The position numbers were made by a program, and so were the translations under genes. The notes under the pieces are model-generated. The model saw nothing but the letters and a program-made list of their open reading frames with translations, searched no databases and had not been told where the DNA came from. 64,000 nucleotides of DNA, taken from contig AP024674.1 in the NCBI GenBank assembly GCA_025998755.1, positions 310,001 through 374,000 of the forward strand, given 5' to 3'. Origin of the DNA: Armatimonadota bacterium. Lineage in GTDB: Bacteria; Armatimonadota; UBA5829; DSUL01. Shown in pieces: positions 1 through 64,000 of the stretch; the stretch's first letter is position 1; each line of letters starts with the position of its first letter.

Positions 1-443
1 ACCAGAGCCAGTTCGTGCAGCCGGCCGCCCCGCTCCACCCCGTGAAGGAACGTATCGTGGAACGCCCGGATAGCGGGTTCCGGACAACGCACGCCACGGT
101 GTGTCGCGATCTGCCGGAGAGAGTCCATCACGCGCGGAAGGTCCACCAGGCGGGGGCAGCGGGTGACGCACGTATTACAACCCACGCACAGCCAGATGGA
201 CCGGCTTTGCAGCACTTCATCAGCCATCCCGGCGAGCGCCATCCGCGTGACCTGGTTGGGCATCAGGTCCATCGCGAACGCAACCGGACAACCCGCCGTG
301 CATTCGCCGCATTGATAACAGGCGGACAGCTTCTGGCCACTCAGGCGTTCGACCTCGCGGCAGAAGCCCGGCTCGGTCTTTTTGCCGCCGAATCTTACCT
401 CGCCGGAGGTGGTGGCGGACTCAGCAGAGATCGCATCACCCAC
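1..443 (-). CDS. Heterodisulfide reductase subunit C-like Fe-S protein, 3' end cut by window
   Basis: The reverse strand encodes an HdrC-type electron-transfer protein. With a GTG start at 443, two classical 4Fe-4S motifs are seen: C42xxC45xxC48xxxC52-P ([12 protein letters not shown]) and C86xxC89xxC92xxxC96-P ([12 protein letters not shown]), separated by a helical linker as in HdrC. In the family such proteins pass electrons to HdrB-type cysteine-rich subunits at thiol-disulfide or quinone sites. The GTG at 443 has an AGAGGTG Shine-Dalgarno sequence eight bases upstream. An ATG at 470 is also in frame but has no visible ribosome site. The C-terminus lies outside the window, so an HdrB partner cannot be checked. 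The family call is solid, the electron acceptor unknown. Confidence 0.85.
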
Positions 444-807
444 GAGAAAGCACCTCTTTTGCGCTTGCATGCCGCCGTGCTACGGAGGAACGCAATACCA
501 GCGTCCCCTTTGCCGCGAAGCCCGACGGCTGTGTCCCGGGCGAAGATCGGGCGGGCGAGGTGTGCAGGCCGTCGCGGCGCGCTTTTCACCCGCTCTCACT
601 GCAATGATAGCCTTTCGCAGCCTCTCTCGAAAAGAGGACTCTGGTACTACTCTTCACGAAGAGGCCCCGCTTAGAACCAGTGCCCCATTTTCCAGACCGG
701 AAGCTCTTGACCTCGCGGCCCGCGTCCGATACTCTGAGAGAGACAGGTTGAGACCCTCTGCACGCGTGCCGCTGCCGTTGGTCTGGGCTACCGGGAGGTA
801 TACGAAC
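444..807. other. Intergenic region between divergent genes
   Basis: About 360 bases separate the HdrC-like gene (minus) from the prepilin-like gene (plus). Reading frames open here do not resemble a known protein. Promoters for both flanking genes should lie here, but no convincing -35/-10 pair was found. Short inverted repeats built on CTCTTC/GAAGAG occur near 650-665. Confidence 0.4.
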
Positions 808-1608
<801 letters not shown>

Positions 1609-1629
1609 CAAGAGCTACAATTGGAGTTA

Positions 1630-1657
1630 GGGCCCCGGCCCGAGCCGGGGCCCTTTT
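1630..1657 (+). terminator. Intrinsic terminator of the prepilin-like gene
   Basis: A perfect ten-base-pair stem GGGCCCCGGC/GCCGGGGCCC with a CCGA loop is followed by TTTT, 22 bases after the stop codon. Confidence 0.85.
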
Positions 1658-1740
1658 ACCATCGGCCAGTAGTCTGTTTCCCCCGGTGGGAACCTGTGGC
1701 CGCTGGGCTGTGGGGACTATCCTGCCAGATCCTCCTACGT

Positions 1741-1779
1741 TGGTCGAGTAGCGCGGCGCCAGCCGCGCGTATCGAGACC
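1741..1779. repeat. REP-like imperfect palindrome
   Basis: A 39-base imperfect palindrome: outer arms TGGTCGAGTA and TATCGAGACC, inner perfect arms GCGCGGC/GCCGCGC around GCCA. The arrangement (CTCGATAC arm, GC-rich core, TACTCGACC arm when read on the minus strand) resembles the short palindromic intergenic repeats of many high-GC bacteria. Only this copy is seen in the window, so repeat status is inferred from resemblance. Confidence 0.45.
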
Positions 1780-1912
1780 TTGTATTCCCAGGCGTGGTTC
1801 GACTCGTCCGCCTCCGCCGGACGGCTCAACCGACGTATCTGGCTGCGGCGCAGGGCAGCGCAAGCCGATAAAATGCTTTGCGAGTGCAGACTACGAAAGG
1901 AAACAGCATCAG

Positions 1913-2980
1913 ATGGCCAGGCAGAGCAAGGCAAGTTGCATTGGCATCCTTACATCCGGAGGCGATTGTCCCGGCCTGAACGCGGCCATCCGCGGCGTGG
2001 CCAAGGCCGCCATCGCCAACTACGGGATGCAGGTGCTGGGGATCCTGGACGGGTTCAACGGGCTGGTGGAGAACCGCGTCATCCACCTGACCGACCGCGA
2101 GCTGGTGGGGTTGTTGACCCTCGGTGGCACCATCCTGGGCACCAGCCGCAACAAGCCACACAAGATGCCGCAGCCCGATGGAACTACCCGCGATATGACC
2201 GGCGCCGCAGTGGAGACATATCGCCGTCTGAATTTGGACTGCCTGGTCTGCATCGGCGGAGGCGGTACTGCCAAGAACGCTCTCATGCTCAAGAATCTGG
2301 GGCTCAACGTCATTACCCTTCCCAAGACGATCGACAATGACGTCTGGGGGACGGACGTGACGTTTGGGTACGATTCCGCCATGAGCATCGCCACCGAGGC
2401 CATTGACCGGCTGCACACAACGGCGTCCAGCCACCAGCGCACCATTCTTGTGGATGTGATGGGCCACAACGCCGGATGGCTGGCGCTGGGAGCCAGTCTG
2501 GCTGCCGGTGCTGACGTCTGCTTGATCCCTGAGATCCCGTTCCGCTTCGAGCGCGTCGCGGAGGCCATCGAGGAGCGCCGCCAGAAGGGCAGGCGCTTCA
2601 GCCTGGTGACGGTGGCCGAAGGCGCCCGACCTGCTGTCCCGCCCGGTAAGAAGTCTGACACCCCTCCCGAGCCCGTCAACAGCGTGCAGCTTGCAGCGCA
2701 AATCGAGAAGGCGCTCCGCACGGAAACCCGCGTCACCACTCTGGGATACATTCAGCGCGGCGGTACGCCATCGCCTACGGACCGGGTGCTCGCAACGCAG
2801 CTCGGAGTTGCAGCGGCCGACCTGATCGCGGAAGGCACTTATGGCGTGATGGTGGCCGTCCGGAATGGAAAGATGGTTCCGGTGCCACTGGAAGAAGTTG
2901 CGGGCAAGAAGAAGACCATCGAGCTGGATCATCCGCTCATTCAGACCGCCCGCCGCATCGGGCTCTGCCTGGGTGACTGA
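1913..2980 (+). CDS. pfkA: 6-phosphofructokinase family enzyme
   Basis: A 355-residue phosphofructokinase: phosphorylation of fructose 6-phosphate to the 1,6-bisphosphate in glycolysis, in the cytoplasm. The N-terminal [13 protein letters not shown] (15-27), the catalytic PKTIDND (137-143, Asp141 as the base) and [10 protein letters not shown] (183-192) are seen. Two positions are atypical. Where ATP enzymes have GGDG and pyrophosphate enzymes GGDD, this one has IGGGGT (114-119), so the Mg-binding Asp is Gly. Before TIDND it has Lys138, as in PPi and some ATP enzymes, instead of the Gly of E. coli PfkA. The phosphoryl donor (ATP or PPi) cannot be settled by inspection. AAAGGA lies upstream of the ATG. 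Confidence 0.93.
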
Positions 2981-3372
2981 AAGCTTTCCCGGGTGTTGTC
3001 GGCCCGCCTCGGTCCTGTCATCCTGCCGGACTTGCGCAAGCCCTTCCGCTTGAGTATGGGGGCTTTCCCGCGGCCCTGAGTGAGCTTACACTACTACGAT
3101 GTTTGAGCCGTCCGTCCCCGGGCGGACGAGTCGAAACCCCGGCTTGCACTGCTTGGTTCGTTGAGCGCGGCTGATGGCGCGCTGCTCGACCAGCGTAAGA
3201 CAAGAGATGGCTTCCGGAGGTGGGGCAGCGGCATCATCGCCTTTGATGCCCGCGGCTCATTCCAGGGTATCTGAATAATGAGAGACTGCCTGACGAAGTG
3301 TTCCGGCGACCTGGCAGGCGAACCTTGCCGGCTCGCCGGCCGTCTAATGGTGGGAGAGGAACTCTGGCACCG
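2981..3372. other. Intergenic region without a supported gene
   Basis: About 390 bases. One hairpin, CGTCCG(3109-3114)/CGGACG(3123-3128), could end pfkA transcription although it lacks a T-run. Small open frames on both strands show no homology I recognise. The promoter of the following gene should be near its right end. Confidence 0.4.
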
Positions 3373-5343
3373 ATGAAGCGCAAGGGAATGCCAAGGGGGT
3401 TGATGATATTCGTGACCGCCGTGGCCGTGGCTGCGGCGGCGCCTGCGCTTGCCTCGATGGGCCTCGCGCCCGCCGCGCCGACTCCTTTTGGTGCCCCTTC
3501 CACACTGAGCGCCGCGTCTTCGTCGGACCTCCCGCTGGGCTATGTGCGGGACGTGATCCAGGGCAACCGGACTCGCGGGCCGTACATGCTCTCCTGGAAA
3601 GGCATCCCGGCTAACCGGGAGTCCGTCATCATTGATGGCCGGCGGGCGTTGCGCGGCGTCGACTACCAGGTGGATCCGGCCAAGGGGCAGATCGCCTTCA
3701 CTTCGCCTCTTTCTCAGACCAGCCTTGCAATGGTGGAGTATCCTCTGGACCCGGCAACGTCCGTGCGGAACGAGGCCACGTTCACGGTTCCTTTGGAGCT
3801 GGATCTCTATTCTTCAGGCAACAGCAGCCTGAAGCTCACCACGGTATACACTCAGAAGGGCAGCGCCGATGCGGCGCGGAGCGATTCGCTGCTTGGACTC
3901 AGCGGTTCGACATCGCTTTCGCCCACCACGAAGATTGAGACTGCTCTTCTCCTGAAACCGGATTCCGAAGGAGGCTCGTCGAGTCTGGGTGACCGCGCAG
4001 GCGGCAGGGTGGGGTTGACTACCACGCTGGCCCCGGGACTGAGCCTGAGCGGCGCCTATGCGACGGCCGGACATCAGATGGCCGCCGGGAAAGACCGCGG
4101 GATCGCGGCCGGTCGCTCCGTTCAGGATCTGGTTCTAGCCTGGAAACCCCAGGGGAGCCGTCTGGCGGTGGATTCTGCATATCAGCGCGTGGATCTGGAC
4201 AACCGCGCGGGAGGCGGTGAAACCACGTCTCTCAGACACAGTCTGGGGTATGATTTGTCAAAGGATACGCGCTTAACCTATACTCGCCTTGACACGCAAA
4301 AGGGCGCGGCCGGAGGTAGCTCGCGCTCCATCACGGATACACTCCAGCTCGCTGGCAAATTGGGAGACAGGACCTCCGCGAAGTTCACCTGGACGGGTGC
4401 CGAGGACAACGGTTCGGTGTTGCGGACGCAGCATCTGGCCGTCAACTCGGCGTTGCTGACGGGCGTGGCCGTGGATGCCAGCTACCGGGTTGCCGAGTCA
4501 TCCCGGGAGGGGCAGGCCACCGCTCTGGATGTGGGGGTGACGGCGGCTCCCGCCAAAAACATCGAGGTCAAAGCGGCGTTCAGCGATCGCGATAGCGCAG
4601 TCTCGGGGCCTGATACCTCCGGCTCCATCCGAGTGGCGGCGCGTCCGGCCGAGCGGCTGCAGGTCTCGGCTGGCATTGCGGATCGCCAGGCGGGGCAGAT
4701 GGGCATCCGCAGCCGTGACCTGCGCATCGAAAGTCAGCCTCTGCAGTTCCTGTCGGTTTCGGGTGGCTATTCGTTCAACGACACCGGCAATACCTCCGTT
4801 ACTGTCCGGGACATCGCGGCCACCGCCCGTCCCTGGGGCTTTGCCACTGTCGAGGGAGTCTTCAAAAACCGGGATTCCTCTTCCAGTGAGGTGAACACAT
4901 CTGCACTGGCGCTCAGCGTGGCCCCAGTGAGCTTCCTGGGGATTACCGCTAGTATGTCGCAGAATCCGGAGGACAACAAGGGGAACGTTCAGTATTTCGA
5001 TGCCCGTTCCCTGGGGGTGAAGGCGAACATCGGCATTCTGTCTCTTACGGGCGGTTATTCGTCGAAGGAAGAGTATCTGGCCGGCCGCGAATGGTGGGAG
5101 ACGCGTGTTGGCCTCGGTGTGCGGCTGGCGCGTGCCACTCATCTCACGGGCGGCTACGAGTACAGCGAGACCCAGGCCTCTCAGGGGCTTTCCAGCCGAC
5201 GCCTGGCCGTCGGACTGAGGCGGGATCTGGGTAGCGATTTCAACCTGCTTGTTTCAGGCTCGCGGACGGATGTGGAGCAGTCCAGCTTGCCGGGGACCGA
5301 TCGCCGATACGAGGCGGAGGTCCGGCTTGGCGTAAGGTTCTGA
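3373..5343 (+). CDS. Secreted outer-membrane beta-barrel-like protein
   Basis: A 656-residue protein with a signal peptide (MKRKGMPRGLMIFVTAVAVA, Ala-rich cleavage region near 27-30). Residues about 50-135 form a small beta domain with the pattern VIIDGRRALRGVDYQVD followed by GQIAFTSPL, seen ahead of barrels in surface proteins of several phyla. The remainder is a long series of alternating hydrophobic/polar strands separated by Asp/Gly/Ser turns and ends in RLGVRF, a C-terminal Phe typical of beta-barrel outer-membrane proteins. No ligand or transport motif is seen. ATG at 3373 is chosen because GGGAGAGGA lies upstream and the signal peptide begins there; the frame is open further upstream. 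Function unknown; it may be a porin or adhesin-like barrel. Confidence 0.75.
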   Translation: MKRKGMPRGLMIFVTAVAVAAAAPALASMGLAPAAPTPFGAPSTLSAASSSDLPLGYVRDVIQGNRTRGPYMLSWKGIPANRESVIIDGRRALRGVDYQVDPAKGQIAFTSPLSQTSLAMVEYPLDPATSVRNEATFTVPLELDLYSSGNSSLKLTTVYTQKGSADAARSDSLLGLSGSTSLSPTTKIETALLLKPDSEGGSSSLGDRAGGRVGLTTTLAPGLSLSGAYATAGHQMAAGKDRGIAAGRSVQDLVLAWKPQGSRLAVDSAYQRVDLDNRAGGGETTSLRHSLGYDLSKDTRLTYTRLDTQKGAAGGSSRSITDTLQLAGKLGDRTSAKFTWTGAEDNGSVLRTQHLAVNSALLTGVAVDASYRVAESSREGQATALDVGVTAAPAKNIEVKAAFSDRDSAVSGPDTSGSIRVAARPAERLQVSAGIADRQAGQMGIRSRDLRIESQPLQFLSVSGGYSFNDTGNTSVTVRDIAATARPWGFATVEGVFKNRDSSSSEVNTSALALSVAPVSFLGITASMSQNPEDNKGNVQYFDARSLGVKANIGILSLTGGYSSKEEYLAGREWWETRVGLGVRLARATHLTGGYEYSETQASQGLSSRRLAVGLRRDLGSDFNLLVSGSRTDVEQSSLPGTDRRYEAEVRLGVRF

Positions 5344-5404
5344 CTCCCTTCCCCGGACGGGGGCATTGCGTTAGCTGTCACGTGGCCGCTATCATGGGGC
5401 GGAA

Positions 5405-6664
5405 ATGCCGGTCTATTCCTCCTCGCCTGACGTGCCAGACGCTCTCCACGCCGTCGTCCCCGACGTCCGGACCCTGTTAGACGCCGTGGGGTGCAGCCGC
5501 GCCTGCCCCGTGGGCACCGATGTCCGCGGCATGGTTGTGGCTCTCTCAGAAGGTCGGTACGCCGATGCTTACCGTTTTGCCCGCTCCCGGAACCCGTTCG
5601 CCAGCACATGCGGCCGGGTTTGCGATGCTCCCTGCCAGGCGTCCTGTCTTCGCGCCGGTCTCGATGAGCCCGTTCAGATCCGGCTACTCGAGCGCTTCGT
5701 CTGCGAGCTGTACGGTCCGGAGTCCGTTCAGCGCGCAGATTTCTCACTATCGTGTTCAGCTCTGTATGGGTTTGGAAGCCAATCCTGCACAGTTGGGCGG
5801 GTGGCGATCATCGGGGCAGGACCGGCAGGGCTTACCGCCGCGCACGACCTTACCCTGCTGGGCCACCGCTGTGAGGTCTTCGAGGGATCGGAACGGGCGG
5901 GTGGACGACTGGCCGCATTGCCGCCTCGGTTGCTGCACCCCTCTGTGCTTGATGCCGAGATCGCTGCCATTCTGAGTCTGGGGATCACTCTTCATCTTTC
6001 CAGTCAGGTGGACCCTATTGCGTGGCCTGGTCTCTTGGAGGAGGGATTCGATGCCGTCATCGTAGCGACCGGTGGGGGAGAATCTCCCTCGCCGCTGCCG
6101 GGTTTGTTCGCGGCCGGGAACCTGGTTCTGGGACCGTCGCCGTTCGTGAACACCATCGCCGATGGAAGCCGCGTGGCCCGGGAGGTTCATCGGTTCTTGA
6201 CGGGAGTGCATTTGGAGCAGCAGCACACGATCGTGCTGATTCCTGTGGAGGGGCGGGATCGTGTCCGGCGCCGGTCGCGTCCCGGCAAAGCGGCAGTGCG
6301 GCCGCCGGTAGTGGATCTCCCGGCGGCCGGTCAGGTCGAGGTATCCTTGCCTGAGGCCGATGTGGTGGCGGAGGCGGGGCGTTGCGTGGACTGTCACCGC
6401 TCGGCAGTGATAGACGGCACCATGTGCACCGCATGCGGTGTCTGTGTTGACATCTGTCCGGAGGATGCCCTCAGCCTCGTTCCGGAAAGCAAGGTAGCGT
6501 TCGCAGAAAAAGCACCCTCCGCGCGCGGCCTTTCTGTTCTCCTGAAGGATGCGGACCGGTGTACGCGATGCGGATGGTGCTCGGTGGCGTGTCCGGAAGG
6601 GGCCATCACAATGCAAGTGCTGGAGGCCGCACGCGACATTCTTACGAGAGAGATTCAGGAATGA
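5405..6664 (+). CDS. GltD-like FAD/Fe-S protein lacking the NADPH-binding domain
   Basis: A 419-residue fusion. Residues 25-100 match the N-terminal Fe-S domain of glutamate synthase small subunit and dihydropyrimidine dehydrogenase (C30, C34, C69, C73, C77, C81; NPFASTCGRVCDAPC). An FAD Rossmann motif follows (GAGPAGLTAAHDL, 137-149; GGRL) and the flavin-closing motif GLFAAGNLVLGP (233-244). In GltD about 120 residues of NADPH domain separate VIVATG from this last motif; here only about a dozen remain. The C-terminus carries two bacterial-ferredoxin clusters (C340xxC343xxC346xxxC350 and C386xxC389xxC392xxxC396), plus a CxxC at 327. It probably relays electrons between Fe-S clusters and FAD without NAD(P)H. 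The next gene overlaps by ATGA, implying coupled translation. The partner is unknown. Confidence 0.8.
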   Translation: MPVYSSSPDVPDALHAVVPDVRTLLDAVGCSRACPVGTDVRGMVVALSEGRYADAYRFARSRNPFASTCGRVCDAPCQASCLRAGLDEPVQIRLLERFVCELYGPESVQRADFSLSCSALYGFGSQSCTVGRVAIIGAGPAGLTAAHDLTLLGHRCEVFEGSERAGGRLAALPPRLLHPSVLDAEIAAILSLGITLHLSSQVDPIAWPGLLEEGFDAVIVATGGGESPSPLPGLFAAGNLVLGPSPFVNTIADGSRVAREVHRFLTGVHLEQQHTIVLIPVEGRDRVRRRSRPGKAAVRPPVVDLPAAGQVEVSLPEADVVAEAGRCVDCHRSAVIDGTMCTACGVCVDICPEDALSLVPESKVAFAEKAPSARGLSVLLKDADRCTRCGWCSVACPEGAITMQVLEAARDILTREIQE

Positions 6665-7014
6665 GTCGGCAGGTTCGCCTGCATGCGGTTGCTGCCGGCA
6701 GAGCCCGCGCCGCCCGGCTGGTGCTTCCCGGAGACCGGCGTAGACGGCTGCGCTGGAAACTGGCGACTCAGGGTTGTGTGATCATCGCGCTGGCATTGGC
6801 GCTGAAGGTGGGGGAGAAGGGGCTCCCGTGGGACCGGGTGGCATCAGCCGCTGCGGCGCTTGCAGCACTGACTGTGTGGGCGGCAATCAACGTGGTTACG
6901 GCAACGCCGTGCCCGACGGGGCTGCTGCTGGCGCGCTGCACTTTGTTGCGCCGGGTGATACTTATAGCTGCAGCTACCGTCGCCGCCATCGGCCTTGCGG
7001 CTCTCGGTCGATGA
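6661..7014 (+). CDS. Small membrane protein coupled to the FAD/Fe-S gene
   Basis: A 117-residue protein with a basic N-terminus and hydrophobic stretches at about 38-52, 60-78 and 92-114, so two or three membrane helices. Its ATG overlaps the TGA of the preceding gene (ATGA), so it is likely co-translated with it and might anchor or interact with the redox protein at the membrane; that is inference. A CP pair lies between the second and third segments (TATPCPTG), but no metal-binding motif is evident. I do not recognise the family. Confidence 0.65.
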   Translation: MSRQVRLHAVAAGRARAARLVLPGDRRRRLRWKLATQGCVIIALALALKVGEKGLPWDRVASAAAALAALTVWAAINVVTATPCPTGLLLARCTLLRRVILIAAATVAAIGLAALGR

Positions 7015-7039
7015 TGGACCCCGCAGGGAGCTGGCGGAA

Positions 7040-8095
7040 ATGACAGGAATGACCAGACGCCAGGTGCTCCGAGCTGTTCCCGGGGCGATGACTCTCGCCT
7101 TGCTTCCCGCTCCCTCTGCCCGGCCGGAGCAAGTACGACCAATGCTGCGGGGTACTCTGTGGTGGTATGACCCCGACATCTCCGGTGCGATGGGGCCGGA
7201 TGGTTGGCGCAAGGAGCTGGCCGAGCAAAAGGCCATCGGATTCGACCTGCTCTGGTTGCTGAATGCGCACGCCGGCCTGCCGGAAGCGGGCGGGCGCTTG
7301 CGGGAGCTGATTGCGCTCTGCGAGAGGCAGAGCTTCTCGCTTATCGTCTCCGTCGCAATGACCCCGATGTGGTACGGGCGTCTGGACCTGGACGAAGAGA
7401 AGCGAGTTGTCGAAGAATCCGTCAGAATGCTGGTTCCCTTCCTGCAGGACAGCCCTGCGTTCTTTGGCTGGTACGTTCCGCACGAAATCTACTTCTGGAC
7501 CGGTGCGGCCCACGCATACATTCGGGATCTGTACCGGTTCTCCGCGGATGCGTGCCGCCGTGCCATTCCGGGGAAGCCGGTGATCCTGTCGCCGTTCTTC
7601 ATACTGGACCGGACGAAGACTTTTGGTGACTTTTACGTGCCTTTGCCTTCGGAATACGGCGACTACTGGGCCCGTCTCATCCGTGATGCTTCCCTGGACA
7701 TCATCATGCTGCAGGATAGCGGGGAACATTTCTCCTGGGTCACCAACGGCCAGCGCCAACCATATTTCGCGGCCATGAAACAGGCGTGCGACGCATCCGG
7801 AGCACGCCTGTGGGGCAACGTGGAGTGCGCAGAGATGCACTTCACCTCTCTCCGGGAATATGTCCGGGTGAACGGCAGGGTGCACCACGGGGCGGCCCGG
7901 GAAAAGCGCTGGCGGCCTGTTCCTCTGCAGCGCCTGATCTCGAAAACGGAGCTTGCGGCCTCGTGGTGCGAGAAGCTGGTCACGTGGGGATACCAGGAGT
8001 TCTGTCGCCCCGCCTCAGGACCCGCCGGGCTCCAGTGGTATGACGAGTATCGCCGCTACGTCAGGTTGGCGCACAGCGGCGTCTACTGGCCGTAG
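7040..8095 (+). CDS. Tat-exported TIM-barrel-like protein (DUF4434-like)
   Basis: A 351-residue protein. The N-terminus (MTGMTRRQVLRAVPGAMTLA) looks like a twin-arginine leader, although the residues after RR are not perfect. The mature part has the alternating pattern of a TIM barrel with glycoside-hydrolase flavour: LWWYD, FDLLWLLNAH, FGWYVPHEIYFW with a possible catalytic Glu, SPFF, IIMLQDS, LWGNVECAEM. This resembles DUF4434-type proteins, which are predicted carbohydrate-active. ATG at 7040 follows GCAGGGAG by about nine bases and lies 25 bases after the previous stop. The gene ends inside the tail of the convergent subtilase gene (13-base overlap). The substrate is unknown. Confidence 0.7.
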   Translation: MTGMTRRQVLRAVPGAMTLALLPAPSARPEQVRPMLRGTLWWYDPDISGAMGPDGWRKELAEQKAIGFDLLWLLNAHAGLPEAGGRLRELIALCERQSFSLIVSVAMTPMWYGRLDLDEEKRVVEESVRMLVPFLQDSPAFFGWYVPHEIYFWTGAAHAYIRDLYRFSADACRRAIPGKPVILSPFFILDRTKTFGDFYVPLPSEYGDYWARLIRDASLDIIMLQDSGEHFSWVTNGQRQPYFAAMKQACDASGARLWGNVECAEMHFTSLREYVRVNGRVHHGAAREKRWRPVPLQRLISKTELAASWCEKLVTWGYQEFCRPASGPAGLQWYDEYRRYVRLAHSGVYWP

Positions 8096-11000
8096 CCGAA
8101 GATCACGTCGTCCCACCAAGCGGGCTGGGCGGCCAACACGTGCTGGTTCCCCAGGATGATCCGGGAGACCGCCACACCGGACTTCCTGCGTCCCCTTGCA
8201 ACCTCCACGTCATTGATGAGGAACCGCACGTCGTCCGCCCCTCCGGTGTAAGGGTTGAGCCGGATGGTCAGTTTCACCCAACCCACGCTCCTCGGCACGT
8301 TGGTGACCGACCAGCCGTCCTTCTCGGTGAACACGCAGTACAGATTCGGCGACATCGGGGTGTGGATACCGATGGCGAAACCGTCGAACAGTTCCCCACT
8401 TGCTCCGCGGAGCTGTAGAAGCTGGGATTGCGGGGCACCACCGGCGTCGTATAACCAGGCGGACAGGCCAACGTTCGCCGAGTAACGCTGGCCAAGATCG
8501 TGTTCGCTGCTCTCGCGGGCATCATCACGCGACAGAAACGCGAACTGGCCGGATCGCGCGCGCGAGTTGTTGCGCATCATCGGGAAGCATCCAGTGCAGG
8601 CGCTCCAGGCGCCACTGTCGCTCTCGAAATCATCCGAGAAGACGATCTCCGGAGCCTGCACTATCACAATGTCTTCGGCTGTCCGCGCGTAGATGATGCG
8701 CGCCTCACCCGCACCGGCGTCCTTGCACCCGGCGATGCCGGTCACGCTGACCACGCTACCCGCCTCCGGCGCAGCCACCCCGGGCGGCAGCGACACCCGT
8801 ATTCCGCGGATCCCGCTGCCGTCAATCACCTCGGAGCCGTCGGACAGGTAGAAATATCCCACACCCGCCTTGGTCACCCGGCCGGTGACGCAGACCAGAA
8901 GCCCCAGGTTCAGGACGCCCGGAGAGTTCGGGAATCCCGCACCGAACAGTCCAGGCTGGTGTCCCCCGATGCGTCCCGCGGGCATGTGCAGCGCCCTGGG
9001 CACTTTCTCGCCCCGCCGGACCACGAAGATCTGTGGTGAGGTCACAACCCGCTCACAGTTGATGCGATCCAGATAGCCTTTGACGCTCACCACATCGCCT
9101 ACACTCAGCCCTGTGGCTCCGTAGAGCGCAATTCCCGCCGAAGCATCAGGCTCCTGGATGTAGGCCCGGTCCTCCAGCACCGCGGTGACCACCTTGTTCC
9201 AGAATTCCACCGGTAGCCCATCCATCTGCTGCTGGGCCTCGCCAATGCGTATTGGTGGTATGGAGGGGATGTAAACCGTGGTGCAGTTGAAGTCCACAAT
9301 CGGCGCCGGAGCATCCGCTGAGAAATAGACCTGGTTTCCCAGCGTTACCTTGAAGGAAAGGATGTCGCCCGTGTCATACTTGGCGCGGTCGCAGACCCGC
9401 AAATACCACCGATAGTTCTGCGAGGGTGGGAAGTAGGGCGCTCCCTCATCCGCCTCCACGGAGAGCGCAATGACTGAGGAGCTCCCTCCCTGCCGGTTCC
9501 AGACGGTCTGGCTCCAGACAGGGTTCTCCGGATCCCCGATCCCAAGTGTCACCTCCAGGTCGCCCACATAGCTGTGCGCGATCTGTATCTCGGCGACGGG
9601 AGGTTCCGGCACGGCCACGAAGTTCTGCGCCTGCACCAGTTGACCCGGTTCGGGGGCAACCTTGCGCACCGTTGGCTTCAGCAAGTAGCCAGGGTAGCTG
9701 GCAGTGAGCTGAGTGGCCAGTGGTTCCAATCCCTGCAGGGCAAAATAGCCGGAGGCGGCAGAGGTGGCCTCATTCCCGCCCCGGGATTCCCTGACGATCG
9801 CTCCTTGCAGCGGAGCGCCGGGGACTATGGCCTCGAAACGGTCCGCCCTCCAGCCGTAATAGGCGCGAGTTGCGTCTGCTGTCAGCACGATGCGAACCGA
9901 GTCCCCGTCCACCCACGGTGTCCAGAACGCTTGCCGGGGACCGCTGTATACAGCCACCACGGTGCCGCTCTGGGAGACGATGGAGATGAAATCAAAGTCC
10001 AGTTCCGTGTCCATCTCCGCGATGCGGACCCGCATCCGCACCGTCCCGGGCGGTCCATGGATGGTTACCGTGTGGGTGGTGTTGTTCTCATACGGATGCG
10101 GCGACTCCCAGAGGCCATTCACGCTCTGCGCCGATCCGAACGTGACCTGGCCGGAGACGGCGGCGACCGGAGCAGTTCCTGTGAAGTCTAGGTTCGCTTG
10201 CCCGGTCTGCCCGACGGTCACCAGATGGTTTTGAGGGGAGAATGTCCATCCGCTCCGTGTGGCGGAGACGGTGTATTCGCCGGGCGGAACATTGATAATG
10301 TAGCGGCCCAGTTCATCCGTCTGACCCGTGAAGACGTCCACGGGGGAAGTCGCTGTAACAACCGCGCCCGGCACCGGGCTACCGCTCTGGCTTCTCACCG
10401 TACCCGCGACATATCCCCGGGGCAGGCTCCCTTCCACCACCAGGGCGAACGGTTGCGGACCCTGCGGCACGTTGAAGGCCGAAACCGTGATGATGTAGTC
10501 TCCGGGCGCGGGGGAGGGTATGTCCACCCCCTCGACGTTATTGATACGGTCCAACTGACCGTTTCCCGGGTAGATGGCTCCGCCGGGAGCCCGCACGGCC
10601 AGATCCAGGTCGTTCACCAGGGCTCGGGAGGCCGCTGCGTCGCCGGGGTAGTCCGTCCAGGCCAGCACCACGCGCAAAGGGACAGCCGGATTCAACACAC
10701 GAACCGTGTAGCTCCGTATCTGCCCGGTGGTCAGCCCCGTCGGATCATCCACCTCGAACCGGGCCACAGGCGGGTCTGGAACTATGGCAGCCTTCAGGTC
10801 CAGCCGTCCCCAGCCTTGGCCATTGTCCGGACGGGGGAAAATCTCCTGAAATGCGCCCGTGCCGTACTGCCCCGGAGCAATGTCCTTCGCGCTGCAGAGC
10901 AGAGTGGCTTTGACCAGCGCCGCGGATGGCTCCGCCCCGCGAACCTGCAGGTAATGTTGCCGCACAAGCGCAGCCGCTCCGGCAACCATCGGAGCGGACA

Positions 11001-12531
11001 TGCTTGTACCGCCGGAGTACGCGTAGTCTGCGTTGTAAGCGCCCCAGCCGACTCCCGCCTGAGGGTCACGACTGCGTGCGGAAATGACATTGGTGCCGGG
11101 AGCGACGATGTCCGGCTTGATGCGTCCATCGTCGCAGGGGCCGCGCGACGAGAATGCCGCCAGACCGTCCGCGTTGTCCGAGATCGGATCCTGGAACAAC
11201 GGGCTGACCGGGAAAATGTTCCCCCAAATGGAGCTTCCCCACGTGGTCTGAAGTCCTCCCGAGAGACGAACGGATTCGCTGGCGCCCACTGTGATGCAGT
11301 TCTTAGCCGTTGCCGGAGAGGCGATGGAATCTGGGTCCACTCTGCCGTCCGCGTTCCGGTCGGCTCCGTCGTTCCCCGCCGAGAACACAATGACCATCTC
11401 CGGGTGGGTCCAGGTGAAGTAATCCACCTGGGCGGCACGGGCATCGTAGCCGCCGTAGACGCTGGCTCCCCAGCTATTAGTATGCACGCGTGCCCCTGCA
11501 CCGTAAGCCTGGTCGAACAGCTCGCCCAGATTGTCCGGCAGGCCGCTGAGCTTTCCGCCGTCGTCAATCAGGCTCTGGATGACCAGACCGGACCGCGGCG
11601 CGACGCCTGCAAATGAATCCCCGTAATCCGCGGTGGCAGGATTAGCTCCAGAGAGCACACCGCTGCCCAAAACAGTGCCTGCCACGTGTGTTCCGTGACC
11701 GTGGGGATCGTTCGTGAGTCCGGGTCGTCCGCGGGCAAATCCGGCCACCACGCGCCCCTGGAAATCCGGGTGCAGGTTGGGGTTGCCCACTCCGAGATCC
11801 AACCCGGTGTCCGCCACCGCCACAATCTGGCCCTCCCCGTAGATGCCTGCAGTGCTCCACGTCTGACGCACATTTGCGATGCCGGCGGCCGCGTTGTTCA
11901 TCAGCCGTGCCTCCGGTCGGGGTTCGACCCAGCGCACGCCTGGAACCTGCCCCAGAGCCCGGGCAGTTGCGGGGGCTCCCGAGACCACGAACACGGGACC
12001 GTCGGGACTCTGCGCCCGCGAGATGACTGTAACCCCCTTGCGCTCCAGCGCCTTATGGATGGCCTGAGGATCTTCCTGTGGGAAACCCAGCACCGTAAAT
12101 TCGGATGCCGGTCCCCGGTCAGGAATGCTCGGAGCTACACGCAGTGACGGGTGGTATGCTCCCACCCATCGAACTTCCGGGGAGCGTTTGAGACGCTGGG
12201 CAGCGGCTGCGTCCGCGTGGACCAGCAGGGCGTTCTCAGGGATGTAGGAGATAACCGATGCGCCGGAGTCTGCCGCAAGTTGCTTTTCAATCTCCGTCAC
12301 CGGTCGGTGGAACTGAACCAGCCAGTAGCCATCCGAAGACGCTGCGGTTTGCAGGATGACGGGCGCAACGGGGCCGGTTGGGTCGAAGGCTCCGACTTTC
12401 AGGTGGAGCATCTGGGCGTCGCAGCGCACAGCACCCGCTACCACAAGGAGCGCGGCGACATACAGGCTGTACCCTCGGTTGCCCAACGCTTCGGGATTCC
12501 TCCTCCGGACCGACCGACATTCCGCCTTCAA
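8083..12531 (-). CDS. Giant secreted subtilisin-family (S8) serine peptidase, multidomain
   Basis: A 1482-residue secreted peptidase. Signal peptide about 20-40, prodomain-like region to about 210, then the S8 catalytic domain: Asp241 in VADTGLD, His282 in GHGTHVAG, SAGNDG with the oxyanion Asn, and Ser510 in GGTSMSAPMVAG. All catalytic residues are present. Following domains: a P-domain-like beta region, a carboxypeptidase-regulatory-like repeat (GSPVPGAVVTATSP), a second proprotein-convertase-type P domain (IQIAHSYVGDLEVTLGI), two OB-fold-like segments, and a C-terminal lectin-like region starting FSDDFESDSGAWS. It probably degrades extracellular protein and adheres to a substrate or the cell. 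The OB-like module recurs in the protein at 48375-51215. Tail-to-tail overlap with the preceding plus-strand gene. Confidence 0.92.
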   Translation of the reverse strand: MKAECRSVRRRNPEALGNRGYSLYVAALLVVAGAVRCDAQMLHLKVGAFDPTGPVAPVILQTAASSDGYWLVQFHRPVTEIEKQLAADSGASVISYIPENALLVHADAAAAQRLKRSPEVRWVGAYHPSLRVAPSIPDRGPASEFTVLGFPQEDPQAIHKALERKGVTVISRAQSPDGPVFVVSGAPATARALGQVPGVRWVEPRPEARLMNNAAAGIANVRQTWSTAGIYGEGQIVAVADTGLDLGVGNPNLHPDFQGRVVAGFARGRPGLTNDPHGHGTHVAGTVLGSGVLSGANPATADYGDSFAGVAPRSGLVIQSLIDDGGKLSGLPDNLGELFDQAYGAGARVHTNSWGASVYGGYDARAAQVDYFTWTHPEMVIVFSAGNDGADRNADGRVDPDSIASPATAKNCITVGASESVRLSGGLQTTWGSSIWGNIFPVSPLFQDPISDNADGLAAFSSRGPCDDGRIKPDIVAPGTNVISARSRDPQAGVGWGAYNADYAYSGGTSMSAPMVAGAAALVRQHYLQVRGAEPSAALVKATLLCSAKDIAPGQYGTGAFQEIFPRPDNGQGWGRLDLKAAIVPDPPVARFEVDDPTGLTTGQIRSYTVRVLNPAVPLRVVLAWTDYPGDAAASRALVNDLDLAVRAPGGAIYPGNGQLDRINNVEGVDIPSPAPGDYIITVSAFNVPQGPQPFALVVEGSLPRGYVAGTVRSQSGSPVPGAVVTATSPVDVFTGQTDELGRYIINVPPGEYTVSATRSGWTFSPQNHLVTVGQTGQANLDFTGTAPVAAVSGQVTFGSAQSVNGLWESPHPYENNTTHTVTIHGPPGTVRMRVRIAEMDTELDFDFISIVSQSGTVVAVYSGPRQAFWTPWVDGDSVRIVLTADATRAYYGWRADRFEAIVPGAPLQGAIVRESRGGNEATSAASGYFALQGLEPLATQLTASYPGYLLKPTVRKVAPEPGQLVQAQNFVAVPEPPVAEIQIAHSYVGDLEVTLGIGDPENPVWSQTVWNRQGGSSSVIALSVEADEGAPYFPPSQNYRWYLRVCDRAKYDTGDILSFKVTLGNQVYFSADAPAPIVDFNCTTVYIPSIPPIRIGEAQQQMDGLPVEFWNKVVTAVLEDRAYIQEPDASAGIALYGATGLSVGDVVSVKGYLDRINCERVVTSPQIFVVRRGEKVPRALHMPAGRIGGHQPGLFGAGFPNSPGVLNLGLLVCVTGRVTKAGVGYFYLSDGSEVIDGSGIRGIRVSLPPGVAAPEAGSVVSVTGIAGCKDAGAGEARIIYARTAEDIVIVQAPEIVFSDDFESDSGAWSACTGCFPMMRNNSRARSGQFAFLSRDDARESSEHDLGQRYSANVGLSAWLYDAGGAPQSQLLQLRGASGELFDGFAIGIHTPMSPNLYCVFTEKDGWSVTNVPRSVGWVKLTIRLNPYTGGADDVRFLINDVEVARGRRKSGVAVSRIILGNQHVLAAQPAWWDDVIFGYGQ

Positions 12532-12610
12532 AATGTCGGCTGGAAGGCTCGATTCTTGCAGTAAAATGGACGACTCTTGCCTTTGTATTGTTCCTCACAC
12601 TCTCCGCGCG

Positions 12611-12624
12611 TGTCCATCTGGACA
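12611..12624. promoter_or_regulatory. Palindrome beside a -10-like box between divergent peptidase genes
   Basis: TGTCCA-TC-TGGACA is a perfect inverted repeat ten bases upstream of TACAAT (12634-12639), between the subtilase (minus) and the M15 peptidase (plus). It may be an operator; no regulator is identified and no good -35 was found. Confidence 0.3.
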
Positions 12625-12709
12625 TCTCTCCGCTACAATAAATGTCACACCAACCGGGGTCTTGCTTTATGGGCCGGGACGGGAAAACGAAGGAAGGGGA
12701 CACATCAGG

Positions 12710-13462
12710 GTGGGATATCCTGAGCCGCTGTCTCAGCGGGAGCTGGAAAATCTATTCGGGCGATTCGCCTGGAAGGCGAACGGCCAGAGCGCAATCACCA
12801 TTCTTGGGAACTGGGTCGAGCGCTTTATCACCACCGTGTATATTCCAGAACTGGACGGCTTGCCCACATTCGGTGGTAAGTTTAACGGCCGAGTGCGCTG
12901 GCACGTGCGCGGCGTGGAGCAACTTCAGCGAGCTTTCCGGGAGATCGGGCAGAAAGGTCTCACGAAGCACATTCTTCTATGGGGAGGCTCGTTTGTCCCC
13001 AGGAGAATGCGAGGCACATCAAGTCTGAGCCGTCATTCCTGGGGCATCGCCTTCGATATCAACCCTTCGGAAAACGCCTTCGGGGACGAGCCTGCACCTG
13101 CTGGCAGGCCGGGCAGCGTAAGGGAGCTTATTCCTGTGTTCGAGAAGCACGGCTTCGCCTGGGGAGGGCGCTGGCGGGAGTCCCGCCGGGACGGGATGCA
13201 TTTCGAGATCGCCCGCATTCCCCAGTATCGCACGCAGGAGTCCGAGTCGGGGGCACGCCTCTTCCTGGACGGCCGCGAATCCGGTATTCCACTGATGCTT
13301 AAGGATGGCGTGAGTTATGCCTCTCTGCGGTTACTGGCAGCGGCTACCGGAGACCTGTCTCCCGGCGAGGACCGTCTGATTCCTGTGGCTCAATATCTGA
13401 AGGCCAGAGGCTTCCGCGTTTCGTGGAATGCCAGAGAGAAGGCTGTGCACGCGTTCCGATAG
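12710..13462 (+). CDS. M15-family peptidase (VanY/D-Ala-D-Ala carboxypeptidase-like) with copper-amine-oxidase-like tail
   Basis: A 250-residue protein with the M15 zinc site: His109 and Asp116 in SLSRHSWGIAFDIN, and His164 in DGMHFEI. M15 enzymes cleave D-Ala peptides in peptidoglycan or act as endolysin-type L,D-peptidases. Residues about 184-250 resemble the copper-amine-oxidase N-terminal-like (stalk) domain common in secreted Firmicutes-type proteins (PLMLKDGVSYASLRLL). The chosen start is GTG at 12710 with AAGGAAGGGG nine bases upstream; the frame is open further upstream but has no signal. No signal peptide is visible from this start, so either export is non-classical or the start lies elsewhere. 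The substrate is probably cell wall. Confidence 0.8.
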   Translation: MGYPEPLSQRELENLFGRFAWKANGQSAITILGNWVERFITTVYIPELDGLPTFGGKFNGRVRWHVRGVEQLQRAFREIGQKGLTKHILLWGGSFVPRRMRGTSSLSRHSWGIAFDINPSENAFGDEPAPAGRPGSVRELIPVFEKHGFAWGGRWRESRRDGMHFEIARIPQYRTQESESGARLFLDGRESGIPLMLKDGVSYASLRLLAAATGDLSPGEDRLIPVAQYLKARGFRVSWNAREKAVHAFR

Positions 13463-13472
13463 TCGGAGGCAT

Positions 13473-14289
13473 GTGAGGCTGACCGTCATAGTTGTGGCAA
13501 TCAGCCTGGCGTGCGGTTCGCGCGTTGCTTCCGCCGCGGCTTCGGCTCCGGGAGTGGCTTCAATGGAACACGTTGTCGTCCACCGGGATCCTCAGTTCTA
13601 TTGCGCCTTCCCGTCTGTGGTTCGGACGCCGGACGGAGAGCTTATCTGCGCCTTTCGCCGGGCTCCCGACCGCCGGGCGCTGTGGGGTGCTCCCGGGCAC
13701 ACTCATACGGATCCCGACAGCTATCTCGTGCTGGTGCGCTCAAGAGACGGCGGGCACACTTGGATCTCCAAGCCGGAGCTGATTTTTGCGCATCCGTTGG
13801 GTGGCTCGCAGGATCCCTGTCTCGCACTGCTGGCGGATGGATCCATTTTGTGCTCCAGCTGTGCGTGGGCGCTGATCCCGCCGGATGGCCAGCAAAAGGT
13901 GGGAGATGCTCTTTCGCACCCGCCCTTCGCATTTCTGGGTGGTTACCTGCTGCGCTCCGCAGGACGGCGGGCGTTCGTTCGAGCCTTGGGAAGACGCGGA
14001 AGTCTTCGGGCATCCCTTTCAAGCTGTCACACTGCCGGACGGGCGCGTGTTAGTCGTGTACGGCTATCGCCGGGCGCCTTTTGGCATCCGGGCCAAGCTG
14101 CTGGACCCCGAGTGTACGGATTTCCGGCAGGCGCCGGAGATCGTTATTCGGGAGGATGGCGGAAATACGGATCTCGGTTATCCGTGGGCGGTTTTGCTGC
14201 CGGACGGGAAGGTGGTGGTGGTCTATTACTTAAACATAGCAGACGGGACGCGCCACATCGCCGGAAGTATCCTCACGTTCGAGAAATGA
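13473..14289 (+). pseudogene. BNR/sialidase-like exported protein, broken by a frameshift
   Basis: The N-terminal half starts at a GTG (GGAGG three bases upstream; an in-frame ATG at 13428 is the alternative) with a signal peptide VRLTVIVVAISLACGSRVAS. It carries an Asp-box VRSRDGGHTW and reads to about 13960. The second half continues in another frame as SQDGGRSFEPW, a second Asp-box, and ends at 14289 with beta-propeller-like strands. Skipping one base near 13961 restores a continuous product. The family is the exo-sialidase/BNR-repeat propeller type, often acting on glycans. The break may be real decay or a single-base sequence error. Confidence 0.7.
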
Positions 14290-14376
14290 GGGCCTCGGAC
14301 GGAACCCTGCGCTCAGGCAAAGAGTTTTCAATCATGCAGAGACTCAAGTTGCCCGGCCGCTCCGGGGGATGCTTGG

Positions 14377-14997
14377 ATGAGAATCTTCACACTCATTTCG
14401 GTTGCAGTGCTGGCTATCGCCGTGCTGGCTTCACTGGCGCGCGAGCGCCGGATGGAGCAACGGTCAAACTTGCAGTTTGTCACGGAGACTTCGATCGCAG
14501 ACGCGGAGGGAGACAAAAAATTGCAGAAGGCAACATTCGGCGCTGGCTGCTTCTGGGGAGTGGAAGCCGCCTTTCGCAAGGTGGAAGGCGTTGTGGATAC
14601 GGCTGTTGGCTACAGCGGAGGGCACACCGAGAATCCCACCTATGAGGACGTCTGCAGCCATACCACAGGCCATGCGGAGGTGGTGCAGGTAACGTTCGAC
14701 CCTTCGAAGGTTTCCTATCGTCAGCTTCTGGACGTGTTCTGGAACATTCACGATCCCACGCAGGTGAACCGGCAGGGTCCTGATATTGGCGATCAATACC
14801 GTTCCGTAATCTTCTATCATTCGGAAGAGCAACGGCGCGCCGCGGAGGAGTCCAAAGCCGCTCTGGAGGCAAGCGGCCGTCTGGATCGCCCTGTGGCCAC
14901 CAAGATTGAGCCGGCGAAGACCTTCTGGCGGGCCGAAGAGTACCATCAGAGATATTACGAGAAGCGGGGTATTTCATCGGGCTGCGCCCGCGGTTGA
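14377..14997 (+). CDS. msrA: Peptide methionine sulfoxide reductase A, membrane-anchored or exported
   Basis: A 206-residue MsrA that reduces the S-epimer of methionine sulfoxide in proteins. The catalytic motif GAGCFWG (Cys58) is followed by the standard MsrA core: [39 protein letters not shown]. An N-terminal hydrophobic segment (residues about 4-20) precedes the core, so the enzyme is probably exported or anchored in the membrane, where it would repair envelope proteins. The C-terminus GISSGCARG carries one Cys that could serve as resolving residue. The frameshifted BNR gene lies 87 bases upstream. A hairpin follows, shared with the convergent phosphatase gene. Confidence 0.93.
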
Positions 14998-15026
14998 GGA
15001 TTTCGGCGAAACTTGATCAAAGGGTG

Positions 15027-15051
15027 GGGCGGAGCCTGAACGGCTCCGCCC
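15027..15051. terminator. Hairpin between convergent msrA and phosphatase genes
   Basis: Perfect ten-base-pair stem GGGCGGAGCC/GGCTCCGCCC with loop TGAAC. There is no clean T-run on either side, so it may work only partly as an intrinsic terminator. Confidence 0.6.
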
Positions 15052-15090
15052 TGCTGGCGTTTCAGCGTTTTGTTTCGTGCCCTGCCCGGA

Positions 15091-16446
15091 TCAGCGGCTG
15101 CGGCGGGCGAAGAGCCCGGCGAAACCGATCAGTCCACTCGCCAGAGCCACCACGCTCGCGGGCTCCGGCACCACGCCCGTCGCGCCGGTCATGACGCGGA
15201 AGATGTCCGTGTTATCAATGTAAGCGCCCCGCACTGGGTCAACGCCTGTCGCGTACTGGGCGAACAACTCCGACCCGGCACCCCTGGCAAACAGCGGCAC
15301 CAGCGTGTTCGTGTGGCTGCCGCTGTGGTATTCGAACGCCGGAAGCACTCCGGAGCCGTTGTTGACCAGATCCACCGACTTGCCGGGGCCGGTCAGCATG
15401 CCGCACTCGTGGTCGCTGGTTACGATGAGCAGGGTCTGGTCCCAGCTGCTCTTGGCTTCCACCCAGTTGATGACCGCGTCCACCGCGCGATTGAAGTCCA
15501 TTGCCTCCTCGATGGCTCGTGCCATCTGGTTGGCGTGGTTGGCCCAGTCAATGGCTCCACCCTCGATCAGCAGGAAGAGCCCGTTCGGATTGTTGTCCAG
15601 CACGTTCAGAGCGGCAAGGCTCATCTCTGCAAGCGATGGCAGCGCGCCGTTCAGCGGGTCGCTGCCCGGCAAATCTGTTGCCGAGTAGCCGGAGCGCGCC
15701 TGGTTGGCCGTGGTGTAGGACTGAAACGTACCAATGTAGCGGCCGGTGGGATTGCCGTTGATGAGGCTCAGGAACTCGCTGCGTTTCTGGATGTGTGTCA
15801 GTCCCGGATACTCGTTGTTCTTCAGCTTGCCCCAGGCGTCGGCTCCGCCCACGTAGCGAGGGTTCATCGCTGCGGGCTGGCCATCGTTGTTGAAGTCCGG
15901 GTTGCCCGCGCCGAAGATCACGTCCATGTTGGAGTTGATACCCTCAAGGGCGATCTCGGCGTAGTTGTCTCGGCGGTTGTGGGCATAGGCCCCGGCGGGC
16001 GTCGCGTGGCTCCACTGAACGGTGGAGACGGATCCGGCCGCGCGTCCGGCCCACTTGTACATCTGGGCGAACGTGGTCAGCGGCTGGCCGTCAACGCTGA
16101 TGTTTAGGACGCCGTCGTAGTTCTTGATGCCGGTGAGCATGGCCGTTATGGCCGAGGCCGAATCCGTGGCTCCGGTTCTCAAGTAGGTGGTGTTATACTT
16201 GCCGTCCACCCAAGCCCGGGCCGGGTCGTAGCCGTGGCCGCTGGCGGAGTAGGTGGACACCGCGAACTGAACCGGGAACTTCTGATAGCTCTGGACGGCC
16301 GCGCCCGTCCAGAAATTGGTGGCCTGGATGGTGTTATAGCCCCATCCATCCCCGATCATCAGGATGACGTTCTTGGGTGCCGCCGACGCGGACGAGACGA
16401 TCACTGCGACCGCGGCGGCCCCCGCGGCAAGGGTCTTTCCGTTCAT
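15091..16446 (-). CDS. Alkaline phosphatase with PEP-CTERM sorting signal
   Basis: A 451-residue exported phosphomonoesterase of the PhoA superfamily. Signal peptide 1-22; metal-binding Asp in MIGDGWGY (Asp33), nucleophile Ser96 in TDSASAITA, EGGAIDWANHAN and TSDHECG, and the late His in EYHSGSHTNTLV are all seen. The last 28 residues are a PEP-CTERM tail: VVPEPASVVALASGLIGF then Arg-rich end (FARRSR). PEP-CTERM proteins are processed by exosortase and delivered to the cell envelope; no exosortase gene is in this window. The ATG is preceded by AAGGGAGAAAAGGA on the coding strand. Likely role: phosphate scavenging outside the cell. No pho-box was found. Confidence 0.93.
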   Translation of the reverse strand: MNGKTLAAGAAAVAVIVSSASAAPKNVILMIGDGWGYNTIQATNFWTGAAVQSYQKFPVQFAVSTYSASGHGYDPARAWVDGKYNTTYLRTGATDSASAITAMLTGIKNYDGVLNISVDGQPLTTFAQMYKWAGRAAGSVSTVQWSHATPAGAYAHNRRDNYAEIALEGINSNMDVIFGAGNPDFNNDGQPAAMNPRYVGGADAWGKLKNNEYPGLTHIQKRSEFLSLINGNPTGRYIGTFQSYTTANQARSGYSATDLPGSDPLNGALPSLAEMSLAALNVLDNNPNGLFLLIEGGAIDWANHANQMARAIEEAMDFNRAVDAVINWVEAKSSWDQTLLIVTSDHECGMLTGPGKSVDLVNNGSGVLPAFEYHSGSHTNTLVPLFARGAGSELFAQYATGVDPVRGAYIDNTDIFRVMTGATGVVPEPASVVALASGLIGFAGLFARRSR

Positions 16447-16844
16447 TCCTTTTCTCCCTTCCTGGAATGAGTTGACTGGACTTCGGCAACGCCGGTCCCT
16501 CCGGCGTCCTGTCCGGGGTCAAGTGTAGCGGGGCCGTTTCACAGACCGGTTCATTGCGGGTTGTGCATCGTTCAAGTTTCGGGGCAGCACGAAAACACCT
16601 GCGAAACCGTACTGGAGCGCGGCGTTGCGAAATTCTCAAACAAAAGCCTTCCGGTTCTGCGACCGGGTTTCAGCCGCGCGCTTTCTGGTGTTCAGGAGCC
16701 TTGAGTGTCACCCCGATGCGCATTTGAAGACACGTTGCGTGCCGCTTACTGGTTAGTTATTCTGGTGGCCGCGCCGGGTGCCCTCTGCTATATACTCTCC
16801 GGGTATCCCGCCCGTTCGTCCGAATCAGGGAAGGAGTACTGAAG
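16447..16844. other. Intergenic region between divergent phosphatase and pyrE
   Basis: About 400 bases with no supported gene. A TATACT box at 16791-16796 could be a -10 for pyrE (start 16845), but no matching -35 is present. Confidence 0.4.
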
Positions 16845-17516
16845 ATGTCCGCACTGCACCCGCTGGGCGCAGTCCCTGCCCGGGAGCGCAGGGAGCGCCT
16901 GCTCGACCTCATCCGTCGCGAGGCGTATATGGAGGGTGACTTCACGCTTTCCAGCGGCGCGAAGTCCAGCTTTTACCTTGACTGCCGCCTCGTCACTTTG
17001 CACCCCGTCGGCGCCCTCCTGGTCGGCACATTCGTGGTGCAGGAGATGAAACGCCTGGGAGTGACATGTGTGGGCGGACCGACACTCGCGGCCGACCCCA
17101 TCGTGGGGGCGGCGGTGGGTCTGAGCCCTCTGATGGAGTGGCCGGTGGATGGATTCATTGTGCGCAAGGCCGCCAAGGAGCACGGGACGGGCAAGTTGAT
17201 CGAGGGTCGCCTGCCCGAAAACGCGGATGTGCTTATGGTGGAAGATGTGATCACCTCGGCTGGTTCGGTCATCCATGCCATCGAGGCGGCGCAGGAGCGG
17301 GGATGCCACGTGAAGGCGGTCTGGGCGCTGGTGGACCGGCAGGCGGGCGGGGTTCAGGCAATTCAGGATCTGGGCATCGAGGTGCGGCCGATGTTCACGC
17401 TGGAGGAGGTGCAGCAGGCACGGACGGAAGGGGACGATTCCCGCCGCAACATTGCTCCGTGGGACAGGCACTGGAAGCCAGCGTCCGGATCAGCGGAGGG
17501 GCGCTCCGATGGGTGA
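16845..17516 (+). CDS. pyrE: Orotate phosphoribosyltransferase
   Basis: A 223-residue PyrE that joins orotate to PRPP to give OMP in pyrimidine synthesis. The PRPP-binding motif DVLMVEDVITSAGSV (about 126-140) and the N-terminal GDFTLSSGAKSSFYLD are seen. AAGGAG lies nine bases upstream of the ATG. The C-terminal extension beyond about 195 (rich in Arg, Asp, Ser) is longer than usual. The next gene starts eight bases before this stop codon, so the two are translationally coupled. Confidence 0.93.
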   Translation: MSALHPLGAVPARERRERLLDLIRREAYMEGDFTLSSGAKSSFYLDCRLVTLHPVGALLVGTFVVQEMKRLGVTCVGGPTLAADPIVGAAVGLSPLMEWPVDGFIVRKAAKEHGTGKLIEGRLPENADVLMVEDVITSAGSVIHAIEAAQERGCHVKAVWALVDRQAGGVQAIQDLGIEVRPMFTLEEVQQARTEGDDSRRNIAPWDRHWKPASGSAEGRSDG

Positions 17517-18159
17517 ACTGCGCGGAGTCATCTTCGACATGGACGGAGTGTTGATCGACTCCGAAGAGTATATCTGCAAGGCCGCCATCCAGTTCCTTGC
17601 CACGAAAGGCGTCCGCGCAAAACCCGAGGATTTTGTGCCCTTTGTGGGAGCGGGAGAGGATCGCTATATCGGCGGGGTGGCCGAGAAATACGGCCTGTCG
17701 CTGGATCTGGAGGAGGCCAAGCGGCAGACATACACCATCTATGGAGATCTCATCCACGGCCGTCTGGGTCCTCTGCCGGGAGCGCGGGATTTCGTCTCAC
17801 GCTGCCGCGAGCGCGGGCTCAGGCTTGCGGTGGCAAGCGCGGCGGATCTGATGAAGGTGGAGATGAACCTGCGCGAGATCGGCTTCCCGCCCGGAACATT
17901 TGATGCCATCGTCACCGGCTCGGACGTCACGCACAAGAAGCCGCATCCGGAGATCTTCCTGACGACGGCGGGGCGATTGGGCCTGGAGCCCCGGGAGTGT
18001 CTGGTGGTGGAGGATGCTGTCAACGGCGTCCGGGCCGCAAAAGCGGCCGGCTGCCGGTGTCTTGGGATCCTGACCAGCTTCTCGGCGGAAGACCTGCACG
18101 AAGCGGACTGGCACGCGCCGGACCTGGCCGGTGCCCCCCCGGAGTGCCTGGAGTGGTAG
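17509..18159 (+). CDS. HAD-superfamily hydrolase (beta-phosphoglucomutase-like)
   Basis: A 216-residue haloacid-dehalogenase phosphatase or mutase: motif I FDMDGVLIDSE (catalytic Asp and second Asp), motif II ASAAD, motif III Lys in THKKPHPEIF, motif IV VEDAVNGVRAA. The cap is the alpha-helical type of the phosphoglycolate phosphatase/beta-phosphoglucomutase group. Start ATG at 17509 with GCGGAGGGG upstream; it overlaps pyrE by eight bases. Candidate substrates are small phosphosugars or nucleotides; the pyrE context fits pyrimidine nucleotide salvage or phosphoglycolate, but this is inference. Confidence 0.88.
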   Translation: MGELRGVIFDMDGVLIDSEEYICKAAIQFLATKGVRAKPEDFVPFVGAGEDRYIGGVAEKYGLSLDLEEAKRQTYTIYGDLIHGRLGPLPGARDFVSRCRERGLRLAVASAADLMKVEMNLREIGFPPGTFDAIVTGSDVTHKKPHPEIFLTTAGRLGLEPRECLVVEDAVNGVRAAKAAGCRCLGILTSFSAEDLHEADWHAPDLAGAPPECLEW

Positions 18160-18227
18160 CTGCGTGCGTCGCCAGAGGTACCCGCGACTGTTTTACGACA
18201 GGCCCTACGATTAGGAAACGGTCGGCA

Positions 18228-19490
18228 ATGAATGTGCGCTTGAATTTATTATTCGCCATCTCCCTGAGCCTGCTGATTGGGCTTGCCCTCCCGTCCCAGG
18301 CGCTCGAGCAGGGTTTCACCAACCTTTTCGATGGCCGTACTCTCCAAGGATGGCAACTGGTGGGCGGTCACGGTGCGGGCTATGTCGTCCGGGGCGGCCT
18401 GCTGGTCTGTCCTGCAGATGGCGGAGGCATCCTCTTTACGGATCGCCAGTACAGCGACTTCGTGCTGCGGTTCGACTTCCGGTTGGATAAAGCGGGCAAC
18501 AACGGCGTGGCCATCCGCTCCGCGCTGGACAGTAACCCTGCGTATGATGCCATGGAGATCCAACTGCTGGACGACGATGATCCCGCCTATGCCCGGCTGG
18601 AGCCCGGCCAGTACTGCGGATCTATCTACAAGGTGGCTCCCGCCAGACGTGGAGCCCTGAAAAAGCCAGGCGAATGGAACGCGATGGAGATCGCCGCCGT
18701 CGGCCGGCGCATTCGGGTGACGTTGAACGGTCGGCTTGTCGTCAATGCGGATCTGAACAGCGTCCGGGATCCTCGCATCATCGCCGAGCACCCGGGCATC
18801 TTCCGGGACAGGGGATATATCGGTTTTATGGGACATGGACCTAGCGAGGTCTCCTTCCGCAACGTGCGCATCCGCGATCTCTCACGTCCCGAAAGGCCGA
18901 ATACTCCTCCCCCGGGATTCCGGGCGCTTTTCGACGGCAAGACCTTGAGCGGCTGGAAGGGCCTGGTGGAGAATCCCCCGGAGCGCGCTAGGATGGCCCC
19001 ACAGGAACTGGCAGCCGCACAGGCGAAGGCTGACGAGCGGATGCGGCAGCACTGGAAAGTGGTGGACGGTGCCCTGGTCTTCGACGGCAAAGGGGACAAC
19101 CTCTGCACGGCGCAGGATTATTGCGACTTCGAGCTTCTGGTGGACTGGAAGATCGAGCCGGGCGGTGATAGCGGGATTTATCTGCGCGGGTGCCCGCAGG
19201 TTCAGATCTGGGACAACCCCATCGGGTCCGGGGGGCTCTACAACAACAAAAATTACCCTTCGAATCCTTCAAAAAGGGCCGATCGCCCTGCAGGCCAGTG
19301 GAACCGCTTCCGCATCGTCATGGTGGGCGAGAAGGTGCACGTATTCCTGAACGGAGAGCTCGTGGTCAAGAACATGACCATGGATAACTACTGGGAACGT
19401 GAACGGCCCATCTATCCGTGCGGGCAGATCGAGCTGCAGAATCACGGCAACACGCTCTACTTCCGCAACATCTATATCCGTCCGTTATAG
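18228..19490 (+). CDS. Secreted protein with two tandem DUF1080 (3-keto-disaccharide hydrolase-like) domains
   Basis: A 420-residue secreted protein: signal peptide MNVRLNLLFAISLSLLIG to about 24, then two DUF1080/concanavalin-like domains, the first from FTNLFDGRTLQGW (about 27-222), the second from FRALFDGKTLSGWKG (about 232-420). Both start with the FDGxxLxGW signature and both contain the NGVAIRS / DSGIYLRG signature at the same relative place. The family includes periplasmic 3-keto-glycoside hydrolases. A double-domain protein suggests two sugar-binding or catalytic sites. Start ATG is preceded by TTAGGAAA. No operon partner. Confidence 0.85.
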   Translation: MNVRLNLLFAISLSLLIGLALPSQALEQGFTNLFDGRTLQGWQLVGGHGAGYVVRGGLLVCPADGGGILFTDRQYSDFVLRFDFRLDKAGNNGVAIRSALDSNPAYDAMEIQLLDDDDPAYARLEPGQYCGSIYKVAPARRGALKKPGEWNAMEIAAVGRRIRVTLNGRLVVNADLNSVRDPRIIAEHPGIFRDRGYIGFMGHGPSEVSFRNVRIRDLSRPERPNTPPPGFRALFDGKTLSGWKGLVENPPERARMAPQELAAAQAKADERMRQHWKVVDGALVFDGKGDNLCTAQDYCDFELLVDWKIEPGGDSGIYLRGCPQVQIWDNPIGSGGLYNNKNYPSNPSKRADRPAGQWNRFRIVMVGEKVHVFLNGELVVKNMTMDNYWERERPIYPCGQIELQNHGNTLYFRNIYIRPL

Positions 19491-19531
19491 CTTCAGGGGT
19501 CGCGGCATCTCCGGGTATTGAGGCTGGGATG

Positions 19532-20500
19532 TCAGCCCCCGGCTTCTCGGGCCGTATGCCCTGCGTCTTGCTTCGGCCACCTGATGGATGCCGCGATGCT
19601 CAGTGTCAGAGCTGCCCCGATGAACGCCAGGGAGACCTCGGTGGAGATGGTCTTCGCGTGGGTGTAATGGTTTACCAGCATCTTGATGCCCACAAAGACC
19701 AGGATGGCTGACAGCCCGTAGTGCAGGTAGTGGAACATCCGCACGATGCCCGCCAGCGCAAAATAGAGTGCCCGAAGTCCCAGGATGGCGAACACGTTGG
19801 ACGTGTAGACGATGAACGGGTTCTGCGTGACGGCCAGAATGGCGGGAATGGAATCAACCGCGAAGATGATGTCCGTCGTCTCGATGAGCAGGAGCACCAC
19901 GAAAAGCGGGGTGGCCACTAACCGCCCGGACTGTCGGATGAAGAAGCTGCTGCCGTGCAGCTCGGATGTCACGGGCATCACGCGGCGGAACAGACGCAGG
20001 ACCGGGTTCTTCTCCGGGTGAAGCTCCTTGTCCTTTTCAAAGACCAGTTTGATGCCGGTCACCACAAGGAAGACACCGAACACGTAGATGATCCAGTCGA
20101 ACCGTCGGATCAGCGTGATTCCTGTGGCGATGAAAATGGCCCTGAACACAAGAGCCCCGATGATCCCCCAGAACAGCACCCTGCGCTGGAACATCCCGGG
20201 GATGGCGAAATAGTTAAAGATCAGGACGAAGACGAAGATATTATCGACGCTGAGGGATTTCTCGATCAGGTATCCCGTCAGGAACTCCAGCGCGATCTCC
20301 CTGGCCTCCGCTCTCTCCGGCCAGAACAGCAGGAGTCCGGCATTGAACACCAGGGCCAGGGCGATCCAGAACAGGCTCCACAAGAGAGCTTCTTGGATGT
20401 CAATCTCGCGTGCCCTGCGGTGAAAGACTCCCAGGTCCAGAGCCAGCATGGCCAGCACGAACAGGTTGAACAGGACCCAGGGGAGGATGTTGTCTGTCAT
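19532..20500 (-). CDS. TerC-family integral membrane protein
   Basis: A 322-residue protein with about nine membrane helices and the TerC core: LSVDNIFVFVLIF and the second acidic motif LLIETTDIIFAVDSIPAI, whose membrane Asp/Glu residues are typical of TerC/Alx. The family is implicated in tellurite resistance and in manganese export or homeostasis, often with a yybP-ykoY leader. No clear yybP-ykoY element was recognised upstream. It is probably an inner-membrane metal transporter or assembly factor. The flanking genes do not suggest a partner. Confidence 0.9.
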   Translation of the reverse strand: MTDNILPWVLFNLFVLAMLALDLGVFHRRAREIDIQEALLWSLFWIALALVFNAGLLLFWPERAEAREIALEFLTGYLIEKSLSVDNIFVFVLIFNYFAIPGMFQRRVLFWGIIGALVFRAIFIATGITLIRRFDWIIYVFGVFLVVTGIKLVFEKDKELHPEKNPVLRLFRRVMPVTSELHGSSFFIRQSGRLVATPLFVVLLLIETTDIIFAVDSIPAILAVTQNPFIVYTSNVFAILGLRALYFALAGIVRMFHYLHYGLSAILVFVGIKMLVNHYTHAKTISTEVSLAFIGAALTLSIAASIRWPKQDAGHTAREAGG

Positions 20501-20889
20501 TCAGGATCGGCAGCCTTTTTGACGGATGTTTCCCACAGGCTCCCGGGACAAGCAGCCTTCGCGTCTCCGGGTCGCCCCGCCGCATTGTATCCCGTTTTCT
20601 GGTCGCCTGTCCCGGACGGACTTCGTCCGACGGTGGCGAGCGGGTTCAGTGCGGCCGCAGTGTTTCCGCAGTGCTGAGTGCGAGCCGGTTCGTGCGGGCA
20701 GGATCGGTGGCGGTTGGGAGTCGCTGGTTGATGCTTGCGTTGAACCACGACACGAAGACGGCCCAGATAGGTTTCACGCGAGCCAAAAATGATCTCGCCG
20801 GCTGAAACAGAAGCGCGCATCACGCGCAGAACTCGCGGATAAAAACAGGTATTTCCACTATTGCAGAATTAGGTTGGTGTCGCTTACCA
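20501..20889. other. Intergenic region upstream of terC
   Basis: About 390 bases, probably carrying the terC promoter (minus) and possibly remnants of the N-terminus of the broken PEP-CTERM gene. No RNA element or gene is supported. Confidence 0.35.
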
Positions 20890-21613
20890 TTGTCAATAGC
20901 ACTATCTTGCACGGCTTCGGGCGGAAGGACCCCCTCGTACGGCGTCGGATCGCCGAAGGGCAGTATCTATCAGACCTCCAACGGCAGCAACTGGGAGTCA
21001 AGGCCCTACTACCTCGGTTCGCCTTCCCCCTTGACTCCTGGAGCCAGTCTCGGGGATCTGACAGGTAAGACGCTGCAGGCGTATATCCGCAGCACCCGCA
21101 ACTGGCAGGGACGTGTCGCCTCGGACACGGTATATGCCCGGTGGGTGATTACCAGAGACAACGGCAATGGCACCTACAATCAGTGGGTCTCGAAATCGGC
21201 CTACAGCATCAATCTGAACGCTGCGGAGTTCGGCAGCGGCACGGATGCGGACTGGGTGCTCAAAAGCATTGAGCTTGTGGAAGCCAACTTCTTCAAGTGG
21301 CCGAACGCCAGTGACGGCACCGGCACGTTTTCGGCGGTCCTCACAAACTACAACTCGTTCGGCCTGGCCATTCTGCCCACGGCGGCCGGGTCTGATGCCC
21401 TGAGCAACTGGAATGGTCAGCCGGGGACGTGGGGATCGGGCAACACGACTGCTCCATTTCGGCGCGACGGCAATTGCCGGAACAGGCGACGCCACCTGGG
21501 GAGTGGACGGTTTCGGGGTCCAGCCGATTCCTGAGCCGGCCTTCTTCCAGATGGGCGTCCTGGCTGCCCTCAGCGGCCTTGGCGTGTTCCGTGCACGGCG
21601 CCGCAACGCCTGA
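20890..21613 (+). pseudogene. PEP-CTERM protein, frameshifted and without a signal peptide
   Basis: From a TTG at 20890 the frame encodes a beta-rich extracellular domain (SNWESRPYYLGSP, TLQAYIRSTRNWQGR, WVLKSIELVEANFF) until about 21455. The C-terminal tail then lies in the next frame: FGATAIAGTGDATWGVDGF followed by IPEPAFFQMGVLAALSGLGV and the basic end RARRRNA. Skipping one base near 21455 joins both parts into a PEP-CTERM protein. No signal peptide precedes the domain, so the N-terminus also appears lost or mis-sequenced. Family of unknown function; the product would have been exported to the envelope. Confidence 0.65.
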
Positions 21614-21640
21614 GGCAAATACGGATCTGTGAAAGACAGA

Positions 21641-21670
21641 GCGGCCTCCCGCATCCTGGCGGGAGGCCGC
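21641..21670 (+). terminator. Strong hairpin after the PEP-CTERM gene
   Basis: Perfect twelve-base-pair stem GCGGCCTCCCGC/GCGGGAGGCCGC with loop ATCCTG. The region after it (GGGACTTTATGG) has only a short T stretch, so it is a plausible though not canonical intrinsic terminator. Confidence 0.7.
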
Positions 21671-21779
21671 GGGACTTTATGGGACACCTTCATTTACTTC
21701 ATGCCGTGGCCGGGCAGGGACCATCCCGGTGAAAGAGGAATCAATTACGCGAACGCAAGCCCTGCCGCGGGCGGGTAAA

Positions 21780-21808
21780 TTGAATCCATCAAGCACAACG
21801 CAGATATC
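21780..21808 (+). promoter_or_regulatory. Possible promoter for the baeRF gene
   Basis: TTGAAT and GATATC are separated by 17 bases and lie 18 bases upstream of the ATG at 21826. The -35 is fair, the -10 weak. Confidence 0.3.
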
Positions 21809-21825
21809 CTCTAAGGAGGTCCCGA

Positions 21826-22971
21826 ATGAAACTGCTTTCCAGAGATGATCTCCGCGAGATGACCCGTGTGGAGAATGGCCCCTGTGTATCCATCTATATG
21901 CCCACGCACAGGGCCGGGACCGATACCCAGCAAGACCCTATCCGCCTGAAGAACCTGATGCGCCAGGCGGAAAAACAGCTACCGGATTTTGGGATCCGCC
22001 CTGGCGATACCGGCCGGTGGCTGAAGCCGATCCAGTCTCTGGTGGATGACGAGACGTTCTGGCAGCACCAAAGCGATGGGCTGGCGGTGTTCCTGGCGGA
22101 GGGATTTTTCAAGTATTACCGGGTGCCTATCTCATTCGAGGAGATGGCGCACGTCGGATCTTCGTTCTATCTCAAGCCGCTGATGCCTCTGCTTGTTGGC
22201 GACGAGCCGTTCTTCCTGCTGGCGCTCAGCCAGAAGGAAGTGCGCTTCTTCCACGGCACGCGCGACAGCATCCGTGAGATCTTCGTGCCCGGGATGCCTA
22301 CCAGCCTTGCCGAGGCGCTACAATGGGATGACCCCGAGAAACAGCAGCAGTATCGCACAGTGGCGCAGGGCGCGCGCAGGACTGCGATGTATCACGGCCA
22401 CACAGAAGACGCCGAGGACACCAAGGAGAATCTGTCCCGCTTTTTCCATCTGATCAACAAGGCGCTGGAGCCGCTGCTCGCGGGCCAGCACGCTCCTCTG
22501 GTGCTGGCCGGTGTGGACTATTATTTCCCGCTATACGCTGAGGCCAACACTTACCCGCACCTTCTGCCCGGAGGAATACCGGGCAATCACGACGGCGAGC
22601 GGCCCGAAGTCCTTCACGCGAAGGCGTGGGAGTTCCTGAAGCCGCACGTCGAGCGTGCGCGCCAGGAAGCCGTCGATCGGTTCCGGGCGCTCAACGGGAA
22701 CGGACGCTCGTCAGTGGACCTGGCGGACGTGGTTGCGGCGTCTCACTGCGGAAGGGTGGAGACGCTGTTCGCCCCTGTGGGAGTGCAGGTCTGGGGACGA
22801 TTCGAGCCAGAGTCCGGCCAGGTCCAGTTCAGTGGGCAGAAGGGTACTGAAGACGAAGATCTCCTGAACCTTGCCACCGTCCAGACCTTCCTGCATGGCG
22901 GCACCGTTTACGCCGTTCGTCCGGAGGAGGTTCCGGGCAACGCTCTGGTGGCGGCCATTTACCGCTATTGA
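21826..22971 (+). CDS. Bacterial archaeo-eukaryotic release-factor-like protein (baeRF)
   Basis: A 381-residue protein of the baeRF group: bacterial relatives of eRF1/Pelota proteins, with no known role in normal termination and proposed to act on ribosomes under stress. N-terminal GPCVSIYMPTHRAG fits these families (family 3 or 7 by appearance, not settled). No GGQ motif is evident. AAGGAGG lies seven bases upstream of the ATG. The neighbouring multiheme cytochrome is 105 bases downstream; a functional link is not implied. Confidence 0.75.
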   Translation: MKLLSRDDLREMTRVENGPCVSIYMPTHRAGTDTQQDPIRLKNLMRQAEKQLPDFGIRPGDTGRWLKPIQSLVDDETFWQHQSDGLAVFLAEGFFKYYRVPISFEEMAHVGSSFYLKPLMPLLVGDEPFFLLALSQKEVRFFHGTRDSIREIFVPGMPTSLAEALQWDDPEKQQQYRTVAQGARRTAMYHGHTEDAEDTKENLSRFFHLINKALEPLLAGQHAPLVLAGVDYYFPLYAEANTYPHLLPGGIPGNHDGERPEVLHAKAWEFLKPHVERARQEAVDRFRALNGNGRSSVDLADVVAASHCGRVETLFAPVGVQVWGRFEPESGQVQFSGQKGTEDEDLLNLATVQTFLHGGTVYAVRPEEVPGNALVAAIYRY

Positions 22972-23075
22972 TTTCTTTTTCACAAACCAGGGAGGATTGA
23001 GCGCCTCTTACGGCTAAGGCCCTTTCCAAGGGAGGGTGACGGACATCTGCCCTCCTTCCCGAAGGAGAAACCGCC

Positions 23076-24395
23076 ATGTCAGGAAGGAAAGCTCTACTGG
23101 GGGTGGGCATCGCAGCCCTGGCTATCGGCGCGGCATGGCTGCACACCTCCGGCAGGCCGGCCTCGGCAGAGCAGGGGAGCCAGTGCATCGCCTGCCATTC
23201 CGAAAAACAGATCGCAATGAGCGCGGTGCGCGACTTCCAGCGCAGCGCGCACGCGAAGATCGGCCTGGACTGCGTCATCTGTCATATTCCGGCGGACAAA
23301 GCACCGGCGTCCATCAAATCCGCCTCCACCACTTGCGAGGACAAGCGCGTGCGCAAGTCGGTCGGATCAGCCAACTGCGCCGTCTGCCACGCCCAGCAGG
23401 TCGAGCAGTTCCACGCGGGCAAGCACTCCAAAGCCTGGGTGGCTATGGAGGCGATGCCCGAGACCAAATCCCAGCCGGATGTGGTGGTTGCCGGTTTGAA
23501 GGGTTGCGGAGGCTGTCATCGCATTGGGCTCGATGAGGGCAAGTGCGATTCGTGTCACACCCGCCATGTGTTTAGTGCGGCCGAAGCCCGCAGGATGGAA
23601 GCCTGCCAGACTTGCCACATGGGCTTCGACCACCCGCAGGCCGAGATGTATGGCACCAGCAAACACGGCAGCATCATGACCGTGGAGCGGGACCGCTGGG
23701 ACTGGGACATGAAGCTGGCCAACTGGCCTCACGGCAAGCCTGCGGACGGCAAGCTTGCGCCGCGTGCGCCGACCTGCGCGTTCTGCCATATGCCAAACGG
23801 CGACCACGGTGTCCGCACCGCCTGGGGATTCCTGGCGCTGCGGCTGCCGGAGGATGATGCTGAGTGGATGAAAGATCGCGCAACGCTCTTGCAGGCGCTC
23901 GGCGTGCTGGACGACAAGGGACAGCCCACCGGACGTCTGGACGTGGTGGTCGTCGGAGATGTGGCGCGGCTGACCGCTGAGGACTGGCAAAAGGAGCGGA
24001 AGCGAATGCTGGACCAGTGCGTCCAGTGCCACTCGCGCAGCTATGCTGAGGCCGAACTGGCCAAGGGAGACCAGGTCATCCGCGAGGCGGATCGGCTGGT
24101 GGCCGAGGCGGTGCGCATCGTCCACGCCCTGTATGAGGACGGCATCATTCAGAGACCCAAGGACGTGCCTCCTCACACGGATCTGCTGCGCTTCTACGAT
24201 CTGCCGACTCCCATCGAGCAGCGGCTTTACGTGATGTTCCTGTCGCACCGGATGCGCGCGTTCCAGGGAGCATTCCATATGAACCCGGACTACCAGCACT
24301 GGTATGGCTGGGCGGAGCTGAAGAGGGATCTGGTTGAGATCCGGGCGATGGCTGAGGAGATGCGCGAGGCGCATCGCAGGAGGACCAATCTGTAG
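23076..24395 (+). CDS. Octaheme c-type cytochrome resembling hydroxylamine oxidoreductase
   Basis: A 439-residue exported multiheme cytochrome. Signal peptide or anchor 1-30, then eight CxxCH motifs: CIACH, CVICH, CAVCH, CGGCH, CDSCH, CQTCH, CAFCH, CVQCH. The order and the late conserved block NPDYQHWYGWAELK resemble the octaheme hydroxylamine-oxidoreductase (HAO) superfamily, which interconverts reduced nitrogen species in the periplasm. HAO uses a C-terminal Tyr cross-linked to the catalytic heme; Tyr residues occur in this block, but alignment is needed to tell oxidative from reductive enzymes. GAAGGAG precedes the ATG. No cytochrome partner gene is adjacent. Confidence 0.88.
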   Translation: MSGRKALLGVGIAALAIGAAWLHTSGRPASAEQGSQCIACHSEKQIAMSAVRDFQRSAHAKIGLDCVICHIPADKAPASIKSASTTCEDKRVRKSVGSANCAVCHAQQVEQFHAGKHSKAWVAMEAMPETKSQPDVVVAGLKGCGGCHRIGLDEGKCDSCHTRHVFSAAEARRMEACQTCHMGFDHPQAEMYGTSKHGSIMTVERDRWDWDMKLANWPHGKPADGKLAPRAPTCAFCHMPNGDHGVRTAWGFLALRLPEDDAEWMKDRATLLQALGVLDDKGQPTGRLDVVVVGDVARLTAEDWQKERKRMLDQCVQCHSRSYAEAELAKGDQVIREADRLVAEAVRIVHALYEDGIIQRPKDVPPHTDLLRFYDLPTPIEQRLYVMFLSHRMRAFQGAFHMNPDYQHWYGWAELKRDLVEIRAMAEEMREAHRRRTNL

Positions 24396-24432
24396 CGGTC
24401 AGGCTGGTCTTTTCCGTATGGGTACTGTCCAT

Positions 24433-24462
24433 CCGGGGCCGGGCGCTTGCGCCAGGCCCCGG
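24433..24462. terminator. Hairpin between convergent cytochrome and permease genes
   Basis: CCGGGGCC/GGCCCCGG outer stem with an inner GGC-rich stem; followed by TGTTTATT on the plus strand. Probably acts for the cytochrome gene, possibly for both. Confidence 0.6.
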
Positions 24463-24468
24463 AGCTGT

Positions 24469-25784
<1,316 letters not shown>

Positions 25785-25788
<4 letters not shown>

Positions 25789-26519
25789 GGTTCCTCCTCG
25801 TCAGCGAACCGGGGCAGCCGGGCGATCTCTTCCAATGCGTTCTTTGGTTCCGGTACGGCCTCGTCCGCGATCACCCGGCCGTCCTTGAATCGGATGGTGC
25901 GGCGGCAGTGCATGGCCACGTCGTATTCGTGCGTCACCATCACCACCGTCCGACCCTCCGCATTCAGCCTCTGAAAGATGCTCATGATCTCCAGTCCGGA
26001 GCGTGTATCGAGTGCCCCCGTGGGCTCGTCCGCCAGGATGAGCCTGGGGTCGTTCACCAAAGCGCGGGCGATGGCCACGCGCTGCTGCTGCCCCCCCGAG
26101 AGCTCAGAAGGAACATGGTTCCACCGGTCCGCGACTCCGACGGCTTCCAGCGCCCGGAAAGCCCGTTCCTCGCTGCTGCCCTGCCCGCTATAGATCATAG
26201 GCAACTGCACCTGGCGGATGGCTGTCGTGCGGGGCAACAGATTGAACTGCTGGAACACGAACCCGATCTTCGCGTTGCGGATCTCCGCCAACTGATCGTC
26301 ATCCAGATCGGCCACGTTCAGACCGTCCAGATAGTAGTTCCCGGTGGTGGGACGGTCCAGGCATCCAATGATGTTCATGAAGGTGGATTTCCCTGAGCCC
26401 GACGGCCCCATGATGGCCACCATTTCGCCGGCCTGGATTTCCAGCGTGATCCCCCTTAGCGCGTGCACGTGATAAGCGCCCGCGCTGTAGGTCTTGGTCA
26501 GTCCTTCAACCCGGATCAC
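25785..26519 (-). CDS. MacB/LolD-type ABC transporter ATPase
   Basis: A 244-residue ATPase: Walker [10 protein letters not shown] (38-46), signature LSGGQQQR, Walker [13 protein letters not shown], and the H-loop in VMVTHEYD. It powers the MacB-like permease encoded next (ATGA overlap) and is overlapped by the adaptor gene in the same way. This split-ATPase version of MacB is common outside Proteobacteria. Cytoplasmic, attached to the inner membrane. Confidence 0.95.
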
Positions 26520-28213
26520 CGCGGCGGCCCTCCGCCGGCGCCGGGCCGGCCTCCGGGCCGTGCGCTTCCGCCACCGGCTCCGCCCATGCCCTGTCTGCCA
26601 CCTGTTCCGGACGGCCTCCTGGGCGGTCCAAACTGAAGAGGGGTATTGGGACCGGTGTCCTCCGGACGGTTGATGCGGGTGATCACCTGCTCGCCCTCCT
26701 TCAGGCCGGAGACCACCTGCGTGAACTCGTCGCCCATCACGCCGATCTTGATCGGAACGTCCACCTCCTTGCCGTTCACCAGCTTCTGCACGCTGTACTT
26801 GCCGCCAGTCTCGCGGAGGGCCTCATTCGGAATGCGGAGCACGTCGCGAGCCTCTTTCAGGATAAACTCGCAGTTGGCGTTCATTCCTGGCTTGAGACGC
26901 GGGTCGCTGCGGTCCAGCTCCACGGTCACCGGGATGGTGGTTACGCTCTGCTCCACCACTGCCTGCGGATCAATGCGAATGACCTTACCTCGCTGAGGTC
27001 GCTCGGGATAAGCGTCCACCGTCACCAGAACGGGCTGCCCCACACGCACCTGAGCGATGTCTGTCTCGTCCACCTTGCAGACCACCCACAGTCGGCTTAC
27101 GTCGCCGATCTGAAGAAGCGCATTGGTGCTGCCAATCGAGCCACGGCTGCTGGGGACGACGGTGCCCTCTTCCACGTTCTTTGCCAGCACAATGCCGTCC
27201 CGCGGGGCAGTGATGCGGGTATATTCCAGGTTGGTGGTCGCCTGCTTCAACTGAGCCGATGACCGAATGATCTGCGTCTGCGCGGCGGCGAACTCCTCCC
27301 GGCGGACGCGGTCCTGATAGGCGTTCGCGCGGGCAAGTTGAAGCGCGGCCTCTTGCTGGCGGATGCGCGCCTGGCTCTCCTCGATGCTCGCCCGGGCCTG
27401 CTCGATTCGCGCCTCCAGCTCCCGCACAGCCAGCTCGTTGGCGCGGTCAAGAGTCTTTTGCCTCTGCTCCGCCGTCCTCAGTGACGCCTCCAGCGTCGCC
27501 AGCCGGGCTTCGGCGGCTTCCAGCTCGCTACGGGAGGAGTATCCCTTAGCCACCAGCTCCTTCTGGCGCTCCAGCTCGGCGCGGGCCGCCGCCACGTTGG
27601 CGCGTGCCTGATGAACGTTGCTGGCCGCGTCTTCTATGCTTTGCGGAATGGTGACATCCTTCAGCTCGGCGAGCTGCTGTTGAAGCTGTTCCAGCTGCCT
27701 GCGCGCCTGGGCTTCAGACTTGCGCGCGGAAGCGAGCGCGGCGGTGGCCTGTTGGATGGATGCCGTAGTCAGCACCGGCTGGGCCCGGCTGGCGGCTTCG
27801 GCCTGTCCGGCTCTTGCGCGAGCCGCCGCAAGGTCAGCCTGAGCCTGAGTGACCGCCGCCTGTGTGTCCGTGGGGTCTATGATGGCGATCAGCTGCCCGG
27901 CGCGCACACGGTCCCCCAGGTCCACTGCCAGGACATCGATGCGGCCCGCCACGTTCGACTTGATATCCACCACCTTCCAGGGCTGGATGGTGCCGGTTGC
28001 CGAGACCGAGCTGCGCACGTCGCCGCGCGTCACCTCGCCGAACTCGTAGGTCACATCCGAACCGGCCCGATTACCCCTCGAACGCACAACCGCCCATGCG
28101 GCCACCAGCACCACAATGGCGGCTACTGCCCAGACAGCGCGGCGGGGGCGGCGGCGCTTCACTCCCACCGGCGGTGGAACGGGCGAGTCCATTTTCTGTT
28201 CCCTGATGCTCAT
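26516..28213 (-). CDS. MacA/HlyD-like membrane fusion protein of the efflux system
   Basis: A 565-residue periplasmic adaptor: N-terminal anchor about 26-43, biotinyl-lipoyl-like half (VAGRIDVLAVDLGDRVRAG), an unusually long Ala/Gln/Arg/Glu-rich coiled coil (about 115-325), second lipoyl half (RITAPRDGIVLAKNVEEGT), beta-barrel and membrane-proximal domains. The last 40 residues are Gly/Pro/Arg-rich, a tail not usual for MacA. The coiled coil bridges to TolC across the periplasm. ATGA overlap with the ATPase gene; three bases after the TolC gene. Substrate unknown. Confidence 0.92.
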   Translation of the reverse strand: MSIREQKMDSPVPPPVGVKRRRPRRAVWAVAAIVVLVAAWAVVRSRGNRAGSDVTYEFGEVTRGDVRSSVSATGTIQPWKVVDIKSNVAGRIDVLAVDLGDRVRAGQLIAIIDPTDTQAAVTQAQADLAAARARAGQAEAASRAQPVLTTASIQQATAALASARKSEAQARRQLEQLQQQLAELKDVTIPQSIEDAASNVHQARANVAAARAELERQKELVAKGYSSRSELEAAEARLATLEASLRTAEQRQKTLDRANELAVRELEARIEQARASIEESQARIRQQEAALQLARANAYQDRVRREEFAAAQTQIIRSSAQLKQATTNLEYTRITAPRDGIVLAKNVEEGTVVPSSRGSIGSTNALLQIGDVSRLWVVCKVDETDIAQVRVGQPVLVTVDAYPERPQRGKVIRIDPQAVVEQSVTTIPVTVELDRSDPRLKPGMNANCEFILKEARDVLRIPNEALRETGGKYSVQKLVNGKEVDVPIKIGVMGDEFTQVVSGLKEGEQVITRINRPEDTGPNTPLQFGPPRRPSGTGGRQGMGGAGGGSARPGGRPGAGGGPPR

Positions 28214-28216
28214 GGT

Positions 28217-29521
28217 CTACTGCAATCCTCCAATGGCCTGCTGAAGCTGAGACCAGGCGGCCTGCACGTCGTAGCGCGCCTGAATGTCGTTGGTGCTTGC
28301 GGTGGCATACTGGACCTGGGCTGTCTGGAGCGCCAGCACGGAAGACCCTGCCGCCTGAAGTCTGTAACGTTCCGTTTCGGATTCCAGGTTCACGCGCGCC
28401 GCTTCCAGCGCAGCTTTCGTGGCTTGTACACGCTCCAGGGCGCTGACCAAGTTGCGATAGGCGCGGGTCACTTCGGATGCGACATTTTTCTCCTCCTGTT
28501 CCAGAGTCGCCTGTGCGGCGCGCAAGCGAGCTTCCGCCTCGGCCACCTGGGCTGCGGTCAACTGGCCGTCCCACAGTGGCATGCTGATGGCGGCTCCCAC
28601 GGTCCAGTCCTGCCGGCGCGAGTTGCTGGCAGGGGTGAGGTCATACGCGGCCGTCAGATCCAACCGGGCGCTTCGCCGGACGCGGGCGGCTTCCAGAGAT
28701 GCGGCCGCGCTTTCCACCCGTGCCTGTGCCTCGACAAGCTCAGGGCGGTTCTTGCGCGCGGCTTCCAGCCACTGGTCCAGGTTCCCTGACTCTGGCTGTC
28801 CGGACACCTCCTGAAGCTCCAGGGTCGGGCCGGGAGGGAGACCCATCAGCTGTCGGAGGGTCACCGCCGAGACGACCAGGTCGTTTTCCGCCAGCACAAC
28901 GTCCACCTGCCTGTTGCGGAGCTCCGAAAGCGGCAGTGCGCGGTCTGCCGGAGCTGCCGCCCCGGCCTCGATGCGCGCCTCCACCGCCCGGAGCTGCTCC
29001 TGGGCGAGTCCTTCCAGTTGCCTGCGGATCTCCAGGGTCCGCTGTGCACGCAGCTGGTTGTAGAATGCCTGCGCCACCTGCAACGACAGCGAGTTCCGCA
29101 CGGCCGCCAAGCCGGCGCGGCTGGAGCGCTCTTCGGCGGAGGCTTGCCGCACCGATGCCCGCGTCAGCCCGCCGTCGTAAAGGTTGTAGCTGACAGCCAC
29201 GCGGGGCTGGGCTCCGTCGCTGGAGCGAGTGAAGGACTCCCAGTCCCCGCTTCCGCTCGTGCGGAGCTGCTGCCCGGACACCGTGTAGCTCACTTCGCCA
29301 GTAACGCGGGGCAGGGTGCCTGTGCGTGCCTGTATCACGCGCTGTCGGCTGGCCAGCACACCTTCCGCCGCCGCACTGACCGAACCATGGTTTTCCAGCG
29401 CGATACGGATGGCGTCGTCCACAGTCAGTGGCCGTGATGGAAGCTCCTCAGCCGCGGCGGGCCAAAGCATCGCCGCCGCCAGGGCGAGCACAAGCACGCC
29501 GGTCAAGACGGGAGGTCTCAT
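28217..29521 (-). CDS. TolC-family outer-membrane efflux protein
   Basis: A 434-residue TolC-like protein with signal peptide MRPPVLTGVLVLALAAAMLW (cleavage near AAAEE) and the duplicated helical pattern of TolC (AVRNSLSLQVAQAFYNQLRA; EVTRAYRNLVSALERV). Start ATG at 29521 is chosen because it overlaps the TGA of the MarR gene (ATGA) and begins the signal peptide; the frame is open further upstream. It forms the outer-membrane channel for the MacA-MacB system encoded downstream. Confidence 0.9.
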   Translation of the reverse strand: MRPPVLTGVLVLALAAAMLWPAAAEELPSRPLTVDDAIRIALENHGSVSAAAEGVLASRQRVIQARTGTLPRVTGEVSYTVSGQQLRTSGSGDWESFTRSSDGAQPRVAVSYNLYDGGLTRASVRQASAEERSSRAGLAAVRNSLSLQVAQAFYNQLRAQRTLEIRRQLEGLAQEQLRAVEARIEAGAAAPADRALPLSELRNRQVDVVLAENDLVVSAVTLRQLMGLPPGPTLELQEVSGQPESGNLDQWLEAARKNRPELVEAQARVESAAASLEAARVRRSARLDLTAAYDLTPASNSRRQDWTVGAAISMPLWDGQLTAAQVAEAEARLRAAQATLEQEEKNVASEVTRAYRNLVSALERVQATKAALEAARVNLESETERYRLQAAGSSVLALQTAQVQYATASTNDIQARYDVQAAWSQLQQAIGGLQ

Positions 29522-30075
29522 ACCCTGGTCTCCTGCTCTTCGGGCCGGCGGTAGAGCAGGGGGTCTTCGTCGAATGTGTGGCAAGAGGCGCCCTCCTGTG
29601 ACTGCGCCTTTTCGGCGGCGTCCGCCAGCAGGCGCAGGGCATTCTTCACGGATACGGTGTCATCGGGCGAAAGATGCCGAAGCGCCAGTTCCAGCCTCGA
29701 GCGTTTGACCGCGCGATCGGATTCCAGCGCTTTCGCGGCAAACGGGGTGAGACGCAGATGAACCACGCGGCGGTCTTGCGGATCGCTCTGGCGGGTCAGC
29801 AATCCCCGCCTTACCAGACGATCCACCGCCTGGGATGCCGCAGGGACAGAAACACGCAGCATCGCGGCTATTTCGTTGACGCGGACGTCCGGCCGCCTTG
29901 CTATTGCCATCAGGCAGCGCAGCTGCGAAAGCGGAAGGTCCGCAAGCTGAGGCGTAGGGTCAACGCTGAACACCAGACCCCCGAGGACGCGCTTGAGCAG
30001 TCGCTCAACTTCGCCTGTCTCGCTCCCGTCGTGCGTCGCCTGTTGCGATGTTTCTGTCTCTGAACTCCCGGTCAT
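29518..30075 (-). CDS. MarR-family regulator, probable repressor of the efflux operon
   Basis: A MarR winged-helix protein of about 185 residues: DNA-binding helices in VNEIAAMLRVSVPAASQAV and the wing DPQDRRVVHLRLT. It is first in the operon, followed by TolC with an ATGA overlap, a layout typical for a ligand-responsive local repressor of its own drug-efflux genes. ATG at 30075 has GGAG eight bases upstream; an in-frame GTG at 30093 is possible. The putative operator is at 30119-30142. Confidence 0.88.
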   Translation of the reverse strand: MTGSSETETSQQATHDGSETGEVERLLKRVLGGLVFSVDPTPQLADLPLSQLRCLMAIARRPDVRVNEIAAMLRVSVPAASQAVDRLVRRGLLTRQSDPQDRRVVHLRLTPFAAKALESDRAVKRSRLELALRHLSPDDTVSVKNALRLLADAAEKAQSQEGASCHTFDEDPLLYRRPEEQETRV

Positions 30076-30118
30076 TCCCGGTTCTCCGGGCACTCGTCTG
30101 CCATCCCCTCAGACGCTC

Positions 30119-30142
30119 AACTGTTTAGGCAGCTTAACAGTT
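30119..30142. promoter_or_regulatory. Candidate MarR operator
   Basis: Inverted repeat AACTGTT (30119-30125) and AACAGTT (30136-30142) with a ten-base spacer, 45-68 bases upstream of the MarR start. Half-sites about 17 bases apart centre to centre fit MarR binding on one face of the helix. Confidence 0.5.
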
Positions 30143-30280
30143 TCTGCGCACAAACTTCCATTGCTCTCCGTCAGAATGGCCGTATTGCAACACAGGGGCA
30201 ACGAAGTTACACTCTCATCAGAAAGACTTCTGCGAGTCCCCGTTATTTATGCAGACAATACGGGAAAGGATCCGGACGCA

Positions 30281-31294
30281 ATGGCGGCAGATAGAAAGAC
30301 CAGCAGGCGCAGGTTCCTGGGCGGGCTACTGGCCGGTGGGTCCACTCTGGTGGCGGGCTCCATCTGGCCGGTGCGGACGGTGTCTCCGGCCACGCACCGG
30401 GACGGGCCACGATTCCGCTTCATCCACTTCACGGACATCCACGTCCAGCCTGAGCTCAACGCTGCTCGCGGTTACGCCCAGGCCATCCACCATATGAATC
30501 AGCACCGGGCCGAGTTCGCCTTGAGTGGTGGCGATCTGGTCTTCGACGTGCTCCGCGCCGACCGTGACCGCTGTGAACGGCTCTGGAAGTTGTACACCTC
30601 CCTGTCGGAGCGCTTGGAGATGCCTGTGTGGAACGTGATGGGCAATCACGATAACTTCGGGCTGCAGAACAGCGCGATCTCCCCGTCCGAGCCGGGCTAC
30701 GGAAAGCAGAAGTATCTGGAAAGCCTGGGTCTGGAGCGCTCTTACTACTCCTTCAACCACCGGGGGTGGCATTTCATTGCGCTGGACAGCATCCTGCTTG
30801 TGGAAGGCGGATGGGCCGCTCGGCTGGACGATGAGCAGATGGCCTGGCTGAAGGAGGATCTCAAGTCCAAGGGAGACCTCCCGACGGTGGTTGCTTTGCA
30901 CGTCCCAGTGGTGTCTTTCTTCAGCCAGATTGTGGACGGTCCGAACAAGGGCAACCCGCCCGGCCGGGTGATGGCCGATGGGAAGGAGCTGCGGGAGCTC
31001 TTCGAGGCGCACAACGTAAAGCTGGTATTGCAGGGGCACGTCCACATCCGCGAGCGATTCGAATACAACGGAGTCACCTATATCACCAGCGGGGCTGTGT
31101 CTGGTTCGTGGTGGAACGGTCCCCGCTTCGGCCACCCCGAAGGCTATGCCGTGGTGGAGATCGACGGCGATGGTTTCACCTGGACCTACCACACATTCGG
31201 GTGGGTGGCCAAGCGGCAGGCCATGTTGAACGAAGACGACCGCCGCATCCTGCAGCAGCTCTATTCCGAACGGGAGGTCTTTGCCCTGGTCTGA
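30281..31294 (+). CDS. Tat-exported calcineurin-like metallophosphoesterase
   Basis: A 337-residue enzyme with a twin-arginine leader (SRRRFLGGLLAGGSTLVAG) and the full calcineurin-like metal site: FTDIHV (Asp52, His54), GGDLVFD (Asp85), MGNHDNF, LHVPV, and QGHVH. Family members hydrolyse phosphomono- or diesters with two metal ions. Start ATG at 30281 has GGGAAAGGA upstream. Located in the periplasm or outside. It is divergent from the MarR operon and might be read from the same promoter region. Substrate unknown. Confidence 0.9.
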   Translation: MAADRKTSRRRFLGGLLAGGSTLVAGSIWPVRTVSPATHRDGPRFRFIHFTDIHVQPELNAARGYAQAIHHMNQHRAEFALSGGDLVFDVLRADRDRCERLWKLYTSLSERLEMPVWNVMGNHDNFGLQNSAISPSEPGYGKQKYLESLGLERSYYSFNHRGWHFIALDSILLVEGGWAARLDDEQMAWLKEDLKSKGDLPTVVALHVPVVSFFSQIVDGPNKGNPPGRVMADGKELRELFEAHNVKLVLQGHVHIRERFEYNGVTYITSGAVSGSWWNGPRFGHPEGYAVVEIDGDGFTWTYHTFGWVAKRQAMLNEDDRRILQQLYSEREVFALV

Positions 31295-31419
31295 GCGCTC
31301 ATCCCGGCAGGATTCTACTGCGCGGCGGAAGAAGGGCTCCCCGTCCATATTAACGTGGATCCCGCTGAAGGCCGCGCGGAAGCCTTTCCGTCAGTAGAGA
31401 CCGTCTTCTGAAAGACACT

Positions 31420-31686
31420 GTGAGCTATGCGTCGCCCTGGCCGGAGGAGCAGGTCACCACGCCGATGGGCCGCTGGCGCACTCCTCCCATACTTCCGTGG
31501 CGTCACCATCTCCTGGCTGAAGCCGTCGAGGAGCGCCTGCCGGAAGCGGTGCGGCGGGGAGTTGTGCGGCAGATCTATCCGGAATGCGGCGAGCCCTGCA
31601 GTCTCGGAGATGATATCCTGACTTCCTGGCTGCCGGCGCTTCACGACGGACCGGTGGGTTTCGAGATACTTCCGCGCAACCCGTGA
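31420..31686 (+). CDS. Small hypothetical ORF, uncertain
   Basis: An 88-codon frame from a GTG that fills a 437-base gap between two genes. It contains EAVEERLPEAVRRGVVRQIY and PECGEPC. Codon use does not look foreign, but there is no signal peptide, no recognised domain and no clear ribosome site. It may be a remnant. No other gene is seen in this gap. Confidence 0.3.
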   Translation: MSYASPWPEEQVTTPMGRWRTPPILPWRHHLLAEAVEERLPEAVRRGVVRQIYPECGEPCSLGDDILTSWLPALHDGPVGFEILPRNP

Positions 31687-31731
31687 GGTGGGAAGACCAA
31701 CGCGTATCGAGAGATCAAGGAGGGCAACAGG

Positions 31732-33219
31732 ATGGAACAAAACCCGGCCAGACCAATGCTCTGGTCCTCCACACGGACGGGCCGCGGCGAGACCGCCACC
31801 GCAAACTACTTCTTCTGGCGCGCGACGCTGGAGCGCAGCTACAGGGCGCACGCGGTCACGGGCCCTGTCTCGAAGACGCCGGTGCGCTTGGTCGGCCAGG
31901 AGGGCTCGCCAATGCAGACCGGAATCTCCTGTGTCATCGGGCTGCCGGAGGGCGGTTACCGGGCCTACGCTTCCACGCGCAGCACGGACCACAAGCGGAT
32001 GTGCGTCACGGTCTGGGACTCATCGGACGGCGTGGAGTGGCATCCCGTGCCCACCGGGCAGGATCTGGACGGAGATCTGCCGAACCGGGTGGTTTTCGAC
32101 GGTATTCCGGGCGATCAGAGTTCGGTGGGCGGTCCCTCTGTGGTTCCCCTGCGCGACGGGCGGTGGAGGATGTACGTCTGGAAACACCGGGAGGGGCATC
32201 TACGCTACATCGTCGCGGAGAGCGATGACGGGCTGTGCTGGCGCGTTCCGGATTTTGACCGCCCCGCTCTGTATCATCCCCACGACGGCGGGCTGTGGAA
32301 GCTCGCCGAAGGTCTGTCGCCGCACGAGATGGTGGAGATGGCGCTGCCTGAAGCAGAGGTCTGGAGGCGCAGGCGGCTGTGGACCAACGACGCCGCGCGC
32401 GTCTATTACGATGAGCAGAAGGACGTCTACGTATGCTACTCGGTCTGGCTGCATCCTGCAGTGCCTGACCGGCGGGTGGACGTGGACAATGCTCCGGGAG
32501 TACACAGACTGATCCAGCGGCGGCTCAGCGAGGACGGCTTGACCTGGAGCGACCCGGAACTGGTTCTGATGCCGGACGAGCGCGACCCGTGGGATCTGCA
32601 GTTCTACTTCCTAAATGTGCAATGGCATCAGGACTTTCTCATCGGGTGCCTGGGCTACTACCGGGTGGAACAGTCACAGCAGACAATGGACACGGAGCTC
32701 TGCTTCTCGCACGACGGGGTCCACTGGGAGCGGCCCGTCCGTGGTGCCTGGATCCCGCGGTCACCGGCGGGTTCCGGGTTGCCGGATACCGCCGGGATCT
32801 ATGTCTGCGACTGGCTGGACCGGGGAGACCGCTGGCTCTGCCTGTACGACGCCACGCTGTATCCCCACAACTCCAGGATGTTCGAATGCGCCATGATGGG
32901 GGTGTTCTTTCCGCGGAACCGCTTCGCTGGAGTAGCGGCAGGAACGGCGCCAGCCGGCCTGATCACGGAGCCGCTGTTCCTGCGCTCGCCGGAGATCCTG
33001 CTGGATGCATCGATCAGGGGCTGGCTGCGCGCCGAACTTACAGACTGCTTCGGGCGCAAACTGCCCGGATTCGAGATCGGCAAGAGCGTTCCGGTTTCGG
33101 GAGACAGCCAACGCCACATCCTGACCTGGAAGGACTCCGACATCCGCGACCATCTGTTCCAGTTCGTGCGGCTGCGGCTGGAGTGGCAGGACGGCGAACT
33201 CTGGAGCGTCCAGTCCTGA
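31732..33219 (+). CDS. Beta-propeller glycosyl-hydrolase-like protein (GH32/GH43-like)
   Basis: A 495-residue protein without signal peptide. The repeated pattern of propeller blades is visible: GGPSVVPLRDGRWRMYVW, FSHDGVHWERP, SEDGLTWSDP, and WDLQFYFLNVQW. These W-x-Y and DG-x-x-W motifs are typical of five-bladed propeller glycosidases of clan GH-F/GH-J and of the related 'glycosyl hydrolase family 32 N-terminal-like' hypothetical proteins. A catalytic triad cannot be assigned by eye. AAGGAGGG precedes the ATG. It belongs with the many carbohydrate-active proteins of this window. Confidence 0.75.
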   Translation: MEQNPARPMLWSSTRTGRGETATANYFFWRATLERSYRAHAVTGPVSKTPVRLVGQEGSPMQTGISCVIGLPEGGYRAYASTRSTDHKRMCVTVWDSSDGVEWHPVPTGQDLDGDLPNRVVFDGIPGDQSSVGGPSVVPLRDGRWRMYVWKHREGHLRYIVAESDDGLCWRVPDFDRPALYHPHDGGLWKLAEGLSPHEMVEMALPEAEVWRRRRLWTNDAARVYYDEQKDVYVCYSVWLHPAVPDRRVDVDNAPGVHRLIQRRLSEDGLTWSDPELVLMPDERDPWDLQFYFLNVQWHQDFLIGCLGYYRVEQSQQTMDTELCFSHDGVHWERPVRGAWIPRSPAGSGLPDTAGIYVCDWLDRGDRWLCLYDATLYPHNSRMFECAMMGVFFPRNRFAGVAAGTAPAGLITEPLFLRSPEILLDASIRGWLRAELTDCFGRKLPGFEIGKSVPVSGDSQRHILTWKDSDIRDHLFQFVRLRLEWQDGELWSVQS

Positions 33220-33228
33220 CCCGGCCCT

Positions 33229-33770
33229 TCAGGTCAGCGCGTGGACGGCTGCAATCACATCGTCCGCGCACGGGAGCAACGCAAGTTCCAGAGACTGACT
33301 GAAGGGGATGAGACTTTCGTCCATCGTCACGCGGCGCACAGGAGCATCCAGCCACCAGAAGTCTTCCTCGCACATCCGAGATACGATCTCCGTGCCCCAT
33401 CAGCACGGTCGCACGGCTTCCTCCACGGTAATCAGACGCCCTGTCTTCTCCAGCGACCGGCCGATCGTCTCGAAATTCAGCGGGGCAAACGTCCGGGGGT
33501 CAATGGTTTCGCAGGAGATCCCTTCCGCGTCCAGCCGCTACGCCGCTTCAGTGGCCGGGCCGAGCATCTTCTGGGAAGCCACAATGGTGGCGCCCTTTCC
33601 CTCGCGCGATCCGCGCTTTTCCAAAGGGAACGATGTGCTCGCCGTCCGGGACTTCGCCCTCAGGTTGTAGAGCAGCTCTGCCAGAAGACTATGCAGGCTC
33701 ATCCCCAGGGCCAACGCCATCCCGTGGCCGCGGTAGGTGCGAAGCACCGTGTCACCCCGCTCCGGCTCCA
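33229..33770 (-). pseudogene. Remnant of 2-oxoacid dehydrogenase E1, alpha fragment joined to beta C-terminal half
   Basis: On the minus strand, 33771-33675 encodes GDTVLRTYRGHGMALALG and then SLLAEL, the thiamine-enzyme E1-alpha substrate-channel region. It runs directly into E1-beta sequence, LLYNLR, then in another frame GEVPDGEHIVPFGKARIAR, then back in the first frame GKGATIVASQKM. The E1-beta C-terminal domain follows to 33229 (ETIGRSLEKTGRLITVEEA; WGTEIVSRM). It is interrupted by an in-frame TAG (33538-33540) and TGA (33400-33402) at places where intact E1-beta has Glu-type and Gly-type residues. So a deletion removed most of E1 alpha and the N-half of E1 beta, and stops and frameshifts followed. 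Non-functional. Confidence 0.78.
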
Positions 33771-34594
33771 CTCCCGCCGCCACCATCCGCGCATTCCAGA
33801 TGACCGAGTATCCCGGGGAACTCTCCCCGCCAATGCCATCGCGATCGAAACCGTTGTGGAGCGTGAACTCCGCTTCTCCTTCGCCGCGGAGCATCCACTC
33901 CACCATCTGCTCCGTGGTTGCGCCCTGTGAAGGGTCACGGTTGTCCAGCACAAGGGCGATCGTGGAAAGGGAGCCCAGCTCGAACTTGTTGCCCCAGATC
34001 TTCTTCTGGAAATATCCGAGAATACCCGAGACGGCGACCTGCAGGATGTCCCGTTCTATGGCCTGGGGCGACGTCTGGCACGCCGCGCGCTGCAGCAAGG
34101 CGTTTCTGCTCCTCATCTTCCCGCAGGGTGGGGTAGATGGCGTCGTCCACATAAGGCTTTGTGGTATCGAGCTTCTCTTTGCGGCCGCTCTTCAGGCAGG
34201 CTTCGAAGTCGTTGGAGGGATACTCCTCGCCGCCCACCGGGCATTTTGCCTTGAAGGGCCGGTCCGGGGACATAATCCAGGGATAGTGCCCGCCCACGCG
34301 GAAGACTTCCGCCCCGTGCAGCGGGCATCCTACCCCGAAGCGCACGTTCAGGGCGCGGGGAAGGTCAGCTTCGGGGATCAGTTCCCGGATCTCCTCGTCG
34401 CTGCGGTCTGCCAGAACCGCAGCCTGTTTCAGCAGGCTTTGCAGTGCCTCAGCATAGCGAGAGTCGCGAGCTCGGTGACGGATGGCCGTGATGTCCCTCT
34501 CCGTAAAGTAGGTTCGTCCGGACTTCGCGGCGGCCGCTCCTGCGGCCGCCATAACGAGAGCCATTCCCAAGGCGACAGTGGCTATCGCCCGCAT
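33771..34594 (-). pseudogene. N-terminal fragment of a heparinase II/III-like secreted protein, frameshifted
   Basis: Start ATG at 34594 opens a signal peptide (MRAIATVALGMALVMAAAGA) and a domain with CPLHGAEVFRVGG, YPWIMS and KCPVGGEEYPSNDF, typical of large polysaccharide lyases of the heparinase II/III or alginate-lyase-like type (usually over 600 residues). Near 34095-34110 the frame changes; the continuation reads AIERDILQVAVSGILGYF ... ALVLDNRDPSQG ... YSVIWNARMVAAG and then joins the E1-alpha fragment without a stop. Thus only about 270 residues remain and the 3' part is lost. It is a chimeric end of a deletion, or an assembly fusion. Confidence 0.7.
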
Positions 34595-34709
34595 GACATC
34601 CCTCAACGTCCCGATTCCTCCGCGCGAAGTTGGAGCGATTCCCCCGGTTGCCGCATGCACTTCCGGGGAGCAGTTCTTCGGCGGCGACAAGCCATCCCTG
34701 CCTCACCTG

Positions 34710-34742
34710 AAAAAGAGTGCGGCCGCCCCTGCGGGGCGGCCG
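34710..34742 (-). terminator. Intrinsic terminator of tRNA-Glu
   Basis: Stem CGGCCGCCCC/GGGGCGGCCG (ten base pairs, loop of three) followed, on the minus strand, by CACTCTTTTTC. Located 41 bases after the tRNA gene. Confidence 0.8.
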
Positions 34743-34782
34743 TCGCCGGACATTCCTGGTGGTGCTATTCACTGGAAAATCA

Positions 34783-34855
34783 TACCCCCAACGGGATTCG
34801 AACCCGTGCTGCCGCCGTGAAAGAGCGGTGTGCTAGGCCTCTGCACTATGGGGGC
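34783..34855 (-). tRNA. tRNA-Glu (anticodon UUC)
   Basis: A 73-base cloverleaf on the minus strand: acceptor GCCCCCA pairs with TGGGGGT, discriminator A; anticodon stem CCGCT/GGCGG around the loop CTTTCAC with anticodon TTC; T-arm with GGTTCGAATCC. The CCA end is not encoded (TGA follows). Sequence matches the usual bacterial tRNA-Glu. Confidence 0.95.
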
Positions 34856-35042
34856 GAGAAGGGGGAGGTTCAAACTCCCTCAGCGCCAATTCTATACCCG
34901 CTTGCGCGCTGGTGTCAATGGGCCGTGCACGGCCCGGATTTAAGCTTTTCCGGGACCGGCACAGCGGTGATACGCTTCCATGCCGGATGCAGATCCGCAT
35001 CTGATATCCGCCGGGAGTTGCGCTTGCTGGGGCCCGGGGGGC

Positions 35043-35915
35043 TCAGCGGAGCTCTGCGATGCTCCCGGCGGAGATCATTGCATCGAACGGATTCATTCCT
35101 GCCATCCACCAGCCCTTGCCATCGGGGCGCAACCCGGCCTGCCAGAGTAGAAATCCCGTTGCCAGTCCGAGGATGCGCCTGCGGACCTCGGCCTCCGTAT
35201 ATGTCCTGAGCGGCGAACCGCAGAACGCCGTGCACAGCCAGTCAGTCGGGCTCTCGAAGTGGCAATGTCCGGCCTCGCGGACTCGGATCGCCCGTCCCGT
35301 GGGCGCCGCCTGGTAGACGGCAAGTCCGTTGCCGCTCGAGTTGCAGGCCTGACTTTCACCCAGTATCCCGAAAATCGGAATATTCATCTGAGCGGCCAGC
35401 CGGGCTGCGGTGGACCCAGAGTCCACCAGGTCTAGCCCCAGCACCGCGCGGGCCCTGCCATCCCTGCCAGCGGCTACTATCGCGGCCAGCCCACCGGCGG
35501 AGTGGCCGGCGTAGATGACCTGCCTGTCAGTCAGCGTCCTGGCCAGGGCGGCCATGTCGCGCCCGTTTCGCGTATGGTCCGTATTCCAAGGACGACTGTA
35601 TGCCAGGTCCAGCGTCACGACGTCCAGCCCCCAACTGGCGTAATGCCGCGCAACTGCGCGCATGTTCGACTGGCTTCGCGAAAAGCCGTGCGCCAGTACG
35701 ATGAGAACAGTTTGCGGAGCTCCCCGCGCCCGGTAGCGGATATATGGCAGTTGCCTTCCGTCCTCGTTGCGGAAATAACCCCTGCTCTCTTGGACAGCGT
35801 AGGGACCCTGAAGGGAATAGTCGGGCCCGGGATTTCGGGCGAGGGCAACTCCGACCGTGGCGACAATACTGCCAACCAGGGCAACCAGCAAAATTTCTCT
35901 TTTGCAGATACTCAC
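35043..35915 (-). CDS. Secreted alpha/beta hydrolase
   Basis: A 290-residue alpha/beta-hydrolase fold protein. The N-terminus (SICKREILLVALVGSIVATVG) is a signal peptide or anchor; the oxyanion region is VLAHGFSRS, the nucleophile motif GHSAGG, and His late in REAGHCHFES. Family members hydrolyse esters, amides or lipids; no finer assignment is possible. GTG start at 35915 has AAGGAGG ten bases upstream. Confidence 0.85.
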   Translation of the reverse strand: MSICKREILLVALVGSIVATVGVALARNPGPDYSLQGPYAVQESRGYFRNEDGRQLPYIRYRARGAPQTVLIVLAHGFSRSQSNMRAVARHYASWGLDVVTLDLAYSRPWNTDHTRNGRDMAALARTLTDRQVIYAGHSAGGLAAIVAAGRDGRARAVLGLDLVDSGSTAARLAAQMNIPIFGILGESQACNSSGNGLAVYQAAPTGRAIRVREAGHCHFESPTDWLCTAFCGSPLRTYTEAEVRRRILGLATGFLLWQAGLRPDGKGWWMAGMNPFDAMISAGSIAELR

Positions 35916-36228
35916 CGGTGATCACCCTCCTTCAATCTATGGCGCATTAGCTCACTGGCCGTAACGTGCTTCAGCCCTCAAAGGACTCCCTTTGCCTGCG
36001 TCCAAGGCTTGCGAGGAGAGCCCGGATGGGCTAAAACATCTCTTGGCGTCTCTGAGTAACCGGTAACGCATCCGTCCATAAGGGACGGCTCCGTGCGCCG
36101 ACAGTGCTGTTCGAAGCATCCGCTTCACCAGGCGCCTGGCGAGGATGCCAGGCGCTCGCACATCGCGCTTCCCTAGGGATCAGGGCCATCAGAAGCAGAC
36201 GCCCATCTTCTTGCATCGGAGGTCGAAC
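35916..36228. other. Leader region of the DegT aminotransferase gene
   Basis: About 310 bases with two perfect hairpins: CCGTCC-ATAAG-GGACGG (36072-36088) and GCGCCTGGC-GAGGAT-GCCAGGCGC (36132-36155). Neither is followed by a T-run. No tRNA, riboswitch or gene was recognised here. Confidence 0.4.
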
Positions 36229-37347
36229 TTGGAAGTCCCGTTTTATGGTCACGTCAGGCAGTATCACAACCTGAAACAGGAGATTGACGACGCCATCCTG
36301 CAAGTGCTGGAGTCCGGCGCCTACGTCATGGGCCCCACTCTGGAGCGGTTCGAGCAGGAGCTTGCGCAGTATGCCGGAATGGCTCACGCCGTGGGAGTCA
36401 ATTCCGGGACCGACGCTCTGTGGCTGGCTATGATGGCGAAGAACATCGGGCCGGGCGACGAGGTTATCACCACCAGCAACACCTTCTTCGCCACGGCGGA
36501 GGCCATCTGGATTGCGGGCGCGACGGCTGTCTTCGTGGACAGCGATCCTAAGACCCATTGCATTGACGTCTCGAAGATCGAGGATGCCATCACTCCCCAA
36601 ACAAAGGCCATCGTCCCGGTGCATCTGTATGGCCAGTGCGCCGAGATGGACCGGGTCCACGAGATCGCGCAGAAGCACGGTCTGACGGTCTTCGAGGATA
36701 ACGCCCAGGCCATTGACGCGCGTGGCGATACGTTCACGATCGGCCAGTTTTCTGCCGCCGTCGGCACCAGCTTTATCATACAGAAGAACCTGGGCACGTT
36801 CGGAGACGGTGGCGCTGTCCTGACCGATGACGCCGACCTGGCGCAGCGCGTCCGAAAACTGCGCAACCACGGTTCCTTGAAGCGCTCCGTCCACTCCTTC
36901 GGCTTCAATAGCCGCCTGGATGACATCCACGCCGGCATCCTGAGCGTAAAGCTGAAAAGGATCACCGAGTGGTCTGACCGGCGGCGCGAAATCGCTGCGA
37001 AGTATACCGAGGGACTGAAAGATTCCGGCCTGATTCTCCCCTACGAGAAGCCGGGTTACCGCCACGTGTATCACCTGTATGTGGTTCATACTCCGGCAGG
37101 CCAGCGGGATGAACTTCTCAAGTATCTCAACGATAACGGCGTGGACGCAAAGCTGCACTACCCGATCGCCATCCATCAGCAGGAAGGATTCCCGTGGGGC
37201 AAGCCGTACCGCATCGCGGGAGACCTGAAGAACACGGAGTTCAACGCGGCGAACTGCATCTCCCTGCCCATGTTCCCCGAACTGACGCAGGAGGAGATAG
37301 ACTACACCATCCAGACCACGCTGGAAGGGTGCAAGAAGATCCTTTGA
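36229..37347 (+). CDS. DegT/DnrJ/EryC1-family aminotransferase
   Basis: A 372-residue PLP-dependent sugar aminotransferase. Start is TTG at 36229 with GGAGGT five bases upstream; the reading frame is open upstream without signal. Seen: VNSGTDALWLAM, ITTSNTFFATAEA, VPVHLYGQ, DNAQAID, PLP lysine 186 in FIIQKNLGTFGDGGAV, and the C-terminal NCISLPMFPEL. Such enzymes aminate keto-sugars in nucleotide-sugar pathways. The oxidoreductase gene 64 bases downstream may supply the ketone. Confidence 0.9.
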   Translation: MEVPFYGHVRQYHNLKQEIDDAILQVLESGAYVMGPTLERFEQELAQYAGMAHAVGVNSGTDALWLAMMAKNIGPGDEVITTSNTFFATAEAIWIAGATAVFVDSDPKTHCIDVSKIEDAITPQTKAIVPVHLYGQCAEMDRVHEIAQKHGLTVFEDNAQAIDARGDTFTIGQFSAAVGTSFIIQKNLGTFGDGGAVLTDDADLAQRVRKLRNHGSLKRSVHSFGFNSRLDDIHAGILSVKLKRITEWSDRRREIAAKYTEGLKDSGLILPYEKPGYRHVYHLYVVHTPAGQRDELLKYLNDNGVDAKLHYPIAIHQQEGFPWGKPYRIAGDLKNTEFNAANCISLPMFPELTQEEIDYTIQTTLEGCKKIL

Positions 37348-37411
37348 GATCAGCAGATATCGGCGGACCTCCGGCCGGGCATCGGAGGTTGCGGAAAGGA
37401 GCCGGATCAAG

Positions 37412-38485
37412 ATGAGTGACCGTGTCTACCGGGTGGTCGTGGCCGGAGTAGGCAAGCGGGGGCGGCATCACGCCTCGGCGTTCCGGGCCAACCCCCGATT
37501 CGAGCTGGTTGGGCTGTGTGACATTGACGAAGCGCGGCTAAAGCAGGCTGCGGACGAGTTCGGGGTCCCGGCCACCGGCACAGACGCCGCCGCGCTGCTG
37601 AGAGACCTTCAGCCGGACGTATTCTGCTTCACCACCATGCCGTCCGTGCGCTACAGCCTCATCGAGGCGGGCGTCAACTCGGGCGTCAAGCTCATCGCCT
37701 ACGAGAAGCCGATGGCCATGTCCTCGGCCGAGGGCCGGCGCATCATGGAGCTGGTCCGCGCTGCGGGCGTGAAGACCGTGGTCAGCCACCAGCACCGATA
37801 CGGCGAGCATTACCGGAAGGTGAAGGAGGTCATCGAGAGCGGTGCACTTGGCCGGGTGCATACCGTCTACGGGCACGCCACCGGCTGGATGCTTCATATG
37901 ATGACCCACATGATAGACTATGCCCGTTGGTATAACGGCAACGCGGATGCGGTGTGGGTGATGGGACAGGCGGCTGGAAAAGGAAAGTTCTCGGATCCGC
38001 ATCCATCGCCCGACTACATCGCGGGCATCGTTCAGTTCGCGAATGGAGTGCGGGGCTACTTCGAAACCGGCGCCGGCGCTCCGGACGTGCCCGAAGTGGA
38101 CTACTGGTGGCGCAAGTGCCGGGTGGGGGCACAGGGGACGGAAGGGTTCGCCGAGGTGCTCACCGGCGGCGGCTGGCGAGCCGTCACCCGTCAAGGCATG
38201 ATGGGCGGTGAAGGATGTATGAACTACGACCTGGACATGCCACCCTATATCGAGGACATGGCGCGCTGGCTGGATGATGACTCCGCAGTGCATCCCTGTA
38301 ACGGCGAGGAGGCATGGAAAGGGTTCGAGATCATGATGGCCATCTGCCGCTCGGCGGCGCGTGGAGGTCAGATCGCGATCCCGCTGGAGGATGGCCCGCC
38401 GGAGCTGGATGAGTTGCGCGATCGGATGCCGGATTCTCCCGTTCTTCTCTCCTCGGAAGAGAACCGGAAGGAATATCTGGGCTAG
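37412..38485 (+). CDS. Gfo/Idh/MocA-family NAD-dependent oxidoreductase
   Basis: A 357-residue sugar dehydrogenase-like enzyme: N-terminal Rossmann GVGKRGRHHASAF (12-24), conserved EKPMAMS (97-103), SHQHRYGEHYRKV, and GHATGWMLHMMTHMIDYARW with the His/Asp catalytic-site signature. It oxidises or reduces hydroxyl groups of sugars or inositols. The C-terminus is the usual alpha/beta domain. AAGGAG precedes the ATG. Likely works with the DegT aminotransferase upstream; substrate unknown. Confidence 0.9.
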   Translation: MSDRVYRVVVAGVGKRGRHHASAFRANPRFELVGLCDIDEARLKQAADEFGVPATGTDAAALLRDLQPDVFCFTTMPSVRYSLIEAGVNSGVKLIAYEKPMAMSSAEGRRIMELVRAAGVKTVVSHQHRYGEHYRKVKEVIESGALGRVHTVYGHATGWMLHMMTHMIDYARWYNGNADAVWVMGQAAGKGKFSDPHPSPDYIAGIVQFANGVRGYFETGAGAPDVPEVDYWWRKCRVGAQGTEGFAEVLTGGGWRAVTRQGMMGGEGCMNYDLDMPPYIEDMARWLDDDSAVHPCNGEEAWKGFEIMMAICRSAARGGQIAIPLEDGPPELDELRDRMPDSPVLLSSEENRKEYLG

Positions 38486-38512
38486 AGGTTGCCTCGAGCG
38501 GGTACAGGAGAA

Positions 38513-38540
38513 CGGGGCCGGTCCTTCAGGGCCGGCCCCG
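38513..38540 (+). terminator. Terminator of the DegT-Gfo/Idh/MocA unit
   Basis: CGGGGCCGG/CCGGCCCCG stem extended by TCC/GGG around TTCA, followed by TAGGCTTTCTT. Confidence 0.75.
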
Positions 38541-38549
38541 TAGGCTTTC

Positions 38550-39632
38550 TTATCGCGCGGCTGCTTGGCGCTGCGCCGAGAGGGGCGCCGGTCTGGGCTT
38601 CGTTGGCCGGAGGCCATCACCGTTCAGGGAGTTCAGGAATGCGATGATGTCCTTGGTCTCCTGCGGGGTGAGTTTCTTGCCAAGCTGCAACCAGGCCATT
38701 TCGGTCACCGCCTGTTCCAGCGTTTTGGCCGATCCATCGTGGAAATACGGGGCCGTCAACGCAACGTCGCGCAGCATAGGCACTTTGAACATCATCTTGT
38801 CCTCGGGCTTGCCGGTCTCCTGAAAGCGCCCGAGGTCGCTTCCGCGGGTGTAGGCGTTCACCAGGCCCATCTTCTGGTACATCTGACCGCCTACACCGGC
38901 TCCGGAGTGGCACGTGGTGCATCCCACCTTGATGAACGTCTGGAGCCCTTTCTTCTCCGCCGTGCTCAGTGCGGTTTCGTCACCTTCCAGGAAGCGGTCG
39001 AACCGGCTCCGTGAGACCAGCGTCCGCTCGAACGCCGCCACCGCTTCCGCATAGTTGTCGAATGTGACCGGGTCGCCTTTGGCATCAGGAAACGCCTTGC
39101 GGAATGCCTGCGTGTAGCCCAACTGCCTCAGCCGCGCTTCCACTGCCTTCTGGTCCGGCATGGCCATCTCCACCGGATTGACGATGGGCCCTTTGGCCTG
39201 TTCCTTCAGGTCTTTGGCGCGCCCATCCCAGAACTGCACGAACTGGAATCCGGCGTTGATGACGGTCGGCGAGTTCCGTGTGCCGGGCTTGCCCAGAGCT
39301 CCCAGGGAGACGCGTTCGTTATCGGCCCCTGCCCGGCGGCCGTCCACCCTGTGGCAGGTGTTGCAGGACTGGCTGCTATTGATGGAGAGCCCTTTCTCGT
39401 GGAAAAGTTCTTCCCCCAGAGCGACGCGTTCCGGTGTGTCGAAGAAGCTGCCGGGCATGCGTGCGGGTAGCGGTTGGAAGAGCTTCTTCGCCTCTGTCAG
39501 AAGAGGGCTTTCCGGAGGAGCCTCCGTCCGTGTGCCGCAGCCGCACAAGGATGCCGCCGCGGCCACAACAAGCACGGACAATGCGAGCCGGACTCTCTGC
39601 TGTCCGGATGGCTTGCTAGATTTTGCATCCAT
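38550..39632 (-). CDS. Di-heme cytochrome c peroxidase lipoprotein
   Basis: A 360-residue CcpA/MauG-type peroxidase. Lipobox ASLCGC (probable lipidated Cys32) follows a hydrophobic stretch, so it is anchored to the outer face of the membrane. Two heme sites: CNTCH (Cys90-His94) and CTTCH later (VGCTTCHSGAG). Conserved TRNSPTVINA and DGRAKDL regions match the family, which reduces H2O2 in the periplasm with cytochrome electrons. AGGAG lies seven bases before the ATG. No obvious electron donor gene nearby except the octaheme cytochrome elsewhere in the window. Confidence 0.92.
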   Translation of the reverse strand: MDAKSSKPSGQQRVRLALSVLVVAAAASLCGCGTRTEAPPESPLLTEAKKLFQPLPARMPGSFFDTPERVALGEELFHEKGLSINSSQSCNTCHRVDGRRAGADNERVSLGALGKPGTRNSPTVINAGFQFVQFWDGRAKDLKEQAKGPIVNPVEMAMPDQKAVEARLRQLGYTQAFRKAFPDAKGDPVTFDNYAEAVAAFERTLVSRSRFDRFLEGDETALSTAEKKGLQTFIKVGCTTCHSGAGVGGQMYQKMGLVNAYTRGSDLGRFQETGKPEDKMMFKVPMLRDVALTAPYFHDGSAKTLEQAVTEMAWLQLGKKLTPQETKDIIAFLNSLNGDGLRPTKPRPAPLSAQRQAAAR

Positions 39633-39773
39633 TGCAGTGCTCCTGTCGCTGACTTAGGATCTCCTGGCCTTTGGGTTGAGCGGCTCCGCGGGGATAGCGT
39701 CTCATGAGAGATACCCCTGCCGTCAATTTCGGCTTTTTCTCTTGGCTCTCCTGCAGACGTGGGCAGACGCGTA

Positions 39774-40733
39774 TTACAATCCGCGTGGCTGTCGCAGCGT
39801 CGCCAGCCCCTGCTCCAGTAGGCGCATCATTCCTTCGTGCAACTCTTTGCTGGCGGCGCAGACGCAGCTTGCCATGTCCTCGTCCTGCGTCCGGGTGAGC
39901 CGGATGGAGTCCAGGGGCTTGCCGAATGCGTCGGTCACCGTGCAGCCGGCCTCCTGAGCGATCAGCGCCGCCGCGGCGATGTCATAGGCCCATAATCCCA
40001 TGGGGCGGCCGTGGCCCAGCTCCGCGAACAGCGATACGCGCTCCGCGAACTCCGCAAGCAGGCGTCCGGAGAGGTCCACCATCCCGGACATCCGTCCCGC
40101 GGCCACCTGACACAGCGAGAACGCGCTGGAGTTCAGCACGAAAAAGCCGCCGCGAAGAGTGGTGGCGTCAATGAGGGGCCCGGCTGCGGCGAAGTTCAAC
40201 TCCGAAGGGCGCGATACCACTTCCAGCGTCCATCTCAGAAGGCGGATGTCCGGGGGAGGATAGGGCTCCAGCCTGCGGACCTTTCCCTCGAAGACACCCT
40301 CGGCGCCGCCGCCTCGAGAAGCCCGGTACAACCGATCGCGCCGCACTTCATAGACAGCCCCGGCCACCACATCCGAGCATCGGGCGTCTTCGACGAAGCG
40401 TGCCACCGCCACGGATACCGCACACGCCTCGAACCCGGCCGCCGCCGGGCGAGTGCCGTCCACCGGGTCCACGATGAGCAGCCATCGGGGATTGCCGCCG
40501 AAGACTTTCAAGCCTTCGTCTTCGGAGTAGCAGGCCAGTGGGCATCCGGCGGACTCCACAGCGCGGACCAGCGCTTCCTCCGCCGCGATATCCATATTGA
40601 AAGTCGTGTCGCCGCTGGCCGCGACTCCTGCCGTCTGCCCTGCGTCAGGATCGTCGAGCAACGGTCTCACCGCGTCGCGCACGCTCCGGGCCACATGCTC
40701 CGCGATGCGCAAAGCATCAGAGTAATCCTGCAA
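39774..40733 (-). CDS. Inositol monophosphatase-family phosphatase
   Basis: A 319-residue enzyme of the IMPase/FBPase/CysQ superfamily. Metal motifs: Glu in CYSEDEG, DPVDGTRPAA, and the late WAYDIAAAALIAQEAG. These hydrolyse inositol phosphates, fructose bisphosphate or 3'-phosphoadenosine phosphates. It starts at TTG (40733) with GGAGGAAC immediately upstream. The histidine kinase gene ends 61 bases upstream on the same strand and could share its transcript. Confidence 0.88.
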   Translation of the reverse strand: MQDYSDALRIAEHVARSVRDAVRPLLDDPDAGQTAGVAASGDTTFNMDIAAEEALVRAVESAGCPLACYSEDEGLKVFGGNPRWLLIVDPVDGTRPAAAGFEACAVSVAVARFVEDARCSDVVAGAVYEVRRDRLYRASRGGGAEGVFEGKVRRLEPYPPPDIRLLRWTLEVVSRPSELNFAAAGPLIDATTLRGGFFVLNSSAFSLCQVAAGRMSGMVDLSGRLLAEFAERVSLFAELGHGRPMGLWAYDIAAAALIAQEAGCTVTDAFGKPLDSIRLTRTQDEDMASCVCAASKELHEGMMRLLEQGLATLRQPRGL

Positions 40734-40794
40734 GTTCCTCCAACCTTTCCGGGACTTTTATGTCCGGGCTATATCGCGGCTGGTCTCCGGGGCC

Positions 40795-42528
40795 TTACGG
40801 GTGGGGTTCCGGGTGCAGCGCGAAGTCCACTTCCGCCCGGGTCGTCTGGCCACCGCTCAGGGTGAAGGATCCCTTCAGCTCTCCTCTTGTCAGGTTCTCC
40901 ACAATCTGCAGACCCAGGTTCCGGCTCTTCTGCGGGTCGAATCCCTCTGGCAGCGGCTGCCCGGTATTTTCCACGCAGATGCTTACCCGCTCGTCATCCG
41001 CCGAGATGACCACCCGCACCATTCCTTCGCCCGCAGTTCCCACGCCGTGCTCAAGCGCGTTCTGGATCAGCTCGTTCAGCACCAAAGCGACACTGGTGGC
41101 CCGGTGTGAGTCCAGCAGCAGCTCCGGTCCTTCCACGCCCACCGAGACCCGGTGCCCCTCCGGCAACCAGGTGGCCGCAACGTTCGAGAGGATATTGTCC
41201 GCCAACTTGCGCACGCTGACGGTGTCCAGATCCTCCCTGGAAAGCATATCGTGCACCACCGCGATAGAACGGATGCGGTTGATGCTTTCCAGAAGAGCGG
41301 TCTCCGCGCTATCCTGCTTCCCGTAGCGCACCTGAAGCCGCAGCAGACTGGCGACAGTCTGCAGGTTGTTCTTCACCCGGTGATGCATCTCCTGCAGGAT
41401 GGCCGACCGGATGTGCAGCTGGGAGTTCTCGATGGCGATGGCGGCATGCGTGGCCAGAGCCGAAAGCAGCGAGATCTCCTCATCCGTGAAACGGTGCGGC
41501 CTCGCGGTATAGCAGTTCAGCACTCCGATGGTCCGGTTCTGGATGACCATCGGCACGCAAACCAGCGAGCACAAACCTTCCTGCCGCGCGATATCCGGGT
41601 AGCGGTAGCCCGGGGTCCTGCGGACGTCCAGCACCTGCACGGGCTTGCCTTCGGCCACGGCGCGTCCCGCCAGACTCTCTCCCAGCTTCAGATTAGGTTT
41701 GGATATGTAAGCGCGGCTGCGGGAGGTGGTCGCCTTGATGACCAGCTCTTGCCGCTCCTCGTCCAGCAGCATCACCGAGCAGATGCTCAGGTTCATCCCT
41801 TCCGCCGTGACCGCCACGATGAACTGAAGGATCTCCTCCAGATAGTTGCTGGAAGCGATGGTGCGGCTGATCTCGGAAAGCGTGCTCAGCTGCGATGCGC
41901 GCCGCTGGATGCGGTCGAACTGCTCCGAGTTCTCGATGGCCCCGGCCACCTGGCTGGCGATGCTCTCCAGCAGCTCGATCTGGGCAGGGGTGTATTCGTG
42001 CGCCTTGTCCGTGCGCACATTGATCACCCCGATCAGTTCGGTGCGGCCCAGCAAAGGGACGCTCAGCATGGAGTGATAGCGATCCTGCTTCAGCTCCGGC
42101 ACCAGCTTGAAGCGCTCATCGCGGAACGCTTCGCTGTGCAGCGCCACGTGCTCCCGGGTCTTGGCCACCCAGCCCGTCACGCCTTCGCCCAGTTTCAGGC
42201 GGACCTTGCCCACGGCGCTCGATGCCGGGCTGCTGGCCGCCCGCAGCACCAGCTCGTCGCGTGTCTCGTTCAGGAGATAGATCAGGCAGAGGTCGGTCTC
42301 GGTGACCTGGACGATGGTCTCCGCCACCATCGAAAGCATCCGGGGGAGGTCCAGCAAGAAGCCCATGGCGTGCCCGGTGCGGCGAAGCGCGTCGGCCTCC
42401 AGTTCCTTCTCCTGCAGCCGCTTCTCCAGCTCGGCGACGCGCTCCCGGAGCGACTCCACCGCCTGCGCAGAGTGCGAATGCGGGTGGTGCGGTGGAATCT
42501 CATCGAACTGGGTCTTGCGCGTGGGCAT
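40795..42528 (-). CDS. GAF-domain sensor histidine kinase (HisKA_2 type)
   Basis: A 577-residue cytosolic kinase: short coiled coil 22-48, GAF domain 1 (about 60-200), GAF domain 2 (about 220-370), dimerisation/phosphoacceptor helix with HHRVKNNLQTVASLL (His of the HisKA_2 type), and HATPase (LVLNELIQNALEH, then SRNLGLQIVENLTRG). GAF domains may bind small ligands, heme or cyclic nucleotides. It lies 33 bases downstream of an ANTAR response regulator, its likely partner. HisKA_2 kinases paired with ANTAR regulators occur in RNA-binding antitermination systems. Confidence 0.92.
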   Translation of the reverse strand: MPTRKTQFDEIPPHHPHSHSAQAVESLRERVAELEKRLQEKELEADALRRTGHAMGFLLDLPRMLSMVAETIVQVTETDLCLIYLLNETRDELVLRAASSPASSAVGKVRLKLGEGVTGWVAKTREHVALHSEAFRDERFKLVPELKQDRYHSMLSVPLLGRTELIGVINVRTDKAHEYTPAQIELLESIASQVAGAIENSEQFDRIQRRASQLSTLSEISRTIASSNYLEEILQFIVAVTAEGMNLSICSVMLLDEERQELVIKATTSRSRAYISKPNLKLGESLAGRAVAEGKPVQVLDVRRTPGYRYPDIARQEGLCSLVCVPMVIQNRTIGVLNCYTARPHRFTDEEISLLSALATHAAIAIENSQLHIRSAILQEMHHRVKNNLQTVASLLRLQVRYGKQDSAETALLESINRIRSIAVVHDMLSREDLDTVSVRKLADNILSNVAATWLPEGHRVSVGVEGPELLLDSHRATSVALVLNELIQNALEHGVGTAGEGMVRVVISADDERVSICVENTGQPLPEGFDPQKSRNLGLQIVENLTRGELKGSFTLSGGQTTRAEVDFALHPEPHP

Positions 42529-42561
42529 AAGGTCGGGGGAGCCCGGATCAGGAAAGACCGC

Positions 42562-43137
42562 TCAGATCTGGCTGGCCAGGATGATGGCCTCCGCGATCTC
42601 CCGCATGGACTTCCGGGTGTTCATGCTCTGGGTCTGGATGCGCCGGAACGCCTCCGTCTCGGTGAGCCCGTGCTTCTCCATCAGGATGCCCTTGGCCCGT
42701 TCCACGGCCTTGCGGGTCTCCAGACGGTCTTCCAGATCTTGCACCTGCTCCTGCAGGGCCTTCATCTGCTCGAACCGGGCACAGGCCACCTCCATAGCCG
42801 GGTGCAGGTCCGCCTCCTGGAACGGCTTCACCAGATACCCGAACACCCCCGCTTCTTTCGCCCGTGCAATCAGTTCGGGCTCGCTGTAGGCGGTCAGTAG
42901 CACCACCGGGGCGATGCCCTCCTCGGTGATGGCCTTTGCCGCGTCCAGCCCGTCCATCACCGGCATCTTGATGTCCAGGATCGCGATGTCCGGTTTCAGG
43001 GTCCGAGCCAAATTCAGGGCGGTCTCTCCATCGCCCGCCTCTCCGACCACGGTGTGCCCGCCCGCCTCCAGGGTCTTGCGGAGGTCCAGGCGGATGATGG
43101 ATTCGTCGTCTGCGATGATGACGCGCATGGGATGCAT
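42562..43137 (-). CDS. ANTAR-domain response regulator
   Basis: A 191-residue regulator: receiver domain with Asp10-Asp11, phosphoacceptor Asp55 (LDIKMP), conserved Lys104 (YLVKPF), a short coiled coil, and a C-terminal ANTAR domain (AVERAKGILMEKHGLTETEA) that binds paired stem-loops in RNA leaders and prevents termination. Target leaders were not identified. It is first in the unit with the kinase and has a clear promoter at 43213-43240. Confidence 0.95.
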   Translation of the reverse strand: MHPMRVIIADDESIIRLDLRKTLEAGGHTVVGEAGDGETALNLARTLKPDIAILDIKMPVMDGLDAAKAITEEGIAPVVLLTAYSEPELIARAKEAGVFGYLVKPFQEADLHPAMEVACARFEQMKALQEQVQDLEDRLETRKAVERAKGILMEKHGLTETEAFRRIQTQSMNTRKSMREIAEAIILASQI

Positions 43138-43212
43138 GGTGTCCGGGAGATGCTCCTGTCAACGCAAAAGGATGCGCCGGGCCGCGCCGTCGCACGCCCC
43201 GGCAATCCGGAT

Positions 43213-43240
43213 TCTATAGCATGCTATAATGCCCTGTCAA
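43213..43240 (-). promoter_or_regulatory. Sigma70-type promoter of the ANTAR regulator, inside a palindrome
   Basis: On the minus strand TTGACA (43240-43235), 16 bases, TATAGA (43218-43213); start of transcription expected near 43206, about 70 bases before the regulator ATG. The perfect palindrome TATAGCATGCTATA (43215-43228) overlaps it and supplies TATAAT (43225-43230) to the plus strand, so the membrane-protein gene could start there too. Confidence 0.7.
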
Positions 43241-43260
43241 AATGGCGGTGCCCTCTCTCG

Positions 43261-44064
43261 ATGCGCTCTAGACCCGATTCTTCTGGCTGGCTGATCGTCT
43301 TCACGGCCCTGTTCGTGGCTCTGTGGGGACTTTCGCCCCGCCTGGCAGGAATCGTTGGAGAAAGCCCGCGTGCCTTTCTTGCCGCGCAGCTTGTTCTGAC
43401 CGTGTTCTGGGTGGGTATTACCATCGGGATCGTGCGGCATATAGCCGGTCTGCGGCTAAGTTTCTGGGGCCGTGCAGTGGCGTTCGCCATCAGCGCGACA
43501 TTGTTGGTGGTGAGCGTCCAGCTCCGTCTCTGGCCGCCGCTTGCCAACCTGTGGCTCATCTACGGCGCCGCGTTCCTGGGATGTATTGTGTCGGTCATCT
43601 TCCGCGAACCGAACATCCTGCTTCCGGTGGCGCTCATGTCGCCCCTCGTAGACTTCTGGACTGTATCGGCCGGGCCAGTAAGGCGGGTGCTGGAGCATCG
43701 TCCCGAGGTGCTGGATGTGGTGGCTGCCGGTGTGCCGGCGGCCGGGCAGCTTGCGCCCCTGGCTTTCGTGGGGCTGGGAGACTTCATGTTCATGGCCATG
43801 TTCCTGGCCGCCGCCGACCGCCTGCGGATGAACTCGCGCCGGACCGCCGTGGCGTTTTTTGTGCTGGTCTCTATGGCGATGATTCTGGTGGTCTTCTGGA
43901 GCGGGTTCGCCGGGGTGGGGGTTCCCGGCATGGTCGTCATCGGGCTGGGATTCGTCGCCGCCAACCTGCGCCATTTCCGCCTGTCCCGGCAGGAGGCGCT
44001 CATCACGAGCGGACTGGTGATCGCCGTCGCCATCCTGGTGGCTGTCATCGTTCGGGTCCGCTAG
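43261..44064 (+). CDS. Multi-pass membrane protein with presenilin-like GxGD features
   Basis: A 267-residue protein of about eight or nine membrane helices. Three features recall presenilin/signal peptide peptidase (GxGD aspartyl intramembrane proteases): an intramembrane Asp131 (LMSPLVDFWTVSAGP), the motif GLGDFMFMAMFL with Asp174 (the second catalytic Asp), and a Pro-containing motif in a later helix (GVGVPGMVVIGLG, Pro222) where presenilin has PAL. Spacing of the Asp residues is 43. Start ATG at 43261, no strong ribosome site. The call is by pattern only; no bacterial family is named and activity is unproved. It may be another transporter-like membrane protein. Confidence 0.6.
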   Translation: MRSRPDSSGWLIVFTALFVALWGLSPRLAGIVGESPRAFLAAQLVLTVFWVGITIGIVRHIAGLRLSFWGRAVAFAISATLLVVSVQLRLWPPLANLWLIYGAAFLGCIVSVIFREPNILLPVALMSPLVDFWTVSAGPVRRVLEHRPEVLDVVAAGVPAAGQLAPLAFVGLGDFMFMAMFLAAADRLRMNSRRTAVAFFVLVSMAMILVVFWSGFAGVGVPGMVVIGLGFVAANLRHFRLSRQEALITSGLVIAVAILVAVIVRVR

Positions 44065-44089
44065 AGATGAAGGAGTCTGTGCATCTTCC

Positions 44090-46621
44090 ATGTCGTCCGT
44101 GAATACAAGACAGGAATCAACCGTGGTGAAATACGACTTCCGGTCCATTGAGAAGCGTTGGCAGGAGCGCTGGCGGGCCGATGACCTGTTCCGGACGCCG
44201 GAGGACCGGTCTCGCCCGAAGTTCTACGGGCTGGATTTCTTCCCGTATCCATCGGGCGACGGCCTTTCGGTCGGGCACTGCAGGAACTACGTACCCAGCG
44301 ACGTCTTCTGCCGCTACCGACGGATGCGCGGAGACAATGTCCTGCATCCCATGGGGTGGGATGCCTTCGGTCTTCCAGCCGAGAACGAAGCCATCCGCCG
44401 CAAGTCCCATCCGAAGAAGACCGTGCCGCAGTATGTGGCCAACTACAAGCGCCAGATGAATCTGCTGGGCCTGTCTTACGACTGGTCGCGGGAGATCAAC
44501 TCCAGCGAGCCGGAATACTATCGCTGGACTCAGTGGTTCTTCCTGTTGCTCTACCGGCGCGGGCTGGCGTACCGGTCGTCGGCCCCCGCCAACTGGTGTC
44601 CCAGCTGCGCCACAGTTCTGGCCAACGAGGAGGTGCACGACGGAGCCTGCTGGCGCTGCGGCTCGGAAATCGAAAAGAAAGATCTGCCGCAGTGGTTCTT
44701 CCGCATCACGCAGTACGCAGACCGCCTATTGGAGGATCTGAAACTGGTGGACTGGCCCGAGTCCATCAAGCTGATGCAGACCAACTGGATCGGGCGCAGC
44801 GTTGGGGTGGAGTTCGAAATGCCCATCAAGGGGCACGAGGCCTCGATGCGCGTGTTCACCACCCGTGTGGATACAGTCTTCGGCGTTTCCTTCGCGGTTC
44901 TGGCCCCGGAGCATCCGCTGGTTGCGCAGATCACCACGCCCGACCGCCGGGCGGAGGTGGAGGAATACGTCCGCAAAAGCCGCCGGATCTCCGAGATAGA
45001 CCGCCTGTCTACCGAGCGGGAGCGCGATGGGTGCTTCACGGGAGCCTATGCCATCAATCCGGTCAACGGGCAGGAGGTGCCCATTTATGTGGCCGATTAC
45101 GTTCTGCTCAGCTACGGGACGGGCGCGATCATGGCGGTTCCCGCGCACGATACCCGCGACTTTGACTTCGCCCGGCGCTATGGCCTTCCCGCTCCGGTGG
45201 TCATCGCGCCGGACGGTTGGGACGGCCAGCCGCTGAAGGAGGCGCACACGGGCGAGGGCACGATGGTGAACTCGGGGCAGTTCTCCGGGATGCGCAACAC
45301 GGAGGGCGCTGAGGCCATCGCGGACTGGATGCAGGAACAGGGAATCGGAGAGCGCCGCGTGAACTACCGCCTGCGGGACTGGCTCATCTCCCGTCAGCGC
45401 TACTGGGGAGCGCCGATCCCTATCGTGCACTGTCCCGCCTGCGGAGAGGTGCCGGTGCCGGAGGAGCAGTTACCCGTCCTGCTGCCCGATGTCGAAAATT
45501 ACGAGCCCCCCGGCGACGGGCGTTCGCCTCTGGCCATCATACCGGAGTTTGTGAACACTTCCTGTCCGGCGTGCGGCGGTCCGGCTGAGCGGGAGACGGA
45601 CACCATGGGCGGCTTCGCCTGCTCCAGCTGGTACTTCCTTAGGTTTGCCGATCCTCACAACGATTGCGCCCCTTTCGACCGGGACAAAGTGGAGTACTGG
45701 CTGCCCGTGGATCTGTATGTCGGCGGAGCTGAGCATGCCGTCATGCACCTGCTGTATGCCCGGTTCTGGACGAAGGTGATGTACGATGCCGGGCTTGTGC
45801 CGTTTGTGGAGCCTTTCACCCGGCTGAAGAACCAGGGCATGCTCCTTGCACCGGACCCCAAGAATCCGGGCGTGCTGGTCAAGATGTCCAAGTCCAAGTT
45901 CAACGTCGTCACGCCCGACGAAATGGCGGAGAAGTACGGCGCGGACGCCCTGCGGGTCTATGAGCTTTTTGTCGCGCCGTTCGAAGATACGGTGCCTTGG
46001 AGTGAGGATGGCATCAACGGGTGCTGGAGGTTTCTGAACCGGGTCTACCGCGTGGTGGCCGAGCGGCCTGGCAGTTTCGTGCCGGACTGGCGGTCAACCG
46101 TCCGGCAGGAGACCGTCAGCGATGAGGCGAAAGCCCTGGCGCGCAAGACGCACCAGACCATCGCGAAGGTCACCAAGGATATCGAAGACTTCGCCTTCAA
46201 CACGGCGGTCGCCGCCCTGATGGAGTTGACCAACCAGATCTATGACTTTGTCAACGCCAAGGACGGTCTGCATTATCCGTGCCCCGTATGGAGCGAGGCC
46301 GTGGAGACGCTCATCCTGCTTCTGGCCCCGATGGCTCCTCATCTGGCGGACGAGCTGTGGCAGATGATCGGCCGGGAGGGCTACACCTATTCCGCACCGT
46401 GGCCTGAGGCCGATCCCGACGTGGCCAGGGCGGATGTGCTGACCATCGTCGTGCAGGTGAACGGCAAAGTTAGGGACAAGATATCCGTGGACGCGGGAAC
46501 GAGCCAGGCCGAGCTCGAGCGGTTGGCGCTGGAGAGTCCCAAGGTGCAGGGAGCCCTTCAGGGCAGGCCGGCGCGTAAGGTCATCGTGGTGCCGGGACGG
46601 TTGGTGAACGTGGTGGGCTGA
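44090..46621 (+). CDS. leuS: Leucyl-tRNA synthetase
   Basis: An 843-residue class I synthetase that charges tRNA-Leu. Seen: the HIGH-region FPYPSGDGLSVGH (the first His is Ser), HPMGWDAFGLPAENEA, an editing (CP1) domain with CFTGAYAINPVNG and GTGAIMAVPAHDTRD, the KMSKS loop (MSKSKFNVV), anticodon-binding and C-terminal domains. Two Cys pairs in CPSCATV and CWRCGSE and another pair (CPACG) suggest zinc knuckles. ATG at 44090 is used; a GTG at 44123 has a better-placed AGGA and would give a protein starting nearer the first conserved residues. Housekeeping gene. A ComEA-like gene follows. Confidence 0.95.
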   Translation: MSSVNTRQESTVVKYDFRSIEKRWQERWRADDLFRTPEDRSRPKFYGLDFFPYPSGDGLSVGHCRNYVPSDVFCRYRRMRGDNVLHPMGWDAFGLPAENEAIRRKSHPKKTVPQYVANYKRQMNLLGLSYDWSREINSSEPEYYRWTQWFFLLLYRRGLAYRSSAPANWCPSCATVLANEEVHDGACWRCGSEIEKKDLPQWFFRITQYADRLLEDLKLVDWPESIKLMQTNWIGRSVGVEFEMPIKGHEASMRVFTTRVDTVFGVSFAVLAPEHPLVAQITTPDRRAEVEEYVRKSRRISEIDRLSTERERDGCFTGAYAINPVNGQEVPIYVADYVLLSYGTGAIMAVPAHDTRDFDFARRYGLPAPVVIAPDGWDGQPLKEAHTGEGTMVNSGQFSGMRNTEGAEAIADWMQEQGIGERRVNYRLRDWLISRQRYWGAPIPIVHCPACGEVPVPEEQLPVLLPDVENYEPPGDGRSPLAIIPEFVNTSCPACGGPAERETDTMGGFACSSWYFLRFADPHNDCAPFDRDKVEYWLPVDLYVGGAEHAVMHLLYARFWTKVMYDAGLVPFVEPFTRLKNQGMLLAPDPKNPGVLVKMSKSKFNVVTPDEMAEKYGADALRVYELFVAPFEDTVPWSEDGINGCWRFLNRVYRVVAERPGSFVPDWRSTVRQETVSDEAKALARKTHQTIAKVTKDIEDFAFNTAVAALMELTNQIYDFVNAKDGLHYPCPVWSEAVETLILLLAPMAPHLADELWQMIGREGYTYSAPWPEADPDVARADVLTIVVQVNGKVRDKISVDAGTSQAELERLALESPKVQGALQGRPARKVIVVPGRLVNVVG

Positions 46622-46666
46622 TTCGCGGCTTCGCATCGCCGGCCCGGGCGGAGTGGGGCTTGAGAG

Positions 46667-47371
46667 GTGGACGAAAGATCGCAGCGTCAGAAGCTTGCGG
46701 TGCTGGCGATTGTGGCTCTTGGAGCGCTGGCTCTGGTCGTGGGAGCGTGGACCCGCAGAGACGAGGTCGGTGAAGGTCCCCGGATCCAGATCATTGAGCC
46801 AGATGGCGGTGCGCCAGGCGGGTTGGATGATTTTTCCGTGAGCGCTTCTTCGGAAGCGCTCCGCGCAACGCCTGAGGAGCAGGCGCCTTCCGAGGTGGTG
46901 GTTCACGTTTGCGGTCGTGTGGAGAAGCCGGGTGTTTATACCCTGCCCCCGGGAGCGCGCATCAAGGATGCCATCAAATTGGCGGGAGGGGCGAAGCCGG
47001 ACGCGGATCTCGAGGCGGTGAATCTGGCCGCCCGGGCCGAGGATGGTCAACAGATCTATCTTCCGAAAGTGGGTGCGGTCCCCGCTCCCGCGCCGCCTGG
47101 CCGGCACGACCCGGCGGCTTCGCGGCCGAGACGTGCCGCTTCCGCCGTCCGGGTGCCGAAAAGCGCCTCCGCCATCGGACCGGTGAACATCAACACGGCC
47201 GGGCCCGAAGAGCTGGATCGCCTGCCGGGCGTCGGACCTGCCACCGCCGCGAAGATCATCGAATACCGCCGCGCCATTGGTGGGTTCACTAGGCCGGAGG
47301 ATCTGCTGGGAGTGCCCGGCATCGGAGAGAAAAAGTTCGCTCAGATGAAACCCTACGTGGTGGTCCGCTGA
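46667..47371 (+). CDS. ComEA-like SLBB/helix-hairpin-helix protein
   Basis: A 234-residue protein: N-terminal anchor (LAVLAIVALGALALVVGAW, 10-28), a SLBB domain (VVVHVCGRVEKPGVYTLPPG, about 76-135), a Pro/Ala/Arg-rich linker, and two helix-hairpin-helix motifs (LDRLPGVGPATAAKI; LLGVPGIGEKKFAQM). It resembles ComEA, the surface receptor that draws in DNA during natural transformation. Start is GTG at 46667. Whether the organism is competent cannot be told from this gene alone. FolP follows 22 bases later. Confidence 0.88.
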   Translation: MDERSQRQKLAVLAIVALGALALVVGAWTRRDEVGEGPRIQIIEPDGGAPGGLDDFSVSASSEALRATPEEQAPSEVVVHVCGRVEKPGVYTLPPGARIKDAIKLAGGAKPDADLEAVNLAARAEDGQQIYLPKVGAVPAPAPPGRHDPAASRPRRAASAVRVPKSASAIGPVNINTAGPEELDRLPGVGPATAAKIIEYRRAIGGFTRPEDLLGVPGIGEKKFAQMKPYVVVR

Positions 47372-47393
47372 GTTCCCGCCCGGAAGGAAGGTC

Positions 47394-48281
47394 ATGGAAT
47401 ATCCTCTGCCCGATCCGTCAGATATCTGTTCCCCTGCGCTGGTGCGTATGTATTCCGAAATGCGCCGGCGCACGCTGGTGATGGGCATTCTGAACGTCAC
47501 ACCGGATTCGTTCTCGGACGGCGGACGCTTCCGATCTGTTGAGGACGCCGTGGCGTGGGGCGTCAGAATGGCGGCTGAGGGGGCGGATATCATTGACGTG
47601 GGCGGCGAGAGTACGCGACCGGGCGCGGAGCCGGTCTCGGCATCGGAAGAGATCGAACGAATTCTGCCTGTCATCCACGGCCTGGCCGACAGGGTGGAGG
47701 TGCCCATCTCGGTGGACACGTCAAAGGCGGAGGTCGCCGAGTGTGCCCTGATGGCCGGGGCGCATATGGTGAACGACGTTACCGGCTTGCAGGCGGAGCC
47801 AGAGCTCGCCTCTGTGGCGGCCCGCTACCAGGCGCCTCTGGTCATCATGCACATGAAGGGCACCCCGGCCGATATGCAGCAATCTCCCCACTACGACGAT
47901 CTCATCGGCGAGATCAGTGCCTTTTTGCGCGCACAGGTGGATCTTGCTGTCTCGCGTGGCCTGCCGAAGGAATGGACCATCGTGGACCCCGGGTTCGGCT
48001 TCGGCAAGACGCCTGAGCACAATCTGGAACTGCTGCGTCGGTTGCGTGAGTTCACCGCACTGGGCCGCCCAGTGATGATTGGCACCTCCCGCAAGTCCAC
48101 GCTGGGTATGTTGCTCGGGGGTGCGCCTCCGCTGGAGCGCCTGGAGGCGACCGCCGCATCCGTCGCCATCTCCATTGCCAACGGCGCCAGCATCGTCCGC
48201 GTGCATGACGTGCGCCAGATGGTCCGCGTGGCACGGGTGACGGATGCAGTGGTGCGCGGCGTCATGCCTTTTTCTGATTGA
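47394..48281 (+). CDS. folP: Dihydropteroate synthase
   Basis: A 295-residue FolP that joins p-aminobenzoate with dihydropterin pyrophosphate in folate synthesis. Motifs: GILNVTPDSFSDGG (31-44), VGGESTRPGAE, SVDTSKAE, MHMKGTPADMQ, DPGFGFGK, GTSRKSTLG. AAGGAAGG precedes the ATG. No other folate gene is near. Confidence 0.95.
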   Translation: MEYPLPDPSDICSPALVRMYSEMRRRTLVMGILNVTPDSFSDGGRFRSVEDAVAWGVRMAAEGADIIDVGGESTRPGAEPVSASEEIERILPVIHGLADRVEVPISVDTSKAEVAECALMAGAHMVNDVTGLQAEPELASVAARYQAPLVIMHMKGTPADMQQSPHYDDLIGEISAFLRAQVDLAVSRGLPKEWTIVDPGFGFGKTPEHNLELLRRLREFTALGRPVMIGTSRKSTLGMLLGGAPPLERLEATAASVAISIANGASIVRVHDVRQMVRVARVTDAVVRGVMPFSD

Positions 48282-48306
48282 CAGGGCAGCTCCGCAGTAG
48301 TATCGT
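48278..48306 (+). promoter_or_regulatory. Promoter of the large secreted FnIII protein
   Basis: TTGACA (48278-48283), 17 bases, TATCGT (48301-48306); the start of transcription would be near 48312. It overlaps the folP stop codon. This supports the ATG at 48375 rather than the earlier ATG at 48312. Confidence 0.6.
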
Positions 48307-48374
48307 GGATAATGAGACGCCGCGCTCCCGGACCAACGGCCAGAATGCAAGCGGTGTCGCGAAAGGAGGTCAAT

Positions 48375-51215
48375 ATGATATTAAGGCGCGTGTTCTTGCT
48401 CACGATGCTCGCCTGTCTGGTCACCGTGGCAGCGGCATCGGGCAGCCGGGCCGGCTCCTATCTGGGAGTAACCGGTATCCCGTTCGCCGGGGCGCAAAGC
48501 GACCGAGGCATTGCGGTTAACAAGAACCCCGGCAGTCCGTATTACGGATACTTCTACGGGGTGGATAGCGGCGGCACCTACGACGCCGGCGTTATCCCCG
48601 GCACAGGAGAGCAGGCCGTCCGCATCATCGCTCCGAACCCACCCACCGCCGGGACTTCCGCCACGTCCTACACAGATACTGGGGCGTCGCTCCGCTATGC
48701 GTCCAATCCTCCGGGCGCGACTCTGATGAACGTGTTCGTGGGTGAGGATGACACGGTCTGGGTGGCGGATTTCGGAACCCGCAACATCCTGACCGGCCCT
48801 CCTGGTGGAGGCCAGTTCACCATTCAGTTTCAGTCCACCCAGCCCCCGCGCGGCCTGGCCGTCCAGGGAAAGCTGGGAGAGGCAGGCACACGGGTCTTTG
48901 TGGCATGTTACGGCACCAGCGCGGCGCAGGCCAGCTGCGAGGTGTGGGAGTATACCGGCTCGTCGTGGGAGTTGGCGGCAAGCCTGGGATCACTCGGACT
49001 GGTCCGGCCGTTCGGGGTGACTGTGGACGATGAGGGCAACAGCTACTGGCTCTCAAGCAGCAGCTCGCCGCCCTACGTCAAGAAGGTTACGAGCTTCCTG
49101 TTTGAGGATCCCTCCTGGACCTTTACCAAGCCCGCATTTATGGGAACCAGCTGGACTCCCGGCGGCATCGCCTACGTTAAGGATCCCCAGGACCCGCAGA
49201 ACCCCGAATACCTTTACGTCTCGGCATTTTTCACCACGTCCGTCATGCGCTTCACCATGGACGGACAATACATTGATGGCTACGGCAATACCAACGGATA
49301 TGCTGCTGGGCAGCAGCCTCCAGCCGGAACGTGGACAGTGCTCCCATTCTCCGGACCTGGGGGCAACAATACCGTATGGATGACCGCTGATGACGACCGC
49401 AACACTTATGTGCTGGTGCGCTACCCGGGCGTTCTGCCGCAGGCCTACAAAGTGCATCTGCAGGGCGTTCCGGCGGCTCCGTCCGACCTTGAGGTGTCCA
49501 ACGACGTATATGGGCAGATACGCCTGAAATGGACGCCACCGGCGCCATCCACGGATAGTCCAACCGGTTACAACATCTATCGCGGCACGTCGCCGGGGTC
49601 GTTGGCACTTTATGCCACCACGGATGATTATCCACGCTGGAAGGATGCAGCGCAGGGGACCACTCCCGGAGGCCCGTTCTACTACGCCGTCAAGAGCTTC
49701 AACGGGGCGGGCGAGAGCGTGGCTTCACCGGTGGCCGGTCCAATCTCTGTGGCTTCGTCCACGGCTCCCGCTCCTGGCAGCAAGGGTGTGGCGTTGTCCT
49801 ACAGCGAGGTCAATGCCGCTGATACCACCAACAACCCGGGTTATGCCGGCTCCTGGGCGGCGGCCCGCCGCTTCCTGGAGGATCGAGGGGTGGCCTTCGA
49901 CGTGGTGTATGATGCCGAGGCAGCAGAAGGCGGCCCTACCATCGAAAATGACGATATCGCGGGATACAAGCTGCTGATCCTGGCCGTAAACCGGAACATG
50001 TCCAGCTACACCGCCCAGTGTATCCAGGACTATGTGAAGTACAGCCAGGGGAAAGTCCTTTCCAGTTACTACAACTCTATCGCCAATCACAAGGGCCAGC
50101 GCGGATCCAACTACCGCCTGGCGGATGTCTACCGGGTGAATGCCCTCAATGTGGGGCAGGGCGGATCGCCTTTTGATTCCAGCACCGATAAGTATCGCTA
50201 TCTGCGGAAAATCGCGGGTGCTCCTGAAGGCTCCGCGCTGTTCGCAGGGTTGAGCGGCGGTCCGGGCGAGTTCAACGGCGCTCGCCAGGTGGGTCAGATC
50301 TGCTATCTCGTCGCCCCCTTTGCAGACGGCACAGCGTCAGCTGTCGGCGAGTGGTTCAACGCGGACGGGTTCAACCCGTCCCGGCCGGCGGATGAGAACG
50401 CATCGCTCATCGTGGGCTACCGGTCCAGTGCCCGGACAGCGGTGCAGTCGGTAATGCTGGGCTCCTACTGGTTCGCCCAGAGCACCGCCAACATCGCGGA
50501 GAATGGTGGGCCGGGCACGCTTTCGGCCGACCGGTTGCTGGAGAACATACTCGGGTTCCTGGGTGTTACGCTCCAGCCTGCTCCGGCGCTGTCGGAGACT
50601 CTCGGTGAGGTGAAGTCGAAGCCGAACCTGTCCGGGGCTCTGGTCCGCGGGGTCGTGGTCAGCCGCACGCTAACTCCCGGCGCTCCGGGCGTCATCTACG
50701 TGCAGCAGCAGGATCGCTCAAGCGGCATTAAGGTGCTGGATGCGCCGCTAGTGGATGAAGGCGATATCCTCACCATCGCGGGCCGCGTCAGCACGGTTGC
50801 CGGGGAGCGACAGTTGACCGCCCTCGAGGTGGTGAAGACTGGTGCGCAGGAGGTGCCGCGTCCGGTGTATGTGCGCGGAACGGCCATCGGTGGCGGCGAT
50901 CAGGGCGAGCAGCCCGGAATCACCGGTGGCAGCGGGCTGAACAATGTGGGGTTGCTGGTCCGTACGGCAGGAAAGCTGACAGAGATCGGCTCCGACATTT
51001 TCGGAACGCTCTACTTCCGTATTGACGACGGGTCTGGCATCCGCTACGGCTCTTCCACAGTGCCAGGCGTGAAGGTCATCGGTTTTTCGCCAACAGCGAA
51101 CCTGGGCGATATGGTGGCCGCCACCGGAGCGCTGGGAGCGGAGCTGGACGGCCAGGCTGTTGTGCCCGTCATCCGGCTGAGGGAGAGCGAGTTCGGAGAG
51201 CTTCTCGCTCCCTGA
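48375..51215 (+). CDS. Large secreted multidomain protein: propeller, FnIII, amidotransferase-like, OB-fold module
   Basis: A 946-residue exported protein. Signal peptide MILRRVFLLTMLACLVTVA; N-terminal propeller-like region (DDTVWVADFGTRNIL, GVTVDDEGNSYWLS, about 35-360); an FnIII domain (APSDLEVSNDVYGQIRLKW, about 375-470); a ThuA/GATase-like region (GYKLLILAVNRNM, about 475-735); then two OB-like segments (VYVQQQDRSSGIKV-type patterns, about 755-946). The ATG at 48375 has AAAGGAGGT five bases upstream. The C-terminal module resembles that of the subtilase at 8083-12531. Function: probably surface-attached glycan or polymer handling; not proved. Confidence 0.75.
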   Translation: MILRRVFLLTMLACLVTVAAASGSRAGSYLGVTGIPFAGAQSDRGIAVNKNPGSPYYGYFYGVDSGGTYDAGVIPGTGEQAVRIIAPNPPTAGTSATSYTDTGASLRYASNPPGATLMNVFVGEDDTVWVADFGTRNILTGPPGGGQFTIQFQSTQPPRGLAVQGKLGEAGTRVFVACYGTSAAQASCEVWEYTGSSWELAASLGSLGLVRPFGVTVDDEGNSYWLSSSSSPPYVKKVTSFLFEDPSWTFTKPAFMGTSWTPGGIAYVKDPQDPQNPEYLYVSAFFTTSVMRFTMDGQYIDGYGNTNGYAAGQQPPAGTWTVLPFSGPGGNNTVWMTADDDRNTYVLVRYPGVLPQAYKVHLQGVPAAPSDLEVSNDVYGQIRLKWTPPAPSTDSPTGYNIYRGTSPGSLALYATTDDYPRWKDAAQGTTPGGPFYYAVKSFNGAGESVASPVAGPISVASSTAPAPGSKGVALSYSEVNAADTTNNPGYAGSWAAARRFLEDRGVAFDVVYDAEAAEGGPTIENDDIAGYKLLILAVNRNMSSYTAQCIQDYVKYSQGKVLSSYYNSIANHKGQRGSNYRLADVYRVNALNVGQGGSPFDSSTDKYRYLRKIAGAPEGSALFAGLSGGPGEFNGARQVGQICYLVAPFADGTASAVGEWFNADGFNPSRPADENASLIVGYRSSARTAVQSVMLGSYWFAQSTANIAENGGPGTLSADRLLENILGFLGVTLQPAPALSETLGEVKSKPNLSGALVRGVVVSRTLTPGAPGVIYVQQQDRSSGIKVLDAPLVDEGDILTIAGRVSTVAGERQLTALEVVKTGAQEVPRPVYVRGTAIGGGDQGEQPGITGGSGLNNVGLLVRTAGKLTEIGSDIFGTLYFRIDDGSGIRYGSSTVPGVKVIGFSPTANLGDMVAATGALGAELDGQAVVPVIRLRESEFGELLAP

Positions 51216-51229
51216 GTCTTGACGTTGAC

Positions 51230-51247
51230 TGCCCGCTCGGGCGGGCA
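51230..51247. other. Short hairpin after the secreted protein gene
   Basis: TGCCCGC-TCGG-GCGGGCA, seven base pairs, no T-run. Stands between the stop codon and the stronger terminator 51263-51290. Confidence 0.5.
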
Positions 51248-51262
51248 CTGTGAAGTCAGTGG

Positions 51263-51290
51263 AGGGGCGGCATCGCGCCGCCCCTTCTTG
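51263..51290 (+). terminator. Intrinsic terminator of the secreted protein gene
   Basis: AGGGGCGGC-ATCGC-GCCGCCCCT, nine base pairs, followed by TCTTGTCT. Confidence 0.75.
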
Positions 51291-51385
51291 TCTGTCATGG
51301 CGCTCCCCGATTGACGCGCTATCGGCGGCATGGTAGCCTGCAGATGACGGAAGGCAGGAAGGACAACGCGTCCCGGGAGGGCCAG

Positions 51386-52153
51386 ATGACCGAGGCAAGA
51401 CAGCAAACCCGGCGGGAAAGCTCCGGCTCGCGATCTCCGTGGCCGAGGCGCCTGATTGTGGCTGCGGTTGTCATTGCGGTTTTGGGCGTTGCAGCTTGGC
51501 TTTTTGCCCTGAAGACCGGCCAGCCGCTCACCGAGGCTCCTCCTCCGCCGGACATTTCGGGCCCGTCGGTGGTGGAGACGCCCACCCCTGCCTTTCCGGC
51601 AGGGCCTCCTGTGACACAAGCTCCCGCCGTCGAACGTCAACCGTCGCCGGGCAAGCCCGAGGCTCCCCCAGAGGTGGTGGAGTATATTCACTGGGTGAAG
51701 TATGTCAACGATTACCGCTACGGCGTCCAGGAGGCCCAGGAGGGTCAGGTGGTGGGTGCCGCGGTGGATGCCCTTTTCCGGCAATTCGGTCTGGACGCAT
51801 CGAACGCGGACCGGGAGATTGTTCAGGTGTGGGCTAAGTTGACCCTCTGGTTCGACCAGAAAGAGCCGCCGGCGGAGTGTGTGCGGCTACGAGACGCATT
51901 CCGGCTGGCACTGCTTTCCTCTGCGGTGGCGCTGGACGCCAGCTTTCGGGCCATCAGCGGTGAGGGCGTGCGGGTAGACGCACGCCTGCAGCAGCGCTTG
52001 AGAGCCACTTCTCGCGATGTGGACGAGCAATACCGGCAGGCGAACGCCGAGCTGCAGACCATCCTGCAGAAGTATTCCAACCTCCCGCAGTTCACCATCG
52101 AGCCGGACCCGCCGGCAGGATCACTGCTCAGTCTGCCGCGGCCCGCGCGCTGA
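51386..52153 (+). CDS. Hypothetical single-pass membrane protein
   Basis: A 255-residue protein with one membrane helix (LIVAAVVIAVLGVAAWLFAL, about 23-42), a Pro-rich linker (APPPPDISGPSVVETPTPAF), and a soluble alpha-helical domain (about 98-255) with regularly spaced acidic and hydrophobic residues, ending in NLPQFTIEPDPPAG. No known domain is recognised. Start ATG at 51386 is supported by GGGAGG five bases upstream; an ATG at 51344 is in frame. The helical part would face the periplasm. Confidence 0.7.
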   Translation: MTEARQQTRRESSGSRSPWPRRLIVAAVVIAVLGVAAWLFALKTGQPLTEAPPPPDISGPSVVETPTPAFPAGPPVTQAPAVERQPSPGKPEAPPEVVEYIHWVKYVNDYRYGVQEAQEGQVVGAAVDALFRQFGLDASNADREIVQVWAKLTLWFDQKEPPAECVRLRDAFRLALLSSAVALDASFRAISGEGVRVDARLQQRLRATSRDVDEQYRQANAELQTILQKYSNLPQFTIEPDPPAGSLLSLPRPAR

Positions 52154-52165
52154 GCCGCCTGCGGT

Positions 52166-53275
52166 CTACTTGCCGCTGACCATCTGCCGGAACAGCGTCT
52201 CGTATCGGTCGGTGATGACGTCCCAGGAATACTCGGTGCGTACGCGCTCGCGCGCCTTGTGCCGGAGTTTCTCCACCTCTTCTGGGTGCTCCAGTGTCCA
52301 GCGCAGTTTCTCCCGCAGCGAGTCCGCCCCGATGCTCCCGTCGTAGGAAAGCCCCGCGTCCCCTATGGTCTCCAGGTTGGTGGGGATATCATTGACGATC
52401 ACGCAGTTCCCGAACGCCATCGCCTCCAGCAAAGCCGGATGTGTCCCGCCCACCTCGCTCGTCAGACAGTGTGCGTACGCGTGACTGCCCAGTTCGCGGT
52501 ATCCCTCGCCGAAGACGTATCCTGTGAAGATGATCCTGGGATTGTCCACGGCCTTCAGGGACGCAATATAGTCCTCGGCATAGGGCGCGTCTCCGACAAT
52601 CACGCACTTCAGCTCCGTGTCCAGTCCCTGATAGGCGTCCACCAGGTGGTGCGCGCAGTTCTCCGGCACCAGCCGGCCAACAAAGAGGAAATACCCTCTG
52701 TCTTCTAGTCCGAATCGTTTCAGCGTGCCGTCGCCTGGTTGTTCCTCGGGGATGTGCGCTCCGTAGGCGATGTAGGTGGTCTCGGCTCCGTAGTTCTTGC
52801 GATAGTAATCCTGCACGGCGCGGGAGTCCGCGATGACCACGTTGCCGAGTTGCACGGCCACCTGTTCCGAAACTCGCAGAAACCAGCTCGCGAAGCGGTT
52901 CCACTTCTTCCGCTGCCAGTCCGGACCGTCCACATTGATGACCACCGGGATGCCGTAGATGCGGGGAATCAGCAGGGTTGCGGCGTTCCCCTGACCGCAG
53001 ACATAGATCAGATCTGGAACCTCTCTGACTACGGCGTGGTACAGCGAAAGGATCGTATGGACAATCGTGTCCAGGTACTTATTGGCGATGGTGGGGAGTT
53101 TGACCAGGCGCATCCCGCGGTAGTGGGTGCCCTCGTACTTGATGTGGTGCTTGCGGCAGTACACCACCACCTCATGGCCGCGCTCCACCAGACGCGCGCC
53201 CAGCTCCTCTACGAACGTCTCAAACCCGCTGTAGGAGGCCGGAATCCCGCGGGTGCCGGCAAATGCGATCTTCAA
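52166..53275 (-). CDS. Glycosyltransferase family 4 with DUF1972-like N-terminus
   Basis: A 369-residue GT-B glycosyltransferase: N-terminal FAGTRGIPASYSGFETFVEE is typical of DUF1972/rhamnosyltransferase-like GT4 enzymes, and the C-half has FLFVGRLVPENCAHHL and SEVGGTHPALLEAMAFG, the nucleotide-sugar-binding EX7E-type region. It probably transfers a sugar to a cell-surface polysaccharide or lipid-linked precursor. TTG start at 53275; the UbiA-like gene ends four bases upstream, so they form one unit. Acceptor unknown. Confidence 0.9.
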   Translation of the reverse strand: MKIAFAGTRGIPASYSGFETFVEELGARLVERGHEVVVYCRKHHIKYEGTHYRGMRLVKLPTIANKYLDTIVHTILSLYHAVVREVPDLIYVCGQGNAATLLIPRIYGIPVVINVDGPDWQRKKWNRFASWFLRVSEQVAVQLGNVVIADSRAVQDYYRKNYGAETTYIAYGAHIPEEQPGDGTLKRFGLEDRGYFLFVGRLVPENCAHHLVDAYQGLDTELKCVIVGDAPYAEDYIASLKAVDNPRIIFTGYVFGEGYRELGSHAYAHCLTSEVGGTHPALLEAMAFGNCVIVNDIPTNLETIGDAGLSYDGSIGADSLREKLRWTLEHPEEVEKLRHKARERVRTEYSWDVITDRYETLFRQMVSGK

Positions 53276-53279
53276 TGCT

Positions 53280-54149
53280 TCAGTTTCCCCAGAGCAGGAA
53301 TACGGACAATCCTCCCCACAGCAGCAGCGAACCCAGCAGGTGCGGATCCCTCACGATGAGTGACTCCGGGTTTTCGCCCTGACCGCGGACGTATACCAGG
53401 AACAAGTATCGGAACATACCGTAGATGACAAAAGGCACCGTCCAGAAGAGGCCGGCATGGCTGCGCGCCGTCTCGGACTGGAAGGCATACAGCATATACG
53501 TCACCACAGTGGCCGACGTCGCGACGGCGATCATCTGGTCCAGCAACTGCGGGCTGTAGCCTGCGTGGCTCTCACGATGGTGCTCCGGCGCCACTGCGCC
53601 GAACACCTCCGCGCGTCTCTTGCAAAGCACCAGAAAGAGCGCCATCAGGGTGGCGCAGCTCAGCATCCAGGGAGAGATGTGCACCGCAATGGCCGCCGCC
53701 CCTCCAGCCGCACGCAGCACATATCCTGAAGCAATGACGAACAGCTCCAGCACGGCCTCCCTCTTCAGCAGCGTGCTGTAGGCTGCCATCAGCAGGCAAT
53801 AGGCAAAGGTCATCCAGGCAAAGTGCGGCCGTATCAGGAACGCTCCGGCCAGCCCTGCAACAGCCAGGGCGCTTCCCGCTCCGGCGGCTGCGGTGCGGCT
53901 CAGCCTCCCGCTTGCCAGAGGGCGCAGCTTTTTGCGGGGGTGCAGCCGGTCGCGTTCAACGTCAACGATGTCGTTCAACAGATAGGCCGCTGATGACACC
54001 GCGCAGAAGCACGCGAACGCCGCCAGGGTGGTGAGGAACATCTGCGGTTCGGCCAGCTTGCCGGCGAAGACCAGACCGGTGAAGACGAAGAGGTTCTTAG
54101 ACCACTGGAGGGGACGCATTGCCTCCAGCAGAGCCAGAAGGCTGCTCAA
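53280..54149 (-). CDS. UbiA-family polyprenyl-phosphate phosphoribosyltransferase-like (DPPR synthase-like)
   Basis: A 289-residue UbiA-type membrane enzyme of about nine helices. First Asp motif NDIVDVERD and the early block RPLQWSKNLFVFTGLVFAG match the subfamily of mycobacterial Rv3806c, decaprenylphosphoryl-5-phosphoribose synthase, which donates arabinose to cell-wall polymers. The start is TTG at 54149 with GGAGG eight bases upstream. The downstream glycosyltransferase gene fits a lipid-linked sugar pathway. Use of PRPP is inferred from the subfamily. Confidence 0.85.
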   Translation of the reverse strand: MSSLLALLEAMRPLQWSKNLFVFTGLVFAGKLAEPQMFLTTLAAFACFCAVSSAAYLLNDIVDVERDRLHPRKKLRPLASGRLSRTAAAGAGSALAVAGLAGAFLIRPHFAWMTFAYCLLMAAYSTLLKREAVLELFVIASGYVLRAAGGAAAIAVHISPWMLSCATLMALFLVLCKRRAEVFGAVAPEHHRESHAGYSPQLLDQMIAVATSATVVTYMLYAFQSETARSHAGLFWTVPFVIYGMFRYLFLVYVRGQGENPESLIVRDPHLLGSLLLWGGLSVFLLWGN

Positions 54150-54266
54150 GGGTATGCCTCCGCCGCGATCCGTGGGACGTGATTGCCGGATGCCATTTCA
54201 GCGCAATGGTAACCGTCCGGCGGCCCACCCGGCAACCTTGCGCACCCCCTCCGGATGTTGACGGGT

Positions 54267-55271
54267 TCAGGAAGAAAGTCTGCCCGCCTCCGAAAGCTGC
54301 TTCACCACTGCCCGCTGCAGCTCCGGATCCGGTTCGCTGAATTGCAAGGCCACCTGGAAGGCTTGCGTTGCATCCTGTGTGCCCAGAGTCTCGCAGCGCA
54401 GCACACGGCCATCACGCTGGAACTGATCGAATGCCAACAGCCGGCCGGCCAGGACCTGGCCTTCCGTACCCGGTTCCATGGCGCCTTCTGTCAGTAGGCA
54501 CACCCCTCCGGCTCCGATATTGCGGATTTCAGCCTGGATGCGTCTTCCTTCGGCTATGAGCGTGGCAGGCGCAGCTATCTCCAACCGCGGGCAGCGCCGG
54601 CGCTGCACACGGTGGATGACCGGAGGAATGGTTACCGACGCGCGACCGTTTTCTCCTTCGGGATTCAGCGTACCGCTGAAGCGGTAGAGAGCCCCGCCGG
54701 TGGCGACGGAGACCTTCACGGCTGTCCCGGGTCCGGGTATCGGCGAGTCTTCTGGCAGGGCGAGATACAGCAGGCTGCCAGAGCGGGCAATAACGTTGGC
54801 ACTCAGGCGAGGACTGCCGTCTTCGGGTTCGACCTCGGCTTTCTGATGCGGTTGAAAGATTCCGGAGGGCTCCAGTGCCTCGGACTCTTCGGAAACAGTC
54901 CGCCCTCCTGCGGAAGCTGTCTGGACCAAATCCACCAGCCGGTCCAGATCAAAGGGTTTGCTGACGAATGCGGCAACGCCCTGATCCTGTGCACGGGTGA
55001 GGGCGTCGGAGCTCTCGCACGCGGTCATCACGATGACGGGCAGGTCGGAGTCAATCTTGCGGATGCGCTCCAGAGCTTCCAGCCCGCCCAGCTTCGGCAG
55101 GATCAGATCCAGCAGCACCAGATCGAACCGGCGCTCACGAACCTTCTCCACAGCCTGCAGTCCATCGTGGACCGTCATCACCTCATAGCCGCTCCGGGAC
55201 AGTTTGGCGTCCAGGATGCGGCAAAGGTTTATCTCGTCATCAACGACCAGTATGTTGCCGCGTGAAAACAT
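54267..55271 (-). CDS. CheY-like receiver fused to a PilZ domain
   Basis: A 334-residue regulator: receiver domain with Asp11-Asp12, phosphoacceptor Asp55 (LLDLILP), Thr and Lys sites (VSKPFD), then a linker and a PilZ domain with RRRCPRLEIAAPATL and NIGAGGVCLL, the R-x3-R and D/N-x-S-x2-G motifs of c-di-GMP receptors (the second is IGAGG). It would couple phosphorylation to c-di-GMP binding, likely in motility or exopolysaccharide control. No kinase gene is adjacent. ATG 55271 is chosen as start of the receiver fold; no strong ribosome site was found. Confidence 0.85.
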   Translation of the reverse strand: MFSRGNILVVDDEINLCRILDAKLSRSGYEVMTVHDGLQAVEKVRERRFDLVLLDLILPKLGGLEALERIRKIDSDLPVIVMTACESSDALTRAQDQGVAAFVSKPFDLDRLVDLVQTASAGGRTVSEESEALEPSGIFQPHQKAEVEPEDGSPRLSANVIARSGSLLYLALPEDSPIPGPGTAVKVSVATGGALYRFSGTLNPEGENGRASVTIPPVIHRVQRRRCPRLEIAAPATLIAEGRRIQAEIRNIGAGGVCLLTEGAMEPGTEGQVLAGRLLAFDQFQRDGRVLRCETLGTQDATQAFQVALQFSEPDPELQRAVVKQLSEAGRLSS

Positions 55272-55534
55272 CAGAACTATGCTGCCAGCACCTCGCCCCG
55301 TGCCGCCAGCTTCCGTCGCCGGGCAGGCGCACTCTCGCCCGCTCGGATGGGAATGGCGGTGACGGGCACGCGCAAAATCCGCTTCCCTTGTGTTGTCGTC
55401 TCCGTCACTTCGAAGCTTGCAAGAACTGTGCCAAAGCTGGAAAGCGCCGGCCGGACTGGCAGGAGCGCCGTAGGTGGCCGGCGAAGCAACTGTTGGCTGT
55501 GTTCCAGCAATACATCTCACCAGGAGCGCGTTTC

Positions 55535-56593
55535 TTGGTCAACGTCCACAGATTTCCCGAAAATCCTCTCGTCACCCCTGGCGATGTTCCGCCCTCCCGG
55601 GAGGACTTCGAGGTCATCGGATCCTTCAACGCGGGAGTCATACGCTACGGTGACGAGATTCTCATGCTGATGCGCGTGGCGGAACGTCCGGTGTCAGGAG
55701 ATCCGGCTGTGGCGCTGGTTCCCGTTGTGGAATGTTCGAACGAAGGTGCCCGACTGCGCATCCGGGAGCTCCGCCGGGACGACCCATCACTTAACTTCAG
55801 CGACCCCCGGGTTATCGGTTCGCCGGAAGGGATGCTGCTGACCAGCATCTCTCACCTGCGTCTGGCACGCAGCACGGACGGCCGCCACTTCCGCGTTGAG
55901 GAGAAGCCCGCTCTGTTCCCGGACCTGCCCAGCGAGACCTACGGGATGGAAGACCCTCGCATCACGCGGATCGACGACACTTATTACATCGTTTATAAGG
56001 GTGTCTCCCCGAACGGCATCGTCCAGTCGCTGGCCACCACCCAGGACTTCCAGACCTACCACAAGGAAGGGATCATCTTCTGTCCGGAGAACATGGACGC
56101 CATGCTTTTCCCGGAGAAGGTGGGAGGGCGTTACGTTGCGCTCCACCGGCCTGTCGGGGCGATGCTGGGTGGTCCGATGATGTGGCTCGCCTACGGGGAA
56201 ACTCCTCTCTGCCTGGGCGACCATCGGTTCCTGCTGGGCCGGAGTGGCGGGGGATGGGACAGCGGACGAGTGGGAGGCGGGGCGGTTCCGTTCCTGACGG
56301 AGCGGGGCTGGTTGGAGATCTATCACGCCGCCACACCGGAGCACCACTATTGCCTGGGAGCGCTTCTGCTGGACCGCGACGAGCCGCATCGCATTCTCGC
56401 GAAGTCCCCGGAGCCCATCATGCGCCCCGAGGCGCCCTACGAAACGTCAGGATTCATGCCGAACGTGGTCTTCACGTGCGGGGCTCTGGTGGAGGGGGAT
56501 CAGGTCACCGTCTACTACGGCGCGGCCGACGAGGTGATGGCAGGAGCCACAATGAGTCTTTCGGAGATCCTGGACGCATTGGAGCCCATCTAG
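55535..56593 (+). CDS. GH130-family beta-mannoside phosphorylase-like enzyme
   Basis: A 352-residue five-bladed propeller of GH130, which phosphorolyses beta-1,4-mannosides to mannose 1-phosphate. N-terminal NPLVTPGDVPPS and the YGMEDPRITRIDD with the catalytic Asp are seen, together with SFNAGVIRYGDEILMLMRVA. TTG start at 55535 has AGGAG eight bases upstream. The earlier frame runs into the leader of the divergent regulator. Phosphate-binding residues cannot be confirmed by eye. The intergenic region 55272-55534 carries no other feature. Confidence 0.85.
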   Translation: MVNVHRFPENPLVTPGDVPPSREDFEVIGSFNAGVIRYGDEILMLMRVAERPVSGDPAVALVPVVECSNEGARLRIRELRRDDPSLNFSDPRVIGSPEGMLLTSISHLRLARSTDGRHFRVEEKPALFPDLPSETYGMEDPRITRIDDTYYIVYKGVSPNGIVQSLATTQDFQTYHKEGIIFCPENMDAMLFPEKVGGRYVALHRPVGAMLGGPMMWLAYGETPLCLGDHRFLLGRSGGGWDSGRVGGGAVPFLTERGWLEIYHAATPEHHYCLGALLLDRDEPHRILAKSPEPIMRPEAPYETSGFMPNVVFTCGALVEGDQVTVYYGAADEVMAGATMSLSEILDALEPI

Positions 56594-56671
56594 CGGAGAG
56601 AGTGGCGTCTTTGGGGTACAATCCCTTCCGGGCGTCCGGGACCGGACTCGCGCCGTAGGAGGACTGATCTG

Positions 56672-57607
56672 TTGACGACTGCGACGAACGCCGTTTATCA
56701 GACCGAAGTCAAGGGGCTCAAGCTGGCAAATCGCGGAAAGGTCCGCGACATCTACGAGCTGGGTGATGCACTGCTCATCGTGGCCACTGACCGCCTGTCG
56801 GCTTTCGACGTCGTCTTTCCGACGCCCATTCCCGGGAAGGGCAAGGTGCTGACGCAGATGACGTTGTTCTGGCTGAACAACATCCAGGACATCGTCCCGA
56901 ACCATCTGATCACCGGCGAGATCGAGGACATAATGGCCGCGGTTCGAGAGGCCGGAGGTGACGCATCGGATGAAGTCGCCGGCATACTGGATGGGCGCAG
57001 CATGCTGGTGCGCAAGGCTCAGCCGTTCCCCATCGAGTGCGTGGTGCGCGGGTACATCTCGGGCAGCATGTGGAAGGATTACGTCGCTTCCGGCGGCGCA
57101 GCGGAGCTCTACGGGCACAAGCTCCCGCCGGGACTTGTGGAATCCGGCAAGCTTCCCGAGCCCATCTTCACTCCCGCCACCAAGGCTACCACCGGTCACG
57201 ACGAGAACATCAGCATTCATCAGGCGGCGGAGATCGTTGGGCAGAAGACCTTCGATCGTCTGGAGTCCCTCAGTCTGGCCATCTACTGCCGGGGCAGGGA
57301 TGTGGCTGCCGAGAAGGGTATCATCATTGCGGACACCAAGTTCGAGTTCGGGCTGCGCGACGGGCAGATCATTCTGATTGACGAGGTCCTTACGCCCGAC
57401 TCCTCCCGCTTCTGGGACTACACGCAGTATCAGCCGGGCAAAAGCCAGGACTCCTTCGACAAGCAGTATGTCCGGGACTGGCTGGAGGCGCGCAACTGGG
57501 ACAAGAAGCCGCCAGCCCCGGAGCTGCCCCCGGATGTGGTCCGCAATACCACCGAGCGCTATCTCGAGGCCTACCGCAGGATCACGGGCCGGGAGCTTCA
57601 GGTCTGA
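56672..57607 (+). CDS. purC: Phosphoribosylaminoimidazole-succinocarboxamide synthase
   Basis: A 311-residue SAICAR synthase of purine synthesis (CAIR + aspartate + ATP). Motifs: KGLKLANRGKVRDIYELG, ATDRLSAFDVVFP, VVRGYISGSMWKDY, ATKATTGHDENI and IADTKFEFGL, EVLTPDSSRFWD. TTG start with AGGAGG upstream. The next gene overlaps its stop codon by one base (TGATG). A TACAAT box (56617-56622) may be its -10. Confidence 0.95.
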   Translation: MTTATNAVYQTEVKGLKLANRGKVRDIYELGDALLIVATDRLSAFDVVFPTPIPGKGKVLTQMTLFWLNNIQDIVPNHLITGEIEDIMAAVREAGGDASDEVAGILDGRSMLVRKAQPFPIECVVRGYISGSMWKDYVASGGAAELYGHKLPPGLVESGKLPEPIFTPATKATTGHDENISIHQAAEIVGQKTFDRLESLSLAIYCRGRDVAAEKGIIIADTKFEFGLRDGQIILIDEVLTPDSSRFWDYTQYQPGKSQDSFDKQYVRDWLEARNWDKKPPAPELPPDVVRNTTERYLEAYRRITGRELQV

Positions 57608-58791
57608 TGAAATACATTCTTCTCGTCTTTGACGGCATGTCGGACTTCCCTGTGCCGGAGCTGGAGGGCAAGACTCCGATGATGGCCGCGAAGACTCCGT
57701 TCATGGACGACCTTGCCTCGAAGGGGATGGTGGGTAAGGTCGTCAACCATCCCCCGGATATGTATGCCGGGTCGGATGTCTGCAATATGTCCATCCTGGG
57801 GTACGATCCGGTGAAATACCGGTGCGGGCGTGGGCCGCTGGAGGCAGCCAGCATCGGAGTGCCGATGGACCGGGAGGATGTGGCGTTCCGTTGCAACCTG
57901 ATCAGCACGGACGGGGAGCGCATTCTGGATTCCAGCGCGGGTCACATTCCCACCGAGGAGGCGCGGGTCCTGATAGAGCTGATCGGTCAAAAGCTGGGGA
58001 GCCGCGCGTTCCAGTTCTATCCGGGAGTCTCCTACCGGCATATTATGATCTGGCGCAACGGTCGGGACGACCTGCGATGCCGGGAGCCGTACAAACACAT
58101 CGGGGAGCGCATCGAGGACAACCTGCCGGAGGGTGACGGGGAGGAAAAACTGCATCGTCTGATCTGGGACTCTCACGAGATTCTGGATTCCCACGTCATC
58201 AACCGGAAGCGCAGAGACGAGGGCAAGCCCCCCGCCAATATGATCTGGTTCTGGGGGCAGGGCCGCCCGCCCGAGTTTCCTTCGTTCTTCTCGAAATACG
58301 GCAAGACAGGCGCGACAGTGGCCGAGGTGGATCTGATCCGCGGTATCGGACGGCTGATCGGGCTGCGGGTTGTGGATGTGCCGGGTGCGACAGGCTACAT
58401 CGACACGAACTACCTGGGAATGGGGGAGTACGCCTTTCAGGCGTTGGAGGAGCTTGATTTTGTGTTCGTCCACGTGGAAGCTGCGGACGAAGCAGCGCAT
58501 GAAAAGGACGTGGAGAAGAAGATCTACGCCATCGAGCAGATGGACGAACTGGTGCTCGGCACCATCCTCCACCGCATGAAGCGCTACGACGACTTTCGGC
58601 TGCTCCTGCTGCCGGATCATCCCACTCCCATCAGCACGGGATCCCACTCCCAGGATCCGGTCCCGTTCCTGCTGTTCGATTCGCGGGAGGACCGCGGGAA
58701 CACCATACCCTTCGACGAGCGGGCGCTGGAGGAGGCCAAAACGTTCGTGGACGAGGGCACGGAGCTGCTGCAGTTGCTGTTCAAGAAATAG
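57607..58791 (+). CDS. apgM: Cofactor-independent phosphoglycerate mutase, archaeal type
   Basis: A 394-residue alkaline-phosphatase-superfamily mutase that interconverts 3- and 2-phosphoglycerate. Seen: FDGMSDFPVPELEGKTPM, nucleophile Ser in DVCNMSILGYD, the metal region LDFVFVHVEAADEAAHEK and LPDHPTPISTGSHSQDPVPF. It differs from the bacterial GpmI by lacking the large insert. Translationally coupled to purC. Confidence 0.92.
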   Translation: MKYILLVFDGMSDFPVPELEGKTPMMAAKTPFMDDLASKGMVGKVVNHPPDMYAGSDVCNMSILGYDPVKYRCGRGPLEAASIGVPMDREDVAFRCNLISTDGERILDSSAGHIPTEEARVLIELIGQKLGSRAFQFYPGVSYRHIMIWRNGRDDLRCREPYKHIGERIEDNLPEGDGEEKLHRLIWDSHEILDSHVINRKRRDEGKPPANMIWFWGQGRPPEFPSFFSKYGKTGATVAEVDLIRGIGRLIGLRVVDVPGATGYIDTNYLGMGEYAFQALEELDFVFVHVEAADEAAHEKDVEKKIYAIEQMDELVLGTILHRMKRYDDFRLLLLPDHPTPISTGSHSQDPVPFLLFDSREDRGNTIPFDERALEEAKTFVDEGTELLQLLFKK

Positions 58792-58832
58792 CTCCGTCAA
58801 CGTGGGGCGGGGCTGGGCGAGGGGAGCAGGGC

Positions 58833-59504
58833 ATGTGCGGAAGATTCACGCTTGCGGATGTCTCCACAGATCAGATCCGCGACCTGTTCCTGATCGAGGA
58901 CGTCCCGGAGCTGGGAGACCGCTACAATATCGCGCCCGGCCAGCCCGTGGCTGCTGTGCGCTTCAACCGGGAGACGTGCAAGCGCGAAATTGCTCCGTTG
59001 CTCTGGGGTCTGGTGCCATCGTGGTCCCGCGAGCCCACAGGGGGACGGATGATCAATGCGCGGGGGGAGACCGTGCACCAGAAACCTGCCTATCGCGGTC
59101 CTTTCCGTTACCGTAGATGCATCATCCCCGCCAGCGGGTTCTACGAATGGGCAGGTTCGAACGCGGGACGTCAACCATTTTACGTCCGTAGAAAGGACGG
59201 CGGCCTGCTGGCGTTCGCGGGGCTCTGGGACCGGTGGATCTCGCCGGACGGCAGCGAACTCGAGACCTGCGCCATCATCACCACCGAAGCCTCGCCGTTC
59301 ATGCAGCTGCTGCACGACCGGATGCCTGTCATCCTGGAGCCCCGGGCTTTTGACCTCTGGCTGGATCCGGAGGCGCAGAAAGCCGAGGCTCTTCTTCCTC
59401 TCCTTCGACCTCTCGATGGGGATGTCCTGGAAGCCTGGCCGGTGAGCAGGGCGGTGAACAACCCGGCAAACGATTCGCCGGATTTGATGCGACCGCTGCG
59501 TTAA
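58833..59504 (+). CDS. SOS-response-associated peptidase (YedK/HMCES type)
   Basis: A 223-residue SRAP-domain protein that shields abasic sites by a covalent link of the second residue (Cys2, MCGRFTL) to DNA. Catalytic partners seen: Asn/Arg in INARGETV, Glu in ASGFYEW, His in LHDRMPVIL. Full length for the family. No recombination or repair operon; it stands after apgM. Confidence 0.95.
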   Translation: MCGRFTLADVSTDQIRDLFLIEDVPELGDRYNIAPGQPVAAVRFNRETCKREIAPLLWGLVPSWSREPTGGRMINARGETVHQKPAYRGPFRYRRCIIPASGFYEWAGSNAGRQPFYVRRKDGGLLAFAGLWDRWISPDGSELETCAIITTEASPFMQLLHDRMPVILEPRAFDLWLDPEAQKAEALLPLLRPLDGDVLEAWPVSRAVNNPANDSPDLMRPLR

Positions 59505-59534
59505 CGGGTCTTCCCGCGAACGGTTCTGCCGCAG

Positions 59535-59540
59535 TATAAT
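59535..59540 (+). promoter_or_regulatory. Perfect -10 box of the DnaJ-domain gene
   Basis: TATAAT 34 bases upstream of the GTG start at 59574. The matching -35 (TTCCCG, 18 bases before) is weak. Confidence 0.45.
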
Positions 59541-59573
59541 GGATTCAGACTGCAGGAAAGGCGTCGCAGGGCC

Positions 59574-60098
59574 GTGCAGACGAGCGACTGGGATGTGCTG
59601 GGTGTGCAGCCCGGCGCATCCCGCGAAGAGATCAAGAAAGCGTTCCGACTCAGGGTGAAGCTGTATCACCCTGACCTGCATCCGGGAGACGAATACGCCG
59701 CCGCCCGGATGCGGGAGCTTACGCGGGCCTATGCCCGCCTGATGTCCCGCCGGCTGGACGCCGTCCGCTCGGACCGGCTTTTCAGCGCCAGACCTGCGTC
59801 CGCCTGCGTTCAGGCAGACGTTCAGGATCCCGACTACCGGCGTCTGGTGCGGCGGTATGCCTGGAAGGATCTCACGGACCGCGTCCGCACAGCCGCGCAA
59901 CTGGGTCTGGCGCTTGTTCTTATGCTCACGCCTCTTGCGGGCGCAGCCCTGAGCAGCGCGACGGTGCTTCCGCGGCTGTTCCGCGCCGCGGCGCAGGCGG
60001 CCTCGCCCTGTCCGCAGCAGGCAGAAGAGGTGCTCGTCCTCCGCGCGGATACCGGCCAGATTCTTCTGGTTCCCCTGTCTTCTCCCACTTCGCGCTGA
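59574..60098 (+). CDS. Membrane-anchored DnaJ-domain protein
   Basis: A 174-residue protein with an N-terminal J-domain (WDVLGVQPGASREEIKKAF, HPD at LYHPDLHPG) that stimulates Hsp70 ATPase, followed by a linker and one membrane helix (GLALVLMLTPLAGAALSSAT, about 110-130) and a short tail with CP motif. It may recruit DnaK to the membrane. GTG start. Confidence 0.88.
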   Translation: MQTSDWDVLGVQPGASREEIKKAFRLRVKLYHPDLHPGDEYAAARMRELTRAYARLMSRRLDAVRSDRLFSARPASACVQADVQDPDYRRLVRRYAWKDLTDRVRTAAQLGLALVLMLTPLAGAALSSATVLPRLFRAAAQAASPCPQQAEEVLVLRADTGQILLVPLSSPTSR

Positions 60099-60208
60099 AG
60101 TCGCGTCCTCGCCGTGAAATATCGCGGTGAGGATTCGCTTTTCCCTCTGATGTCCGGGTATATTCCTTCCGGTTGCAGACTAACATCGTCTCCAGGGAGG
60201 AAGAAGTT

Positions 60209-60739
60209 TTGGCATCTTTGACCGGCAAGAAAGTGGCTGTTCTGGTGGAGCAGGACTATCAGGATCTGGAAGTCTGGTATCCCGCGCTGAGGCTGCGTGA
60301 GGAGGGGGCTGCCGTGGAGTTCATCGGCAGCGGGTCCGCCTCGTCCTATCGGGGGAAGTTCGGCTATCCAGTGGATGTGGACCGCACTGTGCACGAGGCC
60401 CGTCCTGAGGAGTTCGATGCGCTGGTCATCCCCGGCGGCTGGGCTCCAGATTTCATGCGGCGCGAGCCGAAGATGATCGAGTTTGTGCGCGAGTTCAGCC
60501 GGCTCGGGCGTCCCATTGCCTCCATCTGCCACGGCGGCTGGATGCTGGTCTCGGCGGACGCTCTTCGAGGCCGGCGGGCCACCTCGTTCTCAGCCATCAG
60601 AGACGATATGGTGAATGCAGGTTGCGACTGGGTGGATGAGGAGGTCGTGGTGGACGGCAACCTGATCACCAGCCGCAAGCCGGACGATCTGCCAGCCTTC
60701 TGCCGGGAGCTGATAGGCCTTCTTTCCGGGAAGGGCTGA
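60209..60739 (+). CDS. DJ-1/PfpI-family protease- or glyoxalase-like protein
   Basis: A 176-residue PfpI-type protein: GKKVAVLVEQDYQDLEVWYP, ALVIPGGWAPDFMR, and nucleophile elbow SICHGGWMLV (Cys followed by His). Relatives are called intracellular proteases or deglycases/glyoxalase III. TTG at 60209 has GGAGG eight bases upstream; the frame is open to an earlier TTG at 60173. Confidence 0.9.
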   Translation: MASLTGKKVAVLVEQDYQDLEVWYPALRLREEGAAVEFIGSGSASSYRGKFGYPVDVDRTVHEARPEEFDALVIPGGWAPDFMRREPKMIEFVREFSRLGRPIASICHGGWMLVSADALRGRRATSFSAIRDDMVNAGCDWVDEEVVVDGNLITSRKPDDLPAFCRELIGLLSGKG

Positions 60740-60754
60740 ACCCGGCACTGACTC

Positions 60755-62194
60755 TCAGCCAGATGGCTTTTGCAGTCGGACCATCGCCTCGTTCATCCCG
60801 GGGATAAGGTCAAGAATAAGCAGCAGCCCGCCCGGCGCCGGGTGGGCGCTGCGGATGCAACCCTCATTCGCGATGACCTGCTCATCACCCCGGACAGGGG
60901 CGTCCCAGAGGACGATGGGGCAGAGTCCTGTCCTCTCAGCGGCGTGAATAACCATCCGCACGCTCACTTGGCCACCGGAGGCGTCCATCTCCCGCGCGCG
61001 TAGCTGCAGAGGGGGCAGGCGGCGCTGCGGGTAGGGCTCGTTCGAGTCGCCTCCTGCAAAACGTGTCGTGTAGTCGAACATCTCCACAGGGAGCGGCCCT
61101 CGGGAGCGCAGGAACCCGGCTTGAAGGGACACATCCTGATACAGCAACGCCAGATCTCCTCTGGGGCGATTCGCGTAGGCGGAGCTTGCTCCGGGAATGT
61201 CTCCCTCCCGCCAGTCCAGATCCCGAGCCACCCAAAGAGTCTGAGGCGTGCAAGAGTGGCGCTGGCGGAACTCCCGCCATACGTCTCGGCAGGCGGCCTG
61301 CCGGACACTGACTCCAGGCGGAGGGTCGGTGGCGATCTCCGCGAAACGCCTGAACATACCGTCCAGCATGAAGTCCTTGTCGTGACCTTCCGTCTGGTAG
61401 TGCCGGGCCTCCTCGTTGATGTTGATCACCACCGTGGAATTGAACGCGATCTGCCGGGCCGTCTCATCGATCAGAGCCAGCGAGTATCTCAGGGCATCCG
61501 CCTCGCAGGCAAAGCCGCCAGCTTCTTTGCGGTTGGAGTCGGCCGGGTCCAGTGAGAAGGTGGCCGGGAAACCTCCGTGCAGGATGGCGTTGATGTCGCG
61601 CGTCAGCCACTCCAACATGAGGAAGGGATGTTGCTCCTCCGGGGAGGCCGGCGCCTTGCTGTTCCAGACGGCGGGGTAGTAGGGGTTGTAGGGGCAGCCG
61701 AGCCAGGTGCTGTCGTCTATGCCTTCCTGATGCCAGCAGCTTCCGGCCAGATTGCGCGTCCAGGCGAATTCGGCAGCCGGCAGCCGCACAATGGCCTCCA
61801 GGTCGCTCTCGAAGAACTTCAGGCTCCAGAGACCGTCCGGAGTGAACCCTGCCCTTGCGGCCTGCTCCGCGATCCACCGCAGGACTGCTTCCGTGTCCCC
61901 CTTGTCCACATCCGGCGGTGATGTGGTTAGCTCCATGGTCACCAGCAGGCTGTCGCCCTTCTCCCTGCGCTCCAGCAGCCACGGCATCAGGCCTTCCCGG
62001 TTCAGGTATTCCTGATCGTTGATGACCCACGAGACAGGCTGCCCGTGCCGGTCCGCGATCCTGGCGATGCGGCGGACGGCGTCATGGAGGTCGTTTGTGT
62101 GCTCATAGAGCGTCCCCCGCGAAGGGTGCCCGGCGTAGGTGAAGCGGGAAACCGGACAGGTGAAACTCAGCAGCAGCAGGCGGTCCGGGTTCAA
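60755..62194 (-). CDS. Hypothetical protein with NodB/polysaccharide-deacetylase-like pattern
   Basis: A 479-residue soluble protein without signal peptide. The N-terminal half (about 8-290) has the strand-helix order of the NodB/GH57-like catalytic barrel: LSFTCPVSRFTYAGHPSRGT, PVSWVINDQEYLNREG, STVVININEEARHYQTEGHD; a metal triad is not clear. The C-half (about 300-479) is beta-rich. A lipoprotein gene upstream overlaps it by ATGA (62191-62194), so both are co-translated. No reaction can be named. Confidence 0.65.
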   Translation of the reverse strand: MNPDRLLLLSFTCPVSRFTYAGHPSRGTLYEHTNDLHDAVRRIARIADRHGQPVSWVINDQEYLNREGLMPWLLERREKGDSLLVTMELTTSPPDVDKGDTEAVLRWIAEQAARAGFTPDGLWSLKFFESDLEAIVRLPAAEFAWTRNLAGSCWHQEGIDDSTWLGCPYNPYYPAVWNSKAPASPEEQHPFLMLEWLTRDINAILHGGFPATFSLDPADSNRKEAGGFACEADALRYSLALIDETARQIAFNSTVVININEEARHYQTEGHDKDFMLDGMFRRFAEIATDPPPGVSVRQAACRDVWREFRQRHSCTPQTLWVARDLDWREGDIPGASSAYANRPRGDLALLYQDVSLQAGFLRSRGPLPVEMFDYTTRFAGGDSNEPYPQRRLPPLQLRAREMDASGGQVSVRMVIHAAERTGLCPIVLWDAPVRGDEQVIANEGCIRSAHPAPGGLLLILDLIPGMNEAMVRLQKPSG

Positions 62195-62856
62195 TGGCTC
62201 ACCCTGATGGAATCCACGATCTGATCCGCTTGCCGGATGATGTCCGCCTTGCCATCCGGCGCAATGCGGATGATCTCGTAGGTCCCGTTCTGCAGCTTGA
62301 GCGCCACCACACGCGCACGCTGGGCCGCCCCCACCAGTTGTCCTGAGCCGTAGAAGGCCAGGAACGCCGTTCCCGGCTGGGCGAGGGCTGTTGCCTCCTC
62401 GGCCGGGATGTTGCCCGGCCAGGTCAGCTGGCGCTGTTGGATGTCAACCGCGCCGAACTCCGTCCATCCCGCTGTGATGCCGGAGTCCATCATCGGGACG
62501 CCCAGAGGCCCCTTCGTGACGTCGGGGACACCTCCGGGGAGCGGCGGCTCGGGCTGCTGATCGCTCTGAGCGGACCGCGGCCGCCAGATTATCTTCACCA
62601 TAGGGGGCCGCTCTGTCACCTCCCGGTCCGTGGGATCCAGCTTCCGGAACAGCACGACGGCCATTGCGCCGGTCTTGGGATCGTCAAGGGTGTCCAGATC
62701 CTTCACGGTCCAGTTTGCCGGGTGTGTGGCGGTCAGGTGATATTTCGCGTTGCCCCAGGCGACCGGAGTGGTGTCTTCCTGTCTGGTGCCCCCGCAGCCG
62801 CCAGCCAGCACACAGGCTGCGAAAGCTATGCCAAGAGGCGTCATCAAACTCTTCAT
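62191..62856 (-). CDS. Hypothetical lipoprotein coupled to the NodB-like protein
   Basis: A 221-residue lipoprotein: MKSLMTPLGIAFAACVLAGG then Cys of the lipobox (LAGGC), and a compact domain (KYHLTATHPANWTVKDLD, RPPMVKIIWRPRS) of unknown fold. Start ATG at 62856 has GGGAGGATC seven bases upstream; the longer frame has none. ATGA overlap with the next gene. Function unknown. Confidence 0.75.
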   Translation of the reverse strand: MKSLMTPLGIAFAACVLAGGCGGTRQEDTTPVAWGNAKYHLTATHPANWTVKDLDTLDDPKTGAMAVVLFRKLDPTDREVTERPPMVKIIWRPRSAQSDQQPEPPLPGGVPDVTKGPLGVPMMDSGITAGWTEFGAVDIQQRQLTWPGNIPAEEATALAQPGTAFLAFYGSGQLVGAAQRARVVALKLQNGTYEIIRIAPDGKADIIRQADQIVDSIRVSH

Positions 62857-62947
62857 CAAAGATCCTCCCGAGTGCCTGCCAGACCGGGTGGCGATCATCG
62901 TTTCCCCGGCCGGCGCAAGCCTCCCGCTACGAGAGGATGTTGGCGCG

Positions 62948-62981
62948 AAAAGGGCCCGCGCCGCCACTGAGGCGCGGACCC
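62948..62981 (-). terminator. Intrinsic terminator of the gene at 63006-63872
   Basis: Read on the minus strand: GGGTCCGCGCC, loop TCAGTGGC, GGCGCGGGCCC (one U-G wobble), followed by TTTT. Confidence 0.8.
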
Positions 62982-63005
62982 CGAAGTTTGCCTGACAGGG
63001 CGGGC

Positions 63006-63872
63006 TTATTGCAGCCGGAATCCTGCCAAGCGGATCTTTAGGTCTCCTGCCACCGGTACGGACCCGGAGTCGGCCGAGACCATCACCGAGGCTTCCAGGT
63101 TCTGCCGGATGGGTTCTCCGCTGCGAAGCCCCACCAGCATTTCGCCGGAAACATTGATGCTGGCGCTGCCGGTGAACGCTGGCACGTCGGCTGGCAGTCC
63201 CATTCCCCGGGAGTCGAACCTGATCATCTGGCCGCCATCCGAAGTCACCACAAACTGGACAGCATCCTCGCCTGCCGCCCTCAGCACCTCCACCGGTATT
63301 ACCTGCACACTGAAGTCACCAGCGATTCCTGCCGCGCTGAGGCCCTGCTTCAACACCAATGGAACGCCTAGCTCTATCTCGCCGTTCGGAGGCGACAGCA
63401 TAGGGAACGACGCCCCCGGGATCTGGGAGGTGTCCAGTTTCATAACGAAAGGCTTCGCGGAGCCGGGAATGCCGGAGACCTTTATGCTGTGCAACTGGCC
63501 TTTGCGTGTGAAAAAGCTGGTGACCGTCGGCATCTCGGGCATCCGGGCGAGAGCTTTCTTCAGCTCCGGCACGCTCTGGCCCATTACCGAGCCTTCCAGT
63601 TTGGAGATCCGCAGGGAAGTCGTAACCGGAGCCAGGCCGTCGGCTTGACGGGTGCCGTAGCGTACGTTCTGGATCATGACAAGCTGACCCTGGATGGGCA
63701 GACCCTGGTTCATCATGAACAGGTTCATGTCCAGGTCCACCACAGTCTTGAACTTGCTGGTCTTGCCCGGAAGGGTGTCGAACGGCAGCGGGATGGTGAT
63801 CTTCTGTGCCGCGACGCTTCCCGACGTTACGCAGGTCAGCAGGACGGCAGCCACACGGGTCAAGAGTCTCAT
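63006..63872 (-). CDS. Hypothetical secreted beta-rich protein
   Basis: A 288-residue protein with signal peptide MRLLTRVAAVLLTCVTSGSV (cleavage after VAAQ region). The mature part is rich in beta strands: SKFKTVVDLDMNLFMMNQG, FVMKLDTSQIPG, ASVMVSADSGSVPV, ends IRLAGFRLQ. It resembles periplasmic proteins of unknown function; no motif identifies it. GGGAG lies eight bases before the ATG at 63872; the frame extends further without signal. A terminator follows. Confidence 0.7.
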   Translation of the reverse strand: MRLLTRVAAVLLTCVTSGSVAAQKITIPLPFDTLPGKTSKFKTVVDLDMNLFMMNQGLPIQGQLVMIQNVRYGTRQADGLAPVTTSLRISKLEGSVMGQSVPELKKALARMPEMPTVTSFFTRKGQLHSIKVSGIPGSAKPFVMKLDTSQIPGASFPMLSPPNGEIELGVPLVLKQGLSAAGIAGDFSVQVIPVEVLRAAGEDAVQFVVTSDGGQMIRFDSRGMGLPADVPAFTGSASINVSGEMLVGLRSGEPIRQNLEASVMVSADSGSVPVAGDLKIRLAGFRLQ

Positions 63873-64000
63873 TGATAGGCTCCCGGGAGGCGCCGGCGGG
63901 CGGTGAAGGACGCTTCCCTGAAAAGAGTTGTTCCTCATTCGATCGTGTGGCCTTATCAGGTAACTTTGCCGGTTCCGACCGGGGTGACCCGTCGAACAGC
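63873..64000. other. Right-hand end of the window, no gene supported
   Basis: Probably the promoter region of the secreted protein gene; no feature recognised in the last 128 bases. Confidence 0.4.

Follow-up and report, generated by a model that had tools for sequence, protein, structure and literature searches.

The window, i.e. the whole 64,000-nucleotide stretch of Armatimonadota DNA analysed here, contains a gene (43261..44064, + strand, as are all its features below) for a presenilin-like membrane protein of 267 amino acids with nine predicted helices. We consider it most likely, with a probability of roughly 0.8, that this protein represents a divergent, unannotated bacterial family of the presenilin/SPP (GxGD diaspartyl) superfamily and acts as an intramembrane aspartyl protease. 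Presenilin and SPP belong to the enzyme class behind the amyloid of Alzheimer's disease, and those presenilin/SPP enzymes that are well described come from eukaryotes or archaea. New here is a family without a Pfam or NCBIfam name, of which an unannotated copy is present in almost all members of the Armatimonadota. Homologs were detected in 269 of the 291 genomes of the phylum searched (186 of 194 among those of good quality), normally with one gene per genome, and scans of the family proteins against Pfam, NCBIfam and PHROGs gave no usable match. A single pass through a public contig collection with narrow peptide patterns yielded eight loci, all titled Armatimonadetes or Armatimonadota, a restriction that applies to those patterns. 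No family homologs were found in the plasmids and phages searched, and a literature search for a link between presenilin and Armatimonadota returned no paper.

The open reading frame in the window is a real gene under purifying selection, since a relative from the same genus encodes a protein 95% identical to the window protein, with a dN/dS of about 0.1 (0.028/0.279). Of the 68 changes, 51 fall on third positions. The ATG at 43261 agrees better with the starts of the homologs than an in-frame GTG upstream, and the frame ends with a TAG at 44062-44064.

In the translation, the three motifs described in the earlier note sit where they had been placed: Asp131 in LVDFWTVSAGP, Asp174 in GLGDFMFM and Pro222 in GVPGMVVIG. 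Asp131 (codon 43651..43653), the proposed first catalytic aspartate, had been regarded as a membrane residue and lies indeed within predicted TM5 (aa 117-136, 43609..43668). The proposed second catalytic aspartate, Asp174 (codon 43780-43782), closes the GLGD motif (aa 171-174, 43771..43782) and stands at the start of a helix, because predicted TM6 (aa 172-187, 43774..43821) begins at residue 172. An alignment of 90 members, which cover most of the sampled families, was extended by six divergent ones. In all 96 proteins G107, D131, G171 and D174 are invariant, so that the suggested conservation check turned out in favour of both aspartates. Judged from this alignment, the Asp131 and GxGD motifs of the window protein are not a product of chance, since D131, G171 and D174 are retained in members from most sampled families. 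The segment equivalent to PAL is mostly P(A/G)L, with P in 92 and L at the third position in 91 of the 96 members. It lies at the start of the second helix after the GxGD helix, as expected of a member of the superfamily. The earlier note had recognised the proline of this segment correctly, and Pro222 (codon 43924-43926) aligns to PAL, but the window protein reads PGM here (43924..43932), a variant of the family consensus PAL/PGL. Several of the most divergent members (L133, L155, L146-L148) carry LPALPF, which is nearest to LPALPI of presenilin. Further conserved residues are N235 (91/96) and E245 (93/96), both in a positively charged, presumably cytoplasmic NxRxFxLxRxE loop (43963..43995). 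The tyrosine in front of the first aspartate (YD) of presenilin/SPP is absent: Asp131 is preceded by V in the window protein and by L, I or other small or hydrophobic residues in the homologs.

These conservation data bear on the possibility that the family has the presenilin/SPP fold without being a protease, and serves to bind or chaperone membrane segments or has another function, with structural or ion-binding aspartates. The third position of GxGD (G173) is G in 67 of the 96 members and A in the other 29 (GxAD), the PAL position varies as described, and a helix order shifted relative to presenilin may change the active site, protease activity being a prediction. A mere scaffold would be expected to lose the aspartates in some lineages, whereas both of them and G171 are invariant throughout the phylum. 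We therefore regard a non-proteolytic role as unlikely, and the family protein as probably a protease according to its sequences and models.

At the sequence level the relationship to presenilin/SPP is distant. The best phmmer match of the window protein among PDB sequences is the CTF of presenilin-1 (PS1), which bears out the presenilin resemblance claimed before, though weakly (E=0.17). The divergent member L133 matches the same PS1 CTF, likewise with E=0.17, and GxGD is placed on GxGD and PAL on PAL. For calibration, human SPP was compared with this PS1 chain by phmmer and gave E=0.12. As human SPP is an accepted relative, a value of about 0.17 is what true members at such a distance would be expected to show. 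Comparison of the family profile with a profile of SPP, SPPL2a and PS1 by hhalign resulted in a probability of 81.6 and a score of 47 over 106 columns. In this alignment D131 pairs with the aspartate of YD, the GxGD motifs coincide and P(G/A)L matches PAL. In 198 column shuffles the score reached at most 19.6 and the probability at most 0.7, and the reversed profile scored 13.2. With the divergent members added the probability was 86.2, and the divergent subfamily B alone gave 69.6 against PS1. These probabilities refer to one pairwise comparison each and not to a database search, and the target profile consisted of three human sequences only. The PS1 sequence used is identical to 5a63_B; the SPP segment is one that we take to be correct from its match to SPPL2a. 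Archaeal PSH sequences were sought in haloarchaeal plasmids and viral SPP sequences were sought for the target profile; neither search returned any.

No sequence method reached its cut-off for presenilin/SPP at database level. A profile of 19 members searched against the PDB missed presenilin and gave only a spurious match to a nicotinic receptor. In whole-genome searches with PF01080 and PF04258 no genome contained a match above the curated cut-off, and the same was true for PF06550 in the 41 genomes searched. Below threshold, four PF01080 matches were located inside the family gene (G282, G028, G035, G281), all starting from profile position 333-334, as well as two PF04258 matches (G234, G036), both covering profile positions 140-239. 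PF06550 gave two such matches, one in register (G036) and one out of register (G033). As far as can be judged from sequence, these matches are far above chance, since the family gene makes up only about one ten-thousandth of the coding capacity of a genome by our estimate. The family is thus a relative at superfamily level, outside the presenilin, SPP and archaeal PSH families as curated in Pfam.

AlphaFold models were calculated with nine sequences each for the window protein (pLDDT 85, pTM 0.85) and for L126 (pLDDT 87, pTM 0.84), a member with PAL. Both contain nine long helices, a pair of short ones behind the helix bearing D131, a pair of strands and a next helix opened by GxGD. In the window protein TM1-TM4 (aa 7-32, 36-62, 68-87 and 92-111; 43279..43593) precede TM5; the short helices (aa 139-154) and the first strand (aa 155-157) are encoded at 43675..43731, and the second strand (aa 169-171, 43765..43773) is located just before GxGD. 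TM6 is followed by predicted TM7 (aa 192-212, 43834..43896), the predicted PAL helix TM8 (aa 223-234, 43927..43962) and TM9 (aa 243-266, 43987..44058), an extra C-terminal helix without a counterpart behind PAL in presenilin. D131 and D174 are placed at the same end of their respective helices in the model.

We searched 350,542 PDB chains with both models using Foldseek. For the window model the top 10 matches were all presenilin-1 (E 2.7e-3 to 3e-2, probability 1.00), followed by SPPL2a at rank 11. The top 14 matches of the L126 model consisted of PS1, SPPL2a and archaeal mmPSH 4hyg, again with PS1 in first place. The structural comparison proposed in the earlier note hence ranked presenilin-1 first for two members of the family, and another known family was not matched with good probability, the weak phmmer matches being to presenilin. 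Matches at lower ranks were mostly receptors and channels of low probability. In a viral library, a viral SPP was the match with the highest probability (0.77). The TM-scores are modest (0.40-0.47) and the overall rmsd is large, so that the superposition is only partial and part of the chain is either arranged differently or mis-modelled.

Such a local instead of global superposition, together with sequence matches that are all below threshold, is what one would expect of an unrelated polytopic protein, e.g. a transporter or a lipid enzyme, in which GxGD and a second membrane aspartate arose independently. Yet presenilin/SPP structures head the list as a block for two independent models, and three separate motifs are in register in a profile alignment far beyond the shuffles. 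This explanation is very unlikely in our opinion, and the family very probably has the presenilin fold.

Presenilin carries its catalytic aspartates on TM6 and TM7 and PAL in TM9, the last of its nine helices. In both models of the family the catalytic helices are instead TM5, TM6 and TM8, with one helix following PAL, so that the TM6/TM7/TM9 numbering does not apply. This extra C-terminal helix could, in the models, stand in for TM1 of presenilin, which would amount to a permutation. The family shares with presenilin-1 (PF01080) two aspartates on adjacent helices, the GxGDFxF stretch and a spacing of one helix between the helices of GxGD and PAL; presenilin-1 is also the top structural match. 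It differs by lacking the tyrosine of YD and the long loop, by its position below the Pfam cut-off, by the numbering of its catalytic helices with the additional helix behind PAL, and by a presumably inverted orientation of the catalytic helices. Both models contain a helix-strand-strand element leading into GxGD. In PS1, TM6a, beta1 and beta2 build a hybrid sheet with the bound substrate (PMC7248309), and the modelled element of the family appears to parallel them.

SPP and SPPL proteins (PF04258) resemble the family in their orientation as we infer it, with the active face outside and a cytoplasmic end after the PAL helix, and the profile alignment runs through D, GxGD and PAL. Differences are the identity of only about 15%, the missing tyrosine of YD, an N-terminus that is probably inside, and the score below the Pfam cut-off. 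With the archaeal MCMJR1/mmPSH (PF06550) the family has in common that a prokaryotic single chain of similar size manages without partner subunits, and mmPSH 4hyg is among the top structural matches of the L126 model. In contrast to these archaeal proteins, the helix count around the active site is different, and PF06550 remained below its cut-off in the genomes mentioned above.

Bacteria possess other GxGD proteases, too, the type IV prepilin peptidases (A24/FlaK), which are polytopic diaspartyl membrane proteases (PMC2947513). A membership of our family in A24 is nevertheless of negligible probability, and we rejected it: no member matches PF01478, a PAL segment is present, no A24 enzymes occur among the Foldseek matches listed, and separate A24 genes are present in the genomes, with a clear A24 enzyme at G000:C1:637071 in that of the window.

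Loops 2-3, 4-5, 6-7 and 8-9 are rich in positive charge, which loops 1-2 and 7-8 lack; in the longer loops 3-4 and 5-6 the signal is less clear. This pattern fits a topology with the N-terminus inside and the C-terminus outside, which would place the PAL segment as well as the two aspartates close to the outer face. The same orientation fits a fusion observed in some genomes of one family, where the domain follows a secreted carboxypeptidase-regulatory-like domain (Pfam E 4e-6, below cut-off) and an extra helix. SPP has the opposite orientation to presenilin and cuts type II segments (PMC7768045). As its catalytic helices are presumably oriented as in SPP and not as in presenilin, we infer that the family protein may be an intramembrane aspartyl protease that faces outward and acts on segments with the N-terminus inside, such as signal peptides and anchors.

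In the mechanism we propose, a water molecule close to the outer membrane face would be activated by the pair of aspartates, with Asp131 located where TM5 ends and Asp174 where TM6 starts. The unwound substrate segment would be bound as an added beta-strand by P(A/G)L of TM8 together with the short helix-strand-strand element that precedes GxGD. Preferred substrates would be membrane segments with their N-terminus inside, e.g. leftover signal peptides and single-pass anchors. Clearance of signal peptides would not depend on the family protein, since SppA (S49) is encoded in the same genome. S49 peptidases are present in 29 of 31 genomes, and a role of the family as a replacement for SppA was rejected for this reason.

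A more specific reading, to which we give somewhat less than an even chance, sees in the family a bacterial branch of the superfamily belonging to the core of the Armatimonadota. Its catalytic core would be situated one helix earlier and an extra helix would follow PAL, resulting in a rearranged, possibly permuted set of nine helices with presenilin-like termini and SPP-like orientation. Such a branch would be an independent witness to a pre-eukaryotic origin of the enzyme class. The literature has raised the question whether presenilin and SPP share an ancestry or arose by convergence (PMC2947513), and the bacterial family would bear on it. A small, subunit-free bacterial version in nearly all genomes of a phylum would be a new model for the mechanism of gamma-secretase and SPP, and the family points to a predicted, so far unrecognised system of intramembrane proteolysis in bacteria.

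PALPF and GVGDFVF occur in a paralogous second subfamily (L133 1013-1873 (+), L155, L158), which is nearer to presenilin in sequence, and both subfamilies are present in G291 and G031. In the fusion proteins L146, L147 and L148 (G054, G041 and G245, one family) the paralog is part of a protein of more than 1000 amino acids. An apparent signal peptide, the carboxypeptidase-regulatory-like domain, the extra helix and the presenilin-like domain with LPALPF are followed there by a large C-terminal part that looks by eye like a degenerate alpha/beta hydrolase and has no Pfam match. Two family genes are arranged in tandem in G077 (L072 3738-5618 (+)). In the single-contig genome G047 the gene is broken up, with two frames that overlap (L075 3802-4781 (-)), which reflects a frameshift, a pseudogene or a sequencing error.

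Directly downstream of the gene, leuS (44090..46621, +, Pfam) encodes leucyl-tRNA synthetase. Of 90 loci, about 30 from many families show leuS in this position and in the same orientation. The arrangement points to an ancient operon that includes a housekeeping gene and has little bearing on function. The earlier note had emphasised a nearby RNA-binding regulator. The divergent upstream neighbour (42562..43137, -) is a real ANTAR response regulator (Pfam Response_reg and ANTAR), but it is transcribed divergently, and elsewhere leuS is the most frequent neighbour. Together with the GAF/HisKA_2 histidine kinase beside it, this regulator forms an apparent RNA-binding antitermination two-component pair (window 40795-43137, -). 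Between leuS and folP the window encodes a ComEA-like protein with SLBB and helix-hairpin-helix domains (46667-47371, +). In 13 f16 loci, a gene for a family-4 glycosyltransferase directly adjoins the family gene; in L095 (4346-5677 (-)) it is located upstream with a slight overlap.
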